From positions 1 to 64,000 of the forward strand of contig JAUMVJ010000006.1 of NCBI GenBank assembly GCA_030530215.1: 64,000 nucleotides of DNA, written 5' to 3'. Below, piece by piece: positions 1 to 64,000 of the stretch; within the stretch, counting starts at the first letter, position 1, and each line of letters starts with the position of its first letter. The translations under genes and the position numbers were made by a program. The notes under the pieces were generated by a model. The model searched no databases. It was not told where the DNA came from and saw only the letters and a list, made by a program, of their open reading frames with translations. The stretch is from Coriobacteriia bacterium. Lineage in GTDB: Bacteria > Actinomycetota > Coriobacteriia > Coriobacteriales > Eggerthellaceae.

Positions 1-66
1 CCGCTTCGGGCGAGCACCGACGAGCAGCGCCGCATCCGGCTGACGGTTGCGGCGCAGCGACGGTAA
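1..66 (+). CDS. 3' end of an unidentified gene (partial)
   Basis: From base 1, frame 1 reads 21 codons rich in Arg, Ala and Gln and ends at a TAA at 64-66. The composition resembles the basic C-terminus of a GC-rich coding sequence, but too little remains to name a product. It could equally be a chance open stretch. Confidence 0.3.
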   Translation, partial: PLRASTDEQRRIRLTVAAQRR

Positions 67-246
67 GTATTGAGGGGGCGCAACGGAGATCGGGGCGGCG
101 CGGCTCGGTGACGCAGCCCCTGCGCGATAGGGCCGTGCTAAAGGACGAGGGCGATGGCGGGCGGCACGCGGGTTCATCTTCGCGAATCAACTCATACAAC
201 ACGCGGGTTCATCTTCGCGGGTTCGTCTCTATATATAAAGCAAGCT
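67..246. other. Intergenic stretch with a short direct repeat
   Basis: No convincing gene is seen here. A 20-bp sequence (cacgcgggttcatcttcgcg) occurs twice, at 165-184 and 200-219, with a period of 35 bp, and part of it (gcgggttcgtct) follows at once from 216. An AT-rich patch, atatataaa, lies around 230-239. The repeats sit just beyond the 3' end of the minus-strand gene ending at 247. They may be part of its 3' untranslated region; no function is evident. Confidence 0.5.
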
Positions 247-576
247 CTAGCACGCGTCGGGGTTCTTCAGGGTTCGATCGAAGGCGCGAACCCACCAAAC
301 GGCCTTATCGAGCGAGCCATCCTTCCCTTGCCGGTGCTCCAAAAACATCTGGGTAACACGCCCGCCCAGACGCACATCGAACACCATGGTCCTTCGTCCA
401 TCATGCTCGGGGCAAAAACTCGTGCACGAAAGAACCTCATCGATATGGAACGCGCGGCCGTCCTTCCGCATGACGACAACCGGCTCCACCGAGCCGTCGC
501 GCCCAAAACGCGCGACAACATCGACGCGCTCGCGGTGCACGCGCTGCATCTCTCCATCTTTCGCTCGATAATCCAT
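247..576 (-). CDS. Small conserved protein of an SOS polymerase cassette
   Basis: 109 aa, no known function. The body has an alternating hydrophobic, probably beta-rich pattern: VDVVARFGRDGSVEPV, then a DGRAFHIDEVL motif, then MVFDVRLGG and a terminal WWVRAF. From memory this resembles a family of roughly 80-100 aa uncharacterised proteins (DG-[RK]-x-F-x-I-D-x-V-L type) found next to Y-family polymerases in gut Firmicutes and Actinobacteria; no search was possible. It is transcribed divergently from the polymerase gene, and the 14-bp LexA palindrome lies 12 bp upstream of its ATG, so both sides are probably repressed by LexA. No Shine-Dalgarno sequence precedes the ATG, and a TATATC-like element lies only a few bases upstream, so its mRNA may be leaderless. 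A longer plus-strand frame over the same bases (154-582) lacks a ribosome site and any family resemblance. Confidence 0.6.
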   Translation of the reverse strand: MDYRAKDGEMQRVHRERVDVVARFGRDGSVEPVVVMRKDGRAFHIDEVLSCTSFCPEHDGRRTMVFDVRLGGRVTQMFLEHRQGKDGSLDKAVWWVRAFDRTLKNPDAC

Positions 577-588
577 ATGTGATATATT

Positions 589-602
589 CGAACATATGTT
601 CG
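589..602. promoter_or_regulatory. LexA/SOS box, perfect palindrome
   Basis: CGAACATATGTTCG is a perfect 14-bp palindrome that fits the Gram-positive SOS box (CGAAC-N4-GTTCG). It lies between the divergent 109-aa gene and the Y-family polymerase gene. A plus-strand -10-like TATATT (583-588) abuts it, so bound LexA would block transcription in that direction, and its position also suits control of the minus-strand gene. Confidence 0.9.
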
Positions 603-621
603 TAAAAAGCTAGAGGAAATT

Positions 622-1929
622 ATGAGGTGGCAGGTGCACGATTCAAGCAGAGGGGAGAAACAGAAACATTATTTATGTATAGACCTTAAATCTTTTTATG
701 CGAGCGTCGAGTGCGCCGACCGTGGCCTTGACCCTTTCACTGAAAAGCTCGTGGTCGCCGACCCTGACCGAGGCCCGGGGACTATTTGCTTGGCGGCAAG
801 CCCGGCCATCAAGGCTGCAGGCGTTCCTAACCGCTGCCGCGTCTTCCAGATACCAAGCGACATCGAATACACCATGGCAACACCGCGCATGAGCCGCTAC
901 ATGGAAGTTGCCGCCAAAATCAATTCCATCTATATGAGACACGTGTGTCCCGAGGATATACACGTATATTCAATTGACGAATGCTTCCTGGACATAACAC
1001 CCTATCTTGGGCTTAGCAAAATGAGCGCCCACGATTTCGCCGCCCTACTCATCGATGAGGTACTAAAGGAGACGGGCATCACTGCAACCGCGGGTATCGG
1101 CAGCAACCTCTTCCTTGCCAAAATTGCCCTTGACCTACTTGCGAAGCACGAGAAAAGCGGCATTACCGAGCTGAACGAGCACTCATTCAAACAGAAAATA
1201 TGGTTCCATCAGCCCATCACCGACATATGGGGAATCGGCCCTGGTATCGCCCGGCGCTTAGGCCGCAAAGGGGTGCATGATCTGGCGGGAATCTGCGCGA
1301 CCGACCCTAAATGGATCATGCGGGAGTTTGGCAAAAACGGCGAATACCTAATCGACCATGCCTGGGGCCAGGAACCTTGCACCATCAAGGAAATTCGCAA
1401 CTGGCAGCCCTCCAGCAATTCCCTTTCAAGCGGGCAGGTCCTCATCAGAAATTACTCGGCCGAAGAAGCACGAACGGTTGTGCGCGAAATGGCATCATCA
1501 GCGGCGCTCGAACTCAGGAAGCTCGGGAAATCCTGCGGACAAGTGGCGCTTTGGGTGGGTTCCGGTTACATAAAAATGCCTGACGGAAGGAGGAGCGTCA
1601 TGCACGCAGGCGGAAGCATGAAACTCCACGAGCGAACCTGCTCCCCCGCCCTCATCACCAAAAGAATACTAGCGATTTACGACGATAAGGTGGATAAGCG
1701 AATGCCCATCAAGCGCATTTCCCTGTCGCTCGGCGCGCTCGGCTGCGCACGTTACGACCAAAAATCCCTTTTCGACGACGAAAACCAAGAGAAAGAGGCA
1801 TCCCTTGCCGATACCGCCATTGCCATACATGAGCGCTTCGGAAAGAACGCACTCCTTAAGGGCGGGAGCCTTAAGGAAGAAGCGACGATGCGCGAACGAA
1901 ACCTGCAAATCGGAGGCCATCGCGCCTAG
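622..1929 (+). CDS. Y-family DNA polymerase, UvrX/UmuC-like
   Basis: 435-aa translesion DNA polymerase. The first catalytic block is IDLKSFYASVEC (Asp near residue 21) and the second is YSIDECFLD (Asp-Glu near 119-120), so the palm carboxylates are present. GIGSNLFLAKIALD is the usual finger/palm block, IWGIGPGIARRL is the helix-hairpin-helix, and the little-finger domain follows. Near the C-terminus QKSLF fits a beta-clamp binding motif, and the protein ends RNLQIGGHRA as UvrX-type polymerases do. A Shine-Dalgarno-like AGAGGAA lies at 612-618, close to the ATG. The gene is 20 bp downstream of a perfect LexA box and is followed by a YolD-like gene, an arrangement typical of damage-inducible error-prone polymerases. 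It belongs to the UmuC/UvrX branch rather than classical DinB. Confidence 0.9.
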   Translation: MRWQVHDSSRGEKQKHYLCIDLKSFYASVECADRGLDPFTEKLVVADPDRGPGTICLAASPAIKAAGVPNRCRVFQIPSDIEYTMATPRMSRYMEVAAKINSIYMRHVCPEDIHVYSIDECFLDITPYLGLSKMSAHDFAALLIDEVLKETGITATAGIGSNLFLAKIALDLLAKHEKSGITELNEHSFKQKIWFHQPITDIWGIGPGIARRLGRKGVHDLAGICATDPKWIMREFGKNGEYLIDHAWGQEPCTIKEIRNWQPSSNSLSSGQVLIRNYSAEEARTVVREMASSAALELRKLGKSCGQVALWVGSGYIKMPDGRRSVMHAGGSMKLHERTCSPALITKRILAIYDDKVDKRMPIKRISLSLGALGCARYDQKSLFDDENQEKEASLADTAIAIHERFGKNALLKGGSLKEEATMRERNLQIGGHRA

Positions 1930-2037
1930 CATGCGTAAAGCCGAGACAAGGGAAACGAACGCCACCAGCTTGGCACACGAGCGCAAAGGCGCAGGCTTAG
2001 TCTTGCCAGGACCAACTAAACCAAGAGAGAAGGCACG

Positions 2038-2352
2038 GTGAGGGAAAGCGGACAACTTACAACAGATCGCGAACATGAGCGACACGTACCGTCAAACGAC
2101 GAACACAGCGAAGATCAAATAACGGATTTCGAGCGACTACCATACTTCGATTTCTCGGAGCTTCGATTCGAGGAGGCTGCGCGTCGGCAAGCGATCCTTG
2201 CCGACATAGAGCGACGCGTGGCGAAGGATGGCGTGCACTCCGCAGCGGCGAGTCCGCATCGTGCGCGACAGTTCATGCCCTTCGCCGCCCTCGACGGCTT
2301 CACCGAGCTCATCAAGAAAACCGAAGACGAGAGTATGGCTCGGGAGGACTAG
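2038..2352 (+). CDS. YolD-like small protein downstream of SOS polymerase
   Basis: 104 aa starting at a GTG, with AGAAGG just upstream. The N-terminal 60 residues are acidic and variable. The C-terminal part contains RARQFMPFAALDGFTELI, which matches the R-A-[KR]-x-F-M-P-F-x-A-L-x-G-[FY] signature of YolD-like proteins encoded next to UvrX/UmuC polymerases. Their role is not settled; an accessory function in translesion synthesis is assumed because they sit beside the polymerase. The gene starts 108 bp after the polymerase stop on the same strand and is probably cotranscribed under LexA control. Confidence 0.7.
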   Translation: MRESGQLTTDREHERHVPSNDEHSEDQITDFERLPYFDFSELRFEEAARRQAILADIERRVAKDGVHSAAASPHRARQFMPFAALDGFTELIKKTEDESMARED

Positions 2353-2406
2353 CCAATAGGATCCAGGCTGAAAAAACTAGCAAAAGAAGAACTGACTGAA
2401 TAAAGA

Positions 2407-2434
2407 AAGACCGGCGAACAAGGACGCCGGTCTT
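2407..2434 (-). terminator. Intrinsic terminator after the CAU tRNA
   Basis: A 10-bp stem (AAGACCGGCG / CGCCGGTCTT) with an 8-nt loop. Read on the minus strand it is followed by TCTTTATT, directly downstream of the tRNA gene. The plus-strand side lacks a good T tract but may also help end the polymerase/YolD transcript. Confidence 0.8.
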
Positions 2435-2443
2435 GATATTAAA

Positions 2444-2518
2444 TGGTGGGCCCACCCGGATTCGAACCGAGAACCAAAGGATTATGAGTCCCCTGCTCCA
2501 CCATTGAGCTATAGGCCC
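2444..2518 (-). tRNA. tRNA with CAU anticodon (Met, or lysidine-type Ile2)
   Basis: 75 nt including an encoded 3' CCA. The acceptor stem pairs GGGCCTA with TGGGCCC, the anticodon loop is CTCATAA (anticodon CAT), and the T arm contains GGTTCGAATCC. A CAU anticodon can mean elongator Met, initiator Met or tRNA-Ile2, whose C34 is modified to lysidine by TilS. The 5' end has a fully paired G1-C72, which argues against initiator Met. The sequence alone does not settle Met versus Ile2. Confidence 0.9.
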
Positions 2519-2678
2519 GATATGTACACGCATAATAAACGCGAGCGCTATTCTAGCGCATCACAACGTATAAGTGCACATGGCATTTACATTTAAAACA
2601 CCGGCAGCGTCCGACATCCCAGAAGAAAAAAACAAAAACAGAAGCAGGGACTGAGCAACGGGGCCTTCGCAGTTCAAC

Positions 2679-2708
2679 TTGTACAACAAAGGTCATGTGC
2701 TCTACACT
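2679..2708 (+). promoter_or_regulatory. Promoter of the DEAD-box helicase gene; leaderless start implied
   Basis: A -35 TTGTAC (2679-2684) and a -10 TACACT (2703-2708) are separated by 18 bp. The -10 ends 7 nt before the ATG at 2716, so transcription would start at or one base before the start codon. No Shine-Dalgarno sequence lies at a usable distance from that ATG. Confidence 0.6.
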
Positions 2709-2715
2709 GAAGCGC

Positions 2716-3957
2716 ATGACTGAACAAATTACTTTCTCATCCCTGGACTTAGCAACACCCGTCCAGGAGGCAATCGAAGAGCTCGGCTTCACCGAGCCCA
2801 CGCCCATTCAGCAACAGGCAATCCCCGAAGGCTGCAAAGGCCGCGATATCCTTGCCGCTGCGCAAACCGGCACCGGCAAGACCGTCGCCTTCCTTTTACC
2901 TATTTTCGACCAGATGGTTAAGCACTGGGGAAGCGAGCGTCCGACCGGCAGCAAGGGGCCATACGCGCTCATCCTCACCCCCACCCGCGAGCTTGCCAAT
3001 CAGATCGCCGACTGCGCCCGGACCATAGCCAAACACTGCGACTTCCGCGTGCAATGCATCATTGGCGGCGTGAAATACGAAAAGCAAATTAAAAATTTGA
3101 AGCAAGGCTGCGACATCCTTATCGCCACCCCGGGTCGTCTGCTCGACCTTATGAACCAAAAGGCTTGCAAGCTCGATAAGGTACGTTATCTGGTGCTCGA
3201 TGAGGTGGATCGCATGGTTGACATGGGATTTTGGCCAAGCGTGCACACACTGTGCAAAGCGGTTACGGGCAAGCATCAAACTTTCTTGTTCAGCGCAACC
3301 TTCACTCCTGCGCTCGAAGCAAAAACGGGACTTCTGATGCAAAATCCCGTCCGTATCGAAATTTCGCACAAAGGCGAAACCGCAGAAACAGTCGAGGAAT
3401 TCCTGATTCCTGTCAGCTGGAACCAGAAGCAAAATCTGCTCGTTGCTCTGTTAAAAGAACAGGGCACCAAACGCGTGCTTGTCTTCACCCCAACGAAAAT
3501 CGAAGCGGACGCCTGCTCTCGCCGTCTGGAGAAAGAGGGCATCAAAGCCGACTCCATCCATTCCGATAAAAACCAAGGAAAGCGCAACAAAGCACTCCGA
3601 GATTTCCGTGAGGGCAAGATCGATGTGCTCGTGGCAACCGACGTACTCGCCCGCGGCATCGATATCAACGAAGTAAGCTACGTGATCAACTACACCGTGC
3701 CCACTTCGCCCGAGGATTACGTACATCGCATCGGACGCACAGGACGCGCCGGCGTTGCAGGAAGGGCTTACACCTTCATGTCGCCCGACCAGCTGCTGGA
3801 ACTTCGCGAGATCGAATATTTCACCAAAAAGCTCCTTAGCAACTACGAAGTCGAAGGCTTTGAGTTCGACGACTCCCGTCTTGTGCCCGACCCCAAGCGA
3901 CCCACCAAGAAAATCAGCCGCAGAGGAAGAAGGCCTCTAAGAATAGGACGCCGATAA
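2716..3957 (+). CDS. DEAD-box family RNA helicase (motif II is DEVD)
   Basis: 413-aa ATP-dependent RNA helicase of the RhlE/CsdA-like group. In order: Q motif (PTPIQQQAIP), motif I AAQTGTGKT (around 48-56), PTRELA, TPGR, motif II VLDEVDRM, SAT, and HRIGRTGRAG in the second RecA domain. Motif II reads Asp-Glu-Val-Asp in place of DEAD; the magnesium-binding acidic residues are kept. A short basic tail (KKISRRGRRPLRIGRR) probably binds RNA. An ATG at 2695 would add seven residues, but its SD-like AAAGG is too close to work well. The promoter spacing favours 2716 with a leaderless message. Likely roles are ribosome assembly or mRNA unwinding. Confidence 0.88.
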   Translation: MTEQITFSSLDLATPVQEAIEELGFTEPTPIQQQAIPEGCKGRDILAAAQTGTGKTVAFLLPIFDQMVKHWGSERPTGSKGPYALILTPTRELANQIADCARTIAKHCDFRVQCIIGGVKYEKQIKNLKQGCDILIATPGRLLDLMNQKACKLDKVRYLVLDEVDRMVDMGFWPSVHTLCKAVTGKHQTFLFSATFTPALEAKTGLLMQNPVRIEISHKGETAETVEEFLIPVSWNQKQNLLVALLKEQGTKRVLVFTPTKIEADACSRRLEKEGIKADSIHSDKNQGKRNKALRDFREGKIDVLVATDVLARGIDINEVSYVINYTVPTSPEDYVHRIGRTGRAGVAGRAYTFMSPDQLLELREIEYFTKKLLSNYEVEGFEFDDSRLVPDPKRPTKKISRRGRRPLRIGRR

Positions 3958-4044
3958 AATTATCAAAATGGCTCTTGCACTTGTGCTTACATAAGCGCAC
4001 AATGCGAGCTGTTGTACAGGGAAAGCTGCTAAATGTATAAGTTC

Positions 4045-4081
4045 AGCCCCGCCAACCGATCAAGGTTGTGCGGGGCTCTTT
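4045..4081 (+). terminator. Intrinsic terminator after the DEAD-box helicase
   Basis: The outer stem is AGCCCCGC (4045-4052) with GCGGGGCT (4070-4077); the inner stem is CAACC with GGTTG. A short CTTT follows. It lies between the helicase stop (3957) and the MFS gene. Confidence 0.75.
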
Positions 4082-4132
4082 AAATATAAGAAGGCGAAAC
4101 TAAAGGTTCAAAGGATCAGGCCGAGGTAAACC

Positions 4133-5356
4133 ATGGCAAATAACACCCTTCTGGCAAAGACTCGCAGGCAAGGCCGGACATGCATCGTATTGCTGGTGCT
4201 GCTGGCCTTCTCGCTCGGCGTCTCGGAGTTCAACGTGATCGGCATCGAGGCCGAGCTTGCAAGCGATTTCGGTGTCACCTTGCCTGAAGTTGGGCAGTTC
4301 ATCAGCCTGTTCGCTCTCACTTACGCCGTAGCAACTCCCGTACTGACGCTTGCAACCGGACGATTCAAGCGTTACTCCCTTTTAGCGGCTTATGCGCTCG
4401 TCTTCATTGCCGGAAACCTTCTTTCCGCGATTGCGAGCAATTTTGCCACCATGCTCCTCGCGCGCATTGCCTTGGGCCTTGTTTCGGGAACTTTGATTGC
4501 GGTAGGCGTCACCTACATACCCGAACTCGTAAGTTACAAAAAAGTCCCCATCGTGATTTCGGTGGTGTACGCCGCTTACTCAATGGCCATGGTCGTCTCT
4601 ACCTCGGTAGGTAAAATCATGGCAGGCACCATCGGTTGGCATTACGTGATGTACTCCTCTCTAGCGCTCGCCGTGATAGTGTGCGCGGCGCTCGTCGTCA
4701 TCATGCCCCGAAGCGGCAGCACCGACGAACCCGTTACCGCGAAAGATCAAGCCAAGCTTTTGATTGAGCCCTGCATTATTACCGGATCGCTCATCTTCGT
4801 TTTCGGCGTTGGTTCGGTGTATGTGTTCTACGGATATATCACGCCGTATGTGCAAACCGTCCTAGGCATGAACACCTACGAAGCAAGCACCACCTTGCTG
4901 GTATACGGCTGCATATGCCTGATTTCCAACCTTTTGGGCGGAGTCCTCGACTCGAAGGTCGGCATGAAGGCGCTGCTGGTAATCTTTCCCTTGCTCGGCC
5001 TTGCGCTCCTGGGCCTCATGCTCGCACAGTCAACACTGATGGCCGCGCTCTTCTGCATGGCTGCTATCGCCTTCCTTATGTATTCCTTCTCGGTTTCCTG
5101 CATCACGCTTTTCATGCGCGTGGCAGACGAGCTGCATCCCAAGGCCCTTACCTTGGCAAGCTCGATTGAGCCTCTTGCCTTCAACATCGGGATTTCGTTC
5201 GGCACTGCCGTAGGGGGACTGGTCGTCGGAAATTTGGGCATACAGTACGCAGGCGGAGCAGGAGCGGTGTTCACTATAGTGGCATTCGCAATGGTCGTGG
5301 TAACGCTCTTGCTTTCGAAAAAAGCACTTTTGAACAGGGAAAAGAACGAAGAATAA
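4133..5356 (+). CDS. MFS transporter, drug/sugar/nucleoside efflux type (DHA1-like)
   Basis: 407-aa integral membrane protein with about 12 hydrophobic segments in two halves. The first half has LLAFSLGVSEFNVIGIEAELASDFGVTLPEVGQFISLFALTYA followed by a GRFKR loop between TM2 and TM3, the layout of AraJ/PbuE/YdhP-type DHA1 exporters. A GAGG Shine-Dalgarno sequence lies 6 nt before the ATG. The gene is flanked by a terminator upstream and a tRNA downstream, so it is probably transcribed alone. The substrate cannot be told from the sequence. Confidence 0.85.
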   Translation: MANNTLLAKTRRQGRTCIVLLVLLAFSLGVSEFNVIGIEAELASDFGVTLPEVGQFISLFALTYAVATPVLTLATGRFKRYSLLAAYALVFIAGNLLSAIASNFATMLLARIALGLVSGTLIAVGVTYIPELVSYKKVPIVISVVYAAYSMAMVVSTSVGKIMAGTIGWHYVMYSSLALAVIVCAALVVIMPRSGSTDEPVTAKDQAKLLIEPCIITGSLIFVFGVGSVYVFYGYITPYVQTVLGMNTYEASTTLLVYGCICLISNLLGGVLDSKVGMKALLVIFPLLGLALLGLMLAQSTLMAALFCMAAIAFLMYSFSVSCITLFMRVADELHPKALTLASSIEPLAFNIGISFGTAVGGLVVGNLGIQYAGGAGAVFTIVAFAMVVVTLLLSKKALLNREKNEE

Positions 5357-5386
5357 AGCGCCTCTAAAAATATTTGAAATTTCTTC

Positions 5387-5414
5387 TTGTCTCGAAGCAC
5401 TTTATGCTTATAAT
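5387..5414 (+). promoter_or_regulatory. tRNA-Asn promoter
   Basis: A -35 TTGTCT (5387-5392), a 16-bp spacer and a perfect -10 TATAAT (5409-5414), 27 bp before the tRNA-Asn gene. Confidence 0.75.
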
Positions 5415-5441
5415 ACTGTCTTGCGTCGAAAGACACCGTAT

Positions 5442-5516
5442 TCCTCGGTAGCTCAACGGCAGAGCATCCGGCTGTTAACCGGAGGGTTGTAGGTTCGAAA
5501 CCTACCCGGGGAGCCA
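5442..5516 (+). tRNA. tRNA-Asn (GTT)
   Basis: 75 nt with encoded CCA. The acceptor TCCTCGG pairs with CCGGGGA, the anticodon loop is CTGTTAA (anticodon GTT), the D arm is TAGCTCAACGGCAGAGC, and the T arm has GGTTCGAAACC. The discriminator is G, as is usual for tRNA-Asn. Confidence 0.95.
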
Positions 5517-5524
5517 GAACTTTT

Positions 5525-5557
5525 AAGACCACCAAGTTCAGCTTGGTGGTCTTTTTT
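5525..5557 (+). terminator. Intrinsic terminator after tRNA-Asn
   Basis: A perfect 12-bp stem (AAGACCACCAAG / CTTGGTGGTCTT) with a 5-nt loop runs into six T, 8 nt after the tRNA 3' end. Confidence 0.9.
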
Positions 5558-5581
5558 CATAAAGGCTGCTTAGGTTTTTGC

Positions 5582-5610
5582 TTGACGTCCATGCTTTCAG
5601 TGACGATAAT
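5582..5610 (+). promoter_or_regulatory. secG promoter
   Basis: TTGACG (5582-5587), a 17-bp spacer and GATAAT (5605-5610), about 40 bp before the secG start. Confidence 0.7.
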
Positions 5611-5651
5611 ACTAATTTCGTATGGCAACTAACATTTAGAAAGAGTTCGAA

Positions 5652-5912
5652 GTGTCGATCCCCGCAATTATTTTCACTGCATTGCTCATCATCTCGGGCA
5701 TTGGTTTGATCATTTTCATTCTTCTGCATTCCGGCAAGGGCACGGGTATCTCCGATGCCATCGCTGCGAATATCTACAACAACCAGCAGGGATCCAACAT
5801 CGTCGAGAAGAACCTTGACCGCATCACCATTATCCTTGCAGTCATTTTCTTCGTGTCCCTGATTGTTTTGATGGTTGTGTTCCCTCAGGGAACCATCAAC
5901 GGTGGCAATTAA
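5652..5912 (+). CDS. secG: SecG, preprotein translocase subunit
   Basis: 86 aa starting at GTG. There are two transmembrane helices (about residues 5-25 and 57-78) joined by a loop with HSGKGTGISDA, the conserved SecG HSGKGxGxSD motif. SecG joins SecY and SecE in the plasma membrane and assists SecA-driven export. The gene has its own promoter upstream and is followed by a separate tRNA-Leu transcription unit, so it is probably monocistronic. The N-terminal MSIPAIIF fits the GTG start. Confidence 0.9.
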   Translation: MSIPAIIFTALLIISGIGLIIFILLHSGKGTGISDAIAANIYNNQQGSNIVEKNLDRITIILAVIFFVSLIVLMVVFPQGTINGGN

Positions 5913-5925
5913 TTTAAAAAAGTAC

Positions 5926-5953
5926 TTGCCATCGGTTGCGGTTTTGGTATTAT
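5926..5953 (+). promoter_or_regulatory. tRNA-Leu promoter
   Basis: TTGCCA (5926-5931), a 16-bp spacer and TATTAT (5948-5953), 21 bp before the tRNA-Leu gene. The -35 is only 13 bp past the secG stop. Confidence 0.7.
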
Positions 5954-5974
5954 CTATCTCGCTGCAACGCACAC

Positions 5975-6063
5975 GTCGGAGTGGTGGAACGGCAGACACG
6001 CTAGCTTGAGGTGCTAGTGCCCAATTACCGGGCGTGCGGGTTCAAATCCCGCCTCCGACACCA
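5975..6063 (+). tRNA. tRNA-Leu (GAG)
   Basis: 89-nt class II tRNA with encoded CCA. The acceptor GTCGGAG pairs with CTCCGAC. The anticodon stem CTAGC / GCTAG encloses the loop TTGAGGT (anticodon GAG). A long variable arm (around TGCCCAATTACCGGGCG) and the T arm GGTTCAAATCC follow. The discriminator is A. Confidence 0.95.
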
Positions 6064-6073
6064 GTTAAAATTT

Positions 6074-6100
6074 AAGGAGTCCGAAAGGGCTCCTTTTTTT
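6074..6100 (+). terminator. Intrinsic terminator after tRNA-Leu
   Basis: AAGGAGTCC and GGGCTCCTT form a stem with a GAAA tetraloop, followed by a run of T, 11 nt downstream of the tRNA. Confidence 0.88.
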
Positions 6101-6278
6101 GCGTCTTTTTGTTTCATCTTTGCTTTCTTTTGCCTTAGGCCTCTGCAAACAGCAGGTGCTTGCTACAATTTTCATCCCGAAAATCCGAGTAAGCCAGCAA
6201 ACGTAAAATCCTTTCGTTCGAACCAAAACGCTGGCTTTGTTCTCCCGTCCAACTCGACCAACCGAAGGAATCGATTCA

Positions 6279-8426
6279 ATGGCAAGCATTGATCATGACA
6301 CCGAACTGGAAGCCGATAAGGCCAGCTGCGAAGACACTATCTTCATCGAAGAGCAGGCGCACCTGAGCCAAACCTACGAGAAGCTGAAGGATATTGCCAA
6401 CGATGCCGCCCATTCCCTGGATGAACGACTGAAATCTGCACGAGGCGACAAGGTCAATATGCTCGATGAGCTGTTCGTCGACTTTGGCAACGGCGTGAAC
6501 CTTGAAACTTACGTCGAGTTCGAAGCCATGCACAAGATCATCGATGAATACAACCTGGCCAACGACATAGACGCCCAGAGGCTTGATACGGCAAACCTTC
6601 TTATGCGCAAACCCTATTTCGCCAAGGTGAGCCTGCAGCTGCGTCCCGGCGCACCCGCGCGCGACATCTATATCGGCACCGCGGGCATCACCGACGAGAA
6701 ACGACGCCACTTCATTGTCGATTGGCGCTCCCCCATCGCCGAGACTTATTACAACCAAGCCAACGGCAAAACCTCCTATACCGCAAACGGGCGAACAATC
6801 GAAGCCGAGCTTCTATGCCGCCGCCAGTTCGACATCGAGCGCGACAAGCTGAAGGCCTATTTCGATACCACCGTGGCCATCGAGGACCCGCTGCTATTGG
6901 CCTCGTTGGCGCGCGGACGCAACGACAAGCTCAGCGACATCACCGCGACCATCCAACGTGAGCAAAACACGGTCGTACGCCATGACGACGTTGATGTTCT
7001 TTTGGTCAACGGAATCGCCGGATCAGGCAAGACCAGCGTTCTTTTACAGCGCATAGCCTACCTGTTCTACCAGCAGCGCGAGAACTTAAGCCCACGCGAC
7101 GTCTACCTGATAACTCCCAACTCCGTCTTCCAGCGCTACATCGACAACGTGCTTCCCGACATGGGCGAGGAAAACCCGCAAACCCTTACCTGGGATGACC
7201 TTATGGCTACGCTCAAGCTCGACAATCGCGATCTTGGAAAGCAAGGAGGCGCAGAAGAGCTTCGCCTGATCGACGAGCTTCTACCCAGTCTTGTGCTAGA
7301 CGGCAGGGACTTTGCCGACCTTAAGGTTGACGACGAGGTGGTGCTTAGCGCGTCCACGGCACGCAACGCCTACCGGCAGTTCAAGTCCATCCCCGCTGGC
7401 CCGCATCATGCGGCCCTGACAGCAGACGAGCTTCATGAACGCCTGGCGCAGCGCATCAAGCGTCTTTCACGCAGCGAGGACACCTTTGATGCGATGATGG
7501 ACCTGGATCACGACGAAATGATGCGCATCTTCGGCATGCCCATCCAGCCAGCCAGCGAAACCGAGTTTCAGGATTACGCACTCACCTATCTAAAGGATCG
7601 CTATGCACCCATCGAAGAGGCGATCGAAAACGGTGGTTGGCTGCGCATCGACAGAATAGGTATGCGCATGCTCAAGAAGAAGGCCCTCAACAGCGCCGAA
7701 TGGCTCTACCTTAAGCTCGCACTTGCAGGAGGCAGCAAACGGAGCGCACGCTATATCATGGTGGATGAGGTGCAAGACTATTCCTGCGCTCAGCTAATGG
7801 TCTTGGCGCGCTACTTCAACAATGCACATTTCCTTTTGCTCGGCGACCCAAACCAAGCCATCAAAGACGGCACTGCAAGCTTCGACGAAATTCGTCAGAT
7901 CTTCAGCGCAGCGCGTGGCGAAGTTCATGAATGCCAGCTTATGACCAGCTACCGCTCAAGCCCCGAAATCACCAAACTCTTCACGGGGCTTATGCCTGCC
8001 GACGAACGCATCAAAACCTCCTCCATCCAACGCCCCGGATACGAGCCGAGCATCGAGGAATGCCTTGACACCGACGAGTATCAATCGGCCGTCCGAGCTG
8101 AAATCGAGCGCATGGACAAAGAGGTCGAGGGCCTGGCGGCTGTCATCGTTGCGGAAAAGAGCCGCGTGAAATGGATGGCAAAATGGCTCGACGACACCCC
8201 AGCGATCTTCCTCGACAAGCACGATGAGCTGCCCGAATCGGGCGTGCTGGTGATGGATGTTGCCCTGGCGAAAGGGTTGGAGTTCGAACAGGTGCTCGTA
8301 GCGGATGCGCAGCAGGAGGTCTACACAGGCGACGAGCTGTCGCGCTGCCGCCTCTACACCGCCCTAAGCCGCGCAACGCAGAAGGTAAGCGTCATCAGCC
8401 AAGGGCCGCTCACAAGCATGCTGTAG
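6279..8426 (+). CDS. HelD-like superfamily 1 helicase (RNA polymerase-associated)
   Basis: 715 aa. The N-terminal 240 residues include a charged helical stretch (residues about 15-55), which in HelD reaches into RNA polymerase channels, and the block FIVDWRSPIAETYYNQ. Walker A is NGIAGSGKTSVLLQRIAYLF near residue 244 and Walker B is YIMVDEVQDYSCAQL. Further UvrD-type motifs are LLGDPNQAIKDG, SYRSSPEI and the C-terminal LYTALSRATQKV. Gram-positive HelD frees stalled RNA polymerase using ATP; Escherichia coli helicase IV is a more distant relative. An SD GAAGGAA (6264-6270) precedes the ATG at 6279, so the in-frame ATG at 6237 is rejected. It stands between the tRNA terminator and sbcD. Confidence 0.85.
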   Translation: MASIDHDTELEADKASCEDTIFIEEQAHLSQTYEKLKDIANDAAHSLDERLKSARGDKVNMLDELFVDFGNGVNLETYVEFEAMHKIIDEYNLANDIDAQRLDTANLLMRKPYFAKVSLQLRPGAPARDIYIGTAGITDEKRRHFIVDWRSPIAETYYNQANGKTSYTANGRTIEAELLCRRQFDIERDKLKAYFDTTVAIEDPLLLASLARGRNDKLSDITATIQREQNTVVRHDDVDVLLVNGIAGSGKTSVLLQRIAYLFYQQRENLSPRDVYLITPNSVFQRYIDNVLPDMGEENPQTLTWDDLMATLKLDNRDLGKQGGAEELRLIDELLPSLVLDGRDFADLKVDDEVVLSASTARNAYRQFKSIPAGPHHAALTADELHERLAQRIKRLSRSEDTFDAMMDLDHDEMMRIFGMPIQPASETEFQDYALTYLKDRYAPIEEAIENGGWLRIDRIGMRMLKKKALNSAEWLYLKLALAGGSKRSARYIMVDEVQDYSCAQLMVLARYFNNAHFLLLGDPNQAIKDGTASFDEIRQIFSAARGEVHECQLMTSYRSSPEITKLFTGLMPADERIKTSSIQRPGYEPSIEECLDTDEYQSAVRAEIERMDKEVEGLAAVIVAEKSRVKWMAKWLDDTPAIFLDKHDELPESGVLVMDVALAKGLEFEQVLVADAQQEVYTGDELSRCRLYTALSRATQKVSVISQGPLTSML

Positions 8427-8593
8427 GCTCCCTTGCCCAATAGTTCACCGCCCGTCCATGCTATTAACCTCCGTTTAAACGCGGTCGCACCACACCAGCA
8501 AAACAGTTGAACGGAAAACGGCCCTGGTGTCTCACTCATCGCGAAAACACGCCACATATATACGAAATTCGATTGCTCCGAGAGGAATCGCGC

Positions 8594-9784
8594 ATGAAAT
8601 TCCTTCACCTATCTGATTTGCATATCGGCAAAATCGTCAACGGCTTCAACATGCTCGACGACCAGCGCTTTGCTCTTGAGGGAATACTGGACATCGCGAG
8701 CAACCGAAGGTTGAATGCCATCGTTGTCGCTGGCGATTTATACGACAAAGCGGCGCCAAGCGCCGAGGCGGTTCAGCTCGTCGACTGGTTCATCAGTGAG
8801 CTCGTAGCACGCAAAGTCAAGGTACTGGGCATCCCGGGCAACCACGATTCGGCCGAACGCGTGGCTTACGCTCAAAGCATTCTTGAAAAGCAGGAGGTTT
8901 ACTTCCCTCCCCTTTTCAACGGTCAAGTGCACAAAGTGGAACTCGAAGATGAGTTCGGACCGGTGAGCTTTTGGCTCATGCCCTTCCTTAAACCCGCACA
9001 GGTGCGCCCCTTCTTTCCCAACGAGGACATCCAAACCGACTACACGCGCGCACTCGAATGCGTGCTTTCAAGCTGCAAACTCGACCCGACTAAACGCAAT
9101 ATTCTTGTTGCCCACCAATTCGTCACCGCGCAGGGGCAGCAAACCGAACGCAGCGCATCCGAGCTAAATCTGGGTGGGCTCGATAACGTAGATGCCAGCG
9201 TTTTCAAAGCATTCGACTACGTTGCCTTGGGGCATACCCATCGGCCACAGCGCATTGGCCGCAACGAATGCCGCTACGCTGGCTCGCTCCTTAAGTATTC
9301 GATTTCGGAATCTAGGCAATCGAAGTCGGCCGTGCTTGTGGAACTCGGTCCAAAAGAGGCAAAGACGCCAGCGAACGAAAATAGCAGCTGCGTGAACTTC
9401 GAGCTCATCGAATACCCGATAAAACATGACCTGCGACAAATCAAAGGATGCCTGGCCGACCTGACCGACGAGTCGAAGCTGAATAAATCCCTGGATTACA
9501 TCCATGCCACGCTCACCGACGAGGTGCTGCCCCTTAATACGCAGGCGCGCTTGCGGACAATGTACCCCAATCTGATGTCGTTCAGTAAAGAGCAAGTGCC
9601 CTCCGAAAGCGCCAACAACAAGACATACGTTCAGGACGATGCGGCGACAATTAACCCCTCCGAGCTCTTCGCTAGTTTCTTTAAAGAACAAACAGGCAAG
9701 GAAATGAACGACGAACAAGCAAGCATCGCAGTAAAGTTCATGAACGAAAGCCAGCAAATAACTTCGACGGGCAAGGAGGCTTAA
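8594..9784 (+). CDS. sbcD: SbcD, nuclease subunit of SbcCD (Mre11-like)
   Basis: 396 aa. The metallophosphoesterase motifs are intact: HLSDLHIGK (D8, H10), GDLYD (47-51), GIPGNHDS, a histidine block HQFVTAQGQQ, and ALGHTHRPQ. The C-terminal part is the capping and SbcC-binding region. With SbcC it forms an ATP-dependent exo/endonuclease that opens hairpins and processes blocked DNA ends. An SD AGAGGAA (8581-8587) sits 6 nt before the ATG; the frame is open upstream to 8507 but without a ribosome site. Its stop is 5 nt before sbcC, so the two are translated together. Confidence 0.93.
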   Translation: MKFLHLSDLHIGKIVNGFNMLDDQRFALEGILDIASNRRLNAIVVAGDLYDKAAPSAEAVQLVDWFISELVARKVKVLGIPGNHDSAERVAYAQSILEKQEVYFPPLFNGQVHKVELEDEFGPVSFWLMPFLKPAQVRPFFPNEDIQTDYTRALECVLSSCKLDPTKRNILVAHQFVTAQGQQTERSASELNLGGLDNVDASVFKAFDYVALGHTHRPQRIGRNECRYAGSLLKYSISESRQSKSAVLVELGPKEAKTPANENSSCVNFELIEYPIKHDLRQIKGCLADLTDESKLNKSLDYIHATLTDEVLPLNTQARLRTMYPNLMSFSKEQVPSESANNKTYVQDDAATINPSELFASFFKEQTGKEMNDEQASIAVKFMNESQQITSTGKEA

Positions 9785-9789
9785 GACCA

Positions 9790-12700
9790 ATGAGACCGCT
9801 CAATCTCGTCATCAGCGCCTTCGGACCTTATGCAGGAAAAGTCGAGATCCCCTTGTCCAAATTCGGAAAAGGCGGACTGTACCTGATCTGCGGCGATACT
9901 GGAGCCGGCAAAACAACCATCTTCGACGCCATCAGCTTTGCTCTATACGGCGAGGCCTCGGACGGCGGCGGCAAGGACGGACGTGCAAGCAAAACGCTCA
10001 GAAGCGATTTCGCGGAGCCAGGAACGGCAACCTATGTGGAACTTGAGTTCGAGTTCCACGGTGAGCGTTACCTGATTCGTCGCAATCCCGAATACCTACG
10101 CCCCAAGACGCGCGGCACTGGGCTCACCAAGCAGGTATCAAACGTTGAGTTCCACCGACCCAATAAGCCGGTGCTCACGAAAGATGCCCCAGTTAAGAAT
10201 GCCATCATCGAGCTGCTCGGGATCGATCGCAACCAATTTTCGCAAATCGCGATGATCGCTCAGGGTGACTTCAGAAAGCTTCTGGTAGCCGACACCAAAG
10301 ATCGAAGCCAAATCTTCCGAAAGCTCTTCAACACCCTGCCTTACGGGCTTTTCTCCGAAAAGCTTGACGAAGAGCGCAAGGAACTTGAAGCCAACTTCTC
10401 CGACGCTAAAAGGGAAATCGTCAGCGCAGCGAAGAGCGCCGTTTTCACCGAGGGTAGCGATCGCGACCTTGAGCGCAAAGCACGGCTGGAAGAGGGATTG
10501 CTCATAGGTCCCTGGCTGAACAATGCCCTGGAAAAGCAAAGTGAAGAAGACGAAGCCCTAACGCTTGCTCTTGAGCAAAAGAAGCAAGCAGCTCAAAGCG
10601 CGAGCGATGAAGCAAAGCAGCTGATCACCCAGGCAAACACCCTGGAAAGCGCGCGCAAGAACCTGCTTTTAGCTCAGCAGCAGGAGCAAAAGCTCAGCGA
10701 GCAACTTCCCAAGGCAAAGGCAAAAGCGGATGAAGCCCAAGGAAACAAACCCCTAGAGGAAGAGCTTTCGTCCACAATCCTGAGCTTGGAGAAAAGCCTT
10801 CCCTTATTTGAGCGCCTGAATAGCATCGCGCACCAGCTCTCGGCTAACCAAAGCAGTCTTGAAGAGCTCCTGAAAAAGTCCGAGGAAGCAAAAATCGACA
10901 AGGCAAAAGCCCAATCGTCTCTCGAGGAACTTGAATTAAAAATCGAATCCCTTAAGGACGCTGATGTCCTTTTCGAGAGGGCAAAACAAGTCCTTAATCA
11001 GCACAAGGAAGCCGAAAACGCCGCAAAGGAGTACCTGGGCAAGCTTGAACGCCTGAATTCCTTGGAACATGAGCTCGAAAAGCTCTCCCGCGCACTTGAT
11101 GCAGCCGAAAAGGCCGCCCAATGCGCAAGCACGAAAGCAAACTCGGGAAAGCACGCCTGCGAGCAGATCGAAGCAAAGATAAACAAACTCCAGCCCGTCG
11201 AACGCATGCTGGAAAAAACAAAGAGCGAACTTGAGCGCCTAGATTCCGCAAAAACGCTCGTCACGATCAAGATAGAGGCTCGAGAAAATCTCGCTTCCGA
11301 TATCGAACGCGCCCAAACGCGTCATGCCCAAGAAGCGAATAAGCTACTAGAAGCAACCAGGATTTATGAACAAGCCCACGCCGAGCTTGTTCACCTGCAA
11401 AATCTCCAAAGCCTCGAGCTGGCTGGCGCCCTTGCAGCCAAGCTGGAGAATGATGCACCTTGCCCCGTGTGCGGCTCGACCGACCATCCTCATCCCGCAA
11501 GCTTCTCCGAAGCGGCACCAAGCCCCCTTGAACTCGAGGAAGCACAAGAAAAGGAAGAAGAGGCGCAGCGCGCCCGCAACAAGGCCAATGACGAGGCGGT
11601 TGCAGCAAAAGCCCACGTAAACACCCTTAACGAAAGATTCCAATCGATCGAAAAGAACGATGGCTCGCTCGACAAACTTGAAGATGAGCAGCACAAACTC
11701 GATGACTCCATCCTTAACGCCGAAGAAGAACTCGGTCGCCTAAAAGTGCAGACGCAAGATTTAAAGGCCCAGCGAGAAAAACTATCCGCCAAAAAAGAGG
11801 AGCTCGCCTGCGCAGAAGAAGAAAAAACGAAAGCGGAATCCGCGCTCAACAACGCAAAACTCCGTCTTGCGCAAGCTCAGGCAAGCCACCAAGAGCAAAA
11901 GGCGGTGCTTGAAAGCTCGAAAGCAAGCTACACCGAAAACTCGCTTGCCGAACTTGAGGCTAAAACCCGCAAAGCTGAAACCGTGCAAGAAAACGCTGAG
12001 GCAGACCTGCGCAAACGCACGGACGCAATAGCTCACCAAAGGAAAGAGAAAGATGCACTCGCCAAAATCGAGACCAAGTTTAATAAGCTGCAGGAAGCAA
12101 TCAACGGGGCAAGAAACAGCATCGCCCAAGATTCCGCGACAAAATCTGAAATCGAAAAGGCGCTCCCCTGCCAAAGCCTAGAAGAAGCGCAATCGCAGCT
12201 GAAGTTCGCGCGTGCCAAACGCGAAGAACTGAGGCTCGAACGCACCCAGGCGGAAGCCGAGCTTGAAAAACTTGAAAGGGAGCTTGCCCGCTGCAAGGAT
12301 GCCCAAGAAAACTGCCAGGAAATCTTAAGACACGCTTGTTCGATTGACGTCGAAACGCAAACCGAGCGACAGCGTATCGCCGAAAACGAGCTTGAACAAT
12401 ACGCTATGCAAGCCGAAGAACTCAGCTTCCGAAGAAAGACAAACGCTCAAGCCAAGGAACGGCTAAGCCGCGCGCTCGTAGCCTCGGAAGCTCTTGAGAA
12501 ACGCTATGCGCAAGTAAAAGAGCTCTCGGACGTCGCTAACGGAAAACTAACCGGACAGGCGCGCATAAGTTTCGAAACATATGTACAGGGAATCTACTTC
12601 GACCAGATCATCGCTGCCGCCAACAGGCGTCTGAGCAGCCTGACCCAAGGGCGCTACGAACTCCTGCGCGACACCAGCGGCGAAAGACACCAGGGACAAA

Positions 12701-13050
12701 CAGGCCTAGAGCTCAACGTGCTCGACAACTTCACCGGAAGGGCACGCAGCGCAAGCTCGCTTTCCGGCGGTGAGACTTTCCAAGCTTCCCTCTGCTTGGC
12801 ATTGGGGCTCTCCGACGTGGTGCAAGCCCACGCAGGCGGCATCCAGCTGGAAACTATGTTCATCGACGAAGGCTTCGGCTCCCTTGACCAAGAGGCGCTC
12901 AACGCCGCAATCGGCATGCTCTCCGGACTATCCAACGAGAACAAGCTCATCGGCATCATCAGCCATGTTGAAGAGCTGAAAGGCGCCATCGACCGCAAGA
13001 TAATCGTCAAACGCACACCGCTTGGCTCCAAGCTGCAAATGGAGTTTTAG
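9790..13050 (+). CDS. sbcC: SbcC, ATPase subunit of SbcCD (Rad50-like)
   Basis: 1086-aa SMC-like ATPase. Walker A GDTGAGKTT is at about 35-43. Two long coiled coils rich in Glu, Lys, Ala and Leu follow, with a CPVCGSTDH zinc hook near residue 558 at the apex. The ABC signature SLSGGETFQASL (about 990) and Walker B TMFIDEGFGSLD are near the C-terminus. The hook joins two molecules and the heads gate SbcD. The protein is complete. An AAGGAGG lies inside the end of sbcD. The last four bases overlap the convergent ackA stop, so the two transcription units meet head-on without a terminator. Confidence 0.94.
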   Translation: MRPLNLVISAFGPYAGKVEIPLSKFGKGGLYLICGDTGAGKTTIFDAISFALYGEASDGGGKDGRASKTLRSDFAEPGTATYVELEFEFHGERYLIRRNPEYLRPKTRGTGLTKQVSNVEFHRPNKPVLTKDAPVKNAIIELLGIDRNQFSQIAMIAQGDFRKLLVADTKDRSQIFRKLFNTLPYGLFSEKLDEERKELEANFSDAKREIVSAAKSAVFTEGSDRDLERKARLEEGLLIGPWLNNALEKQSEEDEALTLALEQKKQAAQSASDEAKQLITQANTLESARKNLLLAQQQEQKLSEQLPKAKAKADEAQGNKPLEEELSSTILSLEKSLPLFERLNSIAHQLSANQSSLEELLKKSEEAKIDKAKAQSSLEELELKIESLKDADVLFERAKQVLNQHKEAENAAKEYLGKLERLNSLEHELEKLSRALDAAEKAAQCASTKANSGKHACEQIEAKINKLQPVERMLEKTKSELERLDSAKTLVTIKIEARENLASDIERAQTRHAQEANKLLEATRIYEQAHAELVHLQNLQSLELAGALAAKLENDAPCPVCGSTDHPHPASFSEAAPSPLELEEAQEKEEEAQRARNKANDEAVAAKAHVNTLNERFQSIEKNDGSLDKLEDEQHKLDDSILNAEEELGRLKVQTQDLKAQREKLSAKKEELACAEEEKTKAESALNNAKLRLAQAQASHQEQKAVLESSKASYTENSLAELEAKTRKAETVQENAEADLRKRTDAIAHQRKEKDALAKIETKFNKLQEAINGARNSIAQDSATKSEIEKALPCQSLEEAQSQLKFARAKREELRLERTQAEAELEKLERELARCKDAQENCQEILRHACSIDVETQTERQRIAENELEQYAMQAEELSFRRKTNAQAKERLSRALVASEALEKRYAQVKELSDVANGKLTGQARISFETYVQGIYFDQIIAAANRRLSSLTQGRYELLRDTSGERHQGQTGLELNVLDNFTGRARSASSLSGGETFQASLCLALGLSDVVQAHAGGIQLETMFIDEGFGSLDQEALNAAIGMLSGLSNENKLIGIISHVEELKGAIDRKIIVKRTPLGSKLQMEF

Positions 13051-14291
13051 GCAAAGGCATCGGCGGGAAGATTGGTGGCGTCCTCTCCATTCACCAGGGC
13101 ATCCGTCTCGCGCGCGATACGCATTTCCTCGTCGGTGGTTACCACGCAGATCTTGATGGGGCTGTCGTCAATCGAGATGATGCGATTCATGCCAATGGCG
13201 CCCGACACATCGTTGCGCTCCTTGTCCAAGATCATCCCCATATGCGCAAGACCTGCGAAAATGAGCTCACGCAACTCCGTGGAGTTCTCGCCGATTCCCG
13301 CCGTCATTACCACGGCGTCCAACCGGCGCATGGTCGCGTAATAGGAGCCGATGGTTTTCTGAATTTTATACACGTACATATCGATGGCAAGCTGCGCATT
13401 CCCGTTGCCAAGCTTCGCCATTTGCAAGACTTCGCGCATATCAGAAGTGATACCCGTGATACCCAGCACGCCAGATTCTTTGTTGAGCACCGCGTCCATC
13501 TCGTCAAAACTCAAGTTCTCGCGGCGCATCAGATAGGTGACGATCGAAGGGTCGATGGAACCCGAGCGGGTGCCCATCATAATGCCGTCAAGCGGGGTGA
13601 AGCCCATCGAGGTGTCGATCGATTTACCGTGGTTTATGGCAGCAATCGAACCGCCGCTACCCAGATGGCAGGTGATCAGGCCTAGATCCTCAAGAGGGCG
13701 GCCAAGCAGGTTGGCAGCCTGTTGAGCCGCGTAACGATGGCTCGTGCCATGGGCTCCATATTTACGGATGTGATACTGCTCGTAATAACGCATGGGCAAA
13801 GGATACATATATGCCTTGGCGGGCATGGTTTGATGAAACGCGGTGTCGAACACGGCAGCCTGAGGCACGTCGGGCAAAAGCTTCCTCATGTGATCGATGC
13901 ACGCATCCGCAGGAGGGTTGTGCAGCGGGGCCAGAATCTCGCATTCTTTTATCAAACTCAAAGCTTCATCGTCGATAAGAATCGAACGATCGAAATGCTC
14001 GCCGCCGGACACCACGCGATTTCCGATGGCGTCGATCTCGCCGAGCGATGAAATGGGTGAGGCTTCATCTTCAACCAGAGCCTGCAGCAGCCATTCCAGA
14101 CACTCCTCGATCGAGGCCTTTTCAAGTGCCGCCTTTCGTTTTACGCCAGCCTCAAGAAAACGAAGTGTAAGATCCGTTTGCTCGGCCCCGATACGGTCGG
14201 CCAGGAATTTCATCCGCGAAATTTTCCCATCGGTTTCGATGAGCTGGCATTTCAGGGTAGAACTCCCCGCGTTGATAACCAGAACAAGCAT
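13047..14291 (-). CDS. ackA: Acetate kinase
   Basis: 414 aa. It interconverts acetyl phosphate + ADP and acetate + ATP, the last step of fermentative ATP formation. Family signatures are LVINAGSSTLKCQL at the N-terminus (first acetate/propionate kinase pattern), FDTAFHQTMP with the neighbouring PLPMRYYEQYHIRKYGAHGTSHRY (second pattern), GSGGSIAAI and TAGIGENS. The start is the ATG of MLVLVINAGSS, preceded by AAAGGGGG; the longer frame to 14360 has basic non-family residues. The pta gene that usually accompanies ackA is not in this window. It is convergent with sbcC, the stop codons overlapping by 4 bp. Confidence 0.95.
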   Translation of the reverse strand: MLVLVINAGSSTLKCQLIETDGKISRMKFLADRIGAEQTDLTLRFLEAGVKRKAALEKASIEECLEWLLQALVEDEASPISSLGEIDAIGNRVVSGGEHFDRSILIDDEALSLIKECEILAPLHNPPADACIDHMRKLLPDVPQAAVFDTAFHQTMPAKAYMYPLPMRYYEQYHIRKYGAHGTSHRYAAQQAANLLGRPLEDLGLITCHLGSGGSIAAINHGKSIDTSMGFTPLDGIMMGTRSGSIDPSIVTYLMRRENLSFDEMDAVLNKESGVLGITGITSDMREVLQMAKLGNGNAQLAIDMYVYKIQKTIGSYYATMRRLDAVVMTAGIGENSTELRELIFAGLAHMGMILDKERNDVSGAIGMNRIISIDDSPIKICVVTTDEEMRIARETDALVNGEDATNLPADAFA

Positions 14292-14528
14292 CTTTCCCCC
14301 TTTGTCAACACCGCACTTACGACCTTTGCGACGCTTGCCCCATGCTCGCAGCAGCATCATCGTGGAGCTTCGTACACCCGCAAAGAATCGTCCCTCATCG
14401 ACTTTCTTGTGCTTATTGTCGCACTAATCACGAGACGCGCGCTAATAAGGCCAGGCTTCCCTCAAAGCAGCCGGAGATAATCGAGCGTGATAGAATTCTT
14501 CTAATTGCGAATTACCGAGGAGGCACCC

Positions 14529-15332
14529 ATGGGTGAACAGCCTGCCAACAGCTGCACCGCAAGCGAAGCGCTCTTGAACTACATACAAAAGGGATTTCCT
14601 ATCGCCCCTAAGTGGAGCATCATCGCCTGCCTTGTCTTGCTGGCGATCTTCGTTTTCATCGGTACCCAAGATGCACAAGGGGCTGCATGGGTGAACAATT
14701 TCAATTCCTTCGCAGCAAGCACCGTTCAATCGTGGCGCAACCCTGCACTCACGCAGGTGATGTGCGCACTAAGCGTTATCGGAAGCGAATTGGGATCGAC
14801 GCTTATCGCCTTGGCGCTTGTCGTCTGGCTTGCCATCAGGCGCAGATGGGACGATTTCCTCTACTGCCTGGGCAACTATGCCGTGTTCCTGGCAATCTCG
14901 CAGGGTGCGAAGTTCATCTTCTGCACGCCCCGCCCCGTCGATCAGGCCATCGTCGAACTGCCCCTCACCTTTTCCTACCCCTCGGGGCATTCCGGCACCA
15001 GCCTGATGCTTGCCTTCATAATCTCGATGCTCGCCATCGTTTACTTTAGGAAGCGCGGAAAATCCGACACGGCAGGCATCGTCATCATGGTTGTTTTGGT
15101 ACTGCTGGCGCTTTGCGTCGCACTGTCGCGCGTCTATCTGGGCGTCCATTGGGGCATCGACCTTATTGGCGGCTGGTGCGTGGCCCTAGCCTGGGGGCTT
15201 CCCACCTTCACCTGGTTTGTCGGTCAATATCCACCAGCGCGCTTCCAAGGAGGCAGCGACCCTTACGGTGTCAAGGCCATCCAAGAAAAGCGCGCCGGTG
15301 GCAAAACCGACGACGAAGCTGCCGTCGAGTAA
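14529..15332 (+). CDS. PAP2-family membrane phosphatase
   Basis: 267-aa integral membrane protein. The three phosphatase signatures are present in order: KFIFCTPRPVD (K-x6-R-P type), YPSGHSGTS (PSGH) and SRVYLGVHWGIDLIGG (SR-x5-H-x3-D). A soluble N-terminal segment of about 35 residues is followed by several TM helices, and the C-terminal 35 residues are polar. Such enzymes act on phosphatidic acid, undecaprenyl pyrophosphate or phosphatidylglycerophosphate, and which one is not evident here. An SD GAGGAGG (about 14516-14522) fits the ATG at 14529. The 237 bp between this gene and ackA must hold both divergent promoters; no clear operator was seen. Confidence 0.88.
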   Translation: MGEQPANSCTASEALLNYIQKGFPIAPKWSIIACLVLLAIFVFIGTQDAQGAAWVNNFNSFAASTVQSWRNPALTQVMCALSVIGSELGSTLIALALVVWLAIRRRWDDFLYCLGNYAVFLAISQGAKFIFCTPRPVDQAIVELPLTFSYPSGHSGTSLMLAFIISMLAIVYFRKRGKSDTAGIVIMVVLVLLALCVALSRVYLGVHWGIDLIGGWCVALAWGLPTFTWFVGQYPPARFQGGSDPYGVKAIQEKRAGGKTDDEAAVE

Positions 15333-15347
15333 GCGCCCTATCGCTTA
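15330..15347. terminator. Small hairpin spanning two convergent stop codons
   Basis: TAAGCG and CGCTTA form a 6-bp stem with a 6-nt loop. The TAA of the PAP2 gene and the TAA of the convergent rlmKL gene form its two ends. It may end one or both transcripts, but it has no T tract. Confidence 0.3.
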
Positions 15348-17855
15348 TGCACGCGTTATTTCGTAGCAGAAGTGAATCTTCTTATTTCGGCTGAAATCCT
15401 CAGGAATGCTCTCGGCCGTGATGTCCTTCGCTTTAAGGCCAAGCTGCCTTAAGCCCTCCTGATCCAGCTTGAACGAACGCAAGTTGCCGCTGAACAAAAT
15501 CGTCCCTTCGGGAGCCAAAACGCAGGCCACCTTCTTCAGCATCGCGATGTGATCTCGCTGAATGTCCCAGGTACGATTGCCCATGGCCTTGGAATTGCTG
15601 AAAGTCGGCGGGTCAACAAACACCAGGTCGAACTGGGAGCCCTTCTCCCTTTCACCATCGAGCCAATCGAGCGTGTCGGCTTTGCTGAATCGATAAGCTT
15701 TATCCCTAAAGCCGTTACGCTGCATATTCCTGCGCGCCCACTCCAGATACCTCGGCGACAAATCGACCGTTGCCGTGCTTGCCGCTCCACCTGCGGCGGC
15801 ATAAACCGAAGCGCTACCCGTGTAGGCAAACAGATTACAGAAACGCTTACCGGAAGCGAGTTTTTCAATCAGAGCGCGCACGGGACGATGATCCAAGAAC
15901 AAACCGGTATCAAGGTAGCCGGTCAGGTTTAGCTCGAACACGTGCTCACCTTCAACGGTGAGCAAATGCATATCCTTACGCTCGGCGAGCGCATATTGGC
16001 TACCGCCCTTTTCTTGTTTCCTCACGCGCGTTGCGATGCGCTCGTCGGGAACGTCAAAAATCACCGAGGCAACCTTAATGGCGTCGTCCAGGCGGCGTGC
16101 CGCCTTAGTGGGATCGATCTCGCGCGGGGCCTGATATTCGGAAATAACCAAATAAGGCTTCATGTAAGACTTCACGGTTTCAGACGAAATGGAGCGTACA
16201 TGTACGAAGCTACGCTTTTGCTTACCGTCGCCCTTGAAGCCATCCTTGGAGTCGCCTTTTGCACGATCATCACGGAACTTGCCAGAGCTGGCGTCAAATT
16301 TTCCACCGCGTCCGCGCCCGGCCGATGAACGTCGATCTTCTTTTCTTGCCGGACGGCCTTTAAAGGAAGAATTGCGGCGCGCATCGTAGGCACGCTGCTC
16401 TTCAAGCGGGTCTTGGATGCGCATGCCCATGATCAAATCGATGGCAACTGCGTAATCGGGCAGGTCTGCATCGTAGACGCGATAGGCAAACACACCCTCA
16501 CGCATTGCCCATTTGCGACGCTGCTTGGCCATCTTGCGCAAACGACCCGCGAACTGCTCGGCGTGGCCCGAAGACACCGAAATCCTCTTCTCGTTTCCGG
16601 CAAGATCGATCAGACCAAGCACCTCCAAGCGCGATGAGCCAAGGTCGTACAAACGAACACTCGATTCAATGCGCCCGTTATAAACGGTGCTCTGCTCGGT
16701 AGCATCCATAGCCATGAGCACGTCGAAATTGGGATCGGGAGTGATAACAAGCATCTGCCAATCGGAAGGAAGTGTGCTTACGCCCTTGCGCAGAGATTCA
16801 ATAACCTCGCGCAGGTTGTCCTTGGCTAGGCGTATGCCGTAAGGGGGGTTAACCGCGACGAAGCCGGGCTGATCGAGCGGCACGCCTGCACGCACAAGCG
16901 TTTTATCCAGCTCAAGGCAGTCGGCTACTTCAAAGCGAACGATAGATGAAAGGCCCGCCCGGTTGGCTGCAGCTTGGGCAATCTCAACACAGCGAGGATC
17001 AATATCGGCGCCAAGGAAAAGCGGCTGCTCAGCCGAAAGCCCGGCCTCAAAGCGCTCGTCCGCTTCGTCGATGAGAGCGTCGAACTCCTCGGGTTTGTAA
17101 GGCAGCCACGCCTCAAAGCCCCACTTCTCGCGAAGCAAACCGGGTGCGCGATCGGCCGCCATCATGGCGGCCTCGATCACCAAGGTGCCGCTGCCGCACA
17201 TGGGGTCAACGAAGGCGCCGACGCTTTTGGCTCGCTCTGGCCAGCGACCCTTAAGAAGCAAGCCCGCCGCAAGGGCCTCCTTCAAGGGGGCAGTTACCTG
17301 GATACCGCTTTCGCGATAACCGCGACGATGCAAAGACCCGCCCGCAAAATCGATGTTGATGGTCGCGCGTGCACCATGCAGGTTGACCCAAATACCAACA
17401 TCAGGGTTATCAGGATCAACGTCGGGACGCCCGCCGTGAATACTGCGCAAGCGGTCGCAAACGGCATCCTTTACCTTTTGCCCGATGAATGCTGTATTGC
17501 GCAAGGTGTCGGAGGTGCCGCGCGCAAAAACGGCCATGGTTTTCTGAGGGCTCATATGCTTTTCCCAGGGAATGGCACGTACCGAGGCATACAGCTCATC
17601 AGCATCCTTGGCATCAACGCGATCGACAACGAGCATGATGCGCGAGGCGGCACGCGACCACAAACACGCACGGTACGCATCGACCGGCTTGCCCGTAAAA
17701 GACACCCCGCCATTCAAAGGGCGCACACGACGGATGCCCATGTCCTTTAGCTCGTCAGCGACCACGCTCTCAAAACCAAAGGGGCAAGTTGCAAAAAACT
17801 CGAAAATACCTTCCGGCCTTTTGCCTTTAAAATCCCCAGAACGCTTGTAAGCCAT
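15345..17855 (-). CDS. rlmKL: Fused 23S rRNA methyltransferase RlmKL
   Basis: 836 aa. The N-terminal THUMP domain (FFATCPFGFESVVADELKDMG onward) leads into an RlmL-type N2-guanine methyltransferase with MCGSGTLVIEAAM and the catalytic NPPYGIR (about 335). A linker of roughly 55 residues rich in Arg, Gly, Lys and Asp separates it from the RlmK-type N7-guanine methyltransferase, with FAYTGSASVYAAAGGA and VDPPTFSNSK (about 748). In E. coli the fused protein modifies G2445 and G2069 of 23S rRNA. The start at 17855 has a perfect AAGGAGG upstream on the minus strand. The linker is longer and more basic than I would expect and may bind RNA. Confidence 0.9.
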   Translation of the reverse strand: MAYKRSGDFKGKRPEGIFEFFATCPFGFESVVADELKDMGIRRVRPLNGGVSFTGKPVDAYRACLWSRAASRIMLVVDRVDAKDADELYASVRAIPWEKHMSPQKTMAVFARGTSDTLRNTAFIGQKVKDAVCDRLRSIHGGRPDVDPDNPDVGIWVNLHGARATINIDFAGGSLHRRGYRESGIQVTAPLKEALAAGLLLKGRWPERAKSVGAFVDPMCGSGTLVIEAAMMAADRAPGLLREKWGFEAWLPYKPEEFDALIDEADERFEAGLSAEQPLFLGADIDPRCVEIAQAAANRAGLSSIVRFEVADCLELDKTLVRAGVPLDQPGFVAVNPPYGIRLAKDNLREVIESLRKGVSTLPSDWQMLVITPDPNFDVLMAMDATEQSTVYNGRIESSVRLYDLGSSRLEVLGLIDLAGNEKRISVSSGHAEQFAGRLRKMAKQRRKWAMREGVFAYRVYDADLPDYAVAIDLIMGMRIQDPLEEQRAYDARRNSSFKGRPARKEDRRSSAGRGRGGKFDASSGKFRDDRAKGDSKDGFKGDGKQKRSFVHVRSISSETVKSYMKPYLVISEYQAPREIDPTKAARRLDDAIKVASVIFDVPDERIATRVRKQEKGGSQYALAERKDMHLLTVEGEHVFELNLTGYLDTGLFLDHRPVRALIEKLASGKRFCNLFAYTGSASVYAAAGGAASTATVDLSPRYLEWARRNMQRNGFRDKAYRFSKADTLDWLDGEREKGSQFDLVFVDPPTFSNSKAMGNRTWDIQRDHIAMLKKVACVLAPEGTILFSGNLRSFKLDQEGLRQLGLKAKDITAESIPEDFSRNKKIHFCYEITRA

Positions 17856-17945
17856 GACATCCTCCTTGAGTGCTATATGAGCACCCGTCGATCGTTGGGC
17901 ACGCACCTGTTTGCGCGCTTTTCTTTTCGCAAATTATATAAAGAA

Positions 17946-18002
17946 GGTGCCCGTTAAAACTTGAGGAGAAGAAATCCGTCCTCTCAGGTTTAAACGGGCA
18001 CC
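17946..18002 (-). terminator. Long hairpin terminator downstream of rpoD
   Basis: GGTGCCCGTT (17946-17955) pairs with AACGGGCACC (17993-18002). The arms continue inward with a nearly perfect second stem (AACTTGAGGA with TCCTCTCAGGTT). On the minus strand the hairpin is followed by TTCTTTATATAATTT. It lies 76 bp past the rpoD stop and before the rlmKL start. Confidence 0.8.
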
Positions 18003-18078
18003 AAGACATTATGTTGAGCGCTGCAGCCGGCCCCAACCTAACGAAAGCACCGGGCGGCCTTGAAACGCCAGGAGATCT

Positions 18079-19524
18079 TTAGTCTTCCAGGTAATCCTTC
18101 AGCTTCTGGGAGCGGGAAGGATGGCGCAGCTTAGCAAGCGTTTTAGACTCGATCTGACGAATACGCTCACGCGTAACGCCGAACTCGCGGCCGACCTCCT
18201 CAAGCGTGCGCGGATGACCATCGACCAGGCCGAAGCGAAGCTCGATAACCTTGCGCTCGCGCTCGGCCAAACCGTCGAGCGTCTTGCGCAGCTGCTCCTG
18301 CAGCATGCTGAAAGAAGCAGCGTCGGGAGGAACCACAGCGGCGTCGTCCTCGATGAAGTCGCCAAGCTGGGAGTCTTCCTCCTCACCGATGGGGGTTTCC
18401 AGAGAAACAGGCTCCTGAGAGATTTTCTGAATCTCACGGACGCGCTCCTCGGTAAGACCCATCTCCTCGCCGATTTCAGCGGGGGTTGGTTCGCGACCGA
18501 GCGACTGCAAAAGCTGGCGCTGAATGCGAACAAGCTTGTTGATGGTCTCGACCATGTGCACGGGAATACGAATGGTGCGCGCCTGGTCGGCGATTGCACG
18601 GGTGATAGCCTGACGAATCCACCAGGTTGCATAGGTGGAGAACTTGAAGCCCTTGGTGTAGTCGAACTTCTCGACCGCGCGGATCAAGCCCAGGTTGCCT
18701 TCCTGGATAAGATCCAAGAAAAGCATGCCACGGCCGACGTAGCGCTTGGCGATGGAGACAACCAGACGAAGGTTAGCCTCGATAAGCTGCTGCTTTGCGT
18801 CAAGACCGACCATTTCGACGCGAGAAAGGCGACGACGCTCACGACGCTCAAGCTCGATCTCGCCTGCCTCGTCCTTTTCAAGCTGCTCGGTGGCGGCAAC
18901 ACCGGCCTCGATCTTCATGGCGAGGTCGACCTCTTCGGCTGCGGTGAGCAAGTTGACGCGGCCGATTTCTTTCAGGTACATGCGCACCGGATCGCCGGTA
19001 AGAAGAGTAACGGAAGCGTCGTTTGCGCGCTTGCCGCGACCACGGGCGCGCGTGCGCGTGCTTTTGGACTTGTTGACCTTGGGAAGGGCAACGTCGGAAG
19101 CGGCCTTGAGCTCGGATTCGGGAATGCCCTCGAGCAGCTCCTCGTCGCTCATGTGAGCGGCTTCCTTGGCCTCATGAGCCTCGTCCTCGACAGAGGAGAT
19201 ATCGGGGTCGGCCCCCTCTGCGTCGTCGTCTGAGTCTGACGAATCGGCTTCCTTGTCAGCCTTTTTGCCGGAAGCCCTCTTCTTGGAAGCGGCCTTTTTC
19301 TTGCTTGCCGGTACTTCTTCGTCGGACGTGCCCTTGGCATTGGCGCCATCGCCAGATTCGAGTGCGCTTTGAATTGCCTCGACCAGGTTTGCCTTGAGCA
19401 TGCCCTTGGTATCGATACCGAGCTCAGATGCCTTCTCCCTCAGTTCGGCAACCTTGAGCTTCTTGAGTTCCGTAAGAGCAGGAACGCTTGCGGATGCGGA
19501 TTTTTCAGCGGATGCTTTTGTCAC
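18079..19524 (-). CDS. rpoD: RpoD, primary sigma factor, with SAP/Rho-N-like N-terminal domain
   Basis: 481 aa. Sigma-70 regions are complete: 1.2 ([25 protein letters not shown]), 2 ([60 protein letters not shown]), 3 and 4 ([24 protein letters not shown]). Before region 1.2 come a small helical domain, about residues 15-55 ([32 protein letters not shown]), resembling SAP or Rho N-terminal nucleic-acid-binding folds, then a 110-residue low-complexity linker with alternating basic and acidic tracts and an [10 protein letters not shown] patch. The GTG at 19524 has AAAGG 7 nt upstream; an in-frame GTG at 19557 lacks one. It serves housekeeping transcription. Confidence 0.93.
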
Positions 19525-19585
19525 GCGCAATCCTTTCAAATCTCTGAATTTTTGCACAGTTCACCTAAACTAGTGCGACTAAGAA

Positions 19586-19615
19586 CTGTACCACAAACAA
19601 GATACGCCCGTAAAC
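19586..19615 (-). promoter_or_regulatory. Candidate rpoD promoter
   Basis: On the minus strand, TTTACG (19615-19610), an 18-bp spacer and TACAGT (19591-19586) lie about 60 bp before the rpoD GTG. The match to consensus is moderate. Confidence 0.4.
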
Positions 19616-19711
19616 ACAAGCGCTCCGATAAGGCAAGGTGAAAAGCGCCAAGAGTCTTAGCGCCGAGCGACACACACAGCAAAAAGGCAGCAAAAGAAGG
19701 GCGCAGCTTGG

Positions 19712-22000
19712 CTACAGGAGGCTCACCGGATCGACGTCGACAGCCAAGTTAACCTCAGGTGTGGGCTTGCGGTTGCGGAAGAAGCCCAAAAGAACATCAA
19801 GCTGTGCGTTAGCCGAGACCGGAGCCTTGATAAGGATGTGGTAGCGCCAAACGCCCTTCAGACGTCCGAGCACACACGGGGTTGGAGGGAAGACCGTCCA
19901 AGCTTCCTCGCCTGCCTTGGCAAGCGCGTTGTTTAAACCCGCAAACAGCTCATGGCCCAGGGCTTGCACCTTGGATTCGTCCCTACCCCAAGCAAGCACG
20001 TTGACCAAGCGAACATAGGGCGGATACCCCAAACCCTTGCGCAGGCGCAGCTCGTGCGCAAGGAAGCGCTCGCGATCGTAAGTAGCCGCCGCGCGTATGG
20101 CAACGTCGTCGGGGCTGTAGGTTTGCACGATAACGCGGCCGGGCAAGTCCGCGCGCCCGCAGCGGCCCGCAACCTGGGAAAGAAGGTCGAAAGTACGCTC
20201 GCTGGCGCGGAAGTCCGGCAGCTTGAGCATGGTATCGGCGTTGATGACGCCGACCAGCGTGACCTCATCGAAGTCAAGGCCTTTGGCAATCATCTGGGTA
20301 CCGAGCAACACCGCAGCACCAGCCTGAGCGAACTCCTCGAGCAAGCGCTGATGATCGCCCTTCTTCACGGCGGTATCGGCGTCCATGCGCACGATGGCAA
20401 CCTCGCGCTCGCCCAAAAGCGCGCGCAGTTCGTCCTCCACTCTTTGCGTGCCTGCACCGAACTTCTTCAAGTAAGGGCTGCCGCACGCAGGGCAGGTTGA
20501 AGGCGCCGTCCACTCGTGGCCGCAATGGTGGCACACGATACGATTCCCGCGCTCGTGGTAGGTAAGCGACGTGGAACACAAATCGCAAATGGGCACAAAA
20601 CCGCAATCGCGGCAAAGCAAGAACTGCGCAAAACCGCGCTGGTTCAAAAGCAGAACAACCTTATGCCCCGCATCGAGCTCTTCAAACAAAGCGCGCGTGA
20701 GCTTCTTCGAGAACATGGAACGGTTGCCACCGCCAAACTCGCTGCCCATGTTCACCACGCTAATGGGCGGCAAGGGCTTGCCGTTCGCGCGCTTGGGCAT
20801 CTCGACCTTGCGCCAACGCTCGTCGGTTTGGCAATAATGCAGGCTTTCAATTGAAGGCGTGGCCGAGCCCAGCACCAGCGTGGCATTGGAGTGCTGCGCC
20901 ATCCACCAAGCAACATCGCGCGTCACGTAGCGAGGCGCCTGGTCTTGCTTGTAGCTGCCCTCGTGCTCCTCGTCGATGACGATCAGCCCGATGTTGGGCA
21001 AAGGCGCGAACAGGGCGCTGCGGGCGCCCACTACCACGCGCGCAAGGCCGCTGCGAATAAGCTCCCACTGGTCGAAGCGCTCGCCTGGCGTCATGCGCGA
21101 ATGCAGAACGGCAACCGTGTCGCCAAAGCGCCCACGGAAACGCGCAAGCGTCTGCGGGGTAAGGCTGATCTCGGGAACGAGCACGATGGCACCGCGGCCG
21201 TCGGCAAGCTCGTCGGCGATGGCCTGAAGGTACACCTCGGTTTTGCCCGAGCCGGTGACGCCATCGACCACCACGGCCTGCCCGCCTGCCACCCTGCGCG
21301 ATTCCCTGATGGCAGCAAGCGCCTCGCGCTGGCCTTCGGTAAGTACCGGGGCAGGCTTCACGCGCGATGCGAAAACGGTGCTTTCCTGATCTGCGCCCCT
21401 GAAGCGACGGCGCTCCTCTATGCGAACGACGCCCTTGGCCTCAAGGGATTTGAGCGTTTGCGCAACGCTACCGTACTCGGCAACCAGGTCGGCAACCTTA
21501 AGGTCGCCCTGTTCAAGCGCCGACAATACCGCAATCTGCTTGGTAGCGCCCTTTCGAGGGGTAAAGGAATCGGCCGCGGGCAAACGAACCACCCAGCGGT
21601 CATCGACCTCATGGCTCTTGGCGCTCAAGATCTGCCACCGGCCATCGATCATCTTCATCTTGGGCACCCCGCCAGGCGGCGTGAACAGACGCACGCAGCT
21701 GGAAAAAGGCGCTATGTAGCGCTCGGCCATGAACTGTGCGCAATCGGCACCAAGTTGGTTGAAGAAAGAAGGCGACACCACCTGCTTAATGGGCTTTAGA
21801 TAGCGCTCGGTTTCCACGTCTTCCAAGCAAACCACAAAGCCGATAGCATCACGGTGGCCAAAGGGCACCAGAACCGAACAGCCGACCTCGAGCTTCGCAG
21901 GCGTGCCCGCAGGGTCGGTCGGGCCATCGGGCACACGATAGCTGAAGGCCTGATCGAGTGCCTGGGTTTGAATATCGAGTATGACCTGAGCGCATTTCAT
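19712..22000 (-). CDS. priA: PriA, primosomal replication-restart helicase
   Basis: 762 aa. The N-terminal DNA-binding part is followed by a superfamily 2 helicase: Walker A GVTGSGKTEVYLQAI (about 246), DEEHEGSYKQDQAPRYVTRDVA, LGSATPSIES and a GRCGRADLPGRVIVQT motif VI region. Between the helicase lobes lies a zinc-binding insertion with cysteine pairs CRDC, CDLC, CHHC and CPAC. It reloads replication forks after damage. The start is the ATG of MKCAQVILDIQT; the longer frame is not preceded by a ribosome site. A TATACT lies 7 nt upstream of this ATG with no Shine-Dalgarno, so the message is probably leaderless. Confidence 0.92.
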   Translation of the reverse strand: MKCAQVILDIQTQALDQAFSYRVPDGPTDPAGTPAKLEVGCSVLVPFGHRDAIGFVVCLEDVETERYLKPIKQVVSPSFFNQLGADCAQFMAERYIAPFSSCVRLFTPPGGVPKMKMIDGRWQILSAKSHEVDDRWVVRLPAADSFTPRKGATKQIAVLSALEQGDLKVADLVAEYGSVAQTLKSLEAKGVVRIEERRRFRGADQESTVFASRVKPAPVLTEGQREALAAIRESRRVAGGQAVVVDGVTGSGKTEVYLQAIADELADGRGAIVLVPEISLTPQTLARFRGRFGDTVAVLHSRMTPGERFDQWELIRSGLARVVVGARSALFAPLPNIGLIVIDEEHEGSYKQDQAPRYVTRDVAWWMAQHSNATLVLGSATPSIESLHYCQTDERWRKVEMPKRANGKPLPPISVVNMGSEFGGGNRSMFSKKLTRALFEELDAGHKVVLLLNQRGFAQFLLCRDCGFVPICDLCSTSLTYHERGNRIVCHHCGHEWTAPSTCPACGSPYLKKFGAGTQRVEDELRALLGEREVAIVRMDADTAVKKGDHQRLLEEFAQAGAAVLLGTQMIAKGLDFDEVTLVGVINADTMLKLPDFRASERTFDLLSQVAGRCGRADLPGRVIVQTYSPDDVAIRAAATYDRERFLAHELRLRKGLGYPPYVRLVNVLAWGRDESKVQALGHELFAGLNNALAKAGEEAWTVFPPTPCVLGRLKGVWRYHILIKAPVSANAQLDVLLGFFRNRKPTPEVNLAVDVDPVSLL

Positions 22001-22007
22001 GCTTGCC

Positions 22008-22013
22008 AGTATA
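22008..22013 (-). promoter_or_regulatory. -10 element of priA (leaderless configuration)
   Basis: TATACT on the minus strand ends 7 nt before the priA ATG, the same spacing as at the DEAD-box gene. No convincing -35 was found. Confidence 0.45.
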
Positions 22014-22065
22014 GCTTGCACTCGCAAACCTACGCCCCAAGGAACGCGCGCCGAGCTAAGCCTTC

Positions 22066-23439
22066 TTACAAACGCCAGAAATACCAGAAGGCCCACTTCA
22101 GCTTTGCCGTGTGCCTATAGGCATTACGATAAAAAGCCCAGTAGCAGTCTTTAAAAGCTTCGAGTTCTTCGCGGGTAACCGAGCCCTGCCCGTAGGCAGC
22201 ACGCTGATAGACAAGCGTCATGCCCAGGAAATCGAGCTTCGCATCTGCAAACAGATATTCCAGTTCGTCGCGCGTGGCCATGGCATATTCCATGAGCGTG
22301 AGGTTTTCCGCGCGTTTGCAGCCCAAACGCTCCATACGTCCAACTAAAAAGGCGTAAATCCACCAAACCTGATAGGCGTCCTTCTTAAGCGCGATACGCT
22401 CAAGCCTACGCTTGCGGCGGCGCTTCCACATAAGCACAACGAACACCAAAAACGCGATGATAAGCGCGATGACGACCAAGATGCCCAGCACCAACTGCTC
22501 GTAGCTGATAGCCTGAAAAGCCTGGTCCCAACTGCTCTGATCGTAGGATTTCTTTGAGCCGGCGTTTTGCTGCTGGTCTTGGTTGTTCTCCTGCTTGTTG
22601 TCGGCCGATTTACCCTGAGAACCGCCGAGCGTGTTGTTTCGGGTGGTCGACTTATTCTTACTAAGTTCACTGGATTTTTGGCTTGGGTCGTCGACGGGCT
22701 TGCGCTTGTAATTGCCCGCATACTCAACCACCGGACGCTGGAAATAATCTTTGAAAGGCTTGATCTGCGGGGTCTGCGCGCCCAAAGGCGACACGACAAG
22801 GAAGAAGAAGGCCACGCCCACAAGTACGCACAGGGCCGACAAGCCGCAAGAAAATGCCGCAGCCTGCGCGAAGCTTGCACCCCTCACGCGCTGGGCGGCG
22901 TACACGCTTGCACGGTAAGCCTGGTAGACGAAGAGCGCCATCACCGAGGCAATAGCCACAAGCGAAATCACCGCTCCCCCGTTGGACATCCAGTCGCGGT
23001 AGAGGAATTGCACGAACTCGCAGCTTACGATGCTCGCCAGAAGCAGAACGAACACACCCACGCGCCGGCGCGAAAGCAAATAGGCAAACAGGGGAACCAC
23101 AACGGCCACCACGGCAAAGCTGAAAGTGCTCTCGGCCACATCGTTCACCGTGCCGCCATCGAAAATAGCAGCCGTGGATAGCGAGCTTAGGCCAGCAACA
23201 ACGGCGACCATATACACAAGGGCACCAAAGCCAGCAGGCACCAGCGCGCGCTTAGACCAAGATCCTGCGAACAATATTAGAAGCAGGGGCGCAGCAATTC
23301 CTGCGCAGATGGCGGGGTTGCCGCGCAAACCAGGGGCGCTCTCGAAGCCGAAAGAGATAGTCATCGTCAAAGACGTTGCGGCCACCAGCACCAGCAGGTA
23401 ATCGAAAAGGGAGGCCTTAAAGAAAAGCTTCATGCTCAC
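22066..23439 (-). CDS. TgpA-like membrane protein without a transglutaminase core
   Basis: 457 aa. The N-terminal half has about six TM segments (residues 10-235). A soluble extracytoplasmic part is rich in Ser, Lys, Asn and Gln (about 260-325). One more TM helix (about 340-362) and a basic cytoplasmic domain of about 90 residues follow, with YQVWWIYAFLVGRMERLG and TLMEYAM, resembling the DUF4129 tail of TgpA-family proteins. The Cys-His-Asp transglutaminase core normally between the membrane halves is absent. Third in a MoxR-DUF58-membrane protein set. Its GTG start overlaps the DUF58 stop (GTGA); an ATG six bases later is the alternative. Function unknown. Confidence 0.7.
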   Translation of the reverse strand: MSMKLFFKASLFDYLLVLVAATSLTMTISFGFESAPGLRGNPAICAGIAAPLLLILFAGSWSKRALVPAGFGALVYMVAVVAGLSSLSTAAIFDGGTVNDVAESTFSFAVVAVVVPLFAYLLSRRRVGVFVLLLASIVSCEFVQFLYRDWMSNGGAVISLVAIASVMALFVYQAYRASVYAAQRVRGASFAQAAAFSCGLSALCVLVGVAFFFLVVSPLGAQTPQIKPFKDYFQRPVVEYAGNYKRKPVDDPSQKSSELSKNKSTTRNNTLGGSQGKSADNKQENNQDQQQNAGSKKSYDQSSWDQAFQAISYEQLVLGILVVIALIIAFLVFVVLMWKRRRKRRLERIALKKDAYQVWWIYAFLVGRMERLGCKRAENLTLMEYAMATRDELEYLFADAKLDFLGMTLVYQRAAYGQGSVTREELEAFKDCYWAFYRNAYRHTAKLKWAFWYFWRL

Positions 23440-24767
23440 TTAAGCACCACCGCCAAATCCTCGGAACGGGCGATGACCACATAAGGAATGTTGGCCGCAT
23501 CGAGAGCCGCCAAAGGCTTGCAATAGGCGTCTAGCGCACGACCATCCAGCTCGGGCGGTACCACCGCCACCATCAAAGGCGCACGGCGTTGAGCTTTTGC
23601 ATCAACGAGTGCGCTGATAAGCACCGGGTCCATGCCCGCGCTGCACACCACAAGGGTGCTTTGACCATGCCTGTTGGCAATCTGAGCATGAACGATACCA
23701 ACCGCAGCCCCCGATACCTCGTCAGCATTGGACATGGCCGGCATGTCAGAGACAAGCTTGGGCAAGGCGTCGGCTCCCCAATCGAAAACCGTGCGCTCTT
23801 CGCCAAAACGATCCTGAAAATGAAGCTCGGTGTCGATGCCCTGCGCACGTGTGAAGGTGGCGATGGACAAGCCGGATTCCACAACCGCATCGAACATGCC
23901 CATAAGGGTGCTCGCGTCATCGCCCTGGCCATGAAAATCGAAGATAACGGCAACGCCAGGTTCGCGATATACCTCGTAAAGACGCGTTAGGTAGCCCGCC
24001 GAATGCGCGGAGAGCTTCCAGTGGATGGTCTTCAAGGGGTCACCTGGCTCGTACTCGCGAACCTGGGAATAATCCAGCGAATCCGCCAGGACGGACTTCG
24101 CTGTCTTCGAAGTCTCGGCCGTCGCCGCATCATCGAAGCTCACGCGCTCAAGGTTTTGAATCCGCGGAGTAACCTCGACGCGCTGCTTGGCTCGCGGCGC
24201 AAGCTCGCGTTCGAACAGGCCAAGGAAATCGCTCACGACAACGCGCTTCACACCCGCCTCGTAGGTGCCGATATGATCGAACTGCGCGTCTAAGGCCAGC
24301 TCGTAGCTCTCGAACGGCCCAAGCGCGAGCGTGGTCTTGGCCGCGTGCGCAACGTTTCCGAACAGGTCGGAGATAAAAAACTCCACCTCGATCTTGAAGA
24401 AGAGCAAAGGTCCTTTGTTCTTGAACTTCACCCTAAAGGGAACGCAGGCACCACGTTTGCAATCCGCGCGGTTTATCTCCTCGGAATAACTTAGATTCGC
24501 CTCGAGCACACGCACATAGGCATAGGCAAGCGCAAGGGCACAAAGCGCCGCAACGAAGGGCGCCCACCCAATAACCGTTGCATGATAGTCGCTGTCGCCA
24601 ACAACGAGAGCCAAAGCTAAAAGCAAAAGCAAGGTAACGATGCTTGCCGCGGCCTTAAGAGCAACACGCCTGCGTTGCGACTTAGCCTCACGACCAAGCG
24701 CACGCTTGCGCTCACGCAGCTTACGGCGCTGAGCGCGTTTTTCCCGTATGTCCCAACCAAGTGCCAA
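23436..24767 (-). CDS. DUF58 family protein
   Basis: 443 aa. A basic N-terminus (about 35 residues with many Arg and Lys) is followed by two TM helices (about 40-85), an extended beta-rich region and the DUF58 signature REYEPGDPLKTIHWKLSA (about 240). A von Willebrand A-like fold follows (VAVIFDFHGQGDDASTLMGMFDAVVESGL). DUF58 proteins are encoded with MoxR ATPases and are thought to be their membrane-side partners or substrates. The proposed TTG start at 24767 has an AGGA six nt upstream and lies 8 bp after the moxR stop. It ends in a 4-bp overlap with the next gene. Confidence 0.8.
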   Translation of the reverse strand: MALGWDIREKRAQRRKLRERKRALGREAKSQRRRVALKAAASIVTLLLLLALALVVGDSDYHATVIGWAPFVAALCALALAYAYVRVLEANLSYSEEINRADCKRGACVPFRVKFKNKGPLLFFKIEVEFFISDLFGNVAHAAKTTLALGPFESYELALDAQFDHIGTYEAGVKRVVVSDFLGLFERELAPRAKQRVEVTPRIQNLERVSFDDAATAETSKTAKSVLADSLDYSQVREYEPGDPLKTIHWKLSAHSAGYLTRLYEVYREPGVAVIFDFHGQGDDASTLMGMFDAVVESGLSIATFTRAQGIDTELHFQDRFGEERTVFDWGADALPKLVSDMPAMSNADEVSGAAVGIVHAQIANRHGQSTLVVCSAGMDPVLISALVDAKAQRRAPLMVAVVPPELDGRALDAYCKPLAALDAANIPYVVIARSEDLAVVLK

Positions 24768-24775
24768 AATTCGTC

Positions 24776-25936
24776 CTACTTACGGTTGATCACGCGGGAA
24801 AAGAGGCTGTCTTTGTCCTGCGTGCGTGCGACATCCGCGTTGGCGGCAGGAGCGCCCGCATCACCAGCGACACTCGTAGCGCCCAGGGAAGAATCCTCGC
24901 TAGCAGCGGAAACCGAATGCTTGGCGCCGCTGAAAAGCCCGGCGTCCTTGCCCTCATCGACAACCGTAGCGGACAGATCGGCTTCGGCCACCAAGGGAAC
25001 CGCCACCGAATCAAGAATGGCATTAATGATGGCCTCGGGCGCGCGTCCGTTGGCGCGCGCCTCGTGCGTCAGGATAATGCGGTGCGACAGCGCAAACGGC
25101 GCAAGGTATTTGATGTCATCAGGCATAACGTAGGTGCGCCCACGCATAAGGGCATTAGCACGCGCAAGATCGATAAGCGCCAGGGATCCGCGAGGCGAAG
25201 AGCCACAGGCACATTCCTTGGCAGTACGCGTGGCCGAAACCACCTGCACCGCATAGCGCGCAACCGAGCGCGAAACCTCCACCTCAGAGGCCAGCTTACG
25301 AAGCGTCAGCACATCGGCGGAGCTGGCAACAGGCCCGATGGCCGCCTTGGCGGCGCGCGTGTTCAGCACGACGTCGATTTCCTCTTCCATGCCGGGGTAA
25401 CCCATGGAAAGCTTCATGATGAAGCGGTCGAGCTGAGCCTCGGGCAAGGGATAAGTGCCGTACTGCTCGATGGGATTCTGCGTCGCCAAAACCATGAAGG
25501 GTTCTTCGAGCTTATAGGTGTGGGAGTCGACGGTGACCTGGCGCTCCTCCATAGCCTCAAGCAAAGAAGACTGTGTCTTAGCACTGGCGCGGTTAATCTC
25601 GTCGACAAGCACAAGGTTGCTCATCACGCCGCCAGGCCTGAACTCGAAGTCGTTGGTCTTCTGGTTGTAGATGGAAAAGCCCACAACGTCGGAAGGCATA
25701 ATGTCGGGTGTGAACTGCATGCGGCTGAACTTGCATTCGACCGATTTGGCCAGCGCGCTTGCCAAAGAAGTCTTGCCCGTTCCGGGAAGATCTTCCAAAA
25801 GCACGTGCCCTTGGGCAACCAGCGCCATAAGAACAAGCTCGACAATCTCGCGCTTGCCCACGATAACCGACTCCACGTTGTCGGCGATTGCGGCAAGGAA
25901 GTCGGCCGCCTGATTTGCCTCGTCTTGCGTGATCAT
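24776..25936 (-). CDS. MoxR-family AAA+ ATPase
   Basis: 386 aa. Walker A is LLEDLPGTGKTSLA (about 47-59) and Walker B LVLVDEINRASAKTQSSLLEAMEERQVT. Sensor 1 is ATQNPIEQYGTYPLPEAQLDRF, the characteristic MoxR block. The C-terminal 60 residues are a Ser/Ala/Asp-rich extension not needed for the fold. MoxR ATPases act as chaperones or remodelling factors for partner proteins, often with a metal-ion-binding or vWA domain. The ATG follows directly on the stop of the upstream ABC ATPase gene (TAAATG), with AAAGGGA as ribosome site inside the end of that gene. The two are therefore translationally linked. Confidence 0.88.
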   Translation of the reverse strand: MITQDEANQAADFLAAIADNVESVIVGKREIVELVLMALVAQGHVLLEDLPGTGKTSLASALAKSVECKFSRMQFTPDIMPSDVVGFSIYNQKTNDFEFRPGGVMSNLVLVDEINRASAKTQSSLLEAMEERQVTVDSHTYKLEEPFMVLATQNPIEQYGTYPLPEAQLDRFIMKLSMGYPGMEEEIDVVLNTRAAKAAIGPVASSADVLTLRKLASEVEVSRSVARYAVQVVSATRTAKECACGSSPRGSLALIDLARANALMRGRTYVMPDDIKYLAPFALSHRIILTHEARANGRAPEAIINAILDSVAVPLVAEADLSATVVDEGKDAGLFSGAKHSVSAASEDSSLGATSVAGDAGAPAANADVARTQDKDSLFSRVINRK

Positions 25937-26746
25937 TTAATTCCCTTTCTCGGAATGGCCACCGAATTCCGGGGCGCACATACGCATGACCTCATCGTTG
26001 TCATGCACGAATTCAACCAATTTCACGTTCACACCGTAGGCGTCCTGGATGTTCGCACGGGTGATGACCTCATAAGCGCTGCCGAAGACCATGTTACGGT
26101 TACGCATGAACAAGGCGACGTTCGCCCCCGTCATAAAGGCATGGTCGGGGTTGTGGGTGATCATCATCACTGCATAGCCAGCCTTGGCCATCTCGCGCAC
26201 CTTCTCAATCACGCGCACGGCATTGCCGTAATCCAAGGCCGCAGTGGGCTCGTCCATGATCAGGAGGTTTGGCTCTTGGGCCAAAGCGCGCGCGAACATG
26301 ACCATCTGCAGCTCGCCACCCGAAATGTCAACGTAGGGCACATCGCGCAAATGCCAGATGCCCATTTCCTTCAAGGCGTTTTCCACGATGTTGTAATCGC
26401 GACGCGTGGGACGGCCACTTGCCGACTTGGTTTTAGCCAAACGGCCAAGCATGACCACATCCTTAACCTCGAAGGGGAACGGCTGCGAATGGCGCTGCGC
26501 CACGTAGGCGACATCCTGCGAGATGCGAGCGGCACTCCATTGGGTAATGTCGCTGCCATCGAGCGTAATGGAACCCGAAAGCAAAGGGTTTATGCCCAGT
26601 ATGCTTTTGACCAGGGTCGTCTTACCGCAGCCGTTAGGGCCCAGGATGCAGCAAACCTCGCCACTTTGGACACTGAAATTAACGAACCTCTGAATGGGCT
26701 TGTCGGCGTTGTAGCCAACCGCGACGTCGCGGGCAATGAGTTTCAC
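25937..26746 (-). CDS. ABC transporter ATP-binding protein, FecE/BtuD type
   Basis: 269 aa. Walker A LGPNGCGKTT (about 35-44), Q-loop AQRHSQPFPFEVKDVVMLGR, signature ISGGELQMVMFARALA, Walker B LLIMDEPTAALD and the H-loop ITHNPDHA are all present. The VMLGR stretch after the Q-loop is typical of ATPases serving FecCD-type iron-siderophore, haem and cobalamin importers. Its start abuts the stop of the second permease gene, so the protein is made from the same transcript. The C-terminal 30 residues (KLVEFVHDNDEVMRMCAPEFGG) are probably regulatory or extra. Confidence 0.88.
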   Translation of the reverse strand: MKLIARDVAVGYNADKPIQRFVNFSVQSGEVCCILGPNGCGKTTLVKSILGINPLLSGSITLDGSDITQWSAARISQDVAYVAQRHSQPFPFEVKDVVMLGRLAKTKSASGRPTRRDYNIVENALKEMGIWHLRDVPYVDISGGELQMVMFARALAQEPNLLIMDEPTAALDYGNAVRVIEKVREMAKAGYAVMMITHNPDHAFMTGANVALFMRNRNMVFGSAYEVITRANIQDAYGVNVKLVEFVHDNDEVMRMCAPEFGGHSEKGN

Positions 26747-28042
26747 TTATTCCCATCCTCTCATCTGACGCGCCATAACAATCACGAACAAAGGCAGCAT
26801 GACAACACTTGCAACGGAGCCTATGGCCAGGCCGTCCCCAATGAAGGGGATCAAATCGGTAATATCGCGGCACACGAGCAAAAGAATGGGCCCGATGCAC
26901 AGGTTGCCGATGAGTTGGCGGCTACTCTCGCACCCAAAGAGGCTGCGTGCCAAGAACGGCACGATAAGCGAAACCAAGCTCACCATGCCTACATGCACCT
27001 GGGCGGCCAAGATCATCACCGAGCCGCACAGAAGCGCCACCGCGCGCAGGCCGCCGTAATTAAGGCCCAGCATGCGCGCCTCTTCAGGGGCAAGCGCCAA
27101 GGCGTTGAACTTGTAGCGCAGGAAAAACACGGGCACCAACGACACCACGCAGGCGATGCCAAGGGCCAACCAGGACACGGCCGAGGTATCAACCACGAGC
27201 ATCTGCGAGAGCGTGTAGAAGGAAAGGTAGTCCTCGTCGCTCATAAGGAAGAGGGTCACGTAACTTACCACGAAGCCCAAGAGCTGCGAGACGATGGAGC
27301 CCACCAAAAGCATGGTCACCAGATCGAAAGGCTTACCCCGCCCCGAGAGTTTGCGCCCAGCCAAAAGCACGAACAAGAGAATGGCCGCGCCGAAGCCGTA
27401 GCAGAGCGCATAGCGCATTCCCAACATGTTCGCCGCGTTGGCCCCGAAAAGGTAAACCATGAGCATGAGGCCTAAGCTCACACCGCTGCCGACACCGAGC
27501 ATGCCCGGCCCCGCAATGGGGTTCTTGAAGGTGTTTTGATAGAGCATGCCAGAAATGGAAAGCAACACCGCGCACAGAAGCGTGATACCCACCACGCCGG
27601 CACGCTGCTGGATAGCCCAATAACCAGGCACGTTCTCCAAAATCCAGTCGTTGGTATGAACCGACCACAGGTGCGTGAGCTGCGCCAAAGAATTGTACGC
27701 ATATTCGTAAAGCGCACCGGCCACCTCGATAGGGTTATACACCTGGTAGCGATACGAATAGGTGTAGGTGTCGCCCGCGGCACCCATGAAGCCCAAGGAA
27801 ACGAAAACGAGCAAAAGCAGGATGAGCACGCTTGCAAAAACGCGCATGGCAAGCGCATCGTGCTCGCTGCGATACAGCTGATTGGTCTGCGCAAGCGACA
27901 AGCTTTTACCGAAGAGTCCCAAGCCCGAGCCCACGCCCGAAGGGATGGCCGCGCCGTTGCGCAGGCGGGCGACGTCGCGTGCGGTGTACTGCACGGTGCA
28001 GTTGTGCGAAGAAGCGCGCTGCGCCTTATTCGAACTGGCCAC
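26747..28042 (-). CDS. FecCD-family ABC permease (second)
   Basis: 431 aa. The soluble N-terminus of about 65 residues is unusually long. Nine or ten TM helices follow. SGMLYQNTFKNPIAGPGMLGVGSGVSLGL is the family block (G-x2-[YF]-Q-x3-[KR]-NPLA-x-P-x-LG), and APEEARMLGLNYGGLR is the coupling-helix region facing the ATPase. An extracytoplasmic loop between TM1 and TM2 (about 65 residues) is larger than in BtuC or FhuB. The GTG at 28042 has GGGAAAGGGGG upstream on the minus strand and overlaps the end of the other permease by 17 nt. Confidence 0.83.
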   Translation of the reverse strand: MASSNKAQRASSHNCTVQYTARDVARLRNGAAIPSGVGSGLGLFGKSLSLAQTNQLYRSEHDALAMRVFASVLILLLLVFVSLGFMGAAGDTYTYSYRYQVYNPIEVAGALYEYAYNSLAQLTHLWSVHTNDWILENVPGYWAIQQRAGVVGITLLCAVLLSISGMLYQNTFKNPIAGPGMLGVGSGVSLGLMLMVYLFGANAANMLGMRYALCYGFGAAILLFVLLAGRKLSGRGKPFDLVTMLLVGSIVSQLLGFVVSYVTLFLMSDEDYLSFYTLSQMLVVDTSAVSWLALGIACVVSLVPVFFLRYKFNALALAPEEARMLGLNYGGLRAVALLCGSVMILAAQVHVGMVSLVSLIVPFLARSLFGCESSRQLIGNLCIGPILLLVCRDITDLIPFIGDGLAIGSVASVVMLPLFVIVMARQMRGWE

Positions 28043-29306
28043 GCGTGCCCCCTTTCCCTCGCAAGGCCGTAGCCAGGAATACGATGGCACCGCCGATGGA
28101 AATGTACATGCCGACCATCGTCTCAAACGCAGGACCCAAGGTCATCTCGACAAGAAGGTAGGATCCCAAAACGAAGCAAGCACCAACCAAAAGCGAACAG
28201 GGCAGCAAGTAACCAAGCGAAGGGCCCACCAAGCGGCGGGACAAGTGCGGCACCAGGAAGCCGACGAAGCCGACGACGCCGCAAAACGAAATGAGGATGG
28301 CCGTTAGCAGCGTGCACAGCAAAACGACCGCGGTCTGCATGCGTTGGGAGTTGACGCCCATCGTACGCGCTTCGCCCTCGGTGAAGCTTAGAAGCGTCAT
28401 CTTGCGACGCAGCATCATAACGAGCATAAACACCGCAACAAGCGGGATCAGGATGGCCACCAAATCGATCCAGGTGAAACTTCGATAGAACGAGGATATC
28501 TGCAGATCGGTGAGTAAGGATGCCTTAACGCCATAGGGGTTTTCGGCCACGTAGTAGTAGCGGATGGAATTGCTGACGGCGCCCATGACCGAACCGATCA
28601 CCTGGCCGCAGATGATGAGCATGATGGCAGAGCGCCCTCCCTTACCGCCCAAGCGGCGTACAAGCAACACCACGCCCACAACGAACAAGCAGGAAACGAA
28701 AGAGCAGATGGCCAAACTGTAGTTTGACCAAAGATAGGAAAGGGTGTCGGCGTCGCCCACATAAGTGTCGAGCCAAGCAACGTTAGATCCTTCGTCGTCG
28801 ACAAGGAACACCACCCAAAGCATCATGCCCAAGGTAGAGCCGCTCATCACGCCCAGGGTCGAAGGCGACACCAGCGCGTTTTTGAAAGATCCCTGGTACA
28901 CGGCGCCGCAAAGCGCCAAGCCCGCGCCCGTAACGGCGATAACGATGTAGCGGATGATGCGAATGCTGTAGGGGTCGGGGCCGTTGTCGTTACCGGTGAA
29001 CACCGCCACCAACGAATTCACGTTGCCAAGCAAATCCTCGGTGAACCAGGCAAAGGAATAACCCGCATTGGTGCCCCCGTAGTGCATGGCCTGGTTGAAA
29101 AGATCCTTGGGCACCACAAGCCCGAAAGCGAAAATGCACAGGAGCGCTACCGCCGCGATGAACGTCTTCTGAATGCGCGGATCCACCTTATGCCCGGCAT
29201 CGACGGTCTCGGCGTAGGCGTTGTCGGCCTCGTCGGCCAGATGGATGTTAGTTGCGGTGGGCGCATCGGCGAGGATGCGCGCCTGTTTGTTCTGCCTGCG
29301 AGCCAT
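28026..29306 (-). CDS. FecCD-family ABC permease (first)
   Basis: 426 aa. A hydrophilic N-terminus of about 48 residues precedes the first TM helix. GAGLALCGAVYQGSFKNALVSPSTLGVMSGSTLG is the family block and TEGEARTMGVNSQRMQ the coupling-helix region. GVVGFVGFLVPHLSRRLVGPSLGYLLP is the usual stretch following it. With its neighbour it would form a heterodimeric channel. The ATG overlaps the stop of the upstream surface-protein gene (TAATG), which ties translation of importer and surface protein together. Confidence 0.85.
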   Translation of the reverse strand: MARRQNKQARILADAPTATNIHLADEADNAYAETVDAGHKVDPRIQKTFIAAVALLCIFAFGLVVPKDLFNQAMHYGGTNAGYSFAWFTEDLLGNVNSLVAVFTGNDNGPDPYSIRIIRYIVIAVTGAGLALCGAVYQGSFKNALVSPSTLGVMSGSTLGMMLWVVFLVDDEGSNVAWLDTYVGDADTLSYLWSNYSLAICSFVSCLFVVGVVLLVRRLGGKGGRSAIMLIICGQVIGSVMGAVSNSIRYYYVAENPYGVKASLLTDLQISSFYRSFTWIDLVAILIPLVAVFMLVMMLRRKMTLLSFTEGEARTMGVNSQRMQTAVVLLCTLLTAILISFCGVVGFVGFLVPHLSRRLVGPSLGYLLPCSLLVGACFVLGSYLLVEMTLGPAFETMVGMYISIGGAIVFLATALRGKGGTRGQFE

Positions 29307-31606
29307 TAGAAGCGAATCAGCTCCTCTCGCTTAACCGAGGCGGGTGCGAACTCGCGGCGCTCACGTCCACGACGCGCCAAGAACCAACGAATCAGCAGCA
29401 GGATGCCCGCTATCGCGAGCGCACACACGGCGCTGAAGGCCGCGGTGCTTTGGGTGAGGTTTTGCGTCCCGGTACCCACTTCGCCATTGCCAAGCTTAGC
29501 CATCTGTTCGGCAACGGACTCCTCGTCGCTATCCTTCGCGGAGTCGGAGCTGGCGAGCTCGGAATCCTCGTCGCCGTCGGCCCCATCAAGGCTCACTTCC
29601 TCAAGCTCATCGGAGGATGCAGCGGAGTTGCCGGCCAAAGTGGCCGCGGCAGAAGAGCCCGCCAAACTGCTCTTGGCCAAGCTGCCCGAAAGCGAAAGCC
29701 CCGAGATGCTTGTCTTCTTCTTTTTCAGGTTTGCCTTGATCTGAGAAGTAGTTTTGCCAGCTGCGCCCGAAGCGCCGGATGCGCTGGAGCCAGACGAACT
29801 GCCCGAGGACGAAGAGGAGGAGCTGGTATAGCTAGCGTACACGGTGACGTCGCTCGTCACGATGGACTTGGACAGATCGAAGGTGCCGCCCTCTTTCAGC
29901 ACCCTAGCCTTGAAGTTCTTGGGCAAGCCCGAAATCTTGAAGGTTGGGTTGCTCTTCATGACGGTGCTACCGTAACCCACGCCAACGGAGCCCACACGAT
30001 TGCCCGAGCTGTCGCAGAAGGTGACCGTGCAGGTTTTCTTGGCCCACAGGGCATAAAGGCTCAAAGCGGTACCGTCGCCGGCAATGTCGTTGAGCGTAGT
30101 GCGAGAAGCTTCGATGATGTCAGTTGCCGTGGGGCTTGTTGCCCAGCCACGGAACTGGTAATCGGGGCCAGGCGTCGCGATCTTCGAAGTGTCGATGCCG
30201 GCCTGCTTAACCGCCGAGGAAAGAAGCGACGTTGCCCCAAGCTTGTCGGCCGAGCCGAGCTTAGCGCTGCTGCTGTAGAAGGAAACGCTTACCAACTGAG
30301 TTTCCTGCTCGTAGACGGCATAGAACACACGGTTACCACTGTCCCAGCCATCCGAGCCGTCCACGTAGAAGTCGCCTTCGTATATGGGCTCGACATCGCT
30401 CTTGCGCGGCGACCAGCCCTTAAGCGTGTAAATGACGCCCTTGCTGTTAAGGCGCTCAGGCACTTGCAGCGTATCCTTGGCATAGGCTGAAACCGATTTG
30501 GACCAATCGAAGCTGCCCACCGTGGTGGTGCTGCTAGCGGCCTCGCCATCTTTAAGTTGCTTATAGGTGAGCGAGATCGAAACAGTGCTTGCCTCTTTCG
30601 AAAACTTGGCGGTGTAAATGGCGTCTTCGCTCGCAGCAGGAAGAAGGCTGTAGAGAGCCTCGCCCGCAGCTGCTATGGGTTGGCTGCTCGAGCCCTTAGA
30701 CCAACCAACGAAGGAATAGTTGTAGCCGGTTTCCTCGTCCTCGAAGCTCGGCGCAACCACCGAAGTGGAGTTGCCCGCGTTGCGATAGTTGGGTGCCTTA
30801 CCATCGGCCACGGCGCAAGCGGCAAGAAGATTCTCGGTCCTAAACACCACCAGATGCTCGCCCTCGCTAACGGGTACGTACATCGCCGTTAAGCTGAGGC
30901 TACCGTCCTTCACACCGGAAAGAGCGCTGGTGATTTGCAGCTTAGATTGCAAATGGTCGGAATCGTAGGCTTTGCCCTGCGCAAGGGCGGAGCTGCGCCA
31001 CCCAACGAAGCGGTACGTCACTCCATCAAGCACATAATCGGCCGGGTGAAGCTGCTCACACTTCGCTGCTGCCAGAGTGCTGCCGTAGGGCACCTGGTAG
31101 CTGACGTCGGAGATTGCTGCACCGGAGGCATCATGCAAGTTGGTGAAGGCGACGTTTACCATGCCGCTCATCGCAGTGTAGAGCAGCTCCTTCAGCTGAA
31201 GCTCGCTCATGGCCTGCTTCAAAGTAATGTCGAGGCTGCCATCGAGCGCAGCCAAAACGTCAACGGCCTTGCCCTTCGTCGAGCCGACCTCGGTTAACGA
31301 AGCGCTCTTGGGATAAACGATCACCTGGCTTGCCGCACTGCCGCTCAAAGTTGTGTAATCGTTTAGGCTGAACTTGCTTGAGGCCTTTACCAAGAAGGAA
31401 TCACTTGAGCATGTTGCCTTAATTTTTGACTGGTCAAGACCCCAAGAGCTAGCAGATGCGCAGCCCGAAACGCCGCAGGCAAGGCCCTTACCCGTGGAAG
31501 CCGTAATGCTTGCAGGAGCAGAGATTTTGGCTGCGGATCCTTCCTCCATGCTGATGCCATAAGCATCCATCGAAGTAAGGTAGGTGGGAGCGCACGAAGA
31601 TATGAG
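29306..31606 (-). CDS. Large surface protein, 3' segment (after a frameshift): InlB-type repeats and C-terminal anchor
   Basis: About 766 residues in a frame one base away from that of the preceding 4.6-kb open frame. There is no signal peptide and no ribosome site. Read across the joint near 31607/31606, the protein continues smoothly (IVP then LISSCAPTYL). It holds four to five InlB/Listeria-Bacteroides-like repeats, recognised by YRFVGWRSS, YSFVGWSKG, YTLKGWSPR, YQFRGWATS and YALWAKKTC. A Ser/Gly tract and an acidic stretch follow, then one TM helix (AAFSAVCALAIAGILLLIRWFL) and a basic tail, so the C-terminus is membrane-anchored without an LPXTG motif. It is the C-terminal half of the 31488-36071 product. 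Confidence 0.75.
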   Translation of the reverse strand, partial: LISSCAPTYLTSMDAYGISMEEGSAAKISAPASITASTGKGLACGVSGCASASSWGLDQSKIKATCSSDSFLVKASSKFSLNDYTTLSGSAASQVIVYPKSASLTEVGSTKGKAVDVLAALDGSLDITLKQAMSELQLKELLYTAMSGMVNVAFTNLHDASGAAISDVSYQVPYGSTLAAAKCEQLHPADYVLDGVTYRFVGWRSSALAQGKAYDSDHLQSKLQITSALSGVKDGSLSLTAMYVPVSEGEHLVVFRTENLLAACAVADGKAPNYRNAGNSTSVVAPSFEDEETGYNYSFVGWSKGSSSQPIAAAGEALYSLLPAASEDAIYTAKFSKEASTVSISLTYKQLKDGEAASSTTTVGSFDWSKSVSAYAKDTLQVPERLNSKGVIYTLKGWSPRKSDVEPIYEGDFYVDGSDGWDSGNRVFYAVYEQETQLVSVSFYSSSAKLGSADKLGATSLLSSAVKQAGIDTSKIATPGPDYQFRGWATSPTATDIIEASRTTLNDIAGDGTALSLYALWAKKTCTVTFCDSSGNRVGSVGVGYGSTVMKSNPTFKISGLPKNFKARVLKEGGTFDLSKSIVTSDVTVYASYTSSSSSSSGSSSGSSASGASGAAGKTTSQIKANLKKKKTSISGLSLSGSLAKSSLAGSSAAATLAGNSAASSDELEEVSLDGADGDEDSELASSDSAKDSDEESVAEQMAKLGNGEVGTGTQNLTQSTAAFSAVCALAIAGILLLIRWFLARRGRERREFAPASVKREELIRF

Positions 31607-34600
31607 CAGGAACGATGCTCGATGCCTTGCCCAGGTCGGCATCCGCCACCTGGTCGGAATAAGCCCACACACGCAAACCGCTGGAAGTCTTGAAGTTGTT
31701 CAGGTAATAAACATTGGCCTTGTACACCGAAGAACTCTCGGAAGAGCTGTCGCAATTGGCTTGCGCCTTGAATATCTTGCAGATTTCCTGGTAATCGGCG
31801 CTGTTCTCGAAGAACTTCACCTCAACCAGATCGGCAATGTTGCTGGAATTTGTCCCCTGCGAGGTGCCGTCAGGGTAGTCGCTAGAGCCCTGCACGGACG
31901 AAGCGGCGTTGTTGTTCACGTCGATTGCCGTGTCAGCAGAAAGATTCACCGCGCCGGCATTTTTGGAAACCCACACGCCACGAAGCTCGCGCGCACCTTC
32001 GGAGGCGTCCTCAGCTGCGGCGCGAACGCTCAAGCTTGCGCCGTTGCTCGTGGTGAAGGCGCCACCCATAACCGAAACGCCACGCAGACTTACCGAAGGA
32101 ACATCTTTGGGCGTGCCCGTATAGGTGACCTTCACCGCCAGCGCATCAAGCGTAAGCGAGGCACTGTCGCTTACCACCAAGCCCTGGTAAGTTAGGGCGC
32201 CGGATTCATTAGCCGCGCCAAGCGTGCAATTCAAGGAGCCGCCGCCCAAGCTATCCTTTAGCACCACTTTGGCTGTGCCGGAAACCACCAGTGCGCCAGC
32301 GGCAGAACCGTTAGAAGATTTAGCCGCACTCCCTGCAGAAATAGATAGCGTATGGCCGTTGACATCGATATTCAACGACTTGCTCAAGCTAAGTGCAGAC
32401 TTCAAAGCAAGATCCGACTGAAGCTGAAGGGTATCACCCGCGTTAGCGGCATTAACAGCCTCGCCCATATCGTCAAAGCTCACGCCCGTAGAAAGGTTGA
32501 GCACCGTGCCGGCGCGCTTCCAAGCAAGGCTAACCATACCCGCAGATTCGCTCGCTTGGACCGTGCAATCATCAAAGGCGCTGCCCGCGGCTGCGGCGAA
32601 ATGGTCAGCGTAAGAAGCATCGGACACCTGGGCAAAGGTAGCGTTGGTGCCACGAGTGTAAACATGCCATTGGTCTTCGGCGATGGAAGCGCCCTCTTCA
32701 ACAAGCAGTTGCGCGCTGTTGTTCTGCAGCTCGGTTGCAGTGTCGCTAAGCAAGGAGCACGTGCCGGCAAAATGCCAAGCGGTATCGCTTGAGCTGCCGC
32801 CAAGCTCCAAGCACCAGTGGGACGTAGTGCCCGCAGCAGAAGTGCTCGATTTCGCCACCACGGAAACATCCTTCAAGCTGGCAACGGTGCCCGCAGCAGC
32901 CGCATCGTAGACAGCTGTTATCTTGGCATCGGGCGAAGAGGCAAGGGCAGAGACTGTAGATGCGCCCTCGCTACCCACCAAATCAAGGGCAGACGAGGTA
33001 TGGACGCCCTGAACCGTAGCAGTAGTACCCTGAGCGGAAATGGGGCAGCCCTCGATGGAAAGCCTTGCCGTCTTAGAAGAAAAATACACACCGTACACGC
33101 TCACACCATAGGTAAGCGCCTGCACCTTGACCGACCCGCCCTTGAAGGAAAGGTCGCCAGCGCCCGAGTTGGTAGAGCGGACGCCGTAGGCGTTGTCTTT
33201 CGAAGACGAAGCGCCGATATTCACATCGTCAAAGTTCAACGAAGCCTTGGTGTTGGTATACACGCCGCACACCGCGCTCGACGACGAGGTAGCCACAATG
33301 TCGATACCCTTAACGCTTAAAGAACCCGAACCCAAATGGGCAAGAGCAGCGTTGCCCTTCGAGGAGACGCCCTTGATGGCTCCCCTACCCTCGCTTGAGC
33401 AAAGCACAAGCTTGGCGTTTGTGTTCACAATAAGGCCACCGATAGTCTTGCCCGCAAGGTCAAGCATAAAGCTTGCACTCGCATCGGCGCTTTTATCAAA
33501 GGTCAACACCGAGCAATCGCGCAAAAGCTTGATGGTCTGCCCGTCCTCAACTTTCGCCAAGGCAGCGGCGAATGAGGAATAGTAGGTGGTCGTGCTGCCC
33601 ACTACAGCCGCAGCGGCATCTTCCTCAGAAGCCATACGGAAAAGAAGGCCCGACGCATCGCTGGCAATCGCGCAAACGGCATCTTGCCCTAGCGCGTTGG
33701 AAAGCGAAGTGCCGATGCTTTGCCTCGCTTCATCGGAAACATCGGAGGCAAAGGCACCGATGCGCATGCCGTTATCGTTTGACGCTGACGCTGAGCAAAC
33801 AAGCACGCTTGCCGCAGACCCCGCAAAGTTTGCACCGAAAACGAAAGCGTTCTCGGATGCGGAGTACAGATCGGCCGATTCAAGCGCCGTGTAGCTGGAA
33901 TGCTCAAACTTGACGGGCGCGCTAAGCACGACACCGCCCTCGGCCTTCGAACAAATGCCGTAGGCTGCCTCGTAGGCTTCCGTGGAAACCGTGCTTTCGC
34001 CGCCAACAAATTCAATGTTCTTGGCGCTCACGCCGTAAGCGACGCCCTGCGCGCTCGTGGAGGAAATCGCAGAAGAATCAACGCTCGCGCGCTTTGAGCT
34101 ATAGGACAGCACACCATAGGAATGGCCAACGCTGTAGCTTGAGCGCGAAACGACCACAGGCGAGTTCTGCACCACCAAATTGCTCGACGTGATGCTGGCG
34201 GCCCCCGCGCCGGAGCCTAGGTAAAGTGCCGACGGATCGCCCGATGGGGTGCTGCTGCTGGAAGAGGTGGCATAGGCCTGCTTGCTCAGATCAATCACGA
34301 CCTGCGAGTTGGAAAGCTCAAGCTCGCCCTTATCGATAGCGATGCCCTTTATGTCCAAGGAGGCAAGCTTCCTGCCCGCTTCGGTGCTGTCGGGCTCAAC
34401 CAGGATGCTCAGATTCTCAAGCGAAAGTTTGCCCACTGAAGAGGTGATAGCGCTTTGCGGACGCACACCGGAAAGCTTGATGTACGACGCATCTCCCGCA
34501 TCTCCACGCAAACAAACACTTGCCGCCGAGGCGAGATTTACAGCGGCACCGTTGTACTTGGAGCTCGCAAGCGTATGCCCGGCAAAATCGATGGTGACCT

Positions 34601-36071
34601 TTTCGCCCGGAGCATCGACGATCAGCTGTGCTGCCGTCTTGATGTCCGCGCTTAGGTAATACGTGCCGCCCTTGCTAATCGTGTATGTTGAGGAAAATCC
34701 CGCCTCGCTCCAAAGAGCGTACAAATCGCTGCCCTCGCGCGTCTTTGAAGAAGAATCCGCGCCCTCCCCCTCAACGGAAGCAAGGCTGATACCCGACTGC
34801 GCATCGGCGTCGGCCTGGCCTCCCCCCTCGGCGGAAGAGGCCTCGGCTGCCGCCTGCTCTTGAGCCGCGCTTTTAGCGGCCTCCTTGGCAGCCTTCTTCT
34901 CGGCGGCTTCCTTTTCAGCCTTTTCGCGTGCAGCCAGCAGAGGGGCAATCACATCGGTCGAGGAATCCCATGAAACGCTGAGCTTCTTGGCGTCCGCGAA
35001 ACCATCAAAAATCGTTAGCTCATCTTTGACGGAAGCGTTGAACGCATAAGCGTGGCTCACCGAATCTATAAGCTTGGAAGCGGAAAGATCGAGCGAATCG
35101 GAAAGATAGGATTGCAGATTCTTGGCACTCACGCCGTAGGCGTTTATAGCGCTCAAAGCGTCGCCTGCATCAAACTCGATGTTCAACCCGGCAACAAGCA
35201 AAGCGCGGCTTGCGTCTTTGTCCAAGGCATCGTCCTTCGACACCTCGTAGCGCACAGCGGCCAAGCCGAGCTTCTCGCCTACGCTGCCACTTGGCTTGAA
35301 AATCAGATTGGCCTCGCCCTCGATTTTGGACTTAGCGCGCGCATCCCAGCAAGAGCTATCCACAATGGCGACTGTGCCCTTAGATGCGCTGGCATCGATG
35401 GCACTTGCGAGCTTGCCTGCAACGCTAAGCTTGGAGCCGTTCAGATCGATGATGATCGCCTGACCCGCAGGGGCAGCAATCTCAAGCGTCGAATCAAGCT
35501 TCAAATCTGAATCAAGTTGGTAGATCCCAGCCTCGGTAAGAGGCTTTTCAAGTTCCTTTTTAGAGAGCTTGTCCAAACGCACAACCTGAGCATCTTTGCT
35601 TGCAAGCTCTGCCTTCAGGCCCTTGATGAAGCTCTGAGCATCCTTCTTGCTTGCAAGGGACACATCCTCGGCAAAGCCAAGCGCCTCGGCTTGCTGGGCT
35701 GCCTGCGTATCCGAGTCGGACGTGGCGGCCTTGCTAGACGAGGATGCCTTGCTGGTGGATGAGGCGCTGCTCTCGGCCGCCGCGCTTGCCTTAGAGCTAG
35801 AAGACGAACCGGAACCAGAAGATACGCCAGAACCCGTGTTGGAGTTCGCACCCGAGCCCGTGCTGGAGCTCGAACCCGAAGACTCGGAGCTCACCGCACC
35901 GGTGGCCTGTGCGCTTTCCTCCCCCGCTGCCTGCGCTTCGTCGCCAGTTGCAAAGGAAAGCTGCGGCATAAGGCCGAAGCTCAAAACCACGCAAAGCAAA
36001 AGCGAAACGCCCGCTCGCGCAGTTTTGCAAATACTTGGAAGGAAATGTTTATGTTCAAGGTCGTTATGCAT
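31488..36071 (-). CDS. Large surface protein, 5' segment: signal peptide and beta-helix-like repeats (frameshifted near 31,607)
   Basis: 1527 residues as read. The N-terminus has a signal peptide (TARAGVSLLLCVVLSFGLMPQLSFATG). A Ser-rich linker follows, then about 1300 residues of short hydrophobic/Ser/Asp-Gly-Asn strands (repeated patterns such as SLKGVSVMGG, LNFDDVNIGASS, VAYGVSAKNIEFVGG) suggesting a right-handed beta-helix of the pectin-lyase or autotransporter-adhesin kind. The last roughly 40 residues (from AHIFVRSHL) are basic and unlike the rest, because the frame is lost near 31607; the true continuation is the 29306-31606 segment, giving about 2250 residues. The ATG at 36071 has AAGGGG 10 nt upstream. 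The gene lies between a binding-lipoprotein gene and the permease genes, so a role at the cell surface in capturing the transported ligand, or in adhesion, is possible. Confidence 0.75.
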   Translation of the reverse strand: MHNDLEHKHFLPSICKTARAGVSLLLCVVLSFGLMPQLSFATGDEAQAAGEESAQATGAVSSESSGSSSSTGSGANSNTGSGVSSGSGSSSSSKASAAAESSASSTSKASSSSKAATSDSDTQAAQQAEALGFAEDVSLASKKDAQSFIKGLKAELASKDAQVVRLDKLSKKELEKPLTEAGIYQLDSDLKLDSTLEIAAPAGQAIIIDLNGSKLSVAGKLASAIDASASKGTVAIVDSSCWDARAKSKIEGEANLIFKPSGSVGEKLGLAAVRYEVSKDDALDKDASRALLVAGLNIEFDAGDALSAINAYGVSAKNLQSYLSDSLDLSASKLIDSVSHAYAFNASVKDELTIFDGFADAKKLSVSWDSSTDVIAPLLAAREKAEKEAAEKKAAKEAAKSAAQEQAAAEASSAEGGGQADADAQSGISLASVEGEGADSSSKTREGSDLYALWSEAGFSSTYTISKGGTYYLSADIKTAAQLIVDAPGEKVTIDFAGHTLASSKYNGAAVNLASAASVCLRGDAGDASYIKLSGVRPQSAITSSVGKLSLENLSILVEPDSTEAGRKLASLDIKGIAIDKGELELSNSQVVIDLSKQAYATSSSSSTPSGDPSALYLGSGAGAASITSSNLVVQNSPVVVSRSSYSVGHSYGVLSYSSKRASVDSSAISSTSAQGVAYGVSAKNIEFVGGESTVSTEAYEAAYGICSKAEGGVVLSAPVKFEHSSYTALESADLYSASENAFVFGANFAGSAASVLVCSASASNDNGMRIGAFASDVSDEARQSIGTSLSNALGQDAVCAIASDASGLLFRMASEEDAAAAVVGSTTTYYSSFAAALAKVEDGQTIKLLRDCSVLTFDKSADASASFMLDLAGKTIGGLIVNTNAKLVLCSSEGRGAIKGVSSKGNAALAHLGSGSLSVKGIDIVATSSSSAVCGVYTNTKASLNFDDVNIGASSSKDNAYGVRSTNSGAGDLSFKGGSVKVQALTYGVSVYGVYFSSKTARLSIEGCPISAQGTTATVQGVHTSSALDLVGSEGASTVSALASSPDAKITAVYDAAAAGTVASLKDVSVVAKSSTSAAGTTSHWCLELGGSSSDTAWHFAGTCSLLSDTATELQNNSAQLLVEEGASIAEDQWHVYTRGTNATFAQVSDASYADHFAAAAGSAFDDCTVQASESAGMVSLAWKRAGTVLNLSTGVSFDDMGEAVNAANAGDTLQLQSDLALKSALSLSKSLNIDVNGHTLSISAGSAAKSSNGSAAGALVVSGTAKVVLKDSLGGGSLNCTLGAANESGALTYQGLVVSDSASLTLDALAVKVTYTGTPKDVPSVSLRGVSVMGGAFTTSNGASLSVRAAAEDASEGARELRGVWVSKNAGAVNLSADTAIDVNNNAASSVQGSSDYPDGTSQGTNSSNIADLVEVKFFENSADYQEICKIFKAQANCDSSSESSSVYKANVYYLNNFKTSSGLRVWAYSDQVADADLGKASSIVPAHIFVRSHLPYFDGCLWHQHGGRIRSQNLCSCKHYGFHG

Positions 36072-36088
36072 ATGCTTGTGGCCCCTTG

Positions 36089-38041
36089 TTAGCTCGTCGG
36101 GCAGCTCGCAGTGTAGGAGCTTGAGTAGTTGGAAACCTTGCCGGTGCCGCTGCTTGCCGCACAGCGGTAGAACAGCTGGTAATAGCTGTTGACGGTCTTA
36201 TCACAGGTGGAAGATGCGCCGCCTGCGTTCATGATGTTCTTCATCGTCCATAGGCAGGAAAGGAAGCTCTCTGCGGTGCCGGTGCTCCAACTGCCATCGA
36301 TGCCGCTTGGCATAACCCACACCTTGTAGGACTGCCCCGTGTTGTAAACGCCGTTGCTCTTGTTGGCGGAAGAAACGATTTTCTTGGCAAATTCGGAAGT
36401 GCGCGCAATAACTCCAGGGAAGATCGCGTCGCCCGCGGTGATCATGCCAACACCGCCCGTATCGGAATCGGCAGAAGAGGTGCTAACGGAATACCACAGA
36501 GCCGAGGTGCTCTTGCGCGAACCAACATTGGATGCATTAAGGTAGCCCTTGTCCGAGGAGGGCGTAGTGCCCGGCATCACCACAAACCTACTCGAAGACC
36601 CGCCACTGCCCTTAGCGGGCTTTGCCGAGTCGTAGGCGTTGTTCACCACGCCGGACACCTGAAAGTAGTAATCGATGAGCGCATAATCGCCGTTGGCGAC
36701 GCTTGCCGACAAACCAACGCCCGAAGCCACGTCCATCTTCTCGCCATCCAGGTACAAGGTATTGCCCGCGTAATTCCTATCGGCGGTAACGGAACTTTTG
36801 TTGGTGCTTGCCCACGAATCTACGAAGGCGACGGTCACAGCAGAGCTGGACAGGCGGCTCGTGGACTTGCCGTTGCCGTCCGTTCCATTTTGGAAAATCT
36901 CACGAGAAGAGGTGCCGCCAACCGTCTTCATGGCATAGCCGCCGTTGGCGCTTAGGCACATGTCTATCACTTCATCGTGCAATTCAAGGTACTTGGAGGC
37001 GGCATCCTGCGAGGAGTATTCCACCGCAGTCGAGTTTTTCAAAAGCTCGCCGACGATCTTCACGGCACTGGTTACCTCGGAATCGGCGGTACCGGAATCA
37101 CCCAAGCTCGGCACGGTGATGATGTCGACATTCGCCTTGGTGAGCTTGCTTTGCTGCGCGGAAGTAAGCTTGATGGTTTCGCCGTCCACCAACACCGCAT
37201 CGGGCTCGGCCTTAATCAAGGCATCAACGTCAAGCGTGTAACTGCCGCTGCTGATTGATTTCCAGGCGGTGGCCAAGCTCGACACGCCTTCATTGGGGAA
37301 CAAGCCGCGCGAGGAAACCTGGCTTTTCCAGTAGCTGTCGCAGGCAACCAAGCCACCCTTGCCACAAAGCATTTCAACGATGGTGGCATAGGGGCCAGCT
37401 GCCGCCACCTTGTCGCACTTTTCCGGAAGTTTGGACGATTTAGCCGAGGCGTCATAGACCGTGCCGGTGCCGCCGATGCCCGCGCTGATTTTCATATTGC
37501 CCTCGGTGTCGGCGTCATCACTTTCGCCGCCCGACTTTTTACTCTCGGATTTCTTCTTGGTTTTGTTGGTTTTCTTGGAATCGCTCTTTTTCTCGCGCGT
37601 TTCCTTTTTCTCGGTTTTCTCGGACTTCTTCTTTTTCTCTTCCTGCTTTACCAGGGTGCCTTCAGTGGCGGCAAAGTTGTAGGGGCTGTTTTTGTCGTAG
37701 ATACGCAATATTGCCTGGCCGTTTTTAGGCGCGTTGGGGTCGTAGACGGGGATCTTCTCTTCCTGAAGATCGGTGCGTGTTGTGTCCTTTACCTCATGAC
37801 TACTTCGTTGAGGGTCTTCGGGGGCCTTGGAATTTTCCTTGTACAGCGGCTCCACCTTAGGGTCCAGAATGCCGTTTTCCGGATCCTCAACGTGCTCAGT
37901 GAGCACATCGGTGAATTTGCATCCTGAAAGAAGCGTCAAAGACGCAACGGCAAGGCACACCACCACAAGCAGTGCAGCCTTTCGAGCACAGGATGCCCAT
38001 TCACTGATTCCCTTTGGGATATGAGGGGTTTTATTGAACAA
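36089..38041 (-). CDS. Class III substrate-binding lipoprotein of the FecCD-type importer
   Basis: About 650 aa. The signal peptide ends in lipobox LTLLSGC (lipidated Cys near residue 41 with this start). A 130-residue tether includes a very Lys/Glu-rich run (about residues 125-175). The binding domain begins at KVAAAGPYATIVEMLCG and includes LIKAEPDAVLVDGETI. Its C-terminal part has VWVMPSGIDGSWSTGTAESFLSCLWTMKNI and YYQLFYR, the layout of class III (TroA/FecB/BtuF) proteins. The start is uncertain: the frame is open to 38140, but that part overlaps a strong hairpin; the TTG at 38041 follows an AAGG. It lies 17 bp before the surface-protein gene. Confidence 0.72.
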   Translation of the reverse strand: MFNKTPHIPKGISEWASCARKAALLVVVCLAVASLTLLSGCKFTDVLTEHVEDPENGILDPKVEPLYKENSKAPEDPQRSSHEVKDTTRTDLQEEKIPVYDPNAPKNGQAILRIYDKNSPYNFAATEGTLVKQEEKKKKSEKTEKKETREKKSDSKKTNKTKKKSESKKSGGESDDADTEGNMKISAGIGGTGTVYDASAKSSKLPEKCDKVAAAGPYATIVEMLCGKGGLVACDSYWKSQVSSRGLFPNEGVSSLATAWKSISSGSYTLDVDALIKAEPDAVLVDGETIKLTSAQQSKLTKANVDIITVPSLGDSGTADSEVTSAVKIVGELLKNSTAVEYSSQDAASKYLELHDEVIDMCLSANGGYAMKTVGGTSSREIFQNGTDGNGKSTSRLSSSAVTVAFVDSWASTNKSSVTADRNYAGNTLYLDGEKMDVASGVGLSASVANGDYALIDYYFQVSGVVNNAYDSAKPAKGSGGSSSRFVVMPGTTPSSDKGYLNASNVGSRKSTSALWYSVSTSSADSDTGGVGMITAGDAIFPGVIARTSEFAKKIVSSANKSNGVYNTGQSYKVWVMPSGIDGSWSTGTAESFLSCLWTMKNIMNAGGASSTCDKTVNSYYQLFYRCAASSGTGKVSNYSSSYTASCPTS

Positions 38042-38099
38042 AAGAAGCCTTAACAAGCGGAGCCTCTGCGCAAGATTCGCGCAGCCTTTCAATACACCT

Positions 38100-38132
38100 G
38101 ATGGGATGCCGCCACTATGACGGCATCCCATC
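38100..38132 (-). terminator. Intercistronic hairpin after the first binding-protein gene
   Basis: A perfect 12-bp inverted repeat (GATGGGATGCCG / CGGCATCCCATC) with a 9-nt loop lies 39 bp past the stop of the secreted binding-protein gene. No T tract follows on the minus strand. It is more likely an mRNA-stabilising or partial-termination hairpin, as seen between binding-protein and permease genes of other importers, than a full terminator. Confidence 0.55.
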
Positions 38133-38170
38133 GAAATCAAAGGTAGGTAAGTTTGAGCTTAGCGCTGAAC

Positions 38171-40167
38171 CTATTTCACCTTCACCTTAACGGTGACGGT
38201 CTTGGTTGCGGCATTGTAATTGGCATTGCCAGCAGCCTTAACGACGACCTTGATCTTGTAGGTGCCCTTCTTGGTCTTCTTCTTGACGGTGATCTTGCCG
38301 TTGGAAGCGATCTTCAGCTTGGCGGAACCGCTCTTCTTGGCATAGGTCACCTTGCCCTGGGCACCCGTAACCTTGATGGCGGCGGTAACCTTCTGGGCCT
38401 TCTTCTTGACCTTAGACTTCTTCACGGTCTTGGTTGTGGTCTTGACCTTGGGAGTCTGGGATGCCTTGGCAATGGAGAACTCTACCGTCTTGGCAGTAGT
38501 AGAACCGTCAGACCACATGTAGCCATCAACAAGCGAAACAGTGGCTTTATAGGTGCCGGCAGCGGTAGCAGAGCCATTGGAAACGGTATAGCCGGCTTCA
38601 GCCTTAACGCCAGTCTGCGCCTTGCCCGTGTACTTCAAGCCAGAAACGGCGGTAGGGACATTGATGGAATCCGCCTCAGTTGTACCATCGAGATCCTTGG
38701 ATGCATCCGCGTAATTATCGGTAAGCTCCAAAAGACCGGCGTTAGAACCTAAGCTTTGAATATATTTAATACCAGCGTTGAGTTTAGAGATTACCGTAGA
38801 TTCTTTATAGTCCGAAACGTCGCTTTTTTCCCAGGTGGTAGCAGTATTAGAGCTTCCCTTGGCATTGTAGTTGCGGACGCCGTCCATAGCATTGTCGATT
38901 GCCTCAGCAAGCTTATCGGACTTCAAGTGATAGAAGTTCTCGTAGTAGTAGGCGATCCAGTCGCTCTGATCGACGTACTCAGGGTACAGGCAGCCAAGAA
39001 TACGGCCGATGTTCTGAGCGTTTTCAACCGAGTTCATAACAACGCCATAGCAAGAACCAGCAGAAATGCTAGCAGAGCTAACCCAATAAGCCTTATCCTG
39101 AGCATCAGAGCTCAAAGAAGTGATGATCTCCTCGGAACCCTCCATCAGTTGACGCTGACCACCGACCATAATAAGGTCACAAGCCTCAACCTCGGCACGA
39201 GTAGCAGTCACATAGGTAGCACCCTCGGCCACCGTCTTGCTATCGGCAATATTGGTAGAGACGTTCTGAACAGCCTCCAAGTAACGATTTTCAGAAGCCG
39301 TACCGTCCTTATCGCCCGTCTTAACAAGATTATAAGTATCGGTAGACTTGTCGTAGCTAGCAATGTTGCAGACCGTCTTCTTGGCTTTATTCTCGCTATT
39401 AAGCTTCTTCAGAATGTAGCCTTGAGTGCCCTTCACGTAACGCTCGAAGTCAGCAGCAATCGCCGTAGTGCTGCCATAACGCGTAGTCTTACCGGTTGCA
39501 GTTGCGGCATTGTTTGCGGCCGTTGCAAGGTTATACATGCTGCCGATCATGGTGTAGCAATTGGCGCAATCATAGGCAACACCATAATCACCAGTACCCT
39601 CGCTGTCTCCAGCACCATAGGTTTTGTAGTTGGAGTCACCAGTACCATAAGCATATTCGTTGGTGTTGTAATTAACGTTGTCAGAGTTGCCCAAAATGAC
39701 ATCAGGTTTCAAATCCCAAACACTCTTGGCCTCGCTGTCGCTGCTGTAACTCTTCAAAGAACTGGCAGGGGACGTCTGCGCGCTATAGACAACCATAGAG
39801 GGACTGTAGTTGGAAGTGCCGCTCTTATAGTTGAGGACGGAGTTGATCATGTAGGGGTTTGCACTGGTGTTGTAAGTGGAGTCACCAAAAATATAGAAGT
39901 AGGGGGAACTCCAGTCCTGCTTACCAAGGCTGGCAAATGCCGTATTGGTCGAAACGTTGCTCAAGCCAAGGATTTCAGGTGCGGGCTCAGCAGCACGGTT
40001 TGACCAAGCAGTGACGTACTTGCTTGTATCGGCCGATTCATCCGCATGGGCCTGCTGGGTGAAGCCGGGAGCGAGCGCGGTTAAGCTTGCAGCCAAAGCA
40101 ATCGACGTTAAGCCGACGGCGATGCGCTTACCAAGACCCCCCCTGCTTTCTTGTAGGTAAATTCCAT
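38171..40167 (-). CDS. Secreted class III substrate-binding-like protein, frameshifted in its signal peptide (7-G tract)
   Basis: The ATG at 40167 has AAAGGA 7-8 nt upstream and encodes MEFTYKKAGG, then loses frame in a run of seven G (coding strand, 40143-40137). With eight G it would continue GLGKRIAVGLTSIALAASL ... AHA, a textbook signal peptide joined to the 640-residue body. The body has SPYFYIFGDSTYN, LKPDVILGNSD and AEVEACDLIMVGG. NAQNIGRILGCLYPEYV and WIAYYYENFYHL are typical of the C-terminal lobe of class III binding proteins. The C-terminal 100 residues form a Lys-rich Ig-like domain (YAKKSGSAKLKIASNGKITV, GTYKIKVVVKAAGNANY). It may be a cell-wall-bound first receptor of the importer. 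Confidence 0.7.
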
Positions 40168-40185
40168 ACCTATATCCTTTCTCTG

Positions 40186-40200
40186 AAAGAATTATTCTTT
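40186..40200. promoter_or_regulatory. 7-1-7 palindrome, candidate Fur-family operator
   Basis: AAAGAAT-T-ATTCTTT is a perfect inverted repeat with one central base, 19 bp upstream of the binding-protein ATG and next to its ribosome site. Its 7-1-7 layout and central AAT-N-ATT match the Bacillus-type Fur/PerR/Zur box family. Which regulator, if any, uses it is unknown. Confidence 0.5.
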
Positions 40201-40427
40201 GGCGAGGATAATGCTCGCACTTCCTACTTATAACCCTTATTTCACCTGCGACGTAATGGAAAAATCCTTCAGTCTGAAATTTTTTTGAAACAATGGCGAA
40301 CATATTCAAACGCCGAAAATAAAACTCTCGCCGCGACGTGATGCCGAAAACCAGCATTCGAGCGCGATCTTTAGACATTCAGAGAAAGCTAAGCCACCCT
40401 TCCTCATTGCGCATTCGACGCCTTCCG

Positions 40428-40455
40428 AAAAAACAAGCACCCCGAAGGATGCTTG
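40428..40455 (-). terminator. metK terminator
   Basis: On the minus strand, CAAGCATCC and GGGTGCTTG form a stem around a TTCG loop (one mismatch), followed by six T, about 150 nt after the metK stop. Confidence 0.8.
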
Positions 40456-40603
40456 CCAAAAATGCGAAAACTATGTATGCGGGCACGGAAACCACGCCTG
40501 GACTAGCAGCACAAAGCCCTAGCCGTAATCTGGCGTTGCCGGAGCAAGATAATGAACCCCTAGCCGTTTTACCAATTTGCAGCCAAAACCAAAAGCCGCA
40601 AGG

Positions 40604-41851
40604 CTACAGCCCGCAAGCGGCCTTGAGCGCATCCACCTTATCGCGGCGTTCCCAGGTAAATTCGGGAAGCTCACGGCCAAAATGGCCATAAGCGGCCGTC
40701 TTGCGATAAATGGGACGCCTGAGGCCAAGGTGTTCAATTATTGCCGCTGGGCGCAGGTCGAAGACCTTGTTCACCGCAGCCTCAATATCGGCCTGAGGCA
40801 CCTTGTTGGTACCGAAAGTTTCCACCATCACCGAAACAGGATGCGCAACACCGATGGCGTAGGCAATCTGAACCTCACAGCGATCAGCCAAACCGGCAGC
40901 AACCACGTTCTTGGCAACCCAGCGCGCCGCATAAGCACCCGAGCGATCAACCTTGGTGCAATCCTTGCCGCTGAAGGCACCGCCGCCGTGACGGCCCATG
41001 CCGCCGTAAGTGTCCACGATGATCTTGCGGCCAGTAAGACCAGCGTCGCCCATGGGGCCACCCACAACAAAGCGCCCAGTGGGGTTGATATAGATTTGGG
41101 CGTCCTGGTAATCGATGCCAATGCCCTCAAGCACCGGGGCGATTACCTGAGTACGCAGGCCTTCCTCAATCTCTTGGTTGGTGGCTTCCTCGGAATGCTG
41201 CGTGGAGATGACGATCTTCTCGATGGCCACGGGCTTATCGTCGACGTAGCGCACCGAAACCTGCGTCTTGCCGTCGGGGCGCAGGTAAGGCAGGGTGCCA
41301 TCCTTACGCACCTGAGCCAAGCGCTCGCTCAGGCGATGCGCGGTATAGATAGGCAGCGGCATGAGCGTCGGCGTCTCGTTGCAGGCGAAACCGAACATCA
41401 TGCCCTGATCGCCCGCGCCCACCAGGTCAAAATCTTCCTGAGCGTTGCCGTGCTGGGCCTCCCAAGATTCATCGACTCCCTGAGCGATATCGGCCGATTG
41501 CTCGTGAATGGCGTTGAGCACGCCGCAGGTGCTGGAATCAAAACCGTACTTAGCGCGGTTGTAACCGATGTCGTCCAAGACCTGACGGGCAATCTCTTGC
41601 ACGTCAACATAGGCCTGAGTGCGAATCTCGCCCGTGACGATGACCATACCGGTGGTGGCCATGGTCTCGCAGGCGCAACGAAGCTGCTTGGGGTCGGCAG
41701 GCTGGCCGTTAGGGGCAATGTAGCCGCGATCGGCAAGCTCGATCTCTTTGGCAAGGATGGCATCCAAAATGGCGTCGCTGATCTGGTCGCACACCTTGTC
41801 GGGGTGGCCTTCGGTCACGGATTCGCTGGTGAACAGATAGGAGCGGGTCAC
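40604..41851 (-). CDS. metK: S-adenosylmethionine synthetase
   Basis: 415 aa. MetK makes S-adenosylmethionine from methionine and ATP. Signatures are [24 protein letters not shown] (ATP/Mg site), [16 protein letters not shown], and [19 protein letters not shown] near the P-loop-like region. The product feeds the methyltransferase RlmKL and others. The start is probably the GTG at 41851, where AAAGGAG lies 7 nt upstream; the ATG at 41857 would leave only 1 nt. No SAM riboswitch was recognised in the short leader. Two copies of aacttgccag (41879-41888 and 41902-41911) sit upstream. Confidence 0.95.
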
Positions 41852-42002
41852 GTTCATTCTCCTTTGACATATATAGTCAACTTGCCAGCCGTATACATAA
41901 GAACTTGCCAGCAAGCGTTTTTCAGTTCAAACAATGTAGCACACGACACAGCCGCCAACATTGGGTAAAGTTGGCTTACGCAAAAACAAGAATCGAGGGT
42001 AC

Positions 42003-43370
42003 ATGAGCAGCAACGCACGTCTTACCGAGGAATACTTTGCCACGATGGCAAGCCTGAACGGCGACCTGCCCGGACGCAGGGCGGCCTTTGACTACATGAA
42101 AAACTCCACGGCTATCGTGCATCACCAGGTGGTGGCATGCTCGTTCGTGCCGCGTCTGTTCGACGATGAATCGTGGGGTGCTTTGCGCAACATAGCCGAG
42201 ACCACGCATCGCATCCTCGTCAAAGTGATTGAGCACTACCTGGCTGACCCCGAGTATCGCAGCATCTTCCACTTCGACAAGCGCCTGGAAGAGCTAATCT
42301 TGCTCCCTCGCGGCTATGATGCGGTGCTCCCCTTCGCACGCATCGATACCTTCCTTAACGAAGACACGCTTGAGTGCGGCTTCTGCGAGTTCAATGGCGA
42401 CGGATCAGCCGGCATGAACGAGAACCGCGAGATCACCCACTCCATCGAGAACTCGGCTAGCTACCAAGCCTTTGCCAAGACGCATGAACTTGAGCAGTGC
42501 GAGCTCTTCCGCTCCTGGGTGGACGAATTCATCAAGATCTACAACAGCTACGAGCGCAAGGTCGACTCTCCCCGCTTCGCCATCTGCGATTACCTGAACC
42601 GCGGCGTGGTGGACGAATTCCATATCTTTTGCAAGTACTTTGCCGAGCGCGGCTACGAATGCGTGGTGCGCGACGTGCGCGAGCTTGAGTGGGATGGCGA
42701 GCGCCTACGCGATGCGCAAGGCCTGCCGATCGATGCCATCTGGCGCCGCAGCGTGACCAACGACGTGCTTGATTACTGGGACGAGTCGCAGGGCCTCATC
42801 GACGCCGTGCGCAACCAGGGCGTGGCACTTATCGGCAGCTTCCAGGGGCATCTGGTGCATGACAAGCAGATCTTCGACGCGCTCTACCACCCCAAAACGC
42901 AGAGCTTCCTTACTAGCGAGGAAAACGCTTTCGTCGCCGCGCACGTGCCGCAAACCAAGTTCCTTGATGCCGAGCACGTAGACCTCGACGAAATTCGCGC
43001 CAGCAAGGACAAATGGATTATCAAGCCCACCGACGCATACGGCGCACAAGACGTATACGCAGGTCAATCGTGCACACAAGAAGAATGGGATGCGCTGATT
43101 GAGCGCTTTGCGAACGCGAAGGCGGGCGCGCCCTTCCTGGTGCAGCGATTCATCACGCCCTATAAAACGCACACCCTGCGCCCCGACGCGGACATCGAAG
43201 AACTTGCCGACAGCGAAATCGACACGAACGGCGCCTACTACAACAACCTCAACGGCCTGTACCTGTACAACGGCAGGTTCCAAGGGATCTTCTCGCGCCT
43301 GGGGCCGCATGCCACCATTAGCAAGCAAAACGAGGGCATGACAGCAGCGACCATCCACGTGTGCGAATAG
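42003..43370 (+). CDS. ATP-grasp protein, glutathionylspermidine-synthase-like
   Basis: 455 aa. ECGFCEFNGDGSAGMNENREI closely follows the glutathionylspermidine synthase/YjfC-type block (ECxFCEFNxDGSxxMNE), and KWIIKPTDAYGAQDVYAG is the ATP-grasp nucleotide-binding stretch. APFLVQRFITP and NGLYLYNGRFQGIFSRLG near the end complete the fold. Such proteins ligate a carboxylate to an amine; the substrates are unknown, and no glutathione or trypanothione genes are nearby. A weak GAGGG lies 4 nt before the ATG; the frame is open from 41961. It is divergent from metK and 15 bp upstream of a DUF1461 gene. Confidence 0.7.
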   Translation: MSSNARLTEEYFATMASLNGDLPGRRAAFDYMKNSTAIVHHQVVACSFVPRLFDDESWGALRNIAETTHRILVKVIEHYLADPEYRSIFHFDKRLEELILLPRGYDAVLPFARIDTFLNEDTLECGFCEFNGDGSAGMNENREITHSIENSASYQAFAKTHELEQCELFRSWVDEFIKIYNSYERKVDSPRFAICDYLNRGVVDEFHIFCKYFAERGYECVVRDVRELEWDGERLRDAQGLPIDAIWRRSVTNDVLDYWDESQGLIDAVRNQGVALIGSFQGHLVHDKQIFDALYHPKTQSFLTSEENAFVAAHVPQTKFLDAEHVDLDEIRASKDKWIIKPTDAYGAQDVYAGQSCTQEEWDALIERFANAKAGAPFLVQRFITPYKTHTLRPDADIEELADSEIDTNGAYYNNLNGLYLYNGRFQGIFSRLGPHATISKQNEGMTAATIHVCE

Positions 43371-43385
43371 TCGGCGGCCAAGAAG

Positions 43386-44453
43386 ATGTCGCGCAACAAC
43401 AAAAACGCAAGCATCCCCGAGCGCCTTATAGGCGGGGCCGTATGCGCGCTCACCTCGCTGTGCCTTGCCTGGGCGCTCTTCGGTGCGGGCCTTTTGGTTT
43501 GCTCCACCGAAGAAGCAACCAAAGCTGTAGGCAACAGTTTTTCCAACTGGAGCAACAGCACGCTTCCCGCCGAAGACATGGCTGCTATCGCCGAAGAAGT
43601 GCGTTTGTACTCGATGGGGCAAGCGTCGCAAGACGAGCTTTCCAGCACCGCCCTAGAACACGTGGCAAAGAACTATCCCGAAGTGGCAACCGTAATCGAA
43701 ACAGGCAACCTTCTTACCGACAGTGCCCGCGTGCTCGAAGCGGTCAACGCGCAAACGAGCGCAAGCATGATCGAGGAGGCGCTGGGCACGTCGTCGAGCA
43801 CCGATTCCACCAATGAATCCGTGGATGCCGACAATTCGAGCGACGCCGACGCTGCGCAGGAAGACACGGGGGCCGCGCAAGTCGACGCGGATACTACGCA
43901 GGGCGACGCCGATTCCGCGTCCGCAAGCACGACTAACAGCTCAAGCGCAAGCGGGCCGGTTGCACAGGTAGTCGAGGCTCTGGGGCTCCCTTCAAGCTAC
44001 GCCAGCGAAGGGCGCATCAGCGTGAGCCAAGTGAAAACCTGGTTCTCGCTCACCGACGACGAGCTAAGCCACCTCTCCGATTGCATTCCCGTCTTCGTGA
44101 CGGCGCAGGGCTCGGTGATCTTCTGCGCTATCGTGGCCTTGGCGGGCCTTATCTGGATCGGTGCTTTTCGCGGCAAGCGCTTGTTTGGATTAAGCCTTAT
44201 CGTGGGCGGAGCCGTACCCGTCGCGCTTTTGCTGTGCGTCGTTGTTTGGGCGCTTGCCAACTTCGAGGGCCTATTTGCCGCCATGCACTCGCTCTTCTTC
44301 AACGCGGGAACCTGGACCTTCGATTACGATTCCCTACTCATCAAGCTTTTCCCCGAGGCCTTCTGGGCAGCGATGGCTGCGCTCTGGGCGGCAGTAAGCC
44401 TGGTTCTTTGCGCTGCATCCATCGCACTGGGCAGGTTTATTCGCAAGCACTAA
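43386..44453 (+). CDS. DUF1461 (TIGR01906-type) integral membrane protein
   Basis: 355 aa. One N-terminal TM helix (15-38) is followed by an extracytoplasmic region with a conserved-looking HLSD motif (SLTDDELSHLSD). Four TM helices follow, and the signature LFFNAGTWTFDYDSLLIKLFPEAFW lies between the third and fourth. Inserted in the outside region is a 70-residue low-complexity Asp/Ser/Thr/Ala tract (about 130-200). The family has no known function. It is probably cotranscribed with the ATP-grasp gene 15 bp upstream. Confidence 0.72.
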   Translation: MSRNNKNASIPERLIGGAVCALTSLCLAWALFGAGLLVCSTEEATKAVGNSFSNWSNSTLPAEDMAAIAEEVRLYSMGQASQDELSSTALEHVAKNYPEVATVIETGNLLTDSARVLEAVNAQTSASMIEEALGTSSSTDSTNESVDADNSSDADAAQEDTGAAQVDADTTQGDADSASASTTNSSSASGPVAQVVEALGLPSSYASEGRISVSQVKTWFSLTDDELSHLSDCIPVFVTAQGSVIFCAIVALAGLIWIGAFRGKRLFGLSLIVGGAVPVALLLCVVVWALANFEGLFAAMHSLFFNAGTWTFDYDSLLIKLFPEAFWAAMAALWAAVSLVLCAASIALGRFIRKH

Positions 44454-44568
44454 GCTGCGCTGCTTGCGGCAATTTGGACGCAAAACGCAATAGAAACGTG
44501 CTCGCCAAAAATAGAGCAAGCGTTCGGGCCGCAACCCCCGCCAGCCCGGGTCCAAGCCCAACCAGCAA

Positions 44569-44592
44569 TAAAAAAGGCACCCGTAGGTGCCC
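44569..44592 (-). terminator. yqeY terminator
   Basis: On the minus strand, GGCACC and GGTGCC form a stem with a 4-nt loop, followed by seven T, about 45 bp after the yqeY stop. It also faces the convergent DUF1461 gene. Confidence 0.8.
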
Positions 44593-44636
44593 AAAAACCA
44601 AAACTCGCGAAACGCCGGAAGCGCCGCTCGCAAAAC

Positions 44637-45080
44637 TTAGGCCAGCTTGCCGCCCAGTTCCTTGGCAGCTGCAGCCTTGTCGAAGTTGCCGCCGGTGCGC
44701 TTGGTAAGCTCGCCCATCACGCGACCCATCTCCTTCTTGGTGGATGCGCCCGTCTCGGCCAGAACAGCATCGATAAGCGAAGAAAGCTCGGCACCGGAAA
44801 CCTGCTTGGGCAGGTACTCTTCAAGCACTGCCACTTGGCGGGTAAGGCGCTCGGTGCGCTCTTGGTCGTTGCCGGCCTTGATGGAGCCGTCGAGCGTTTC
44901 CTTGGTTTGCTTGATGGTGCGCTTGAGCATGTCGTCAACATCTTTGTCGGCAACCTCGCGACGCTCGTTGACCTCGATGTTCTTCAGTTCGCCATGGACC
45001 TGACGAAGAATAGCCAGACGGTCCTTGTCCTTTGCGCGCATTGCATCCTTGATGACATCTTTAAGTTCGGTGTAGTTCAT
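44637..45080 (-). CDS. YqeY / GatB-YqeY domain protein
   Basis: 147 aa, the usual YqeY length. The helical N-terminus begins DVIKDAMRAKDKDRLAILRQVHGELKNIEV. The C-terminal part, VLEEYLPKQVSGAELSSLIDAVLAETGASTKKEMGRVMGELTKRTGGNFDKAAAAKELGGKLA, matches the tRNA-contacting tail of the GatB amidotransferase subunit. YqeY proteins are thought to bind tRNA or help tRNA-dependent amidation. An AGGA lies just before the ATG at 45080. It is transcribed singly and ends at its own terminator. Confidence 0.9.
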   Translation of the reverse strand: MNYTELKDVIKDAMRAKDKDRLAILRQVHGELKNIEVNERREVADKDVDDMLKRTIKQTKETLDGSIKAGNDQERTERLTRQVAVLEEYLPKQVSGAELSSLIDAVLAETGASTKKEMGRVMGELTKRTGGNFDKAAAAKELGGKLA

Positions 45081-45350
45081 GTGTCCTCGCTTCCTTGCTT
45101 GCTCGATCGTGTCTGTTTCAAATCCACCCAATCATACGCTTAGCTCTCCGTCGAACAAAACCAACGCCGCGCAAAGAGCACGAAGAGCTCATGCAGCAGC
45201 GCATGCGCGAACAACGCAAAAACCTAAGGCGCCGCGTGCTGCTAGAAAAAGCGAAGTCGAGGGATATACTGGATGGACGCATTAGAGCATCTGTAAATAA
45301 TTACGCATAAAACCACGCATTTGAGTGCGTTGGAAAGAAGGTTAGGCTGC

Positions 45351-46709
45351 ATGAGCATAGGTGAGCGCTGGTTCAAGTTTTTCGACAAACCCGTACCGAA
45401 CCTCCTCCTGCGTCTGATCGTGATGTTCTTCGGGCTTTCATGTGTGGCTTTTGGTGTGGCGCAATCGCGCGCAACGGGCCTGGGCGTGAGCACCATCAGC
45501 GCCATACCCGGTGTTTTGAGCTTCGCCACGCCCATCACCATCGGCGTATTCACCTTCATCATGAACATGATTTTCATCGTGGCGCAGATCGTGCTTTTAA
45601 AGCGCGATTACAAGCCCCTGCAGCTGCTTTGCATCCCCTTCGTGATGATCTTTGCCGGGCTTATCGACTTCTTCGTGCCCATCTGCCAGATGCTTCCCAT
45701 GCCCGTCTACCCCGTGAAAATACTTGTCATCCTTTGCTGCTGCTGCATCACCGCGCTGGGCGTTTGGTTGCAGGTGAAGGCCGCACTTGTGATGCTCCCC
45801 GGCGATGGCGTGGTTCAGGCCATCAGTGCCGTAACGGGGGTCGACTTCGGCAAATGCAAGCTTGCCTTCGACATGTCCAACCTCATCATCGGCGCAGTGC
45901 TCTCGCTCGTGTTGATGGCAGGCCTCTACGGTGTGCGCGAAGGCACCCTGCTTTTAGCCCTTTTGGTGGGACCCATCATCAAGCAGCTCGGCAGGCTCTT
46001 CCCCAACATGGAGCGCTTCATGCCCACAAAGGGCCACGTTACCCTTACCGCTGCAAGCAAGGAAGAAGAACCCGAGGTCAGCTTTGAAAAGGAAGCGCTA
46101 CCTTTGGTTATTACCATCGGACGCGAATACGGATCGGGCGGACGCGAGCTTGCCCGAGCCATCGGCGACAGGCTTGAGATCCCGGTTTACGACCACAGCC
46201 TCATAGACATGACCGCGCGCGAGTCGGGGCTTACCCCCGCCTATGTGCGCGAGCATGAACAGGAGCTACGCCATGGCATCCTGTACAACCTCTACGCACA
46301 GCAATATGCCTATATCGGCAAAACGGCGGCCGTTGACGACGAGTTGTTCCTTGCGCAAGCGCGCACCATCACCAACCTGGCCACGCACTCAAGCTGCGTG
46401 ATCGTTGGCCGCAACGCCAACGCTATTCTGGCCGAGCGCGAGCATGTGTTCAGCGTGTTCGTGAAAGCTCCTATAAAGCAACGTATCGAGCGCGTGTGCA
46501 AGCGCGACGGCCTAGGCAGCCACGAAGCCCTGACGAAAATAAAGCAGGTTGACGCGGAGCGCCGCGAGCATGCGCGCACCTTCCTTAACAGCGAGTGGGG
46601 CAAAACGGGTTACGATCTTATCGTCGATAGTTCCAAGGAGAGCATCCCGGTGCTAGCAGACAACATCGTCAAAGCCGCTCGCAACAAGTTCGCGGCCGAA
46701 GCAAACTAG
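45351..46709 (+). CDS. Fusion of YczE-type membrane domain and cytidylate-kinase-like domain
   Basis: 452 aa. Residues 1-225 hold about five TM helices of the YczE/DUF6198 kind (FGVAQSRATGLGVSTISAIPGVLS; VMLPGDGVVQAIS; GVREGTLLLALLVGP). A 25-residue acidic linker leads to a soluble kinase-like domain from residue 252, LVITIGREYGSGGRELARAIGDRL, with VIVGRNANAIL and VKAPIKQRIERV, as in the cytidylate-kinase-like family. The substrate may not be CMP. In many Firmicutes the two parts are separate neighbouring genes, so the fusion suggests that they work together at the membrane. An SD AGAAGG is placed 8-9 nt before the ATG at 45351. Confidence 0.82.
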   Translation: MSIGERWFKFFDKPVPNLLLRLIVMFFGLSCVAFGVAQSRATGLGVSTISAIPGVLSFATPITIGVFTFIMNMIFIVAQIVLLKRDYKPLQLLCIPFVMIFAGLIDFFVPICQMLPMPVYPVKILVILCCCCITALGVWLQVKAALVMLPGDGVVQAISAVTGVDFGKCKLAFDMSNLIIGAVLSLVLMAGLYGVREGTLLLALLVGPIIKQLGRLFPNMERFMPTKGHVTLTAASKEEEPEVSFEKEALPLVITIGREYGSGGRELARAIGDRLEIPVYDHSLIDMTARESGLTPAYVREHEQELRHGILYNLYAQQYAYIGKTAAVDDELFLAQARTITNLATHSSCVIVGRNANAILAEREHVFSVFVKAPIKQRIERVCKRDGLGSHEALTKIKQVDAERREHARTFLNSEWGKTGYDLIVDSSKESIPVLADNIVKAARNKFAAEAN

Positions 46710-46785
46710 ATACGACACAAAAGATGGTGCAAAGGCGTGCCTGCGGACGTAAAATGGCCTGCGCTCAACCAACAAACTAAGATTT

Positions 46786-46822
46786 CCACGCACGCGTGGA
46801 GCCTTTGCCGCCCTAGGGCGGC
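46786..46822 (+). terminator. Two hairpins after the membrane-kinase fusion gene
   Basis: CCACGC-AC-GCGTGG (46786-46799) and the perfect palindrome GCCGCCCTAGGGCGGC (46807-46822) follow within 115 bp of the stop. The second is followed by TTGCTTA. They probably end or attenuate the upstream transcript, though the T tract is poor. Confidence 0.35.
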
Positions 46823-46905
46823 TTGCTTACGCCCAAGCCTGAAAAGCCCAAGGCACAAGCCAAGTAGGCCTGCGCGACGCAAGCCAGTTCGTATATTATT
46901 AAGCG

Positions 46906-46925
46906 CGTACGTCTAGATCCGTACG
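46906..46925 (+). promoter_or_regulatory. Inverted repeat in the gltX leader
   Basis: Two copies of CGTACG (46906-46911 and 46920-46925) are separated by 8 nt, just upstream of the ribosome site. They can pair with each other. An AT-rich TATATTATT lies 10 bp before and could be the -10. An operator or a leader hairpin is possible. Confidence 0.35.
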
Positions 46926-46945
46926 ACCTGAAAGGAACATCACAG

Positions 46946-48442
46946 ATGACCGACCAGCAAAAGCCCGTCCGCGTACGCTTTGCCCCCTCGCCCACCGGCG
47001 AGCTGCACATCGGCGGCGCACGCACCGCAATCTTCAACTGGGCTTTCGCCCGCGCAACGGGCGGCACCTTCATCCTGCGCATCGAGGACACCGACCCCGA
47101 GCGCTCCACCGAGGAGAACAAGCAGGTTATCCTGCGCGGCATGCGCGGGCTTGGCCTTGCCTGGGACGAAGGCCCCGAAGTCGGCGGTGATTTTGGCCCC
47201 TACCTGCAAACACAGCGCTTCAACACCTACACTGCCGCACTTGAGCGCCTGAAGGAAAAGGGTGCGGTGTACCCCTGCTTCTGCACCAAAGAAGAGCTTG
47301 ACGCCAAGCGCGCCGCTGCCGAAAAGAGCGAGGGCGGCTACTCCGGCTACGACCGCAGCTGCCGCGGCATCAGCGCTGAGGAAGCCCAGCGCCGCATCGA
47401 TGCCGGCGAGCCCCACGTGTGGCGCCTGCGCGTACCCGAGAACCACGGTCCCATCGAGTTCGACGACGCGGTGTACGGGCACATGTCCTTCCCCGCCGAC
47501 GTTATGGACGACATGATCTTGGTACGCACCGATGGCAGTCCCACTTACAACTTCGCGGTTGTATGCGACGACACGAATATGGGCATTACCCATGTCATCC
47601 GCGGCGACGACCATCTTTCCAATACCCCGCGCCAGATTCTTATCTACGAGGCGCTGGGCAAAGAGATTCCGACCTTCGCGCATCTTTCGATGATCTTGGG
47701 ATCCGACGGGCGCAAGCTCTCCAAGCGCCGCAACGCCACGAGCGTAGAGCAGTACCTTAAGATGGGCTACCTGCCCGATGCGCTGGTCAACTTCCTCGCC
47801 CTTCTGGGCTGGAGCCTCGACGGCGACACCACCATCATCCCCCGCGACGTGCTGTGCGAAAACTTCAGTCTCGAGCGCATTACCAAGAAGGACGCCATCT
47901 TGGACGAGGTTAAGCTCGACTGGATGAACGGCGAGTACATCAAGAACATGGGCGCCGAGGCCTGGGTGGACGCCGTTGCCCCCTTCCTCGTTGAGGCGGG
48001 CCTTACCACGCAAGACGAAATCGACGCCAAGCATGCATGGTACGAGAAGCTCTACCCCCTGGTGGCCGAGCGCATGAAGCGCCTTACCGAGGCACCCGAG
48101 AAGCTCGCCTTCGTATTTGCCGGCACCGAAATCGAATATGACGAGAAGTCGGTTCAGAAAAACCTGCTGAAGGAAGGCTGCCGCGCCGACGAGGTGCTGC
48201 GCGAGGTGCGCGCAATCCTTGCCGATGAGAGCATCGCCTGGGAATGCGACCCCCTGCAAGACACCGTGGCTGAGCTGGCCGAGAAGCTCGACCTCAAGAA
48301 GAAACTCATCTTCCAGCCCATCCGCGTGGCCGTCACCGGCTCGCAGGTTTCGCCCCCGCTCTTCGAGGCCATCGAGCTCATGGAGCGCGATGTCGTCGTC
48401 GCGCGCATGGACGCCTGCATCCAGAAGTTCTTCGAGAACTAG
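46946..48442 (+). CDS. gltX: Glutamyl-tRNA synthetase
   Basis: 498 aa, class I synthetase. FAPSPTGELHIGGARTAIFNW carries the HIGH motif (HIGG, about 21-24) and KLSKRRNATSV the KMSKS motif (about 257). The segment CFCTKEELDAKRAAAEKSEGGYSGYDRSCR resembles the zinc-binding insertion. The C-terminal helical anticodon-binding domain (KKLIFQPIRVAVTGSQVSPPLFEAIELMERDVVVARMDACI) is complete. In organisms with tRNA-dependent amidation the enzyme also charges tRNA-Gln; YqeY nearby fits that, but GatCAB is not in the window. An SD AAAGGAA is placed well. It is followed after 3 bp by the Fe-S protein gene. Confidence 0.95.
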   Translation: MTDQQKPVRVRFAPSPTGELHIGGARTAIFNWAFARATGGTFILRIEDTDPERSTEENKQVILRGMRGLGLAWDEGPEVGGDFGPYLQTQRFNTYTAALERLKEKGAVYPCFCTKEELDAKRAAAEKSEGGYSGYDRSCRGISAEEAQRRIDAGEPHVWRLRVPENHGPIEFDDAVYGHMSFPADVMDDMILVRTDGSPTYNFAVVCDDTNMGITHVIRGDDHLSNTPRQILIYEALGKEIPTFAHLSMILGSDGRKLSKRRNATSVEQYLKMGYLPDALVNFLALLGWSLDGDTTIIPRDVLCENFSLERITKKDAILDEVKLDWMNGEYIKNMGAEAWVDAVAPFLVEAGLTTQDEIDAKHAWYEKLYPLVAERMKRLTEAPEKLAFVFAGTEIEYDEKSVQKNLLKEGCRADEVLREVRAILADESIAWECDPLQDTVAELAEKLDLKKKLIFQPIRVAVTGSQVSPPLFEAIELMERDVVVARMDACIQKFFEN

Positions 48443-48445
48443 GGC

Positions 48446-49939
48446 ATGACGGCCGAGCAGCAACATACCTCTACCACTTCAAGCCCCGTGAGTGCAAATG
48501 CCGCGGGGCTTGGCCCACTTGCAGTCCAGTATGAGGGCATAAGCGGGGTCGATGGCTCCCAGCTGAACAGCTCCCCTATGGAGGATGCGGTGTACACACA
48601 CGACCACGAGCCTGACGCTTGCGGGCTTCCCGACGATTACGAAGAAGACGTGCTGGTAGACCCAAGCTACGACAAGGACGACTATATCGACCTGGAGGCC
48701 AGCCCTGATGAAGGGCCCGATTTCATCGCCCCGGAGGACGAACCCGTGCTGCCCGACGACGATGACCCCCTTGCAGCCTGGGATGACATCCTTCACTACG
48801 ATGCCTCAGGCGCAGAACCCGATCAGCTGGACTACCTTGAGGCCCTGGCTGCGCGCCTGGGCGCTGAAGGCGACGAAGCCGAGCTCGAGCCGCTGTATCG
48901 CGAGGATATCCAACAGGTCCGCGGCTTGTGCACCAAACCCTATACCCACAACTGCGAGCGCTGCGCTCAAGCCTGCCCACAGGGTGCCATCAGCTTCAAC
49001 GAGGAAGAGTTGCCCGTCATCGCCGATGAGCTCTGCACCAACTGCGGCGTCTGCGCTGGTATCTGCGACGGCTTCTCGAGTGTGCGCATCACGCTCGAAG
49101 ATCTAGTGCATAACGCGCTCGACATCGCCGATACGGGCCTGGCCATCACCTTCGCCTGCAATGACATGGTCCCCTTGGGGCAAGACCCAGCCGACAACAT
49201 CGTCTTGGTGCCCTGCCTGGCCTATGTGCCGCCCGAGGCCTACACCTTCCTCTTCGCCCATGGTACGCAGGTCAACGTCTGCTGCGATTTCGAGCTGTGC
49301 GCGCAGTGCCAGGTGGCAGGGCATCTTGCGCCCGAGCTTTTCGGACATGCCATCGATACAGCCCAGGCGTGGACCAAAAAAGAAATCGGCTTCACCGATT
49401 CCGTACCCACGCAGCAATCCATCATCGCCTCGCTTATGGCCGACGCCCAAGCCGATAGCGACCGCCGCAACATGTTCGCCGGCATCGGCCAAACTGTGGC
49501 CGAAGCAGCAACGGGCGAGCATCGCCTGCGCACAAACTCCTCGGTCAACGACTTCCAAGAGCGCATGGAGCGCCTGCGTGCCGCGGGTCACATCAAACAG
49601 CACGAGGGCCAAACGCTTGAAGAAATAACCGCCGACCACCGCATTCCCAAGTATTGGCCACGGCGCAAGCTCATCCTTGAAGCTGCCCAGGAAAACGAGG
49701 AAATCGGCCAACGCGTGGCGCTCTGGGTTTCCGTCACCTCCGATTCCTGCACCAATAGCCATGCCTGCGTGGATGCCTGCCCAACAGGCGCGCGCCAAAT
49801 CGAGGACGGCGCCTTGGCCTACAACAAGAGCTACTGCATTGCCTGCGGGGCATGCGCCGGCGTTTGCGTGAACGAAGCATGTGATTTCGCTGAAATAAAC
49901 GCAAGCCAGCTGCTTGAAAGCGCAGACGGGCTATTCTAG
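48446..49939 (+). CDS. Multi-[4Fe-4S] protein with acidic N-terminus and HdrA/MvhD-like core
   Basis: 497 aa. Residues 1-155 are very acidic and probably disordered. A two-cluster ferredoxin unit follows (CTKPYTHNCERCAQACPQGA and CTNCGVCAGIC, about 160-205). The middle domain has FACNDMV, VPCLAYVPPEAYTFLFAHG and CCDFELCAQC, loosely like MvhD/FlpD electron-transfer domains. A second ferredoxin unit closes the protein (CTNSHACVDACPTGA and CIACGACAGVC, about 433-475). There is no signal peptide, so it acts in the cytoplasm, probably passing electrons between unknown partners. It starts 3 bp after gltX. A related protein is encoded at 62490-63707. Confidence 0.8.
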   Translation: MTAEQQHTSTTSSPVSANAAGLGPLAVQYEGISGVDGSQLNSSPMEDAVYTHDHEPDACGLPDDYEEDVLVDPSYDKDDYIDLEASPDEGPDFIAPEDEPVLPDDDDPLAAWDDILHYDASGAEPDQLDYLEALAARLGAEGDEAELEPLYREDIQQVRGLCTKPYTHNCERCAQACPQGAISFNEEELPVIADELCTNCGVCAGICDGFSSVRITLEDLVHNALDIADTGLAITFACNDMVPLGQDPADNIVLVPCLAYVPPEAYTFLFAHGTQVNVCCDFELCAQCQVAGHLAPELFGHAIDTAQAWTKKEIGFTDSVPTQQSIIASLMADAQADSDRRNMFAGIGQTVAEAATGEHRLRTNSSVNDFQERMERLRAAGHIKQHEGQTLEEITADHRIPKYWPRRKLILEAAQENEEIGQRVALWVSVTSDSCTNSHACVDACPTGARQIEDGALAYNKSYCIACGACAGVCVNEACDFAEINASQLLESADGLF

Positions 49940-49974
49940 GGAAAATCAAACCAGACCCCCTCGAGGAGTGCCCG

Positions 49975-50838
49975 ATGCCCAGCCCATTTCAGCCCTATCA
50001 ATACACTGCCATCCCCAACCCTGAAAAGCAGCCCAAGGGCTCCAAAGGCATCTTGGCAGCAATCATCGTTCTTGTTGTCGTTGCCTGCTTAGGGCTGTTC
50101 GCGACAGGCATCGCAGGCTGCGCGACCATCGCCGCCGTGCTCGACTCCGACAGCTCAACCGGCACAAACGCAATAAGCTCGGCAAGCTCCGACGACGAGG
50201 AAAGCGAAGGCGCCGGCAACGCCAACCTACGCACGGTCCTTGGCGAGGGAAGCTCCATCGACAATTTCACCAAATCTGAACTCAAGGAGCTTCAGGAAAA
50301 GTACTTCGCCAACGCCAAGGCCACGGGCAACAACACGCCCCAGGGAATCTACTTCGTCGGCTCCAAGGGCGGTATCGATGCAGGCACCTACTGGATGGGC
50401 GGCTCCGACACCCAGCTCAGCTATTACTTCGTGCTCACCAAGAGCGGCAACACCTACAAATGCAAGCTCAACAACAACTATTACGGGCATAATCTCATCA
50501 CCGTTGAAGACTCCGAGGTCTTGATCGTCATCAACGGCACCGAGGGCTTCTGCGACATCTCCAAGATGACCGACAAATTCTCCGACCCCTACACCAACGG
50601 CGTCTTCCGCGTGGGCACCGACATCCCCGCCGGCACCTATCGTCTTAAGGCGGGTAAAGATTCCTCGACCTATTACGCCTACTATGTGATGAAGGACCTT
50701 TCCTACGGGGGCGACTACATCACCGAGCAAAAGCAGACAAGCGACGCGGGTACATTCGCCACCTACACGGTGACCCTGCACGAAGGCGAATACCTGGAAC
50801 TTTTCAACGCCACGGCAACCAAGGGCAGCCAGGCCTAG
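49975..50838 (+). CDS. Membrane-anchored protein with two 'PAGTY' domains
   Basis: 287 aa. The cytoplasmic N-terminus of about 23 residues contains Pro and Tyr (MPSPFQPYQYTAIP). A single TM helix (about 25-50) follows, then a Ser/Asp/Glu linker and an outside part with two similar beta-rich domains: GIYFVGSKGGIDAGTYWMGG (about 123-142) and GVFRVGTDIPAGTYRLKAG (about 206-224). Each is followed by a Tyr-rich strand and a V-x-L-x-[ED]-[GD] turn. Similar short domains with the D-I-P-A-G-T-Y motif occur in exported actinobacterial and firmicute proteins of unknown role. An SD GAGGAG lies before the ATG. Confidence 0.7.
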   Translation: MPSPFQPYQYTAIPNPEKQPKGSKGILAAIIVLVVVACLGLFATGIAGCATIAAVLDSDSSTGTNAISSASSDDEESEGAGNANLRTVLGEGSSIDNFTKSELKELQEKYFANAKATGNNTPQGIYFVGSKGGIDAGTYWMGGSDTQLSYYFVLTKSGNTYKCKLNNNYYGHNLITVEDSEVLIVINGTEGFCDISKMTDKFSDPYTNGVFRVGTDIPAGTYRLKAGKDSSTYYAYYVMKDLSYGGDYITEQKQTSDAGTFATYTVTLHEGEYLELFNATATKGSQA

Positions 50839-50956
50839 GGAGCGCAACCTCTGTAGCCTCTTTAAGTAAAACTGAAACTCGTTCAATTATTTAACAGTTT
50901 TGACATAAAGATTTTCAGTGCATTCATCCCCTAGGAGCATGAAAAATAGGAAAATA

Positions 50957-50998
50957 GATAATCGCTGATTATCAATCCACAAGAGGAAGCGATTATCG
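50957..50998. promoter_or_regulatory. Operator-like repeats before pxpB
   Basis: GATAATC-GCT-GATTATC (50957-50973) is a perfect 7-3-7 inverted repeat. A further GATTATC half-site lies at 50991-50997, immediately before the ATG and after the AGAGGAAG ribosome site. A TTGACA -35 is at 50898-50903, without an obvious -10 at 17 bp. A regulator bound here could block both transcription and translation. Confidence 0.55.
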
Positions 50999-50999
50999 T

Positions 51000-51773
51000 A
51001 TGACCGAGCTTGACATCTCGATCGTCGGTGACAGCGCGCTCAACATCGTGTTTGGTAGCACGCTAGATCCCGCGAACGGAAGCCGCACGTACGACCCTGA
51101 CGCGGCACGGCACGTCCGCTGCGCGCTCGAATTGCTCGAGCGGCAACCCATCCAGGGCACTATCGGCGCAACGCCCGCCTATTGTGCGCTCACCATCTAC
51201 TACGACCCGCTAACCATCGGCTACGACGAGCTGGTCTTGCAACTGAACGACCGCCTTGCCAACTTGGAAAGCTACATCGCCGCGCAAAACGCCGAGCATC
51301 CAAGCCGCACGGTGGTAAAGGTTCCCGTCTGCTACGGCGGCGAGTACGGCCGCGACCTTGAGGCCGTTGCCAAGAGCGCCGGCATGACCACCGACGAGGT
51401 TATCAAGCGCCATAGCGCCCCCATCTACGAAGTAGGCATGCACGGTTTCTATCCCGGCTTCACCTACCTCACCGGCCTCGACCACAAGCTCGACATCCCC
51501 CGCTCCTTCGAACCCCATGATTCCGTTCCCGCAGGATCCGTCGGCATCGGCGGCAAGCAGACGGGCATTTATTCTCTTACCAGCCCTGGCGACTGGCATG
51601 TGATCGGGCGCACCCCCTTGCAGCTGTTCGATATCGAGCGCAAGCCCGCCCTTCTTCTTCAGATTGGGCAAGGTGTGGAAATCGAGCCCATTTCGGCCGC
51701 AGAGTTCGAAAACATCTCACAGCTTATCGCCGAGGGCACCTACGAACTTCAAAGCTACGAACAGGAGGCCTAG
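51000..51773 (+). CDS. pxpB: 5-oxoprolinase subunit PxpB (KipI family)
   Basis: 257 aa. The N-terminal alpha/beta domain (GDSALNIVFG at the start, the usual KipI opening) leads to VKVPVCYGGEYGRDLEAVA and the cyclophilin-like half with HSAPIYEVGMHGFYPGFTYLTGLD and PAGSVGIGGKQTGIYSLTSPGDWHVIGRTPLQLFD, strongly conserved in the allophanate hydrolase subunit 1/KipI family. With PxpC and PxpA it hydrolyses 5-oxoproline to glutamate using ATP. The gene is first in a three-gene operon with pxpC immediately following. No pxpA (LamB/YcsF) gene is present here. Confidence 0.9.
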   Translation: MTELDISIVGDSALNIVFGSTLDPANGSRTYDPDAARHVRCALELLERQPIQGTIGATPAYCALTIYYDPLTIGYDELVLQLNDRLANLESYIAAQNAEHPSRTVVKVPVCYGGEYGRDLEAVAKSAGMTTDEVIKRHSAPIYEVGMHGFYPGFTYLTGLDHKLDIPRSFEPHDSVPAGSVGIGGKQTGIYSLTSPGDWHVIGRTPLQLFDIERKPALLLQIGQGVEIEPISAAEFENISQLIAEGTYELQSYEQEA

Positions 51774-52892
51774 ATGAGCATCAGCATTTTGAATCCCGGG
51801 CCTTCGACCACCGTCCAGGACCTTGGGCGCTTCGGCAACACCGTGTGGGGCCTGGCGCACTCCGGCGCAATGGATCGCCGCGCAGCCACCATCGCCAACA
51901 TCTTGGTGGACAACCAGGAAAACGCCGCTCTTCTTGAATACACGAAGCTTGGACCCGCCATCCGTTTCAACCAAAACGCCGTCTTCGCCATTACGGGCGC
52001 ACGCTCGCAGGCCACGCTCGACGGCGAGCCCGTCCAGGGCTACCGAGCCGTACGCGCTCGCGCCGGCCAAACTCTCTCCATCGGCTATTGCCAGCAGGGC
52101 CTCTACGGCTACATCGCCTTCGCCGGCGGCGTGGACGTGCCTTTGGTTCTGGGCAGCGCAAGCACGCATGTTGCCGCTCATATCGGCGGCTTTAACGGGC
52201 GCGCTTTGGCCGAGGGCGACGAGCTTGAGCTCAAAGGCGAGATAAGCGACATCCCCAATCTCTACGGCCACTTCATGGAGCGCGACAACTACTACAACTT
52301 CGGCACCCCGGGCGTCACCTTCATCCGCGTGGTTCCCGGCCCGCATGAACATCTTTTCGATGCAGCGGGCGTTCAGGCCTTCTACAACAAGGTCTTCGTT
52401 GCCACCGGCAAATCTGACCGCACGAGCTACTACCTTAACGGTCAGGGCATTGCGACCAAGGGCGACACCTCCGACGTGCTCAGCGACGGTGTGGCCTTCG
52501 GGTCCATCCAGGTTCCCAGCCGCGGGCGCCCCATCATCGCCATGGCCGATCGCCACACCACATCAGGCGTCACCAAAATCGGCACCTTGGCAAGTGTTGA
52601 CTTGCCCCTGCTCGTCCAGCGCCAAGCCAACGACCTTATCCGCTTCAGGCGCATCAGCGTCTACGAAGCGCAAGACCTGCTTAGGCAGCAGCGTGCCTTC
52701 ATGGACAAGCTTCGCCGCGGCATGAGGCGCCCTTACCTGGGCGAGGAAGCCACCCGCGAGCCCGCGCGCCGCATCGCCGAGCTTTTAACCGAGCAGCCCG
52801 TCCCCAAGGAGGGCAAATCAAAAATGCTCGCCAGCATGTTCCGCAACGTCGACTGGGCGCAAGCCACCCAGGGCGATCTTTTCCGCCATTAA
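51774..52892 (+). CDS. pxpC: 5-oxoprolinase subunit PxpC (KipA family)
   Basis: 372 aa. It begins ISILNPGPSTTVQDLGRFGNTVWGLAHSGAMDRRAATIAN, the family's N-terminal signature. ALLEYTKLGPAIRFNQNAVFAITGA and GYIAFAGGVDVPLVLGSASTH follow, and VPSRGRPIIAMADRHTTSGVTKIGTLASVDLPLLVQ is near the C-terminus. It pairs with PxpB to form the kinase-like part of 5-oxoprolinase. The ATG directly follows the pxpB stop (TAG ATG) and there is a GGAGG at the end of pxpB, so translation is coupled. The C-terminal 60 residues are basic and longer than in Bacillus KipA. Confidence 0.9.
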   Translation: MSISILNPGPSTTVQDLGRFGNTVWGLAHSGAMDRRAATIANILVDNQENAALLEYTKLGPAIRFNQNAVFAITGARSQATLDGEPVQGYRAVRARAGQTLSIGYCQQGLYGYIAFAGGVDVPLVLGSASTHVAAHIGGFNGRALAEGDELELKGEISDIPNLYGHFMERDNYYNFGTPGVTFIRVVPGPHEHLFDAAGVQAFYNKVFVATGKSDRTSYYLNGQGIATKGDTSDVLSDGVAFGSIQVPSRGRPIIAMADRHTTSGVTKIGTLASVDLPLLVQRQANDLIRFRRISVYEAQDLLRQQRAFMDKLRRGMRRPYLGEEATREPARRIAELLTEQPVPKEGKSKMLASMFRNVDWAQATQGDLFRH

Positions 52893-52913
52893 TCGAAACA
52901 AGGAGACCAATCC

Positions 52914-54263
52914 ATGCTTAAGAAGATCCTCATCGCCAACCGCGGGGAAATCGCCGTCCGCGTTATCCGCGCCGCGAAGTCCATGGGCATCAAAACCGTG
53001 GCCGTGTACTCCGAGGCCGACAAGAATTCTCTGCATGTTCAGCTTGCCGACCAAGCCGTCTGCATCGGGCCTGCACCTTCGTTGCAGAGCTACCTGCGCA
53101 TCGACGCCATCCTGGAAGCTGCGCGCGAAACCGGTGCCGACTCCGTGCACCCAGGCTACGGCTTCCTTTCCGAAAGCAGCACTTTTGCCCAGGCATGCAA
53201 GGACAACGGCCTTGTGTTCATCGGCCCCAGCCCCGAGCTCATCGAGTCCATGGGCAACAAGTCGCAGGCACGCAAGACCATGATCGAAGCAGGCGTCCCG
53301 GTTGTCCCTGGGTCCAAGGAACCCATGCACAACGCCCAGGACGCTCTAAAAGCTGCCCGCGAGATGGGCTGGCCCATTATGATCAAGGCCTCCGGCGGTG
53401 GCGGCGGCAAGGGCATGCGCGTTTCGCTCGACGAATCCGATTTCGAAGAGCAGTTCAACATCGCGCAGCATGAAAGCGTGTCCTTCTTCGACAACGACAC
53501 CATGTACCTGGAGCGCGCGCTCTTCAACCCGCGCCACGTCGAGGTGCAGATTATGGCCGACTCCTTCGGCAACGTGGTTTCCCTGGGCGAGCGCGACTGT
53601 TCGATTCAGCGCAACCACCAGAAAATGGTCGAGGAAAGCCCGTGTCCCTTCCTGTCCGAAGAAAAGCGCGAGGCCATCGCCCGTACCGCAGTTACTGCTG
53701 CCAAGGCAGTTGGCTATGAGTCCGCGGGGACCATCGAGTTTTTGGTCGACGACGCCGAGAACTTCTACTTCATGGAAATGAACACCCGCATTCAGGTCGA
53801 GCATTCCGTAGCCGAGATGCGCTTCAACATCGATTTGGTGCGCGAGATGATCCGCGTCGCCAGCGGCCTTGAGCTTTCCTGGAAGCAGGAAGACCTGAAG
53901 CCCGTCGGACACGCCATCGAGTGCCGCATCAACGCCGAGCGCCCCGCACGCAATTTCATGCCTTCGCCCGGCCCCGTGACCGCGCTCAACTTCCCTGGCG
54001 GCAACGGCGTGCGCATCGACTCGGCGATGTACGCCGGTGGTGCGATTTCGAGCTATTACGATTCGATGGTCGCCAAGATCATCACGCATGCTCCCACCCG
54101 CGAGGAAGCCATCGAGAAGATGAAATGCGCACTTGAGGAAACGGTTATCGGCGGCGTCTACACCAACCTCGACATCCAGTACGCCATCATGTGCAACGAG
54201 GTATTCCGCAACGGCGAAGCCACCACGAGCTTCATCGAGCACTTCCTGGCCGGCGAGCTGTAA
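52914..54263 (+). CDS. accC: Acetyl-CoA carboxylase biotin carboxylase subunit
   Basis: 449 aa. ILIANRGEIAVRVIRAAKSMGI at the N-terminus, GNKSQARKTMIEAGVPVVPG, the glycine-rich ATP-grasp loop KASGGGGGKGMR, RDCSIQRNHQKMVEESP and EMNTRIQVEHSVAEM with catalytic Glu and Arg are all present. It carboxylates biotin on a carrier protein. No biotin carrier (accB) or carboxyltransferase gene lies in the window. Grouped with pxpBC, it may belong to the 5-oxoproline/KipI-type operons that often contain accB and accC rather than to fatty acid synthesis. An SD AAGGAGA is before the ATG. Confidence 0.93.
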   Translation: MLKKILIANRGEIAVRVIRAAKSMGIKTVAVYSEADKNSLHVQLADQAVCIGPAPSLQSYLRIDAILEAARETGADSVHPGYGFLSESSTFAQACKDNGLVFIGPSPELIESMGNKSQARKTMIEAGVPVVPGSKEPMHNAQDALKAAREMGWPIMIKASGGGGGKGMRVSLDESDFEEQFNIAQHESVSFFDNDTMYLERALFNPRHVEVQIMADSFGNVVSLGERDCSIQRNHQKMVEESPCPFLSEEKREAIARTAVTAAKAVGYESAGTIEFLVDDAENFYFMEMNTRIQVEHSVAEMRFNIDLVREMIRVASGLELSWKQEDLKPVGHAIECRINAERPARNFMPSPGPVTALNFPGGNGVRIDSAMYAGGAISSYYDSMVAKIITHAPTREEAIEKMKCALEETVIGGVYTNLDIQYAIMCNEVFRNGEATTSFIEHFLAGEL

Positions 54264-54310
54264 GAAACACAGGCAAACGCACAAAGCCAAAACATTTACG
54301 GTACACGCAA

Positions 54311-54345
54311 AGAGGGTCGAGCCACGATGGTTCGACCCTCTTTTT
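54311..54345 (+). terminator. Terminator of the pxpB-pxpC-accC operon
   Basis: AGAGGGTCGA and TCGACCCTCT form a 10-bp stem extended inward by GCCA/TGGT, with five T at the end, 47 bp after the accC stop. It faces the convergent mfd gene. Confidence 0.92.
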
Positions 54346-54366
54346 CCCTATATGCCGCTTTGCTTT

Positions 54367-57300
54367 TTACCAATCCATGCGATTGGTTTTACGACCCTTG
54401 TGCATGGAGCCGCCTTTTTTACCTGAGGAGCCGCCGGAGCGTCCGCGCCTGCTCGGCACGACACGCGTCACCTTAAGCTCACGCGCCTTGCGCTCGGCGG
54501 TGCTTTCCTCGCTCTTAGCGGGCGAAGCCGAGCCCTTCTGCGCCGAAACGCCCTTATCGCTCGCCTGGTCGCGTTTTGCCGCAAGCTTAGGGTTGTCATA
54601 CATGCTCGGAACAGCAGGAGCAGCACTCCCCTTGCGAGCAGCGCGCTTGGCTGCACGCTCGGCACGACGCGCTTCCCTGTCGGCGAAACGTTCGGCGCCC
54701 TTGCCCTTATGCCCGGTAATACTTCCGCCCGTCTCGCTAATCGAGCGCATGGTCAAAGGCTTTGCATCCACCCCTTGCGCGCGAGGGGTCTTTTCCTTTT
54801 GGCGTGCACGGATTTCGTCGCGCTCGGCCACCAGCTTCTCCAAATAAGCAAGCGCCGCCACAAGCGTAGTCACATTGTCGGTTGCGCCTACCTCTGACAT
54901 CGGAACGGAAACGCGCTGCTTATCGGCAAGATAGCGCCCGCCACCGCGATTGATGCCTTGCTGCTGCTCGCGCGCAAGAAGGAGGGGCTCCACCACGAGC
55001 TTGCCCGCCACAAGCGAGATATTCTTGATGCCCTGCTTGTAAGCGAAAGCCTTAAGCCTAGCCTTGGCAAACTGGTTGATTGTGGGCTCAGGGATATCGG
55101 AATATTTTTTCTCAAGCTCTCCGAAGAGCTCTTCCACCACCTCGACCGACTCGGCGCCTGCAATCTTGCGGTACAAAAGCACGCGCTCATCCGCATCGGG
55201 GATAAATTCTTCAGGAATGTAGGTGGGATCGGGCAGGTTGACAACGATGTCGGACAAAGCCGGCGGCAAGTAATCGTCGTCGGGGTTTTGTCCTTCACGC
55301 GTCAGGTTAACGGCTTGCGCAAGCATCTGCGCGAAGAGGTCAAAGCCGACTGCGCTCATGTTGCCCGACTGCTCGGCACCCAAAAGGTCGCCAGCGCCAC
55401 GGATTTCCAGGTCGCGCAGGGCAACCTGCATGCCGCTTCCCAAATCGGAATGCTCGTTGATGGCGGTCAGGCGAGCCTGCGCCTCCTCGGTCAGAGGGAT
55501 ATCGTCCGGGAACAAGAAGTACGCATAGGCCTGCAGGTTGGAGCGCCCAACACGGCCTTTGAGCTGGTACATCTGAGCCAAGCCCAAGCGCTGCGAATCC
55601 TCGATGATGAGCGTGTTGGAATGAGGGTTGTCGATGCCCGACTCGATGATGGTCGTAGCAACCAAAACGTCGATCTCGCCCGCATTGAAATCTTCCATCA
55701 CGCGCTCGAGTTCTTCTTTGTTCATCTTGCCATGCGCCACGCCCACACGCGCCTCACCCGCAGCCTCATGCACGCGCTCGGTGGCATCCTTGATCGATCG
55801 CACGCGGTTGGAGACGTAGTACACCTGGCCCTTGCGCGCCAGCTCGCGGCGGATAGCGTCGCTCACTACGTCGGGATCCCATTCGCCCACGTGCACCTCG
55901 ACGGGACGACGATCACCCGGCGGCGTCAGGATAAGGCTCATGTCGCGCACGCCCGATAAGCCCATCTGCATGGTGCGCGGGATAGGCGTTGCCGACAAAG
56001 TGAGCACATCAACCGACTCACGCATGTTCTTCAGCTGTTCTTTATGCCCAACGCCGAAGCGCTGCTCCTCGTCGATGATAACGAGACCTAAATCATGCGG
56101 ATTAACATCGCGGCTCAGCAGGCGATGCGTGCCCACCAAAACGGACACCCCGCCATTGGCAAAGCCCTCAAGAGCAGCCTTCTGCTGCGCCGGCGTGCGA
56201 AAACGCGACAGCACCTCAACGGCAACGCCGTAAGGCTCAAAGCGATCTTTGAAGCTGGAATAGTGCTGCTGCGCCAAGATGGTGGTGGGGCACAAAACCA
56301 TCGCCTGCTTTTTGTCCTGCGTTGCCTTGAAGGCCGCGCGCAGGGCAACCTCGGTCTTGCCGAAGCCAACGTCGCCGCAGATCAGGCGATCCATAGGGCG
56401 CGCCGCTTGCATGTCGGCCTTAACGTCGGCAATGGCAGCAAGCTGATCGGGGGTTTCGTCAAAGGGGAAATCGTCTTCCATCTGCTTTTGCCAGGGAGTG
56501 TCGGGCGAATACCTATAGCCCTTTGAAACCGAGCGGCGGGTGTATACGTCCACCAGGTCGAAGGCAAGCTGCTTGGTGGCTTTGCGCGCACGCCCCACGG
56601 CGCGATTCCAGTCGCTCGTGTTCAAACGCGTGAGCCTGGGGCTTGAGCCTTCTGGGCCAACATAGCGCGACACGCGATCGAGCTGTTCAACAGGAATGTA
56701 GAGCTTGTCCTTTTCGGCGTATTCCAAAAGCAGGTAATCGCGCTCCACGCCCCCGATATCGCGGCGAACAATGGAGTTGAAGTAGGCAATACCATGGAAG
56801 GCGTGGACCACGTAGTCGCCCGGCTTGAAGGGGAAGGTGATCTCGGTCGCATCAACACGGCGCTTGTTGGTGCGCCTCATGGCACTCGAGGCGTCGTTGA
56901 AGGAAACGAGCGCGGTCTTCACCGCCGGCAAGTTCATTCCCAAAGGAATATCAACGTCAACAAGGGAAACATGCCCGCGTATGAGTTTTCGCGGAGTATC
57001 GCCCACAAGGTCAAGCACCTCATCGAAGGGAATCCCCGCATCGAGCATGGCAAGCTTGGCGTCCTCGCGCGCACTGGCGTTGGGAACGCTCAACACCACC
57101 GTGAAGCCCGCCTCGCAGAAAGAACGCAAGCGCCCGTAAATCTTGTCGATACTGCCTGCGGCATCTATGCGCTTCACCACCAGCTGCTCGTCGGCAGTAG
57201 CGCCTACGCGCATCATCGAAACGTAGGTGGCACGTTGGTAGAAGCCAAAATCAAGCTCCTTGGGGCCCAGATACAGCATCTCGGGAGTAAGCGAGCTTCC

Positions 57301-58278
57301 CTGCGCCTGCTTAGTTAGAGCATCGGCGATATGGAGCGCATCGTCGAAGATGGAACGCGGCTCAAGTAAAACCATGAGCGCATCCTTGCACAGGTAGTCG
57401 CAGGCGCAAGACGTGCTGTCGTACAAGAAGCCGAGCAAGGCCTCGGGGTTGCGGCGGCTGTCGTCCTCGAGCGCCTCTAAGAGCTCGCGTAAACCAGGGT
57501 CGCTCTCGGCGGGAACCACTAGGCGCTCCCGCGCATGAGCTGCGGCCTGCGGACTCGCGTTAAAGGTGCTCACAGGGTAAATCTCCACGCGCTCAAGCGG
57601 AGCGATGGTCTGCCCGGTGGAGGGCAGGAAGCGGCGGATCTCTTCCAGCTCATCACCGAAGAAATCAAGCCTGACGGGGGCTTTCAGATTTCCCGGCCAC
57701 ACGTCCAAGGTTCCGCCGTGGGTGCAAAAGCTACCAGGGCCCATTAAAGAACCGGTGTTCTCGTAGCCCTTGCTCACCAACAGGTCAACGAGCTCGGAAT
57801 AGTCCTCAGCGCCTGGGACCGTGCCGTCAAGCAAATCGACACCCTGCTCAAGCACGACAGGCTCGCAAAAGCGATATTGCACAGCGGGCAACTTACGCAA
57901 AAGAGCCTTGGACGAAGCCACCACCACAAGATCACGCCCGTTCTTGAGCGACCACAGGGCTTCGTTGCGATGCGCAATCTCGGACGGGTCCGCCTCTGCC
58001 TGAAGGTTGAAGAGGTTGGAGCTTGGCTCCAACAGACGCAGCACGCGATCGTCCCCTAAAAACGCTGCTAGGTTACGCGCAAAGATGTCGGCATTTTCCT
58101 CGCCTGCACAGGCCACCAAGGTGGTGCGCGGCTTGCGAGCGAACGCGGCAGCCACAAGCAAAGGCCTGGCCGAGGAAGCTACGGCAAGCGTGGCATCCTT
58201 GCCCGAATCGAGCTTTCCCCAAAAGCCATCAAGGGCATGCGTTCGCTCGAAGGTCTGTGTTAGGGCATCGATAAGCAT
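54367..58278 (-). CDS. mfd: Mfd, transcription-repair coupling factor, with long basic C-terminal tail
   Basis: 1303 aa. The N-terminal UvrB-like module, the RNA polymerase-interaction domain (GDYVVHAFHGIAYFNSIVRRDIGGVERDYLLLEYAEKDKLYIPVEQLDRVSRYVG) and the RecG-type translocase are intact: Walker A CGDVGFGKTEVALRA (about 632), DEEQRFGVGHKEQ, and TTIIESGIDNPHSNTLII. Mfd removes RNA polymerase stalled at lesions and recruits UvrA. Past the usual end (about residue 1150) lies a tail of about 140 residues rich in Arg, Lys, Ala, Ser and Gly, ending KGRKTNRMDW. It is not part of the standard family. GGGAGG lies 5-6 nt before the ATG at 58278. Confidence 0.94.
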   Translation of the reverse strand: MLIDALTQTFERTHALDGFWGKLDSGKDATLAVASSARPLLVAAAFARKPRTTLVACAGEENADIFARNLAAFLGDDRVLRLLEPSSNLFNLQAEADPSEIAHRNEALWSLKNGRDLVVVASSKALLRKLPAVQYRFCEPVVLEQGVDLLDGTVPGAEDYSELVDLLVSKGYENTGSLMGPGSFCTHGGTLDVWPGNLKAPVRLDFFGDELEEIRRFLPSTGQTIAPLERVEIYPVSTFNASPQAAAHARERLVVPAESDPGLRELLEALEDDSRRNPEALLGFLYDSTSCACDYLCKDALMVLLEPRSIFDDALHIADALTKQAQGSSLTPEMLYLGPKELDFGFYQRATYVSMMRVGATADEQLVVKRIDAAGSIDKIYGRLRSFCEAGFTVVLSVPNASAREDAKLAMLDAGIPFDEVLDLVGDTPRKLIRGHVSLVDVDIPLGMNLPAVKTALVSFNDASSAMRRTNKRRVDATEITFPFKPGDYVVHAFHGIAYFNSIVRRDIGGVERDYLLLEYAEKDKLYIPVEQLDRVSRYVGPEGSSPRLTRLNTSDWNRAVGRARKATKQLAFDLVDVYTRRSVSKGYRYSPDTPWQKQMEDDFPFDETPDQLAAIADVKADMQAARPMDRLICGDVGFGKTEVALRAAFKATQDKKQAMVLCPTTILAQQHYSSFKDRFEPYGVAVEVLSRFRTPAQQKAALEGFANGGVSVLVGTHRLLSRDVNPHDLGLVIIDEEQRFGVGHKEQLKNMRESVDVLTLSATPIPRTMQMGLSGVRDMSLILTPPGDRRPVEVHVGEWDPDVVSDAIRRELARKGQVYYVSNRVRSIKDATERVHEAAGEARVGVAHGKMNKEELERVMEDFNAGEIDVLVATTIIESGIDNPHSNTLIIEDSQRLGLAQMYQLKGRVGRSNLQAYAYFLFPDDIPLTEEAQARLTAINEHSDLGSGMQVALRDLEIRGAGDLLGAEQSGNMSAVGFDLFAQMLAQAVNLTREGQNPDDDYLPPALSDIVVNLPDPTYIPEEFIPDADERVLLYRKIAGAESVEVVEELFGELEKKYSDIPEPTINQFAKARLKAFAYKQGIKNISLVAGKLVVEPLLLAREQQQGINRGGGRYLADKQRVSVPMSEVGATDNVTTLVAALAYLEKLVAERDEIRARQKEKTPRAQGVDAKPLTMRSISETGGSITGHKGKGAERFADREARRAERAAKRAARKGSAAPAVPSMYDNPKLAAKRDQASDKGVSAQKGSASPAKSEESTAERKARELKVTRVVPSRRGRSGGSSGKKGGSMHKGRKTNRMDW

Positions 58279-58489
58279 TAAGCCTCCCAACAGGCGCGTT
58301 CCTTAAATAAGCAATCCACCAAAATGGATTATTCATCAAACACGAAAAGCCGCGCTAGGCGGCATTCCATTCATATCATCAACCAGTTTACAACGGGAAG
58401 GCGCCCAACGGTTTAAGCAGCCTTAGCCTCCTCGCGTCCTGCACGTCTTCGCTTTAAGATAGGCTCAACGAATGAAAGGAAGGCCGCCC

Positions 58490-59155
58490 ATGCCCAGGGA
58501 GAGCAAGGCGCACAAGACCGAGCGCGCCATCACGATATGCGAACGCATGAACGAGCATTATCCGCGCGAGCGCTGTCATCTTAACTATGAAACCCCCTTT
58601 CAGCTAACCATAGCCGTCATGCTCTCGGCGCAAACCACCGATGCCGGGGTAAACAAGGTAACGCCCGCCCTCTTCGCTAAATACGGCACACCCGAGCTCA
58701 TGGCGCAGGCGCCGCTCGCGGACGTCAAGGAAATCATCCATTCCTTGGGCTTCTACAAAACGAAGGCTGCCAACTGCATCAATTGCGCACGCATGGTGCT
58801 CACCGATTTCGGTGGCGAGATCCCCCAGGACATCAATCTCATGCAAAAACTCCCTGGAGTCGGACGCAAAACCGCTAACGTCGTGCTCAACGAAGCATTT
58901 GGGATTGTCGAAGGAATTGCGGTGGACACCCATGTGTACCGCATCGCGCACAAGCTCAAGCTAGCCAGCCCGTCTGCCGACACGCCCGCCAAAACCGAAA
59001 CGCAGCTTTTGCGCGCCATCCCCCGCGAATACTGGGGGCCGGTAAACCACCAATGGGTCGTCTTCGGACGCGAAGTCTGCATCGCACGCAGACCCCGCTG
59101 CTCGGACTGCTTCATCAACGACCTATGCCCCAGCTATTCAAAAGAAGAAGCTTAA
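58490..59155 (+). CDS. nth: Endonuclease III
   Basis: 221 aa. Nth is a DNA glycosylase/AP lyase for oxidised pyrimidines. The helix-hairpin-helix LPGVGRKTANVVL carries the catalytic Lys (about 120) and VDTHVYRIAHKL the catalytic Asp. The C-terminal CIARRPRCSDCFINDLC is the C-x6-C-x2-C-x5-C loop for a [4Fe-4S] cluster. The ATG at 58490 has AAGGAAGG at a fitting distance; an in-frame ATG at 58472 would overlap that site. A repair gene beside mfd but divergent from it; no LexA box was seen in the 211 bp between them. Confidence 0.94.
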   Translation: MPRESKAHKTERAITICERMNEHYPRERCHLNYETPFQLTIAVMLSAQTTDAGVNKVTPALFAKYGTPELMAQAPLADVKEIIHSLGFYKTKAANCINCARMVLTDFGGEIPQDINLMQKLPGVGRKTANVVLNEAFGIVEGIAVDTHVYRIAHKLKLASPSADTPAKTETQLLRAIPREYWGPVNHQWVVFGREVCIARRPRCSDCFINDLCPSYSKEEA

Positions 59156-59177
59156 AAATCAGGCAACGGAGCTTCGT

Positions 59178-60086
59178 TTAGGAACGAGGCAAATAACCCT
59201 TGGGCATAGGGTGGTTTTTGGCATACTCCAAAAACCTCAAGGCAACGCCCGACAAGGAATCGTCGCTGCGGTAAACCAGGTACTCCTGGTGGAAATCACG
59301 CGAAATGCCCTCGATGGGAATACAGACCACATCGGTAAAAGCCGGGATCAAGAAGGAATAAGTTGCCAGGCCAAGCGCCATCTTGTCCGAAGAGACCAAA
59401 GAGCAAATGGTAATCTCGTCGCGGAAGCGCGCCTCAAGCTCTATCTCGTACTGATCGGCCAAATCCTTCACCGAATCGTACAATGGGCTGCCCTCGCGAT
59501 ACGAAAGAACTTTAAGGCCCTTTAGCTCATCCATCGTCACCGACTCGGCGCTTGCCAGGGGGTTGTCCTTGTTCACCACCAGCACCAACTCGTGCGTCCA
59601 GTAAGGCTCGTAAGTTAAACCTGCAGGCGCGTCGTCCATCTTCGCGGCAAAGCTCAAATCAAGGTTGCCAACCGAAAGCTCATGCAAGAGCTCCTCGGAA
59701 AATCCTTGCGTGATTTCGATGTTCGGCGACACTTCGCCCTGCTCATGGAAGTCGCGGATCATGTGCGACCAGTCGGGGTTTTGCATGGTGAAGGGAACGC
59801 CCAGACGAAGCGTACCGTTGTCGCCCTCCATCATCGCGGCGACACTGCGGCGGCCCGTCTCGATGTCCTGCAGGGCCAAACTAGCGTAGCGATAGAACTC
59901 CTGGCCATACGGAGTTAAGGTGAAAGCCGAGCCGTTCTTCGTGAACAAAGGTGCGCCCAACTCGCGTTCCAACTGCGAAATCGCCAAGCTCAAGGTGGAG
60001 CGGGCGACGAACAGGGACTTCGCGGCGTTTGAGAAATGGCCCTCTTCGGCCAAAGCCGTAAAGTAGTGCAAGTGGGATAAATTCAT
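59178..60086 (-). CDS. LysR-family transcription regulator
   Basis: 302 aa. The N-terminal winged helix-turn-helix is MNLSHLHYFTALAEEGHFSNAAKSLFVARSTLSLAISQLERELGAPLF. The effector-binding domain begins about residue 90 (GTLRLGVPFTM). Repeated Asn/Asp-Pro stretches and LVVNKDNPLAS are typical. AAAGGTGA precedes the ATG. It is divergent from the Fe-S flavoenzyme gene at 60401, so it very probably controls that gene and itself through the 314-bp gap, where inverted repeats are present. The effector is unknown. Confidence 0.9.
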   Translation of the reverse strand: MNLSHLHYFTALAEEGHFSNAAKSLFVARSTLSLAISQLERELGAPLFTKNGSAFTLTPYGQEFYRYASLALQDIETGRRSVAAMMEGDNGTLRLGVPFTMQNPDWSHMIRDFHEQGEVSPNIEITQGFSEELLHELSVGNLDLSFAAKMDDAPAGLTYEPYWTHELVLVVNKDNPLASAESVTMDELKGLKVLSYREGSPLYDSVKDLADQYEIELEARFRDEITICSLVSSDKMALGLATYSFLIPAFTDVVCIPIEGISRDFHQEYLVYRSDDSLSGVALRFLEYAKNHPMPKGYLPRS

Positions 60087-60400
60087 GTGCTCACCTTTCG
60101 TCGACCCTAGGCAAACAGGCTTGTGGACAAAGGCTTGTGCGCGATGGGCGAAATCAACGCATCCATGTGCTATACACCTTAAACAAGCAGCTCAAACTAG
60201 GCAATAAGCGTTCTTAGCAAACCATTCTAACGATAGAAAGCTCGGATTCGAGGCTATTGAATAAAATTTCCAAACATGTGTGTTCGAAAACATCGAACAC
60301 GTTCGAATTCAACACCCGCCGCCCGGCCCGCAGCTCCACTAACATTGCCTTTCGGAGGAAAGCGCACTTTTGAAAAGCGCGCACAGTGGGAAGGATATTC
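60087..60400. other. 314-bp divergent control region of the LysR and flavoenzyme genes
   Basis: It contains the TTCGA-type inverted repeats at 60282-60306 (described separately), an AT-rich patch ATTGAATAAAATTT (about 60257-60270) and the AAGGAT ribosome site of the flavoenzyme gene. No open frame with a ribosome site is seen. Confidence 0.6.
60282..60306. promoter_or_regulatory. Candidate LysR operator
   Basis: GTTCGA-AAACA-TCGAAC (60282-60298) and the overlapping CGAAC-AC-GTTCG (60294-60305) form nested inverted repeats about 100 bp before the flavoenzyme start. LysR proteins bind paired dyads of the T-N11-A kind; the spacing here fits approximately. It is not a LexA box because the central gap is 2 rather than 4. 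Confidence 0.5.
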
Positions 60401-62329
60401 ATGAGCGTTAAGCACATTTCGCAGCCCATCCAGATCGGCCCCATGAAAGTTAAGAACCGTTTCGTGGTGCCTCCCATGGGCAATAATTTCGCAAACTCCG
60501 ACGGAACCTGGTCCGACCAGTCCGTTGCCTACTACGAAGAGCGCGCCAAGGGCGGCTTCGGTCTTATCACCATCGAGGCGACCGTCGTGCACAAGGGCGC
60601 TAAGGGCGGTCCTTTGAAGCCCTGCCTCTACGACGATGCGAGCATCCCCAGCCTGAAGCGCATCACCGACGCTTGCCATTCTCATGGTGCTTGCGTGAGC
60701 ATCCAGCTGCAGAACGCCGGCCCCGAGGGCAACGCCAAGAACGCCGGTGCCCCCATCCAGGCAGCAAGCCCCATCCAGGGCTCCTTCGGGCGCGACGTCC
60801 CCGAGGAAGTTCCGACCGAGCAGGTCTACGAACTCGTCAAGGGTTACGGCGACGCTGCCGAGCGCGCAATGAAAGGCGGCGTCGACGCCGTCGAGATTCA
60901 CATGGCGCACGGCTACCTGGTAAGTTCCTTCATCAGCCCCCGCACCAACAAGCGCGTCGACGAGTTCGGCGGCTCCTTCGAAAACCGCATGCGCTTCCCA
61001 CGCCTCATCGTCGAGGAAGTTAAGAAGCGCGTTGGCGGCAAGGTCGCCATCCTCGCGCGTATCAACTCCTCCGACGAGGTCGAGGGCGGCATGGACGTCC
61101 ACGACTCCGCAGCTGTGGCCGCCTACCTCGAGGAATGCGGCGTCGAGTGCCTGCACGTTTCGCGTGCCGTCCACATCAAGGACGAGTTCATGTGGGCTCC
61201 CACCACGGTTCACGGCGGATTCAGCGCCGAGCTTGCCACCGAGATCAAACGTGCAGTCGAGATTCCCATCATCACCGTTGGCCGCTTCACCGAGCCCCAG
61301 TACGCCGACCTCCTTATCAAGGAAGGTCGCGCCGATCTGGTTGCCTTTGGCCGCCAGTCCCTGGCCGACCCCCACACCCCCAACAAAGCCATGAACGACG
61401 ATCTGGGCGACCTGACTCCCTGCATCGCCTGCCTGCAAGGCTGCACCGCCAACATGTACCAGGGCAAGCCCATCCGCTGCCTGGTTAACCCCTTCCTCGG
61501 ATACGAACTTGAGGGTGAGCCCGCCGCTAAAACCAAGAAGAAGATTCTGGTTGCCGGTGGCGGCCCCGCTGGTTTGTGCGCTGCCTTCATCGCCGCCGAG
61601 CGCGGGCATGAGGTAACGCTCTGCGAATCTTCCAATGTGCTGGGCGGCAACATGCGCATCGCTGCCTTCCCTCCCGGAAAGGGCGACATCACCAACCTGG
61701 TTCGCTCCTACATCGTGCGTTGCCACAAGGCCGGAGTGAATATCGTCATGAACACTGCCGTCACGCCTGAGCTCGTCCGCGAACAGAATCCCGACGAAGT
61801 GATCGTGGCAACTGGCTCCAAGACTTTGATTCGCGACATCCCTGGCGCCGACAGCCCCGAAATCCTGCATGCCGGCCGCGTACTCACCGGCCAGCAAGTG
61901 CCGGGCAAGAAGGTGCTCGTCGGCGGCGGCGGCCTCGTTGGTACCGAAACCGCAGACTTCCTGGGCGAGCTCGGCTACGACGTTACCCTGCTCGCTACGC
62001 GCAGCTACTACGGCGTAGGCATGATCGGCGAGCATAAGAAGTTCGTCGAGAAGAATTTTGCCGAGAACCACGTGAAGGTTATCTACAACGCGCGTGCAAG
62101 CGAGTTCCTTGCCGACGGCGTCGATTATAAAGACGCGATCGACGGATCGATGCATGCTATTCGCGGCTTTGACAACGTGGTCATGGCGCTCGGCTACCAA
62201 AGCTTCGACGAGCTTACCGAGCCTTTGAAAGAAGCAGGCGTGAGCGTTCATACCATTGGAGACGCCGTAAAGGCTCGCCGTTGCCTCAACGCCACCGAGG
62301 AAGCACGCCTTGTTGCCATGGAGCTATAA
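60401..62329 (+). CDS. Old-yellow-enzyme family Fe-S flavoprotein (dienoyl-CoA reductase / BaiCD type)
   Basis: 642 aa. The N-terminal TIM barrel binds FMN (KNRFVVPPMGNNFA; VEIHMAHGYLVSSFISPRTNKRVDEFGGSFENRMRF is the substrate-binding strand and loop). CIACLQGCTANMYQGKPIRC (about 341-360) is the C-x2-C-x3-C-x11-C [4Fe-4S] site. An FAD/NAD domain follows (KKILVAGGGPAGLCAAFIAAERGHEVTL and VLVGGGGLVGTETADFLGE). This is the layout of 2,4-dienoyl-CoA reductase, TMADH-like enzymes and bile-acid BaiCD; the substrate is an activated alkene but cannot be named. AAGGAT lies about 7 nt before the ATG at 60401. The LysR gene upstream is its likely regulator. Confidence 0.88.
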   Translation: MSVKHISQPIQIGPMKVKNRFVVPPMGNNFANSDGTWSDQSVAYYEERAKGGFGLITIEATVVHKGAKGGPLKPCLYDDASIPSLKRITDACHSHGACVSIQLQNAGPEGNAKNAGAPIQAASPIQGSFGRDVPEEVPTEQVYELVKGYGDAAERAMKGGVDAVEIHMAHGYLVSSFISPRTNKRVDEFGGSFENRMRFPRLIVEEVKKRVGGKVAILARINSSDEVEGGMDVHDSAAVAAYLEECGVECLHVSRAVHIKDEFMWAPTTVHGGFSAELATEIKRAVEIPIITVGRFTEPQYADLLIKEGRADLVAFGRQSLADPHTPNKAMNDDLGDLTPCIACLQGCTANMYQGKPIRCLVNPFLGYELEGEPAAKTKKKILVAGGGPAGLCAAFIAAERGHEVTLCESSNVLGGNMRIAAFPPGKGDITNLVRSYIVRCHKAGVNIVMNTAVTPELVREQNPDEVIVATGSKTLIRDIPGADSPEILHAGRVLTGQQVPGKKVLVGGGGLVGTETADFLGELGYDVTLLATRSYYGVGMIGEHKKFVEKNFAENHVKVIYNARASEFLADGVDYKDAIDGSMHAIRGFDNVVMALGYQSFDELTEPLKEAGVSVHTIGDAVKARRCLNATEEARLVAMEL

Positions 62330-62385
62330 GCTGCAAGCAAGCACAAACCTACTAATAATGCTTAAGCTTTAATAAGCAGAGCTTT

Positions 62386-62414
62386 ACACCCCCAAGTATT
62401 CTTGGGGGTGTTTT
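62386..62414 (+). terminator. Terminator of the flavoenzyme gene
   Basis: ACACCCCCAAG and CTTGGGGGTGT form a perfect 11-bp stem with a 4-nt loop, followed by TTTTCTTTCT, 57 bp past the stop. Confidence 0.93.
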
Positions 62415-62489
62415 CTTTCTAGAAGAAAGCGCGTCCAAGGGATACACTCACGGTGTTAGCACAAGCAACTCGCACGGTAAGGAGCAAGC

Positions 62490-63707
62490 ATGGTTACGCT
62501 CGACGAGGCTTCAAACATCATGTTCAAACTTGCCGGAGCGGTACCTGCAATCGAGCCCGCACGATGCACGAAAGTGCGGCATAAACTGTCTCGCTGCTCC
62601 GCTTGCGTAGACGCTTGCCCAACGGGGGCTCTTTCGGTCGAAGACAACGAGATTGTCGTGGACAAAACGATCTGCCTAGGCTGTGGCACCTGCTCTGTCG
62701 CCTGCCCGACCCAAGCACTCACCAGCAAAACAAGCACGCATAGCTTTAATGAGCTAATCGAAGTTTCACTTAATTCAGATTATCTTGACAGTACTGAAAC
62801 CGAGCAAACCAACAAAGTCCTTTGGCTCGCCTGCTCTAAGCACCAGCTCGCTAAGCTGGGGAGCAGGCATCTAGAGGCAATCCCCTGCATCGGCGCGCTC
62901 GACGAGGCACAGCTTATCCACTTCGCAGCAAAGGGCATCGACGAGCTTCGCTTGCTCACCAACAGCTGTGAAAGCTGCCCCTTGGCAAGCGCCGGCGAGT
63001 ACTTCTGCAAGACATATCGGGGCTCACAGGAGCTTGCAAGCAAATGGGGGCTCACGCTTATAGTCCAACACATTCAAGAAGAAAACGGTCAAGAGTCCGC
63101 CTTCCCCTATCTTGGCGACGGATACTCGCGACGCGGCTTCTTCGGAAGCGTGAAGCAGGAGCTACAGAAGTCAAGCCTTGCTGTTGCCGAAAGCGCCATC
63201 GAGCAGCACTTCGATGAACAAAGAGAAAAGATGCAATGGAGGACGCGTTTGCTCAACGAGGAGGGCACTGCCTTAAAAAGATTTAGCATCCCCCGCAACG
63301 ATGCGATACTCGATGCGCTCTACTCCGCCGAGCGCCAGCCTGCTCAGACAGAGACGATCCAGCCGCGCTTTGCCGGAAGACTTAATATCAACCACAACCT
63401 CTGCACCGACTGCGGACTGTGCGCCTTCTTCTGTACCACAGGAACACTCAAAAAACTCGGCAAGGACATCGCTCAAAGCGTCGCACGCAATGCCGACAAC
63501 AAGAACAACAGCGAAGCCCAAAACACATCTTGCGCGAACGCCACCACCCCCGCAGGAGCCGCCCCCAAACCAGCCACGCATGAATTCAGGGCCTGCGATT
63601 GCGCGCAATGCTACCTTTGCGTTGACGCCTGCCCCAACCACGCCATAAAGCTCGACCGTGAACTAAGCGTTGCGGAGCTCTTCGAGCTCGAACCGCAGGC
63701 GATTTAA
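62490..63707 (+). CDS. Multi-[4Fe-4S] protein with HdrA/MvhD-like core (second copy)
   Basis: 405 aa. The first ferredoxin unit is CTKVRHKLSRCSACVDACPTGA (about 26-47) with CLGCGTCSVACP. The core (about 105-195) has WLACSKHQL, IPCIGALDEAQLIHFAAKGIDEL and NSCESCPLASAGEYFC, which resembles the Cys-containing electron-transfer module of MvhD/FlpD. A helical stretch (about 205-290) and a second ferredoxin unit follow (CTDCGLCAFFC, about 305; CDCAQCYLCVDACP, about 370), split by a 40-residue Asn/Ala/Pro-rich insert. It lacks a signal peptide. An AAGGAG lies before the ATG. It follows the flavoenzyme's terminator and so is probably transcribed separately. It shares cysteine layout with the 48446-49939 product. 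Confidence 0.78.
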   Translation: MVTLDEASNIMFKLAGAVPAIEPARCTKVRHKLSRCSACVDACPTGALSVEDNEIVVDKTICLGCGTCSVACPTQALTSKTSTHSFNELIEVSLNSDYLDSTETEQTNKVLWLACSKHQLAKLGSRHLEAIPCIGALDEAQLIHFAAKGIDELRLLTNSCESCPLASAGEYFCKTYRGSQELASKWGLTLIVQHIQEENGQESAFPYLGDGYSRRGFFGSVKQELQKSSLAVAESAIEQHFDEQREKMQWRTRLLNEEGTALKRFSIPRNDAILDALYSAERQPAQTETIQPRFAGRLNINHNLCTDCGLCAFFCTTGTLKKLGKDIAQSVARNADNKNNSEAQNTSCANATTPAGAAPKPATHEFRACDCAQCYLCVDACPNHAIKLDRELSVAELFELEPQAI

Positions 63708-64000
63708 GCGAGGGACGAGGGGTGAAGGCAGCCGCCCGCAAGGCAAATCGCCTGCACCAAGCAAAGGCGCAAGCCGGCATACGAAACCCTGGATAATGCC
63801 CAACACCGATCAAAACCCATTTGCAAGCTGGGCCAAAACCATAAAACTAAACAAATCGTTAAATAATGTTAATTAGCCAAGGTTAACTAATTAACCTGCA
63901 TAAACGCATTTCGTGAGTAAATCCTTATTTTTTCAGCGAATAATGCAAACAAAGAATAATACTTTCCCAAATACTAGCCGTTCGCCGTCCTAGCCTTGAC
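63708..64000. other. AT-rich right edge with inverted repeats, probable promoter region
   Basis: No gene is seen. GTTAATTAG (63868-63876) and CTAATTAAC (63887-63895) are a 9-bp inverted repeat with a 10-nt spacer; within it GGTTAA-CTAA-TTAACC (63881-63896) is a second palindrome. The base composition falls sharply compared with the coding DNA. The last bases, CTTGAC, could be part of a -35. This probably controls a plus-strand gene beyond the window. Confidence 0.5.

Follow-up and report, generated by a model that had tools for sequence, protein, structure and literature searches.

The locus at the start of contig JAUMVJ010000006.1, from a Coriobacteriia gut bacterium of the Eggerthellaceae, raises the question of whether a Y-family DNA polymerase and the two small genes that flank it belong to one damage-inducible unit and, if so, what the small proteins would contribute to it. 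The stretch of DNA analysed (64,000 nucleotides; hereafter the window) belongs to a genome bin of 1.47 Mb that is 64% complete. The 109-aa gene and the polymerase gene are transcribed outward from an intergenic gap of 45 bp that holds CGAACATATGTTCG, and the 104-aa gene follows the polymerase (Table 1). An earlier note on this DNA had described a perfect palindromic SOS box in this gap and a UvrX-type polymerase with intact catalytic residues and a QKSLF motif; both descriptions were borne out, and the cassette is a real, conserved SOS-type unit. The hairpin past the 104-aa gene was scored on the − strand, and the terminator-like sites of the region are not above those of its shuffles; a tRNA-Met gene lies beyond the hairpin, 3′ of the 104-aa gene. 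A few kb from the cassette, at positions 6237–9784 of the window, there are genes for a UvrD-type helicase and an SbcD-type nuclease (Pfam). PADLOC returned nothing of use for the cassette.

Table 1. Features of the cassette, in window coordinates.
Feature	Position	Strand	Basis or location
109-aa gene	247–576	−	ORF list
LexA-type (SOS) box CGAACATATGTTCG, perfect palindrome	589–602		Between both divergent start codons
UvrX-type Y-family DNA polymerase, 435 aa	622–1929	+	Pfam, PHROG, alignment
Catalytic D21 codon (IDLKSFYASVE)	682–684	+	Alignment to DNA polymerase IV structures
Catalytic D119-E120 codons (YSIDECFLD)	976–981	+	Alignment to DNA polymerase IV structures
QKSLF beta-clamp-type motif, residues 380–384; putative clamp binding	1759–1773	+	Sequence alignment
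Polymerase C-terminal extension: RecA-NT-like stretch (~395–416) and conserved RERN..GGH tail	1804–1926	+	94 relatives
104-aa arm-only YolD-type gene, GTG start	2038–2352	+	ORF list, arm motif
YolD arm core RARQFMPFAALDGF, residues 75–88 of the 104-aa protein	2260–2301	+	Motif comparison
10-bp GC-rich hairpin past the 104-aa gene, candidate terminator (weak)	2407–2434		Hairpin scan

The polymerase matches Pfam IMS (92.7 bits) and PHROG 1268 “DNA polymerase” (265 bits), and its closest solved structures are those of DNA polymerase IV. Among 94 aligned UvrX-type polymerases, D21 is unchanged in each of the 84 rows without a gap at that position, and D119 and E120 are each identical in 94 of 94; within QKSLF, whose counterpart in 7yll chain A is the YEQLSFLD stretch, the L is kept in 92 and the F in 89 of the 94 proteins, and the RERN..GGH tail is conserved as well. 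The protein therefore has the hallmarks of UvrX/YqjW, namely the catalytic D, D and E, a beta-clamp motif and a conserved C-terminal tail, and it is probably error-prone. The RecA-NT-like stretch was assigned by analogy with PMC6511836, and both its position and its conservation are consistent with this assignment. No DnaE2 exceeded the NF004225 cut-off in the 14 genomes that were searched (the window’s genome and the 13 genomes with the divergent layout described below, several of them incomplete bins); 13 of the 14 contain a long sub-threshold match to this model, which presumably represents DnaE1. A scan of viral contigs with the polymerase gave nothing of use.

The 104-aa protein contains the YolD arm motif RARQFMPFAALDGF followed by 16 residues to its end, which leaves no room for an SH3 barrel, and the Pfam YolD model (PF08863) matches neither this protein nor any other part of the genome bin. 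The label “YolD-like” that the gene had been given thus applies to the arm motif, and not to the SH3 barrel or to a Pfam YolD match, both of which are absent: judged by its sequence, the protein is an arm-only variant of YolD and not YolD proper.

The 109-aa protein is matched by no Pfam, NCBIfam or PHROG model, and five of its relatives gave nothing above sub-threshold noise when scanned permissively against Pfam and NCBIfam. Among 138 Eggerthellaceae genomes, relatives were detected in 66 at the BLAST level and in 80 at the profile level, the latter amounting to 114 places with the window counted. In 74 of these places a Y-family polymerase gene is no more than 0.8 kb from the family gene, so that the family accompanies Y-family polymerases, as had been proposed, and is found mostly beside rather than away from them. 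In the other 113 places the family gene is divergent from a polymerase gene (13), in tandem behind it (60 rows, including two in L151, namely a second copy 6.3 kb away and a deletion relic), in front of it (1), or without a polymerase (39, hereafter solo rows). The divergent layout involves UvrX-type polymerases and the tandem layout another polymerase type. With the window counted, 14 copies are divergent from a UvrX-type polymerase, as against the presence of such polymerases in 107 of the 138 genomes; most UvrX-type polymerases have no adjoining 109-aa gene, which indicates that the gene is dispensable for them. UvrX-type loci were represented by 80 of 93 further matches (8 partial or contig-end matches and 5 others were left out), and 94 of the resulting 95 rows entered the polymerase tree (L096 was too short for the length filter). 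Presence of the 109-aa gene changes about seven times over this tree, on which the window, L113 and L097 make up a starred set, all with a 109-aa gene and an arm-only gene, the join between the window and L097 being unsure because of long branches.

Several members of the family occur in other settings. An orphan subgroup has neither a box nor a polymerase nearby (L068, L091, L094, L111, L114, L118 and similar loci), and most of the genomes concerned also bear a tandem copy. Relatives in tandem after a DNA polymerase IV-type gene were found on Clostridia plasmids and a viral contig (L032:2252–3731, L033:1942–4494, L191:1451–2981). In L033 and L034, a gene for an ImmA/IrrE metallopeptidase is next to the relative, and L034 has no polymerase nearby. 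An apparent fusion of a polymerase N-terminal part with the family domain (L151:9364–10002) was rejected as such; its frame looks like the remnant of a tandem pair after an internal deletion. A phage collection contained no match to the 109-aa or 104-aa proteins.

The perfect form of the LexA-type box, CGAACNNNNGTTCG, occurs at one site in the window, between the two divergent genes, and at two sites in the 1.47-Mb bin, the second of which is within a coding frame; a reversed control pattern occurs at 18. With up to one mismatch allowed, a box is present in the 300 bp that precede the family gene in all 13 divergent rows (7 perfect), in 12 of the 39 solo rows (27 are without) and in none of the 60 tandem rows, 36 of which have the box upstream of the polymerase gene instead. 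In total, 100 boxes with up to one mismatch were counted over the 665 kb examined, which corresponds to an expectation of ~0.05 per 300 bp, real ones included. A lexA gene was not found in the window’s bin (64% complete). Among three other genomes of the same genus, two contain a lexA over the cut-off, and in each of these two, three one-mismatch boxes with ~28 bp spacing lie beside lexA (L185:1409–1479, L186:2141–2210). Based on the conserved box, we infer that transcription of both genes would be damage-induced and LexA-dependent.

Profile searches place the 109-aa protein, which the earlier note had described as having no known function, in the ImuB-C superfamily as a distant relative. An hhalign comparison of the family with 25 DUF6504 sequences gave a score of 32.1 (82%), whereas the highest score among 200 column shuffles was 19.2 and the reversed control reached 8.8; with 45 DUF6504 sequences the score was 32.6 (84%), and 100 shuffles gave 18.3 or less. 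In a search of 1195 ORFs with the family HMM, DUF6504 ORFs come out on top and fill 18 of the first 20 places, and a DUF6504 HMM used in reverse assigns family ORFs 23 of the top 25 places among 7984 ORFs, related ORFs being counted separately in both rankings. One of the two other ORFs in the first 20, in L058, represents a DUF6504 locus that is truncated and had not been listed. The Deinococcus deserti ImuB-C is matched by the family HMM with an E-value of 2.2e-4; the best family ORF in the reverse search reached an E-value of only 0.18. DUF6504 can be equated with ImuB-C because the D. deserti DUF6504 gene, which is situated in the order lexA–Y-family polymerase–DUF6504–dnaE, is the imuB-C gene described in PMC8072749. 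Residue W94 is invariant in 26 of 26 family sequences, and a conserved C-terminal tryptophan is given as a feature of ImuB-C (PMC3765255). The Pfam DUF6504 model (PF20114) has no match in the window’s genome, and the family therefore is, by profile comparison, a divergent branch of the ImuB-C (DUF6504) superfamily that falls outside Pfam DUF6504 as curated. Two samples of genomes from the phylum gave PF20114 matches in 35 of 80 and in 102 of 296, and none of the genomes with a match belongs to the Eggerthellaceae. A perfect CGAACNNNNGTTCG is also present in 21 of 24 Actinomycetota DUF6504 loci (L035–L058), often just upstream of the gene, which suggests that standalone ImuB-C is widely under LexA control. 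A scan of viral contigs for DUF6504 produced one partial match (L195) that is not readable as this domain, and a corresponding scan for the Thermaerobacter DUF6504 produced nothing of use.

The AlphaFold2 model of the 109-aa protein, built from 7 sequences, is all-beta with 7 predicted strands (pLDDT 79.5, pTM 0.68). Foldseek against the PDB gave no match to the model at E ≤ 0.001, and the best hit of a PDB sequence search with A1 had an E-value of 1.5. PMC12926913 describes ImuB-C as all-beta and lacking a close PDB match, and the 109-aa model may correspond to the beta-barrel expected of ImuB-C. The best BFVD match is an uncharacterised phage protein (E-value 1.5e-3). VIA-align returned Z-scores of up to 6.1 for affimers and monellins, which were taken as background, and the DNA-binding protein Pur-alpha (Z 5.0 over 48 residues) is within this background.

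The reading that we favour, and that we consider fairly likely, is that the cassette encodes a LexA-repressed PolY–RecA-type mutasome with a standalone ImuB-C-like accessory subunit, of a gram-positive Pol V type (UvrX/YqjW–YolD–RecA). LexA bound to the central box would repress both divergent transcripts until RecA filaments, formed upon DNA damage, inactivate it. The right-hand transcript would then supply the polymerase and the arm-only YolD-type subunit, and the left-hand transcript the ImuB-C-like protein. The arm protein would insert into the polymerase, the polymerase tail would hold RecA, and QKSLF would hold the sliding clamp; the ImuB-C-like protein may dock as an accessory subunit or adaptor, at the polymerase–RecA interface or on DNA, and so license lesion bypass. 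The regulatory step is proposed because the box is conserved, and the later steps, including complex formation and a role in mutagenesis, are predicted from homology and from the models in PMC12926913.

It has been proposed that ImuB-C binds lesions and guides polymerases to them (PMC3765255), and the 109-aa protein might accordingly be a damage sensor rather than a polymerase subunit. The family adjoins two different polymerase types, and genome G095, which also has a divergent unit, carries solo copies that lie just behind their own perfect LexA-type box with no polymerase within 3 kb (L137:3330, L148:3316); these arrangements suggest that an ImuB-C-like protein can act in trans. However, the 109-aa protein shows no DNA-binding motif or fold match, the VIA-align rows being within background, and the models in PMC12926913 treat ImuB-C as a domain for protein–protein contacts. 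We regard a sensor as an unlikely alternative to the accessory subunit.

The arm-only gene invites another explanation, in which the small subunit is split: the 109-aa beta protein would provide the barrel in trans, such that it and the arm protein together make up one YolD/UmuD-type subunit. An arm gene is present at each of the 12 divergent UvrX-type loci whose downstream sequence is complete (9 arm-only, 3 with the SH3 part), and no arm gene is found beside any of the 60 tandem rows. UvrX-type loci with an adjoining 109-aa gene (14 plus the window) comprise 10 arm-only loci, 4 with full YolD and 1 at a contig end; those without it (80) comprise 27 arm-only loci, 50 with full YolD and 3 in which no such gene was found. 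The arm-only form is thus more frequent next to the 109-aa gene (10 of 14 vs 27 of 77; Fisher p 0.017, kinship ignored), which together with the all-beta model would fit a split subunit. However, a kinship-aware test yielded 5 independent pairs, too few to reach 0.05, with a sign-test median p of 1, so that the association is not supported by independent pairs. Moreover, four loci bear both a full YolD and a 109-aa gene, 27 arm-only loci have no adjoining 109-aa gene, and profile similarity to YolD is absent (hhalign score 9.9, 0.12%), for which reason the 109-aa protein was rejected as a YolD SH3 barrel; its role as a replacement for the missing barrel was rejected because independent pairs give it no support. 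We consider a split subunit improbable. A bystander function, for example that of a regulator of the SOS response that shares the box and takes no part in bypass, is very improbable given the proximity to polymerases in two layouts at 74 places, the further cases on Clostridia plasmids and a viral contig, and homology to a polymerase-associated domain, even though the gene was repeatedly gained or lost on the polymerase tree and the 40 of 114 places without a polymerase within 0.8 kb, together with the boxless solo rows, suggest that part of the family may act otherwise.

The favoured mutasome with an ImuB-C-like subunit resembles the putative YqjW-YqjX-RecA and UvrX-YolD-RecA mutasomes (PMC6511836, PMC12926913) in its catalytically intact polymerase of the UvrX type, which carries a clamp motif and a conserved tail, its downstream YolD-type arm and its LexA-type box; it differs from them in that the third protein is arm-only and that a divergent ImuB-C-like gene shares the same box. 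Standalone ImuB-C (DUF6504, PF20114), as in lexA-imuB-C-polY of Geobacter and imuY-imuB-C-dnaE2 of Deinococcus, is similarly a small protein, all-beta as predicted for the 109-aa protein, tied to a Y-family polymerase and an SOS switch, whereas in the window the sequence is beyond the Pfam model, no DnaE2 is recognised, the polymerase is active, the gene is divergent rather than operonic, and a YolD arm is present. The unit had also been proposed to be comparable to, but different from, ImuA-ImuB-DnaE2. The first part gains content from the distant relationship to ImuB-C, through which the two share a module; the second agrees with the catalytically intact Y-family member and the lack of a recognised DnaE2 in any of the 14 genomes. 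As in UmuD-type (Pol V) systems, a LexA-controlled Y-family polymerase would be served by a small partner that inserts an arm, but here the arm protein is YolD-type and without a barrel.

The individual parts have precedents. A combination of standalone ImuB-C, UmuC and YolD was mentioned in 2013 (PMC3765255) and an arm-only YolD small subunit was described in 2026 (PMC12926913), in a work that also presents 11 module types and a Coriobacteriia-specific polymerase group; PMC6511836 pairs ImuB-C with the YqjH of Clostridia, and YolD with UvrX/YqjW. The layout and the combination are new, and the cassette seems to put known parts together in a new way and not to represent a system of a new kind. 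The available portions of PMC3765255, PMC6511836 and PMC12926913, supplements aside, describe no box shared by divergent genes and no arm-only YolD alongside ImuB-C. A literature search for Eggerthella, LexA and the SOS response gave no paper on such a unit by title, and a search for DUF6504 gave no paper.

The role of standalone ImuB-C is presented as an open question of the mutasome field (PMC6511836, PMC8072749). None of the Pfam, NCBIfam and PHROG models searched picks up the 109-aa family, which widens the range of ImuB-C to the Eggerthellaceae and Clostridia. Its position beside active polymerases, with no recognised DnaE2, offers a small three-gene, one-box system in which the role of ImuB-C could be examined apart from DnaE2. 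We tentatively suggest, with less confidence than we attach to the accessory-subunit reading as such, an inducible mutasome of four parts that had not been described as a single complex, namely an active UvrX-type polymerase, an arm-only YolD, a separately transcribed ImuB-C-like beta subunit and RecA, operating without DnaE2. If this is true, ImuB-C would serve translesion synthesis as a general and mobile subunit, able to pair with at least two polymerase types.
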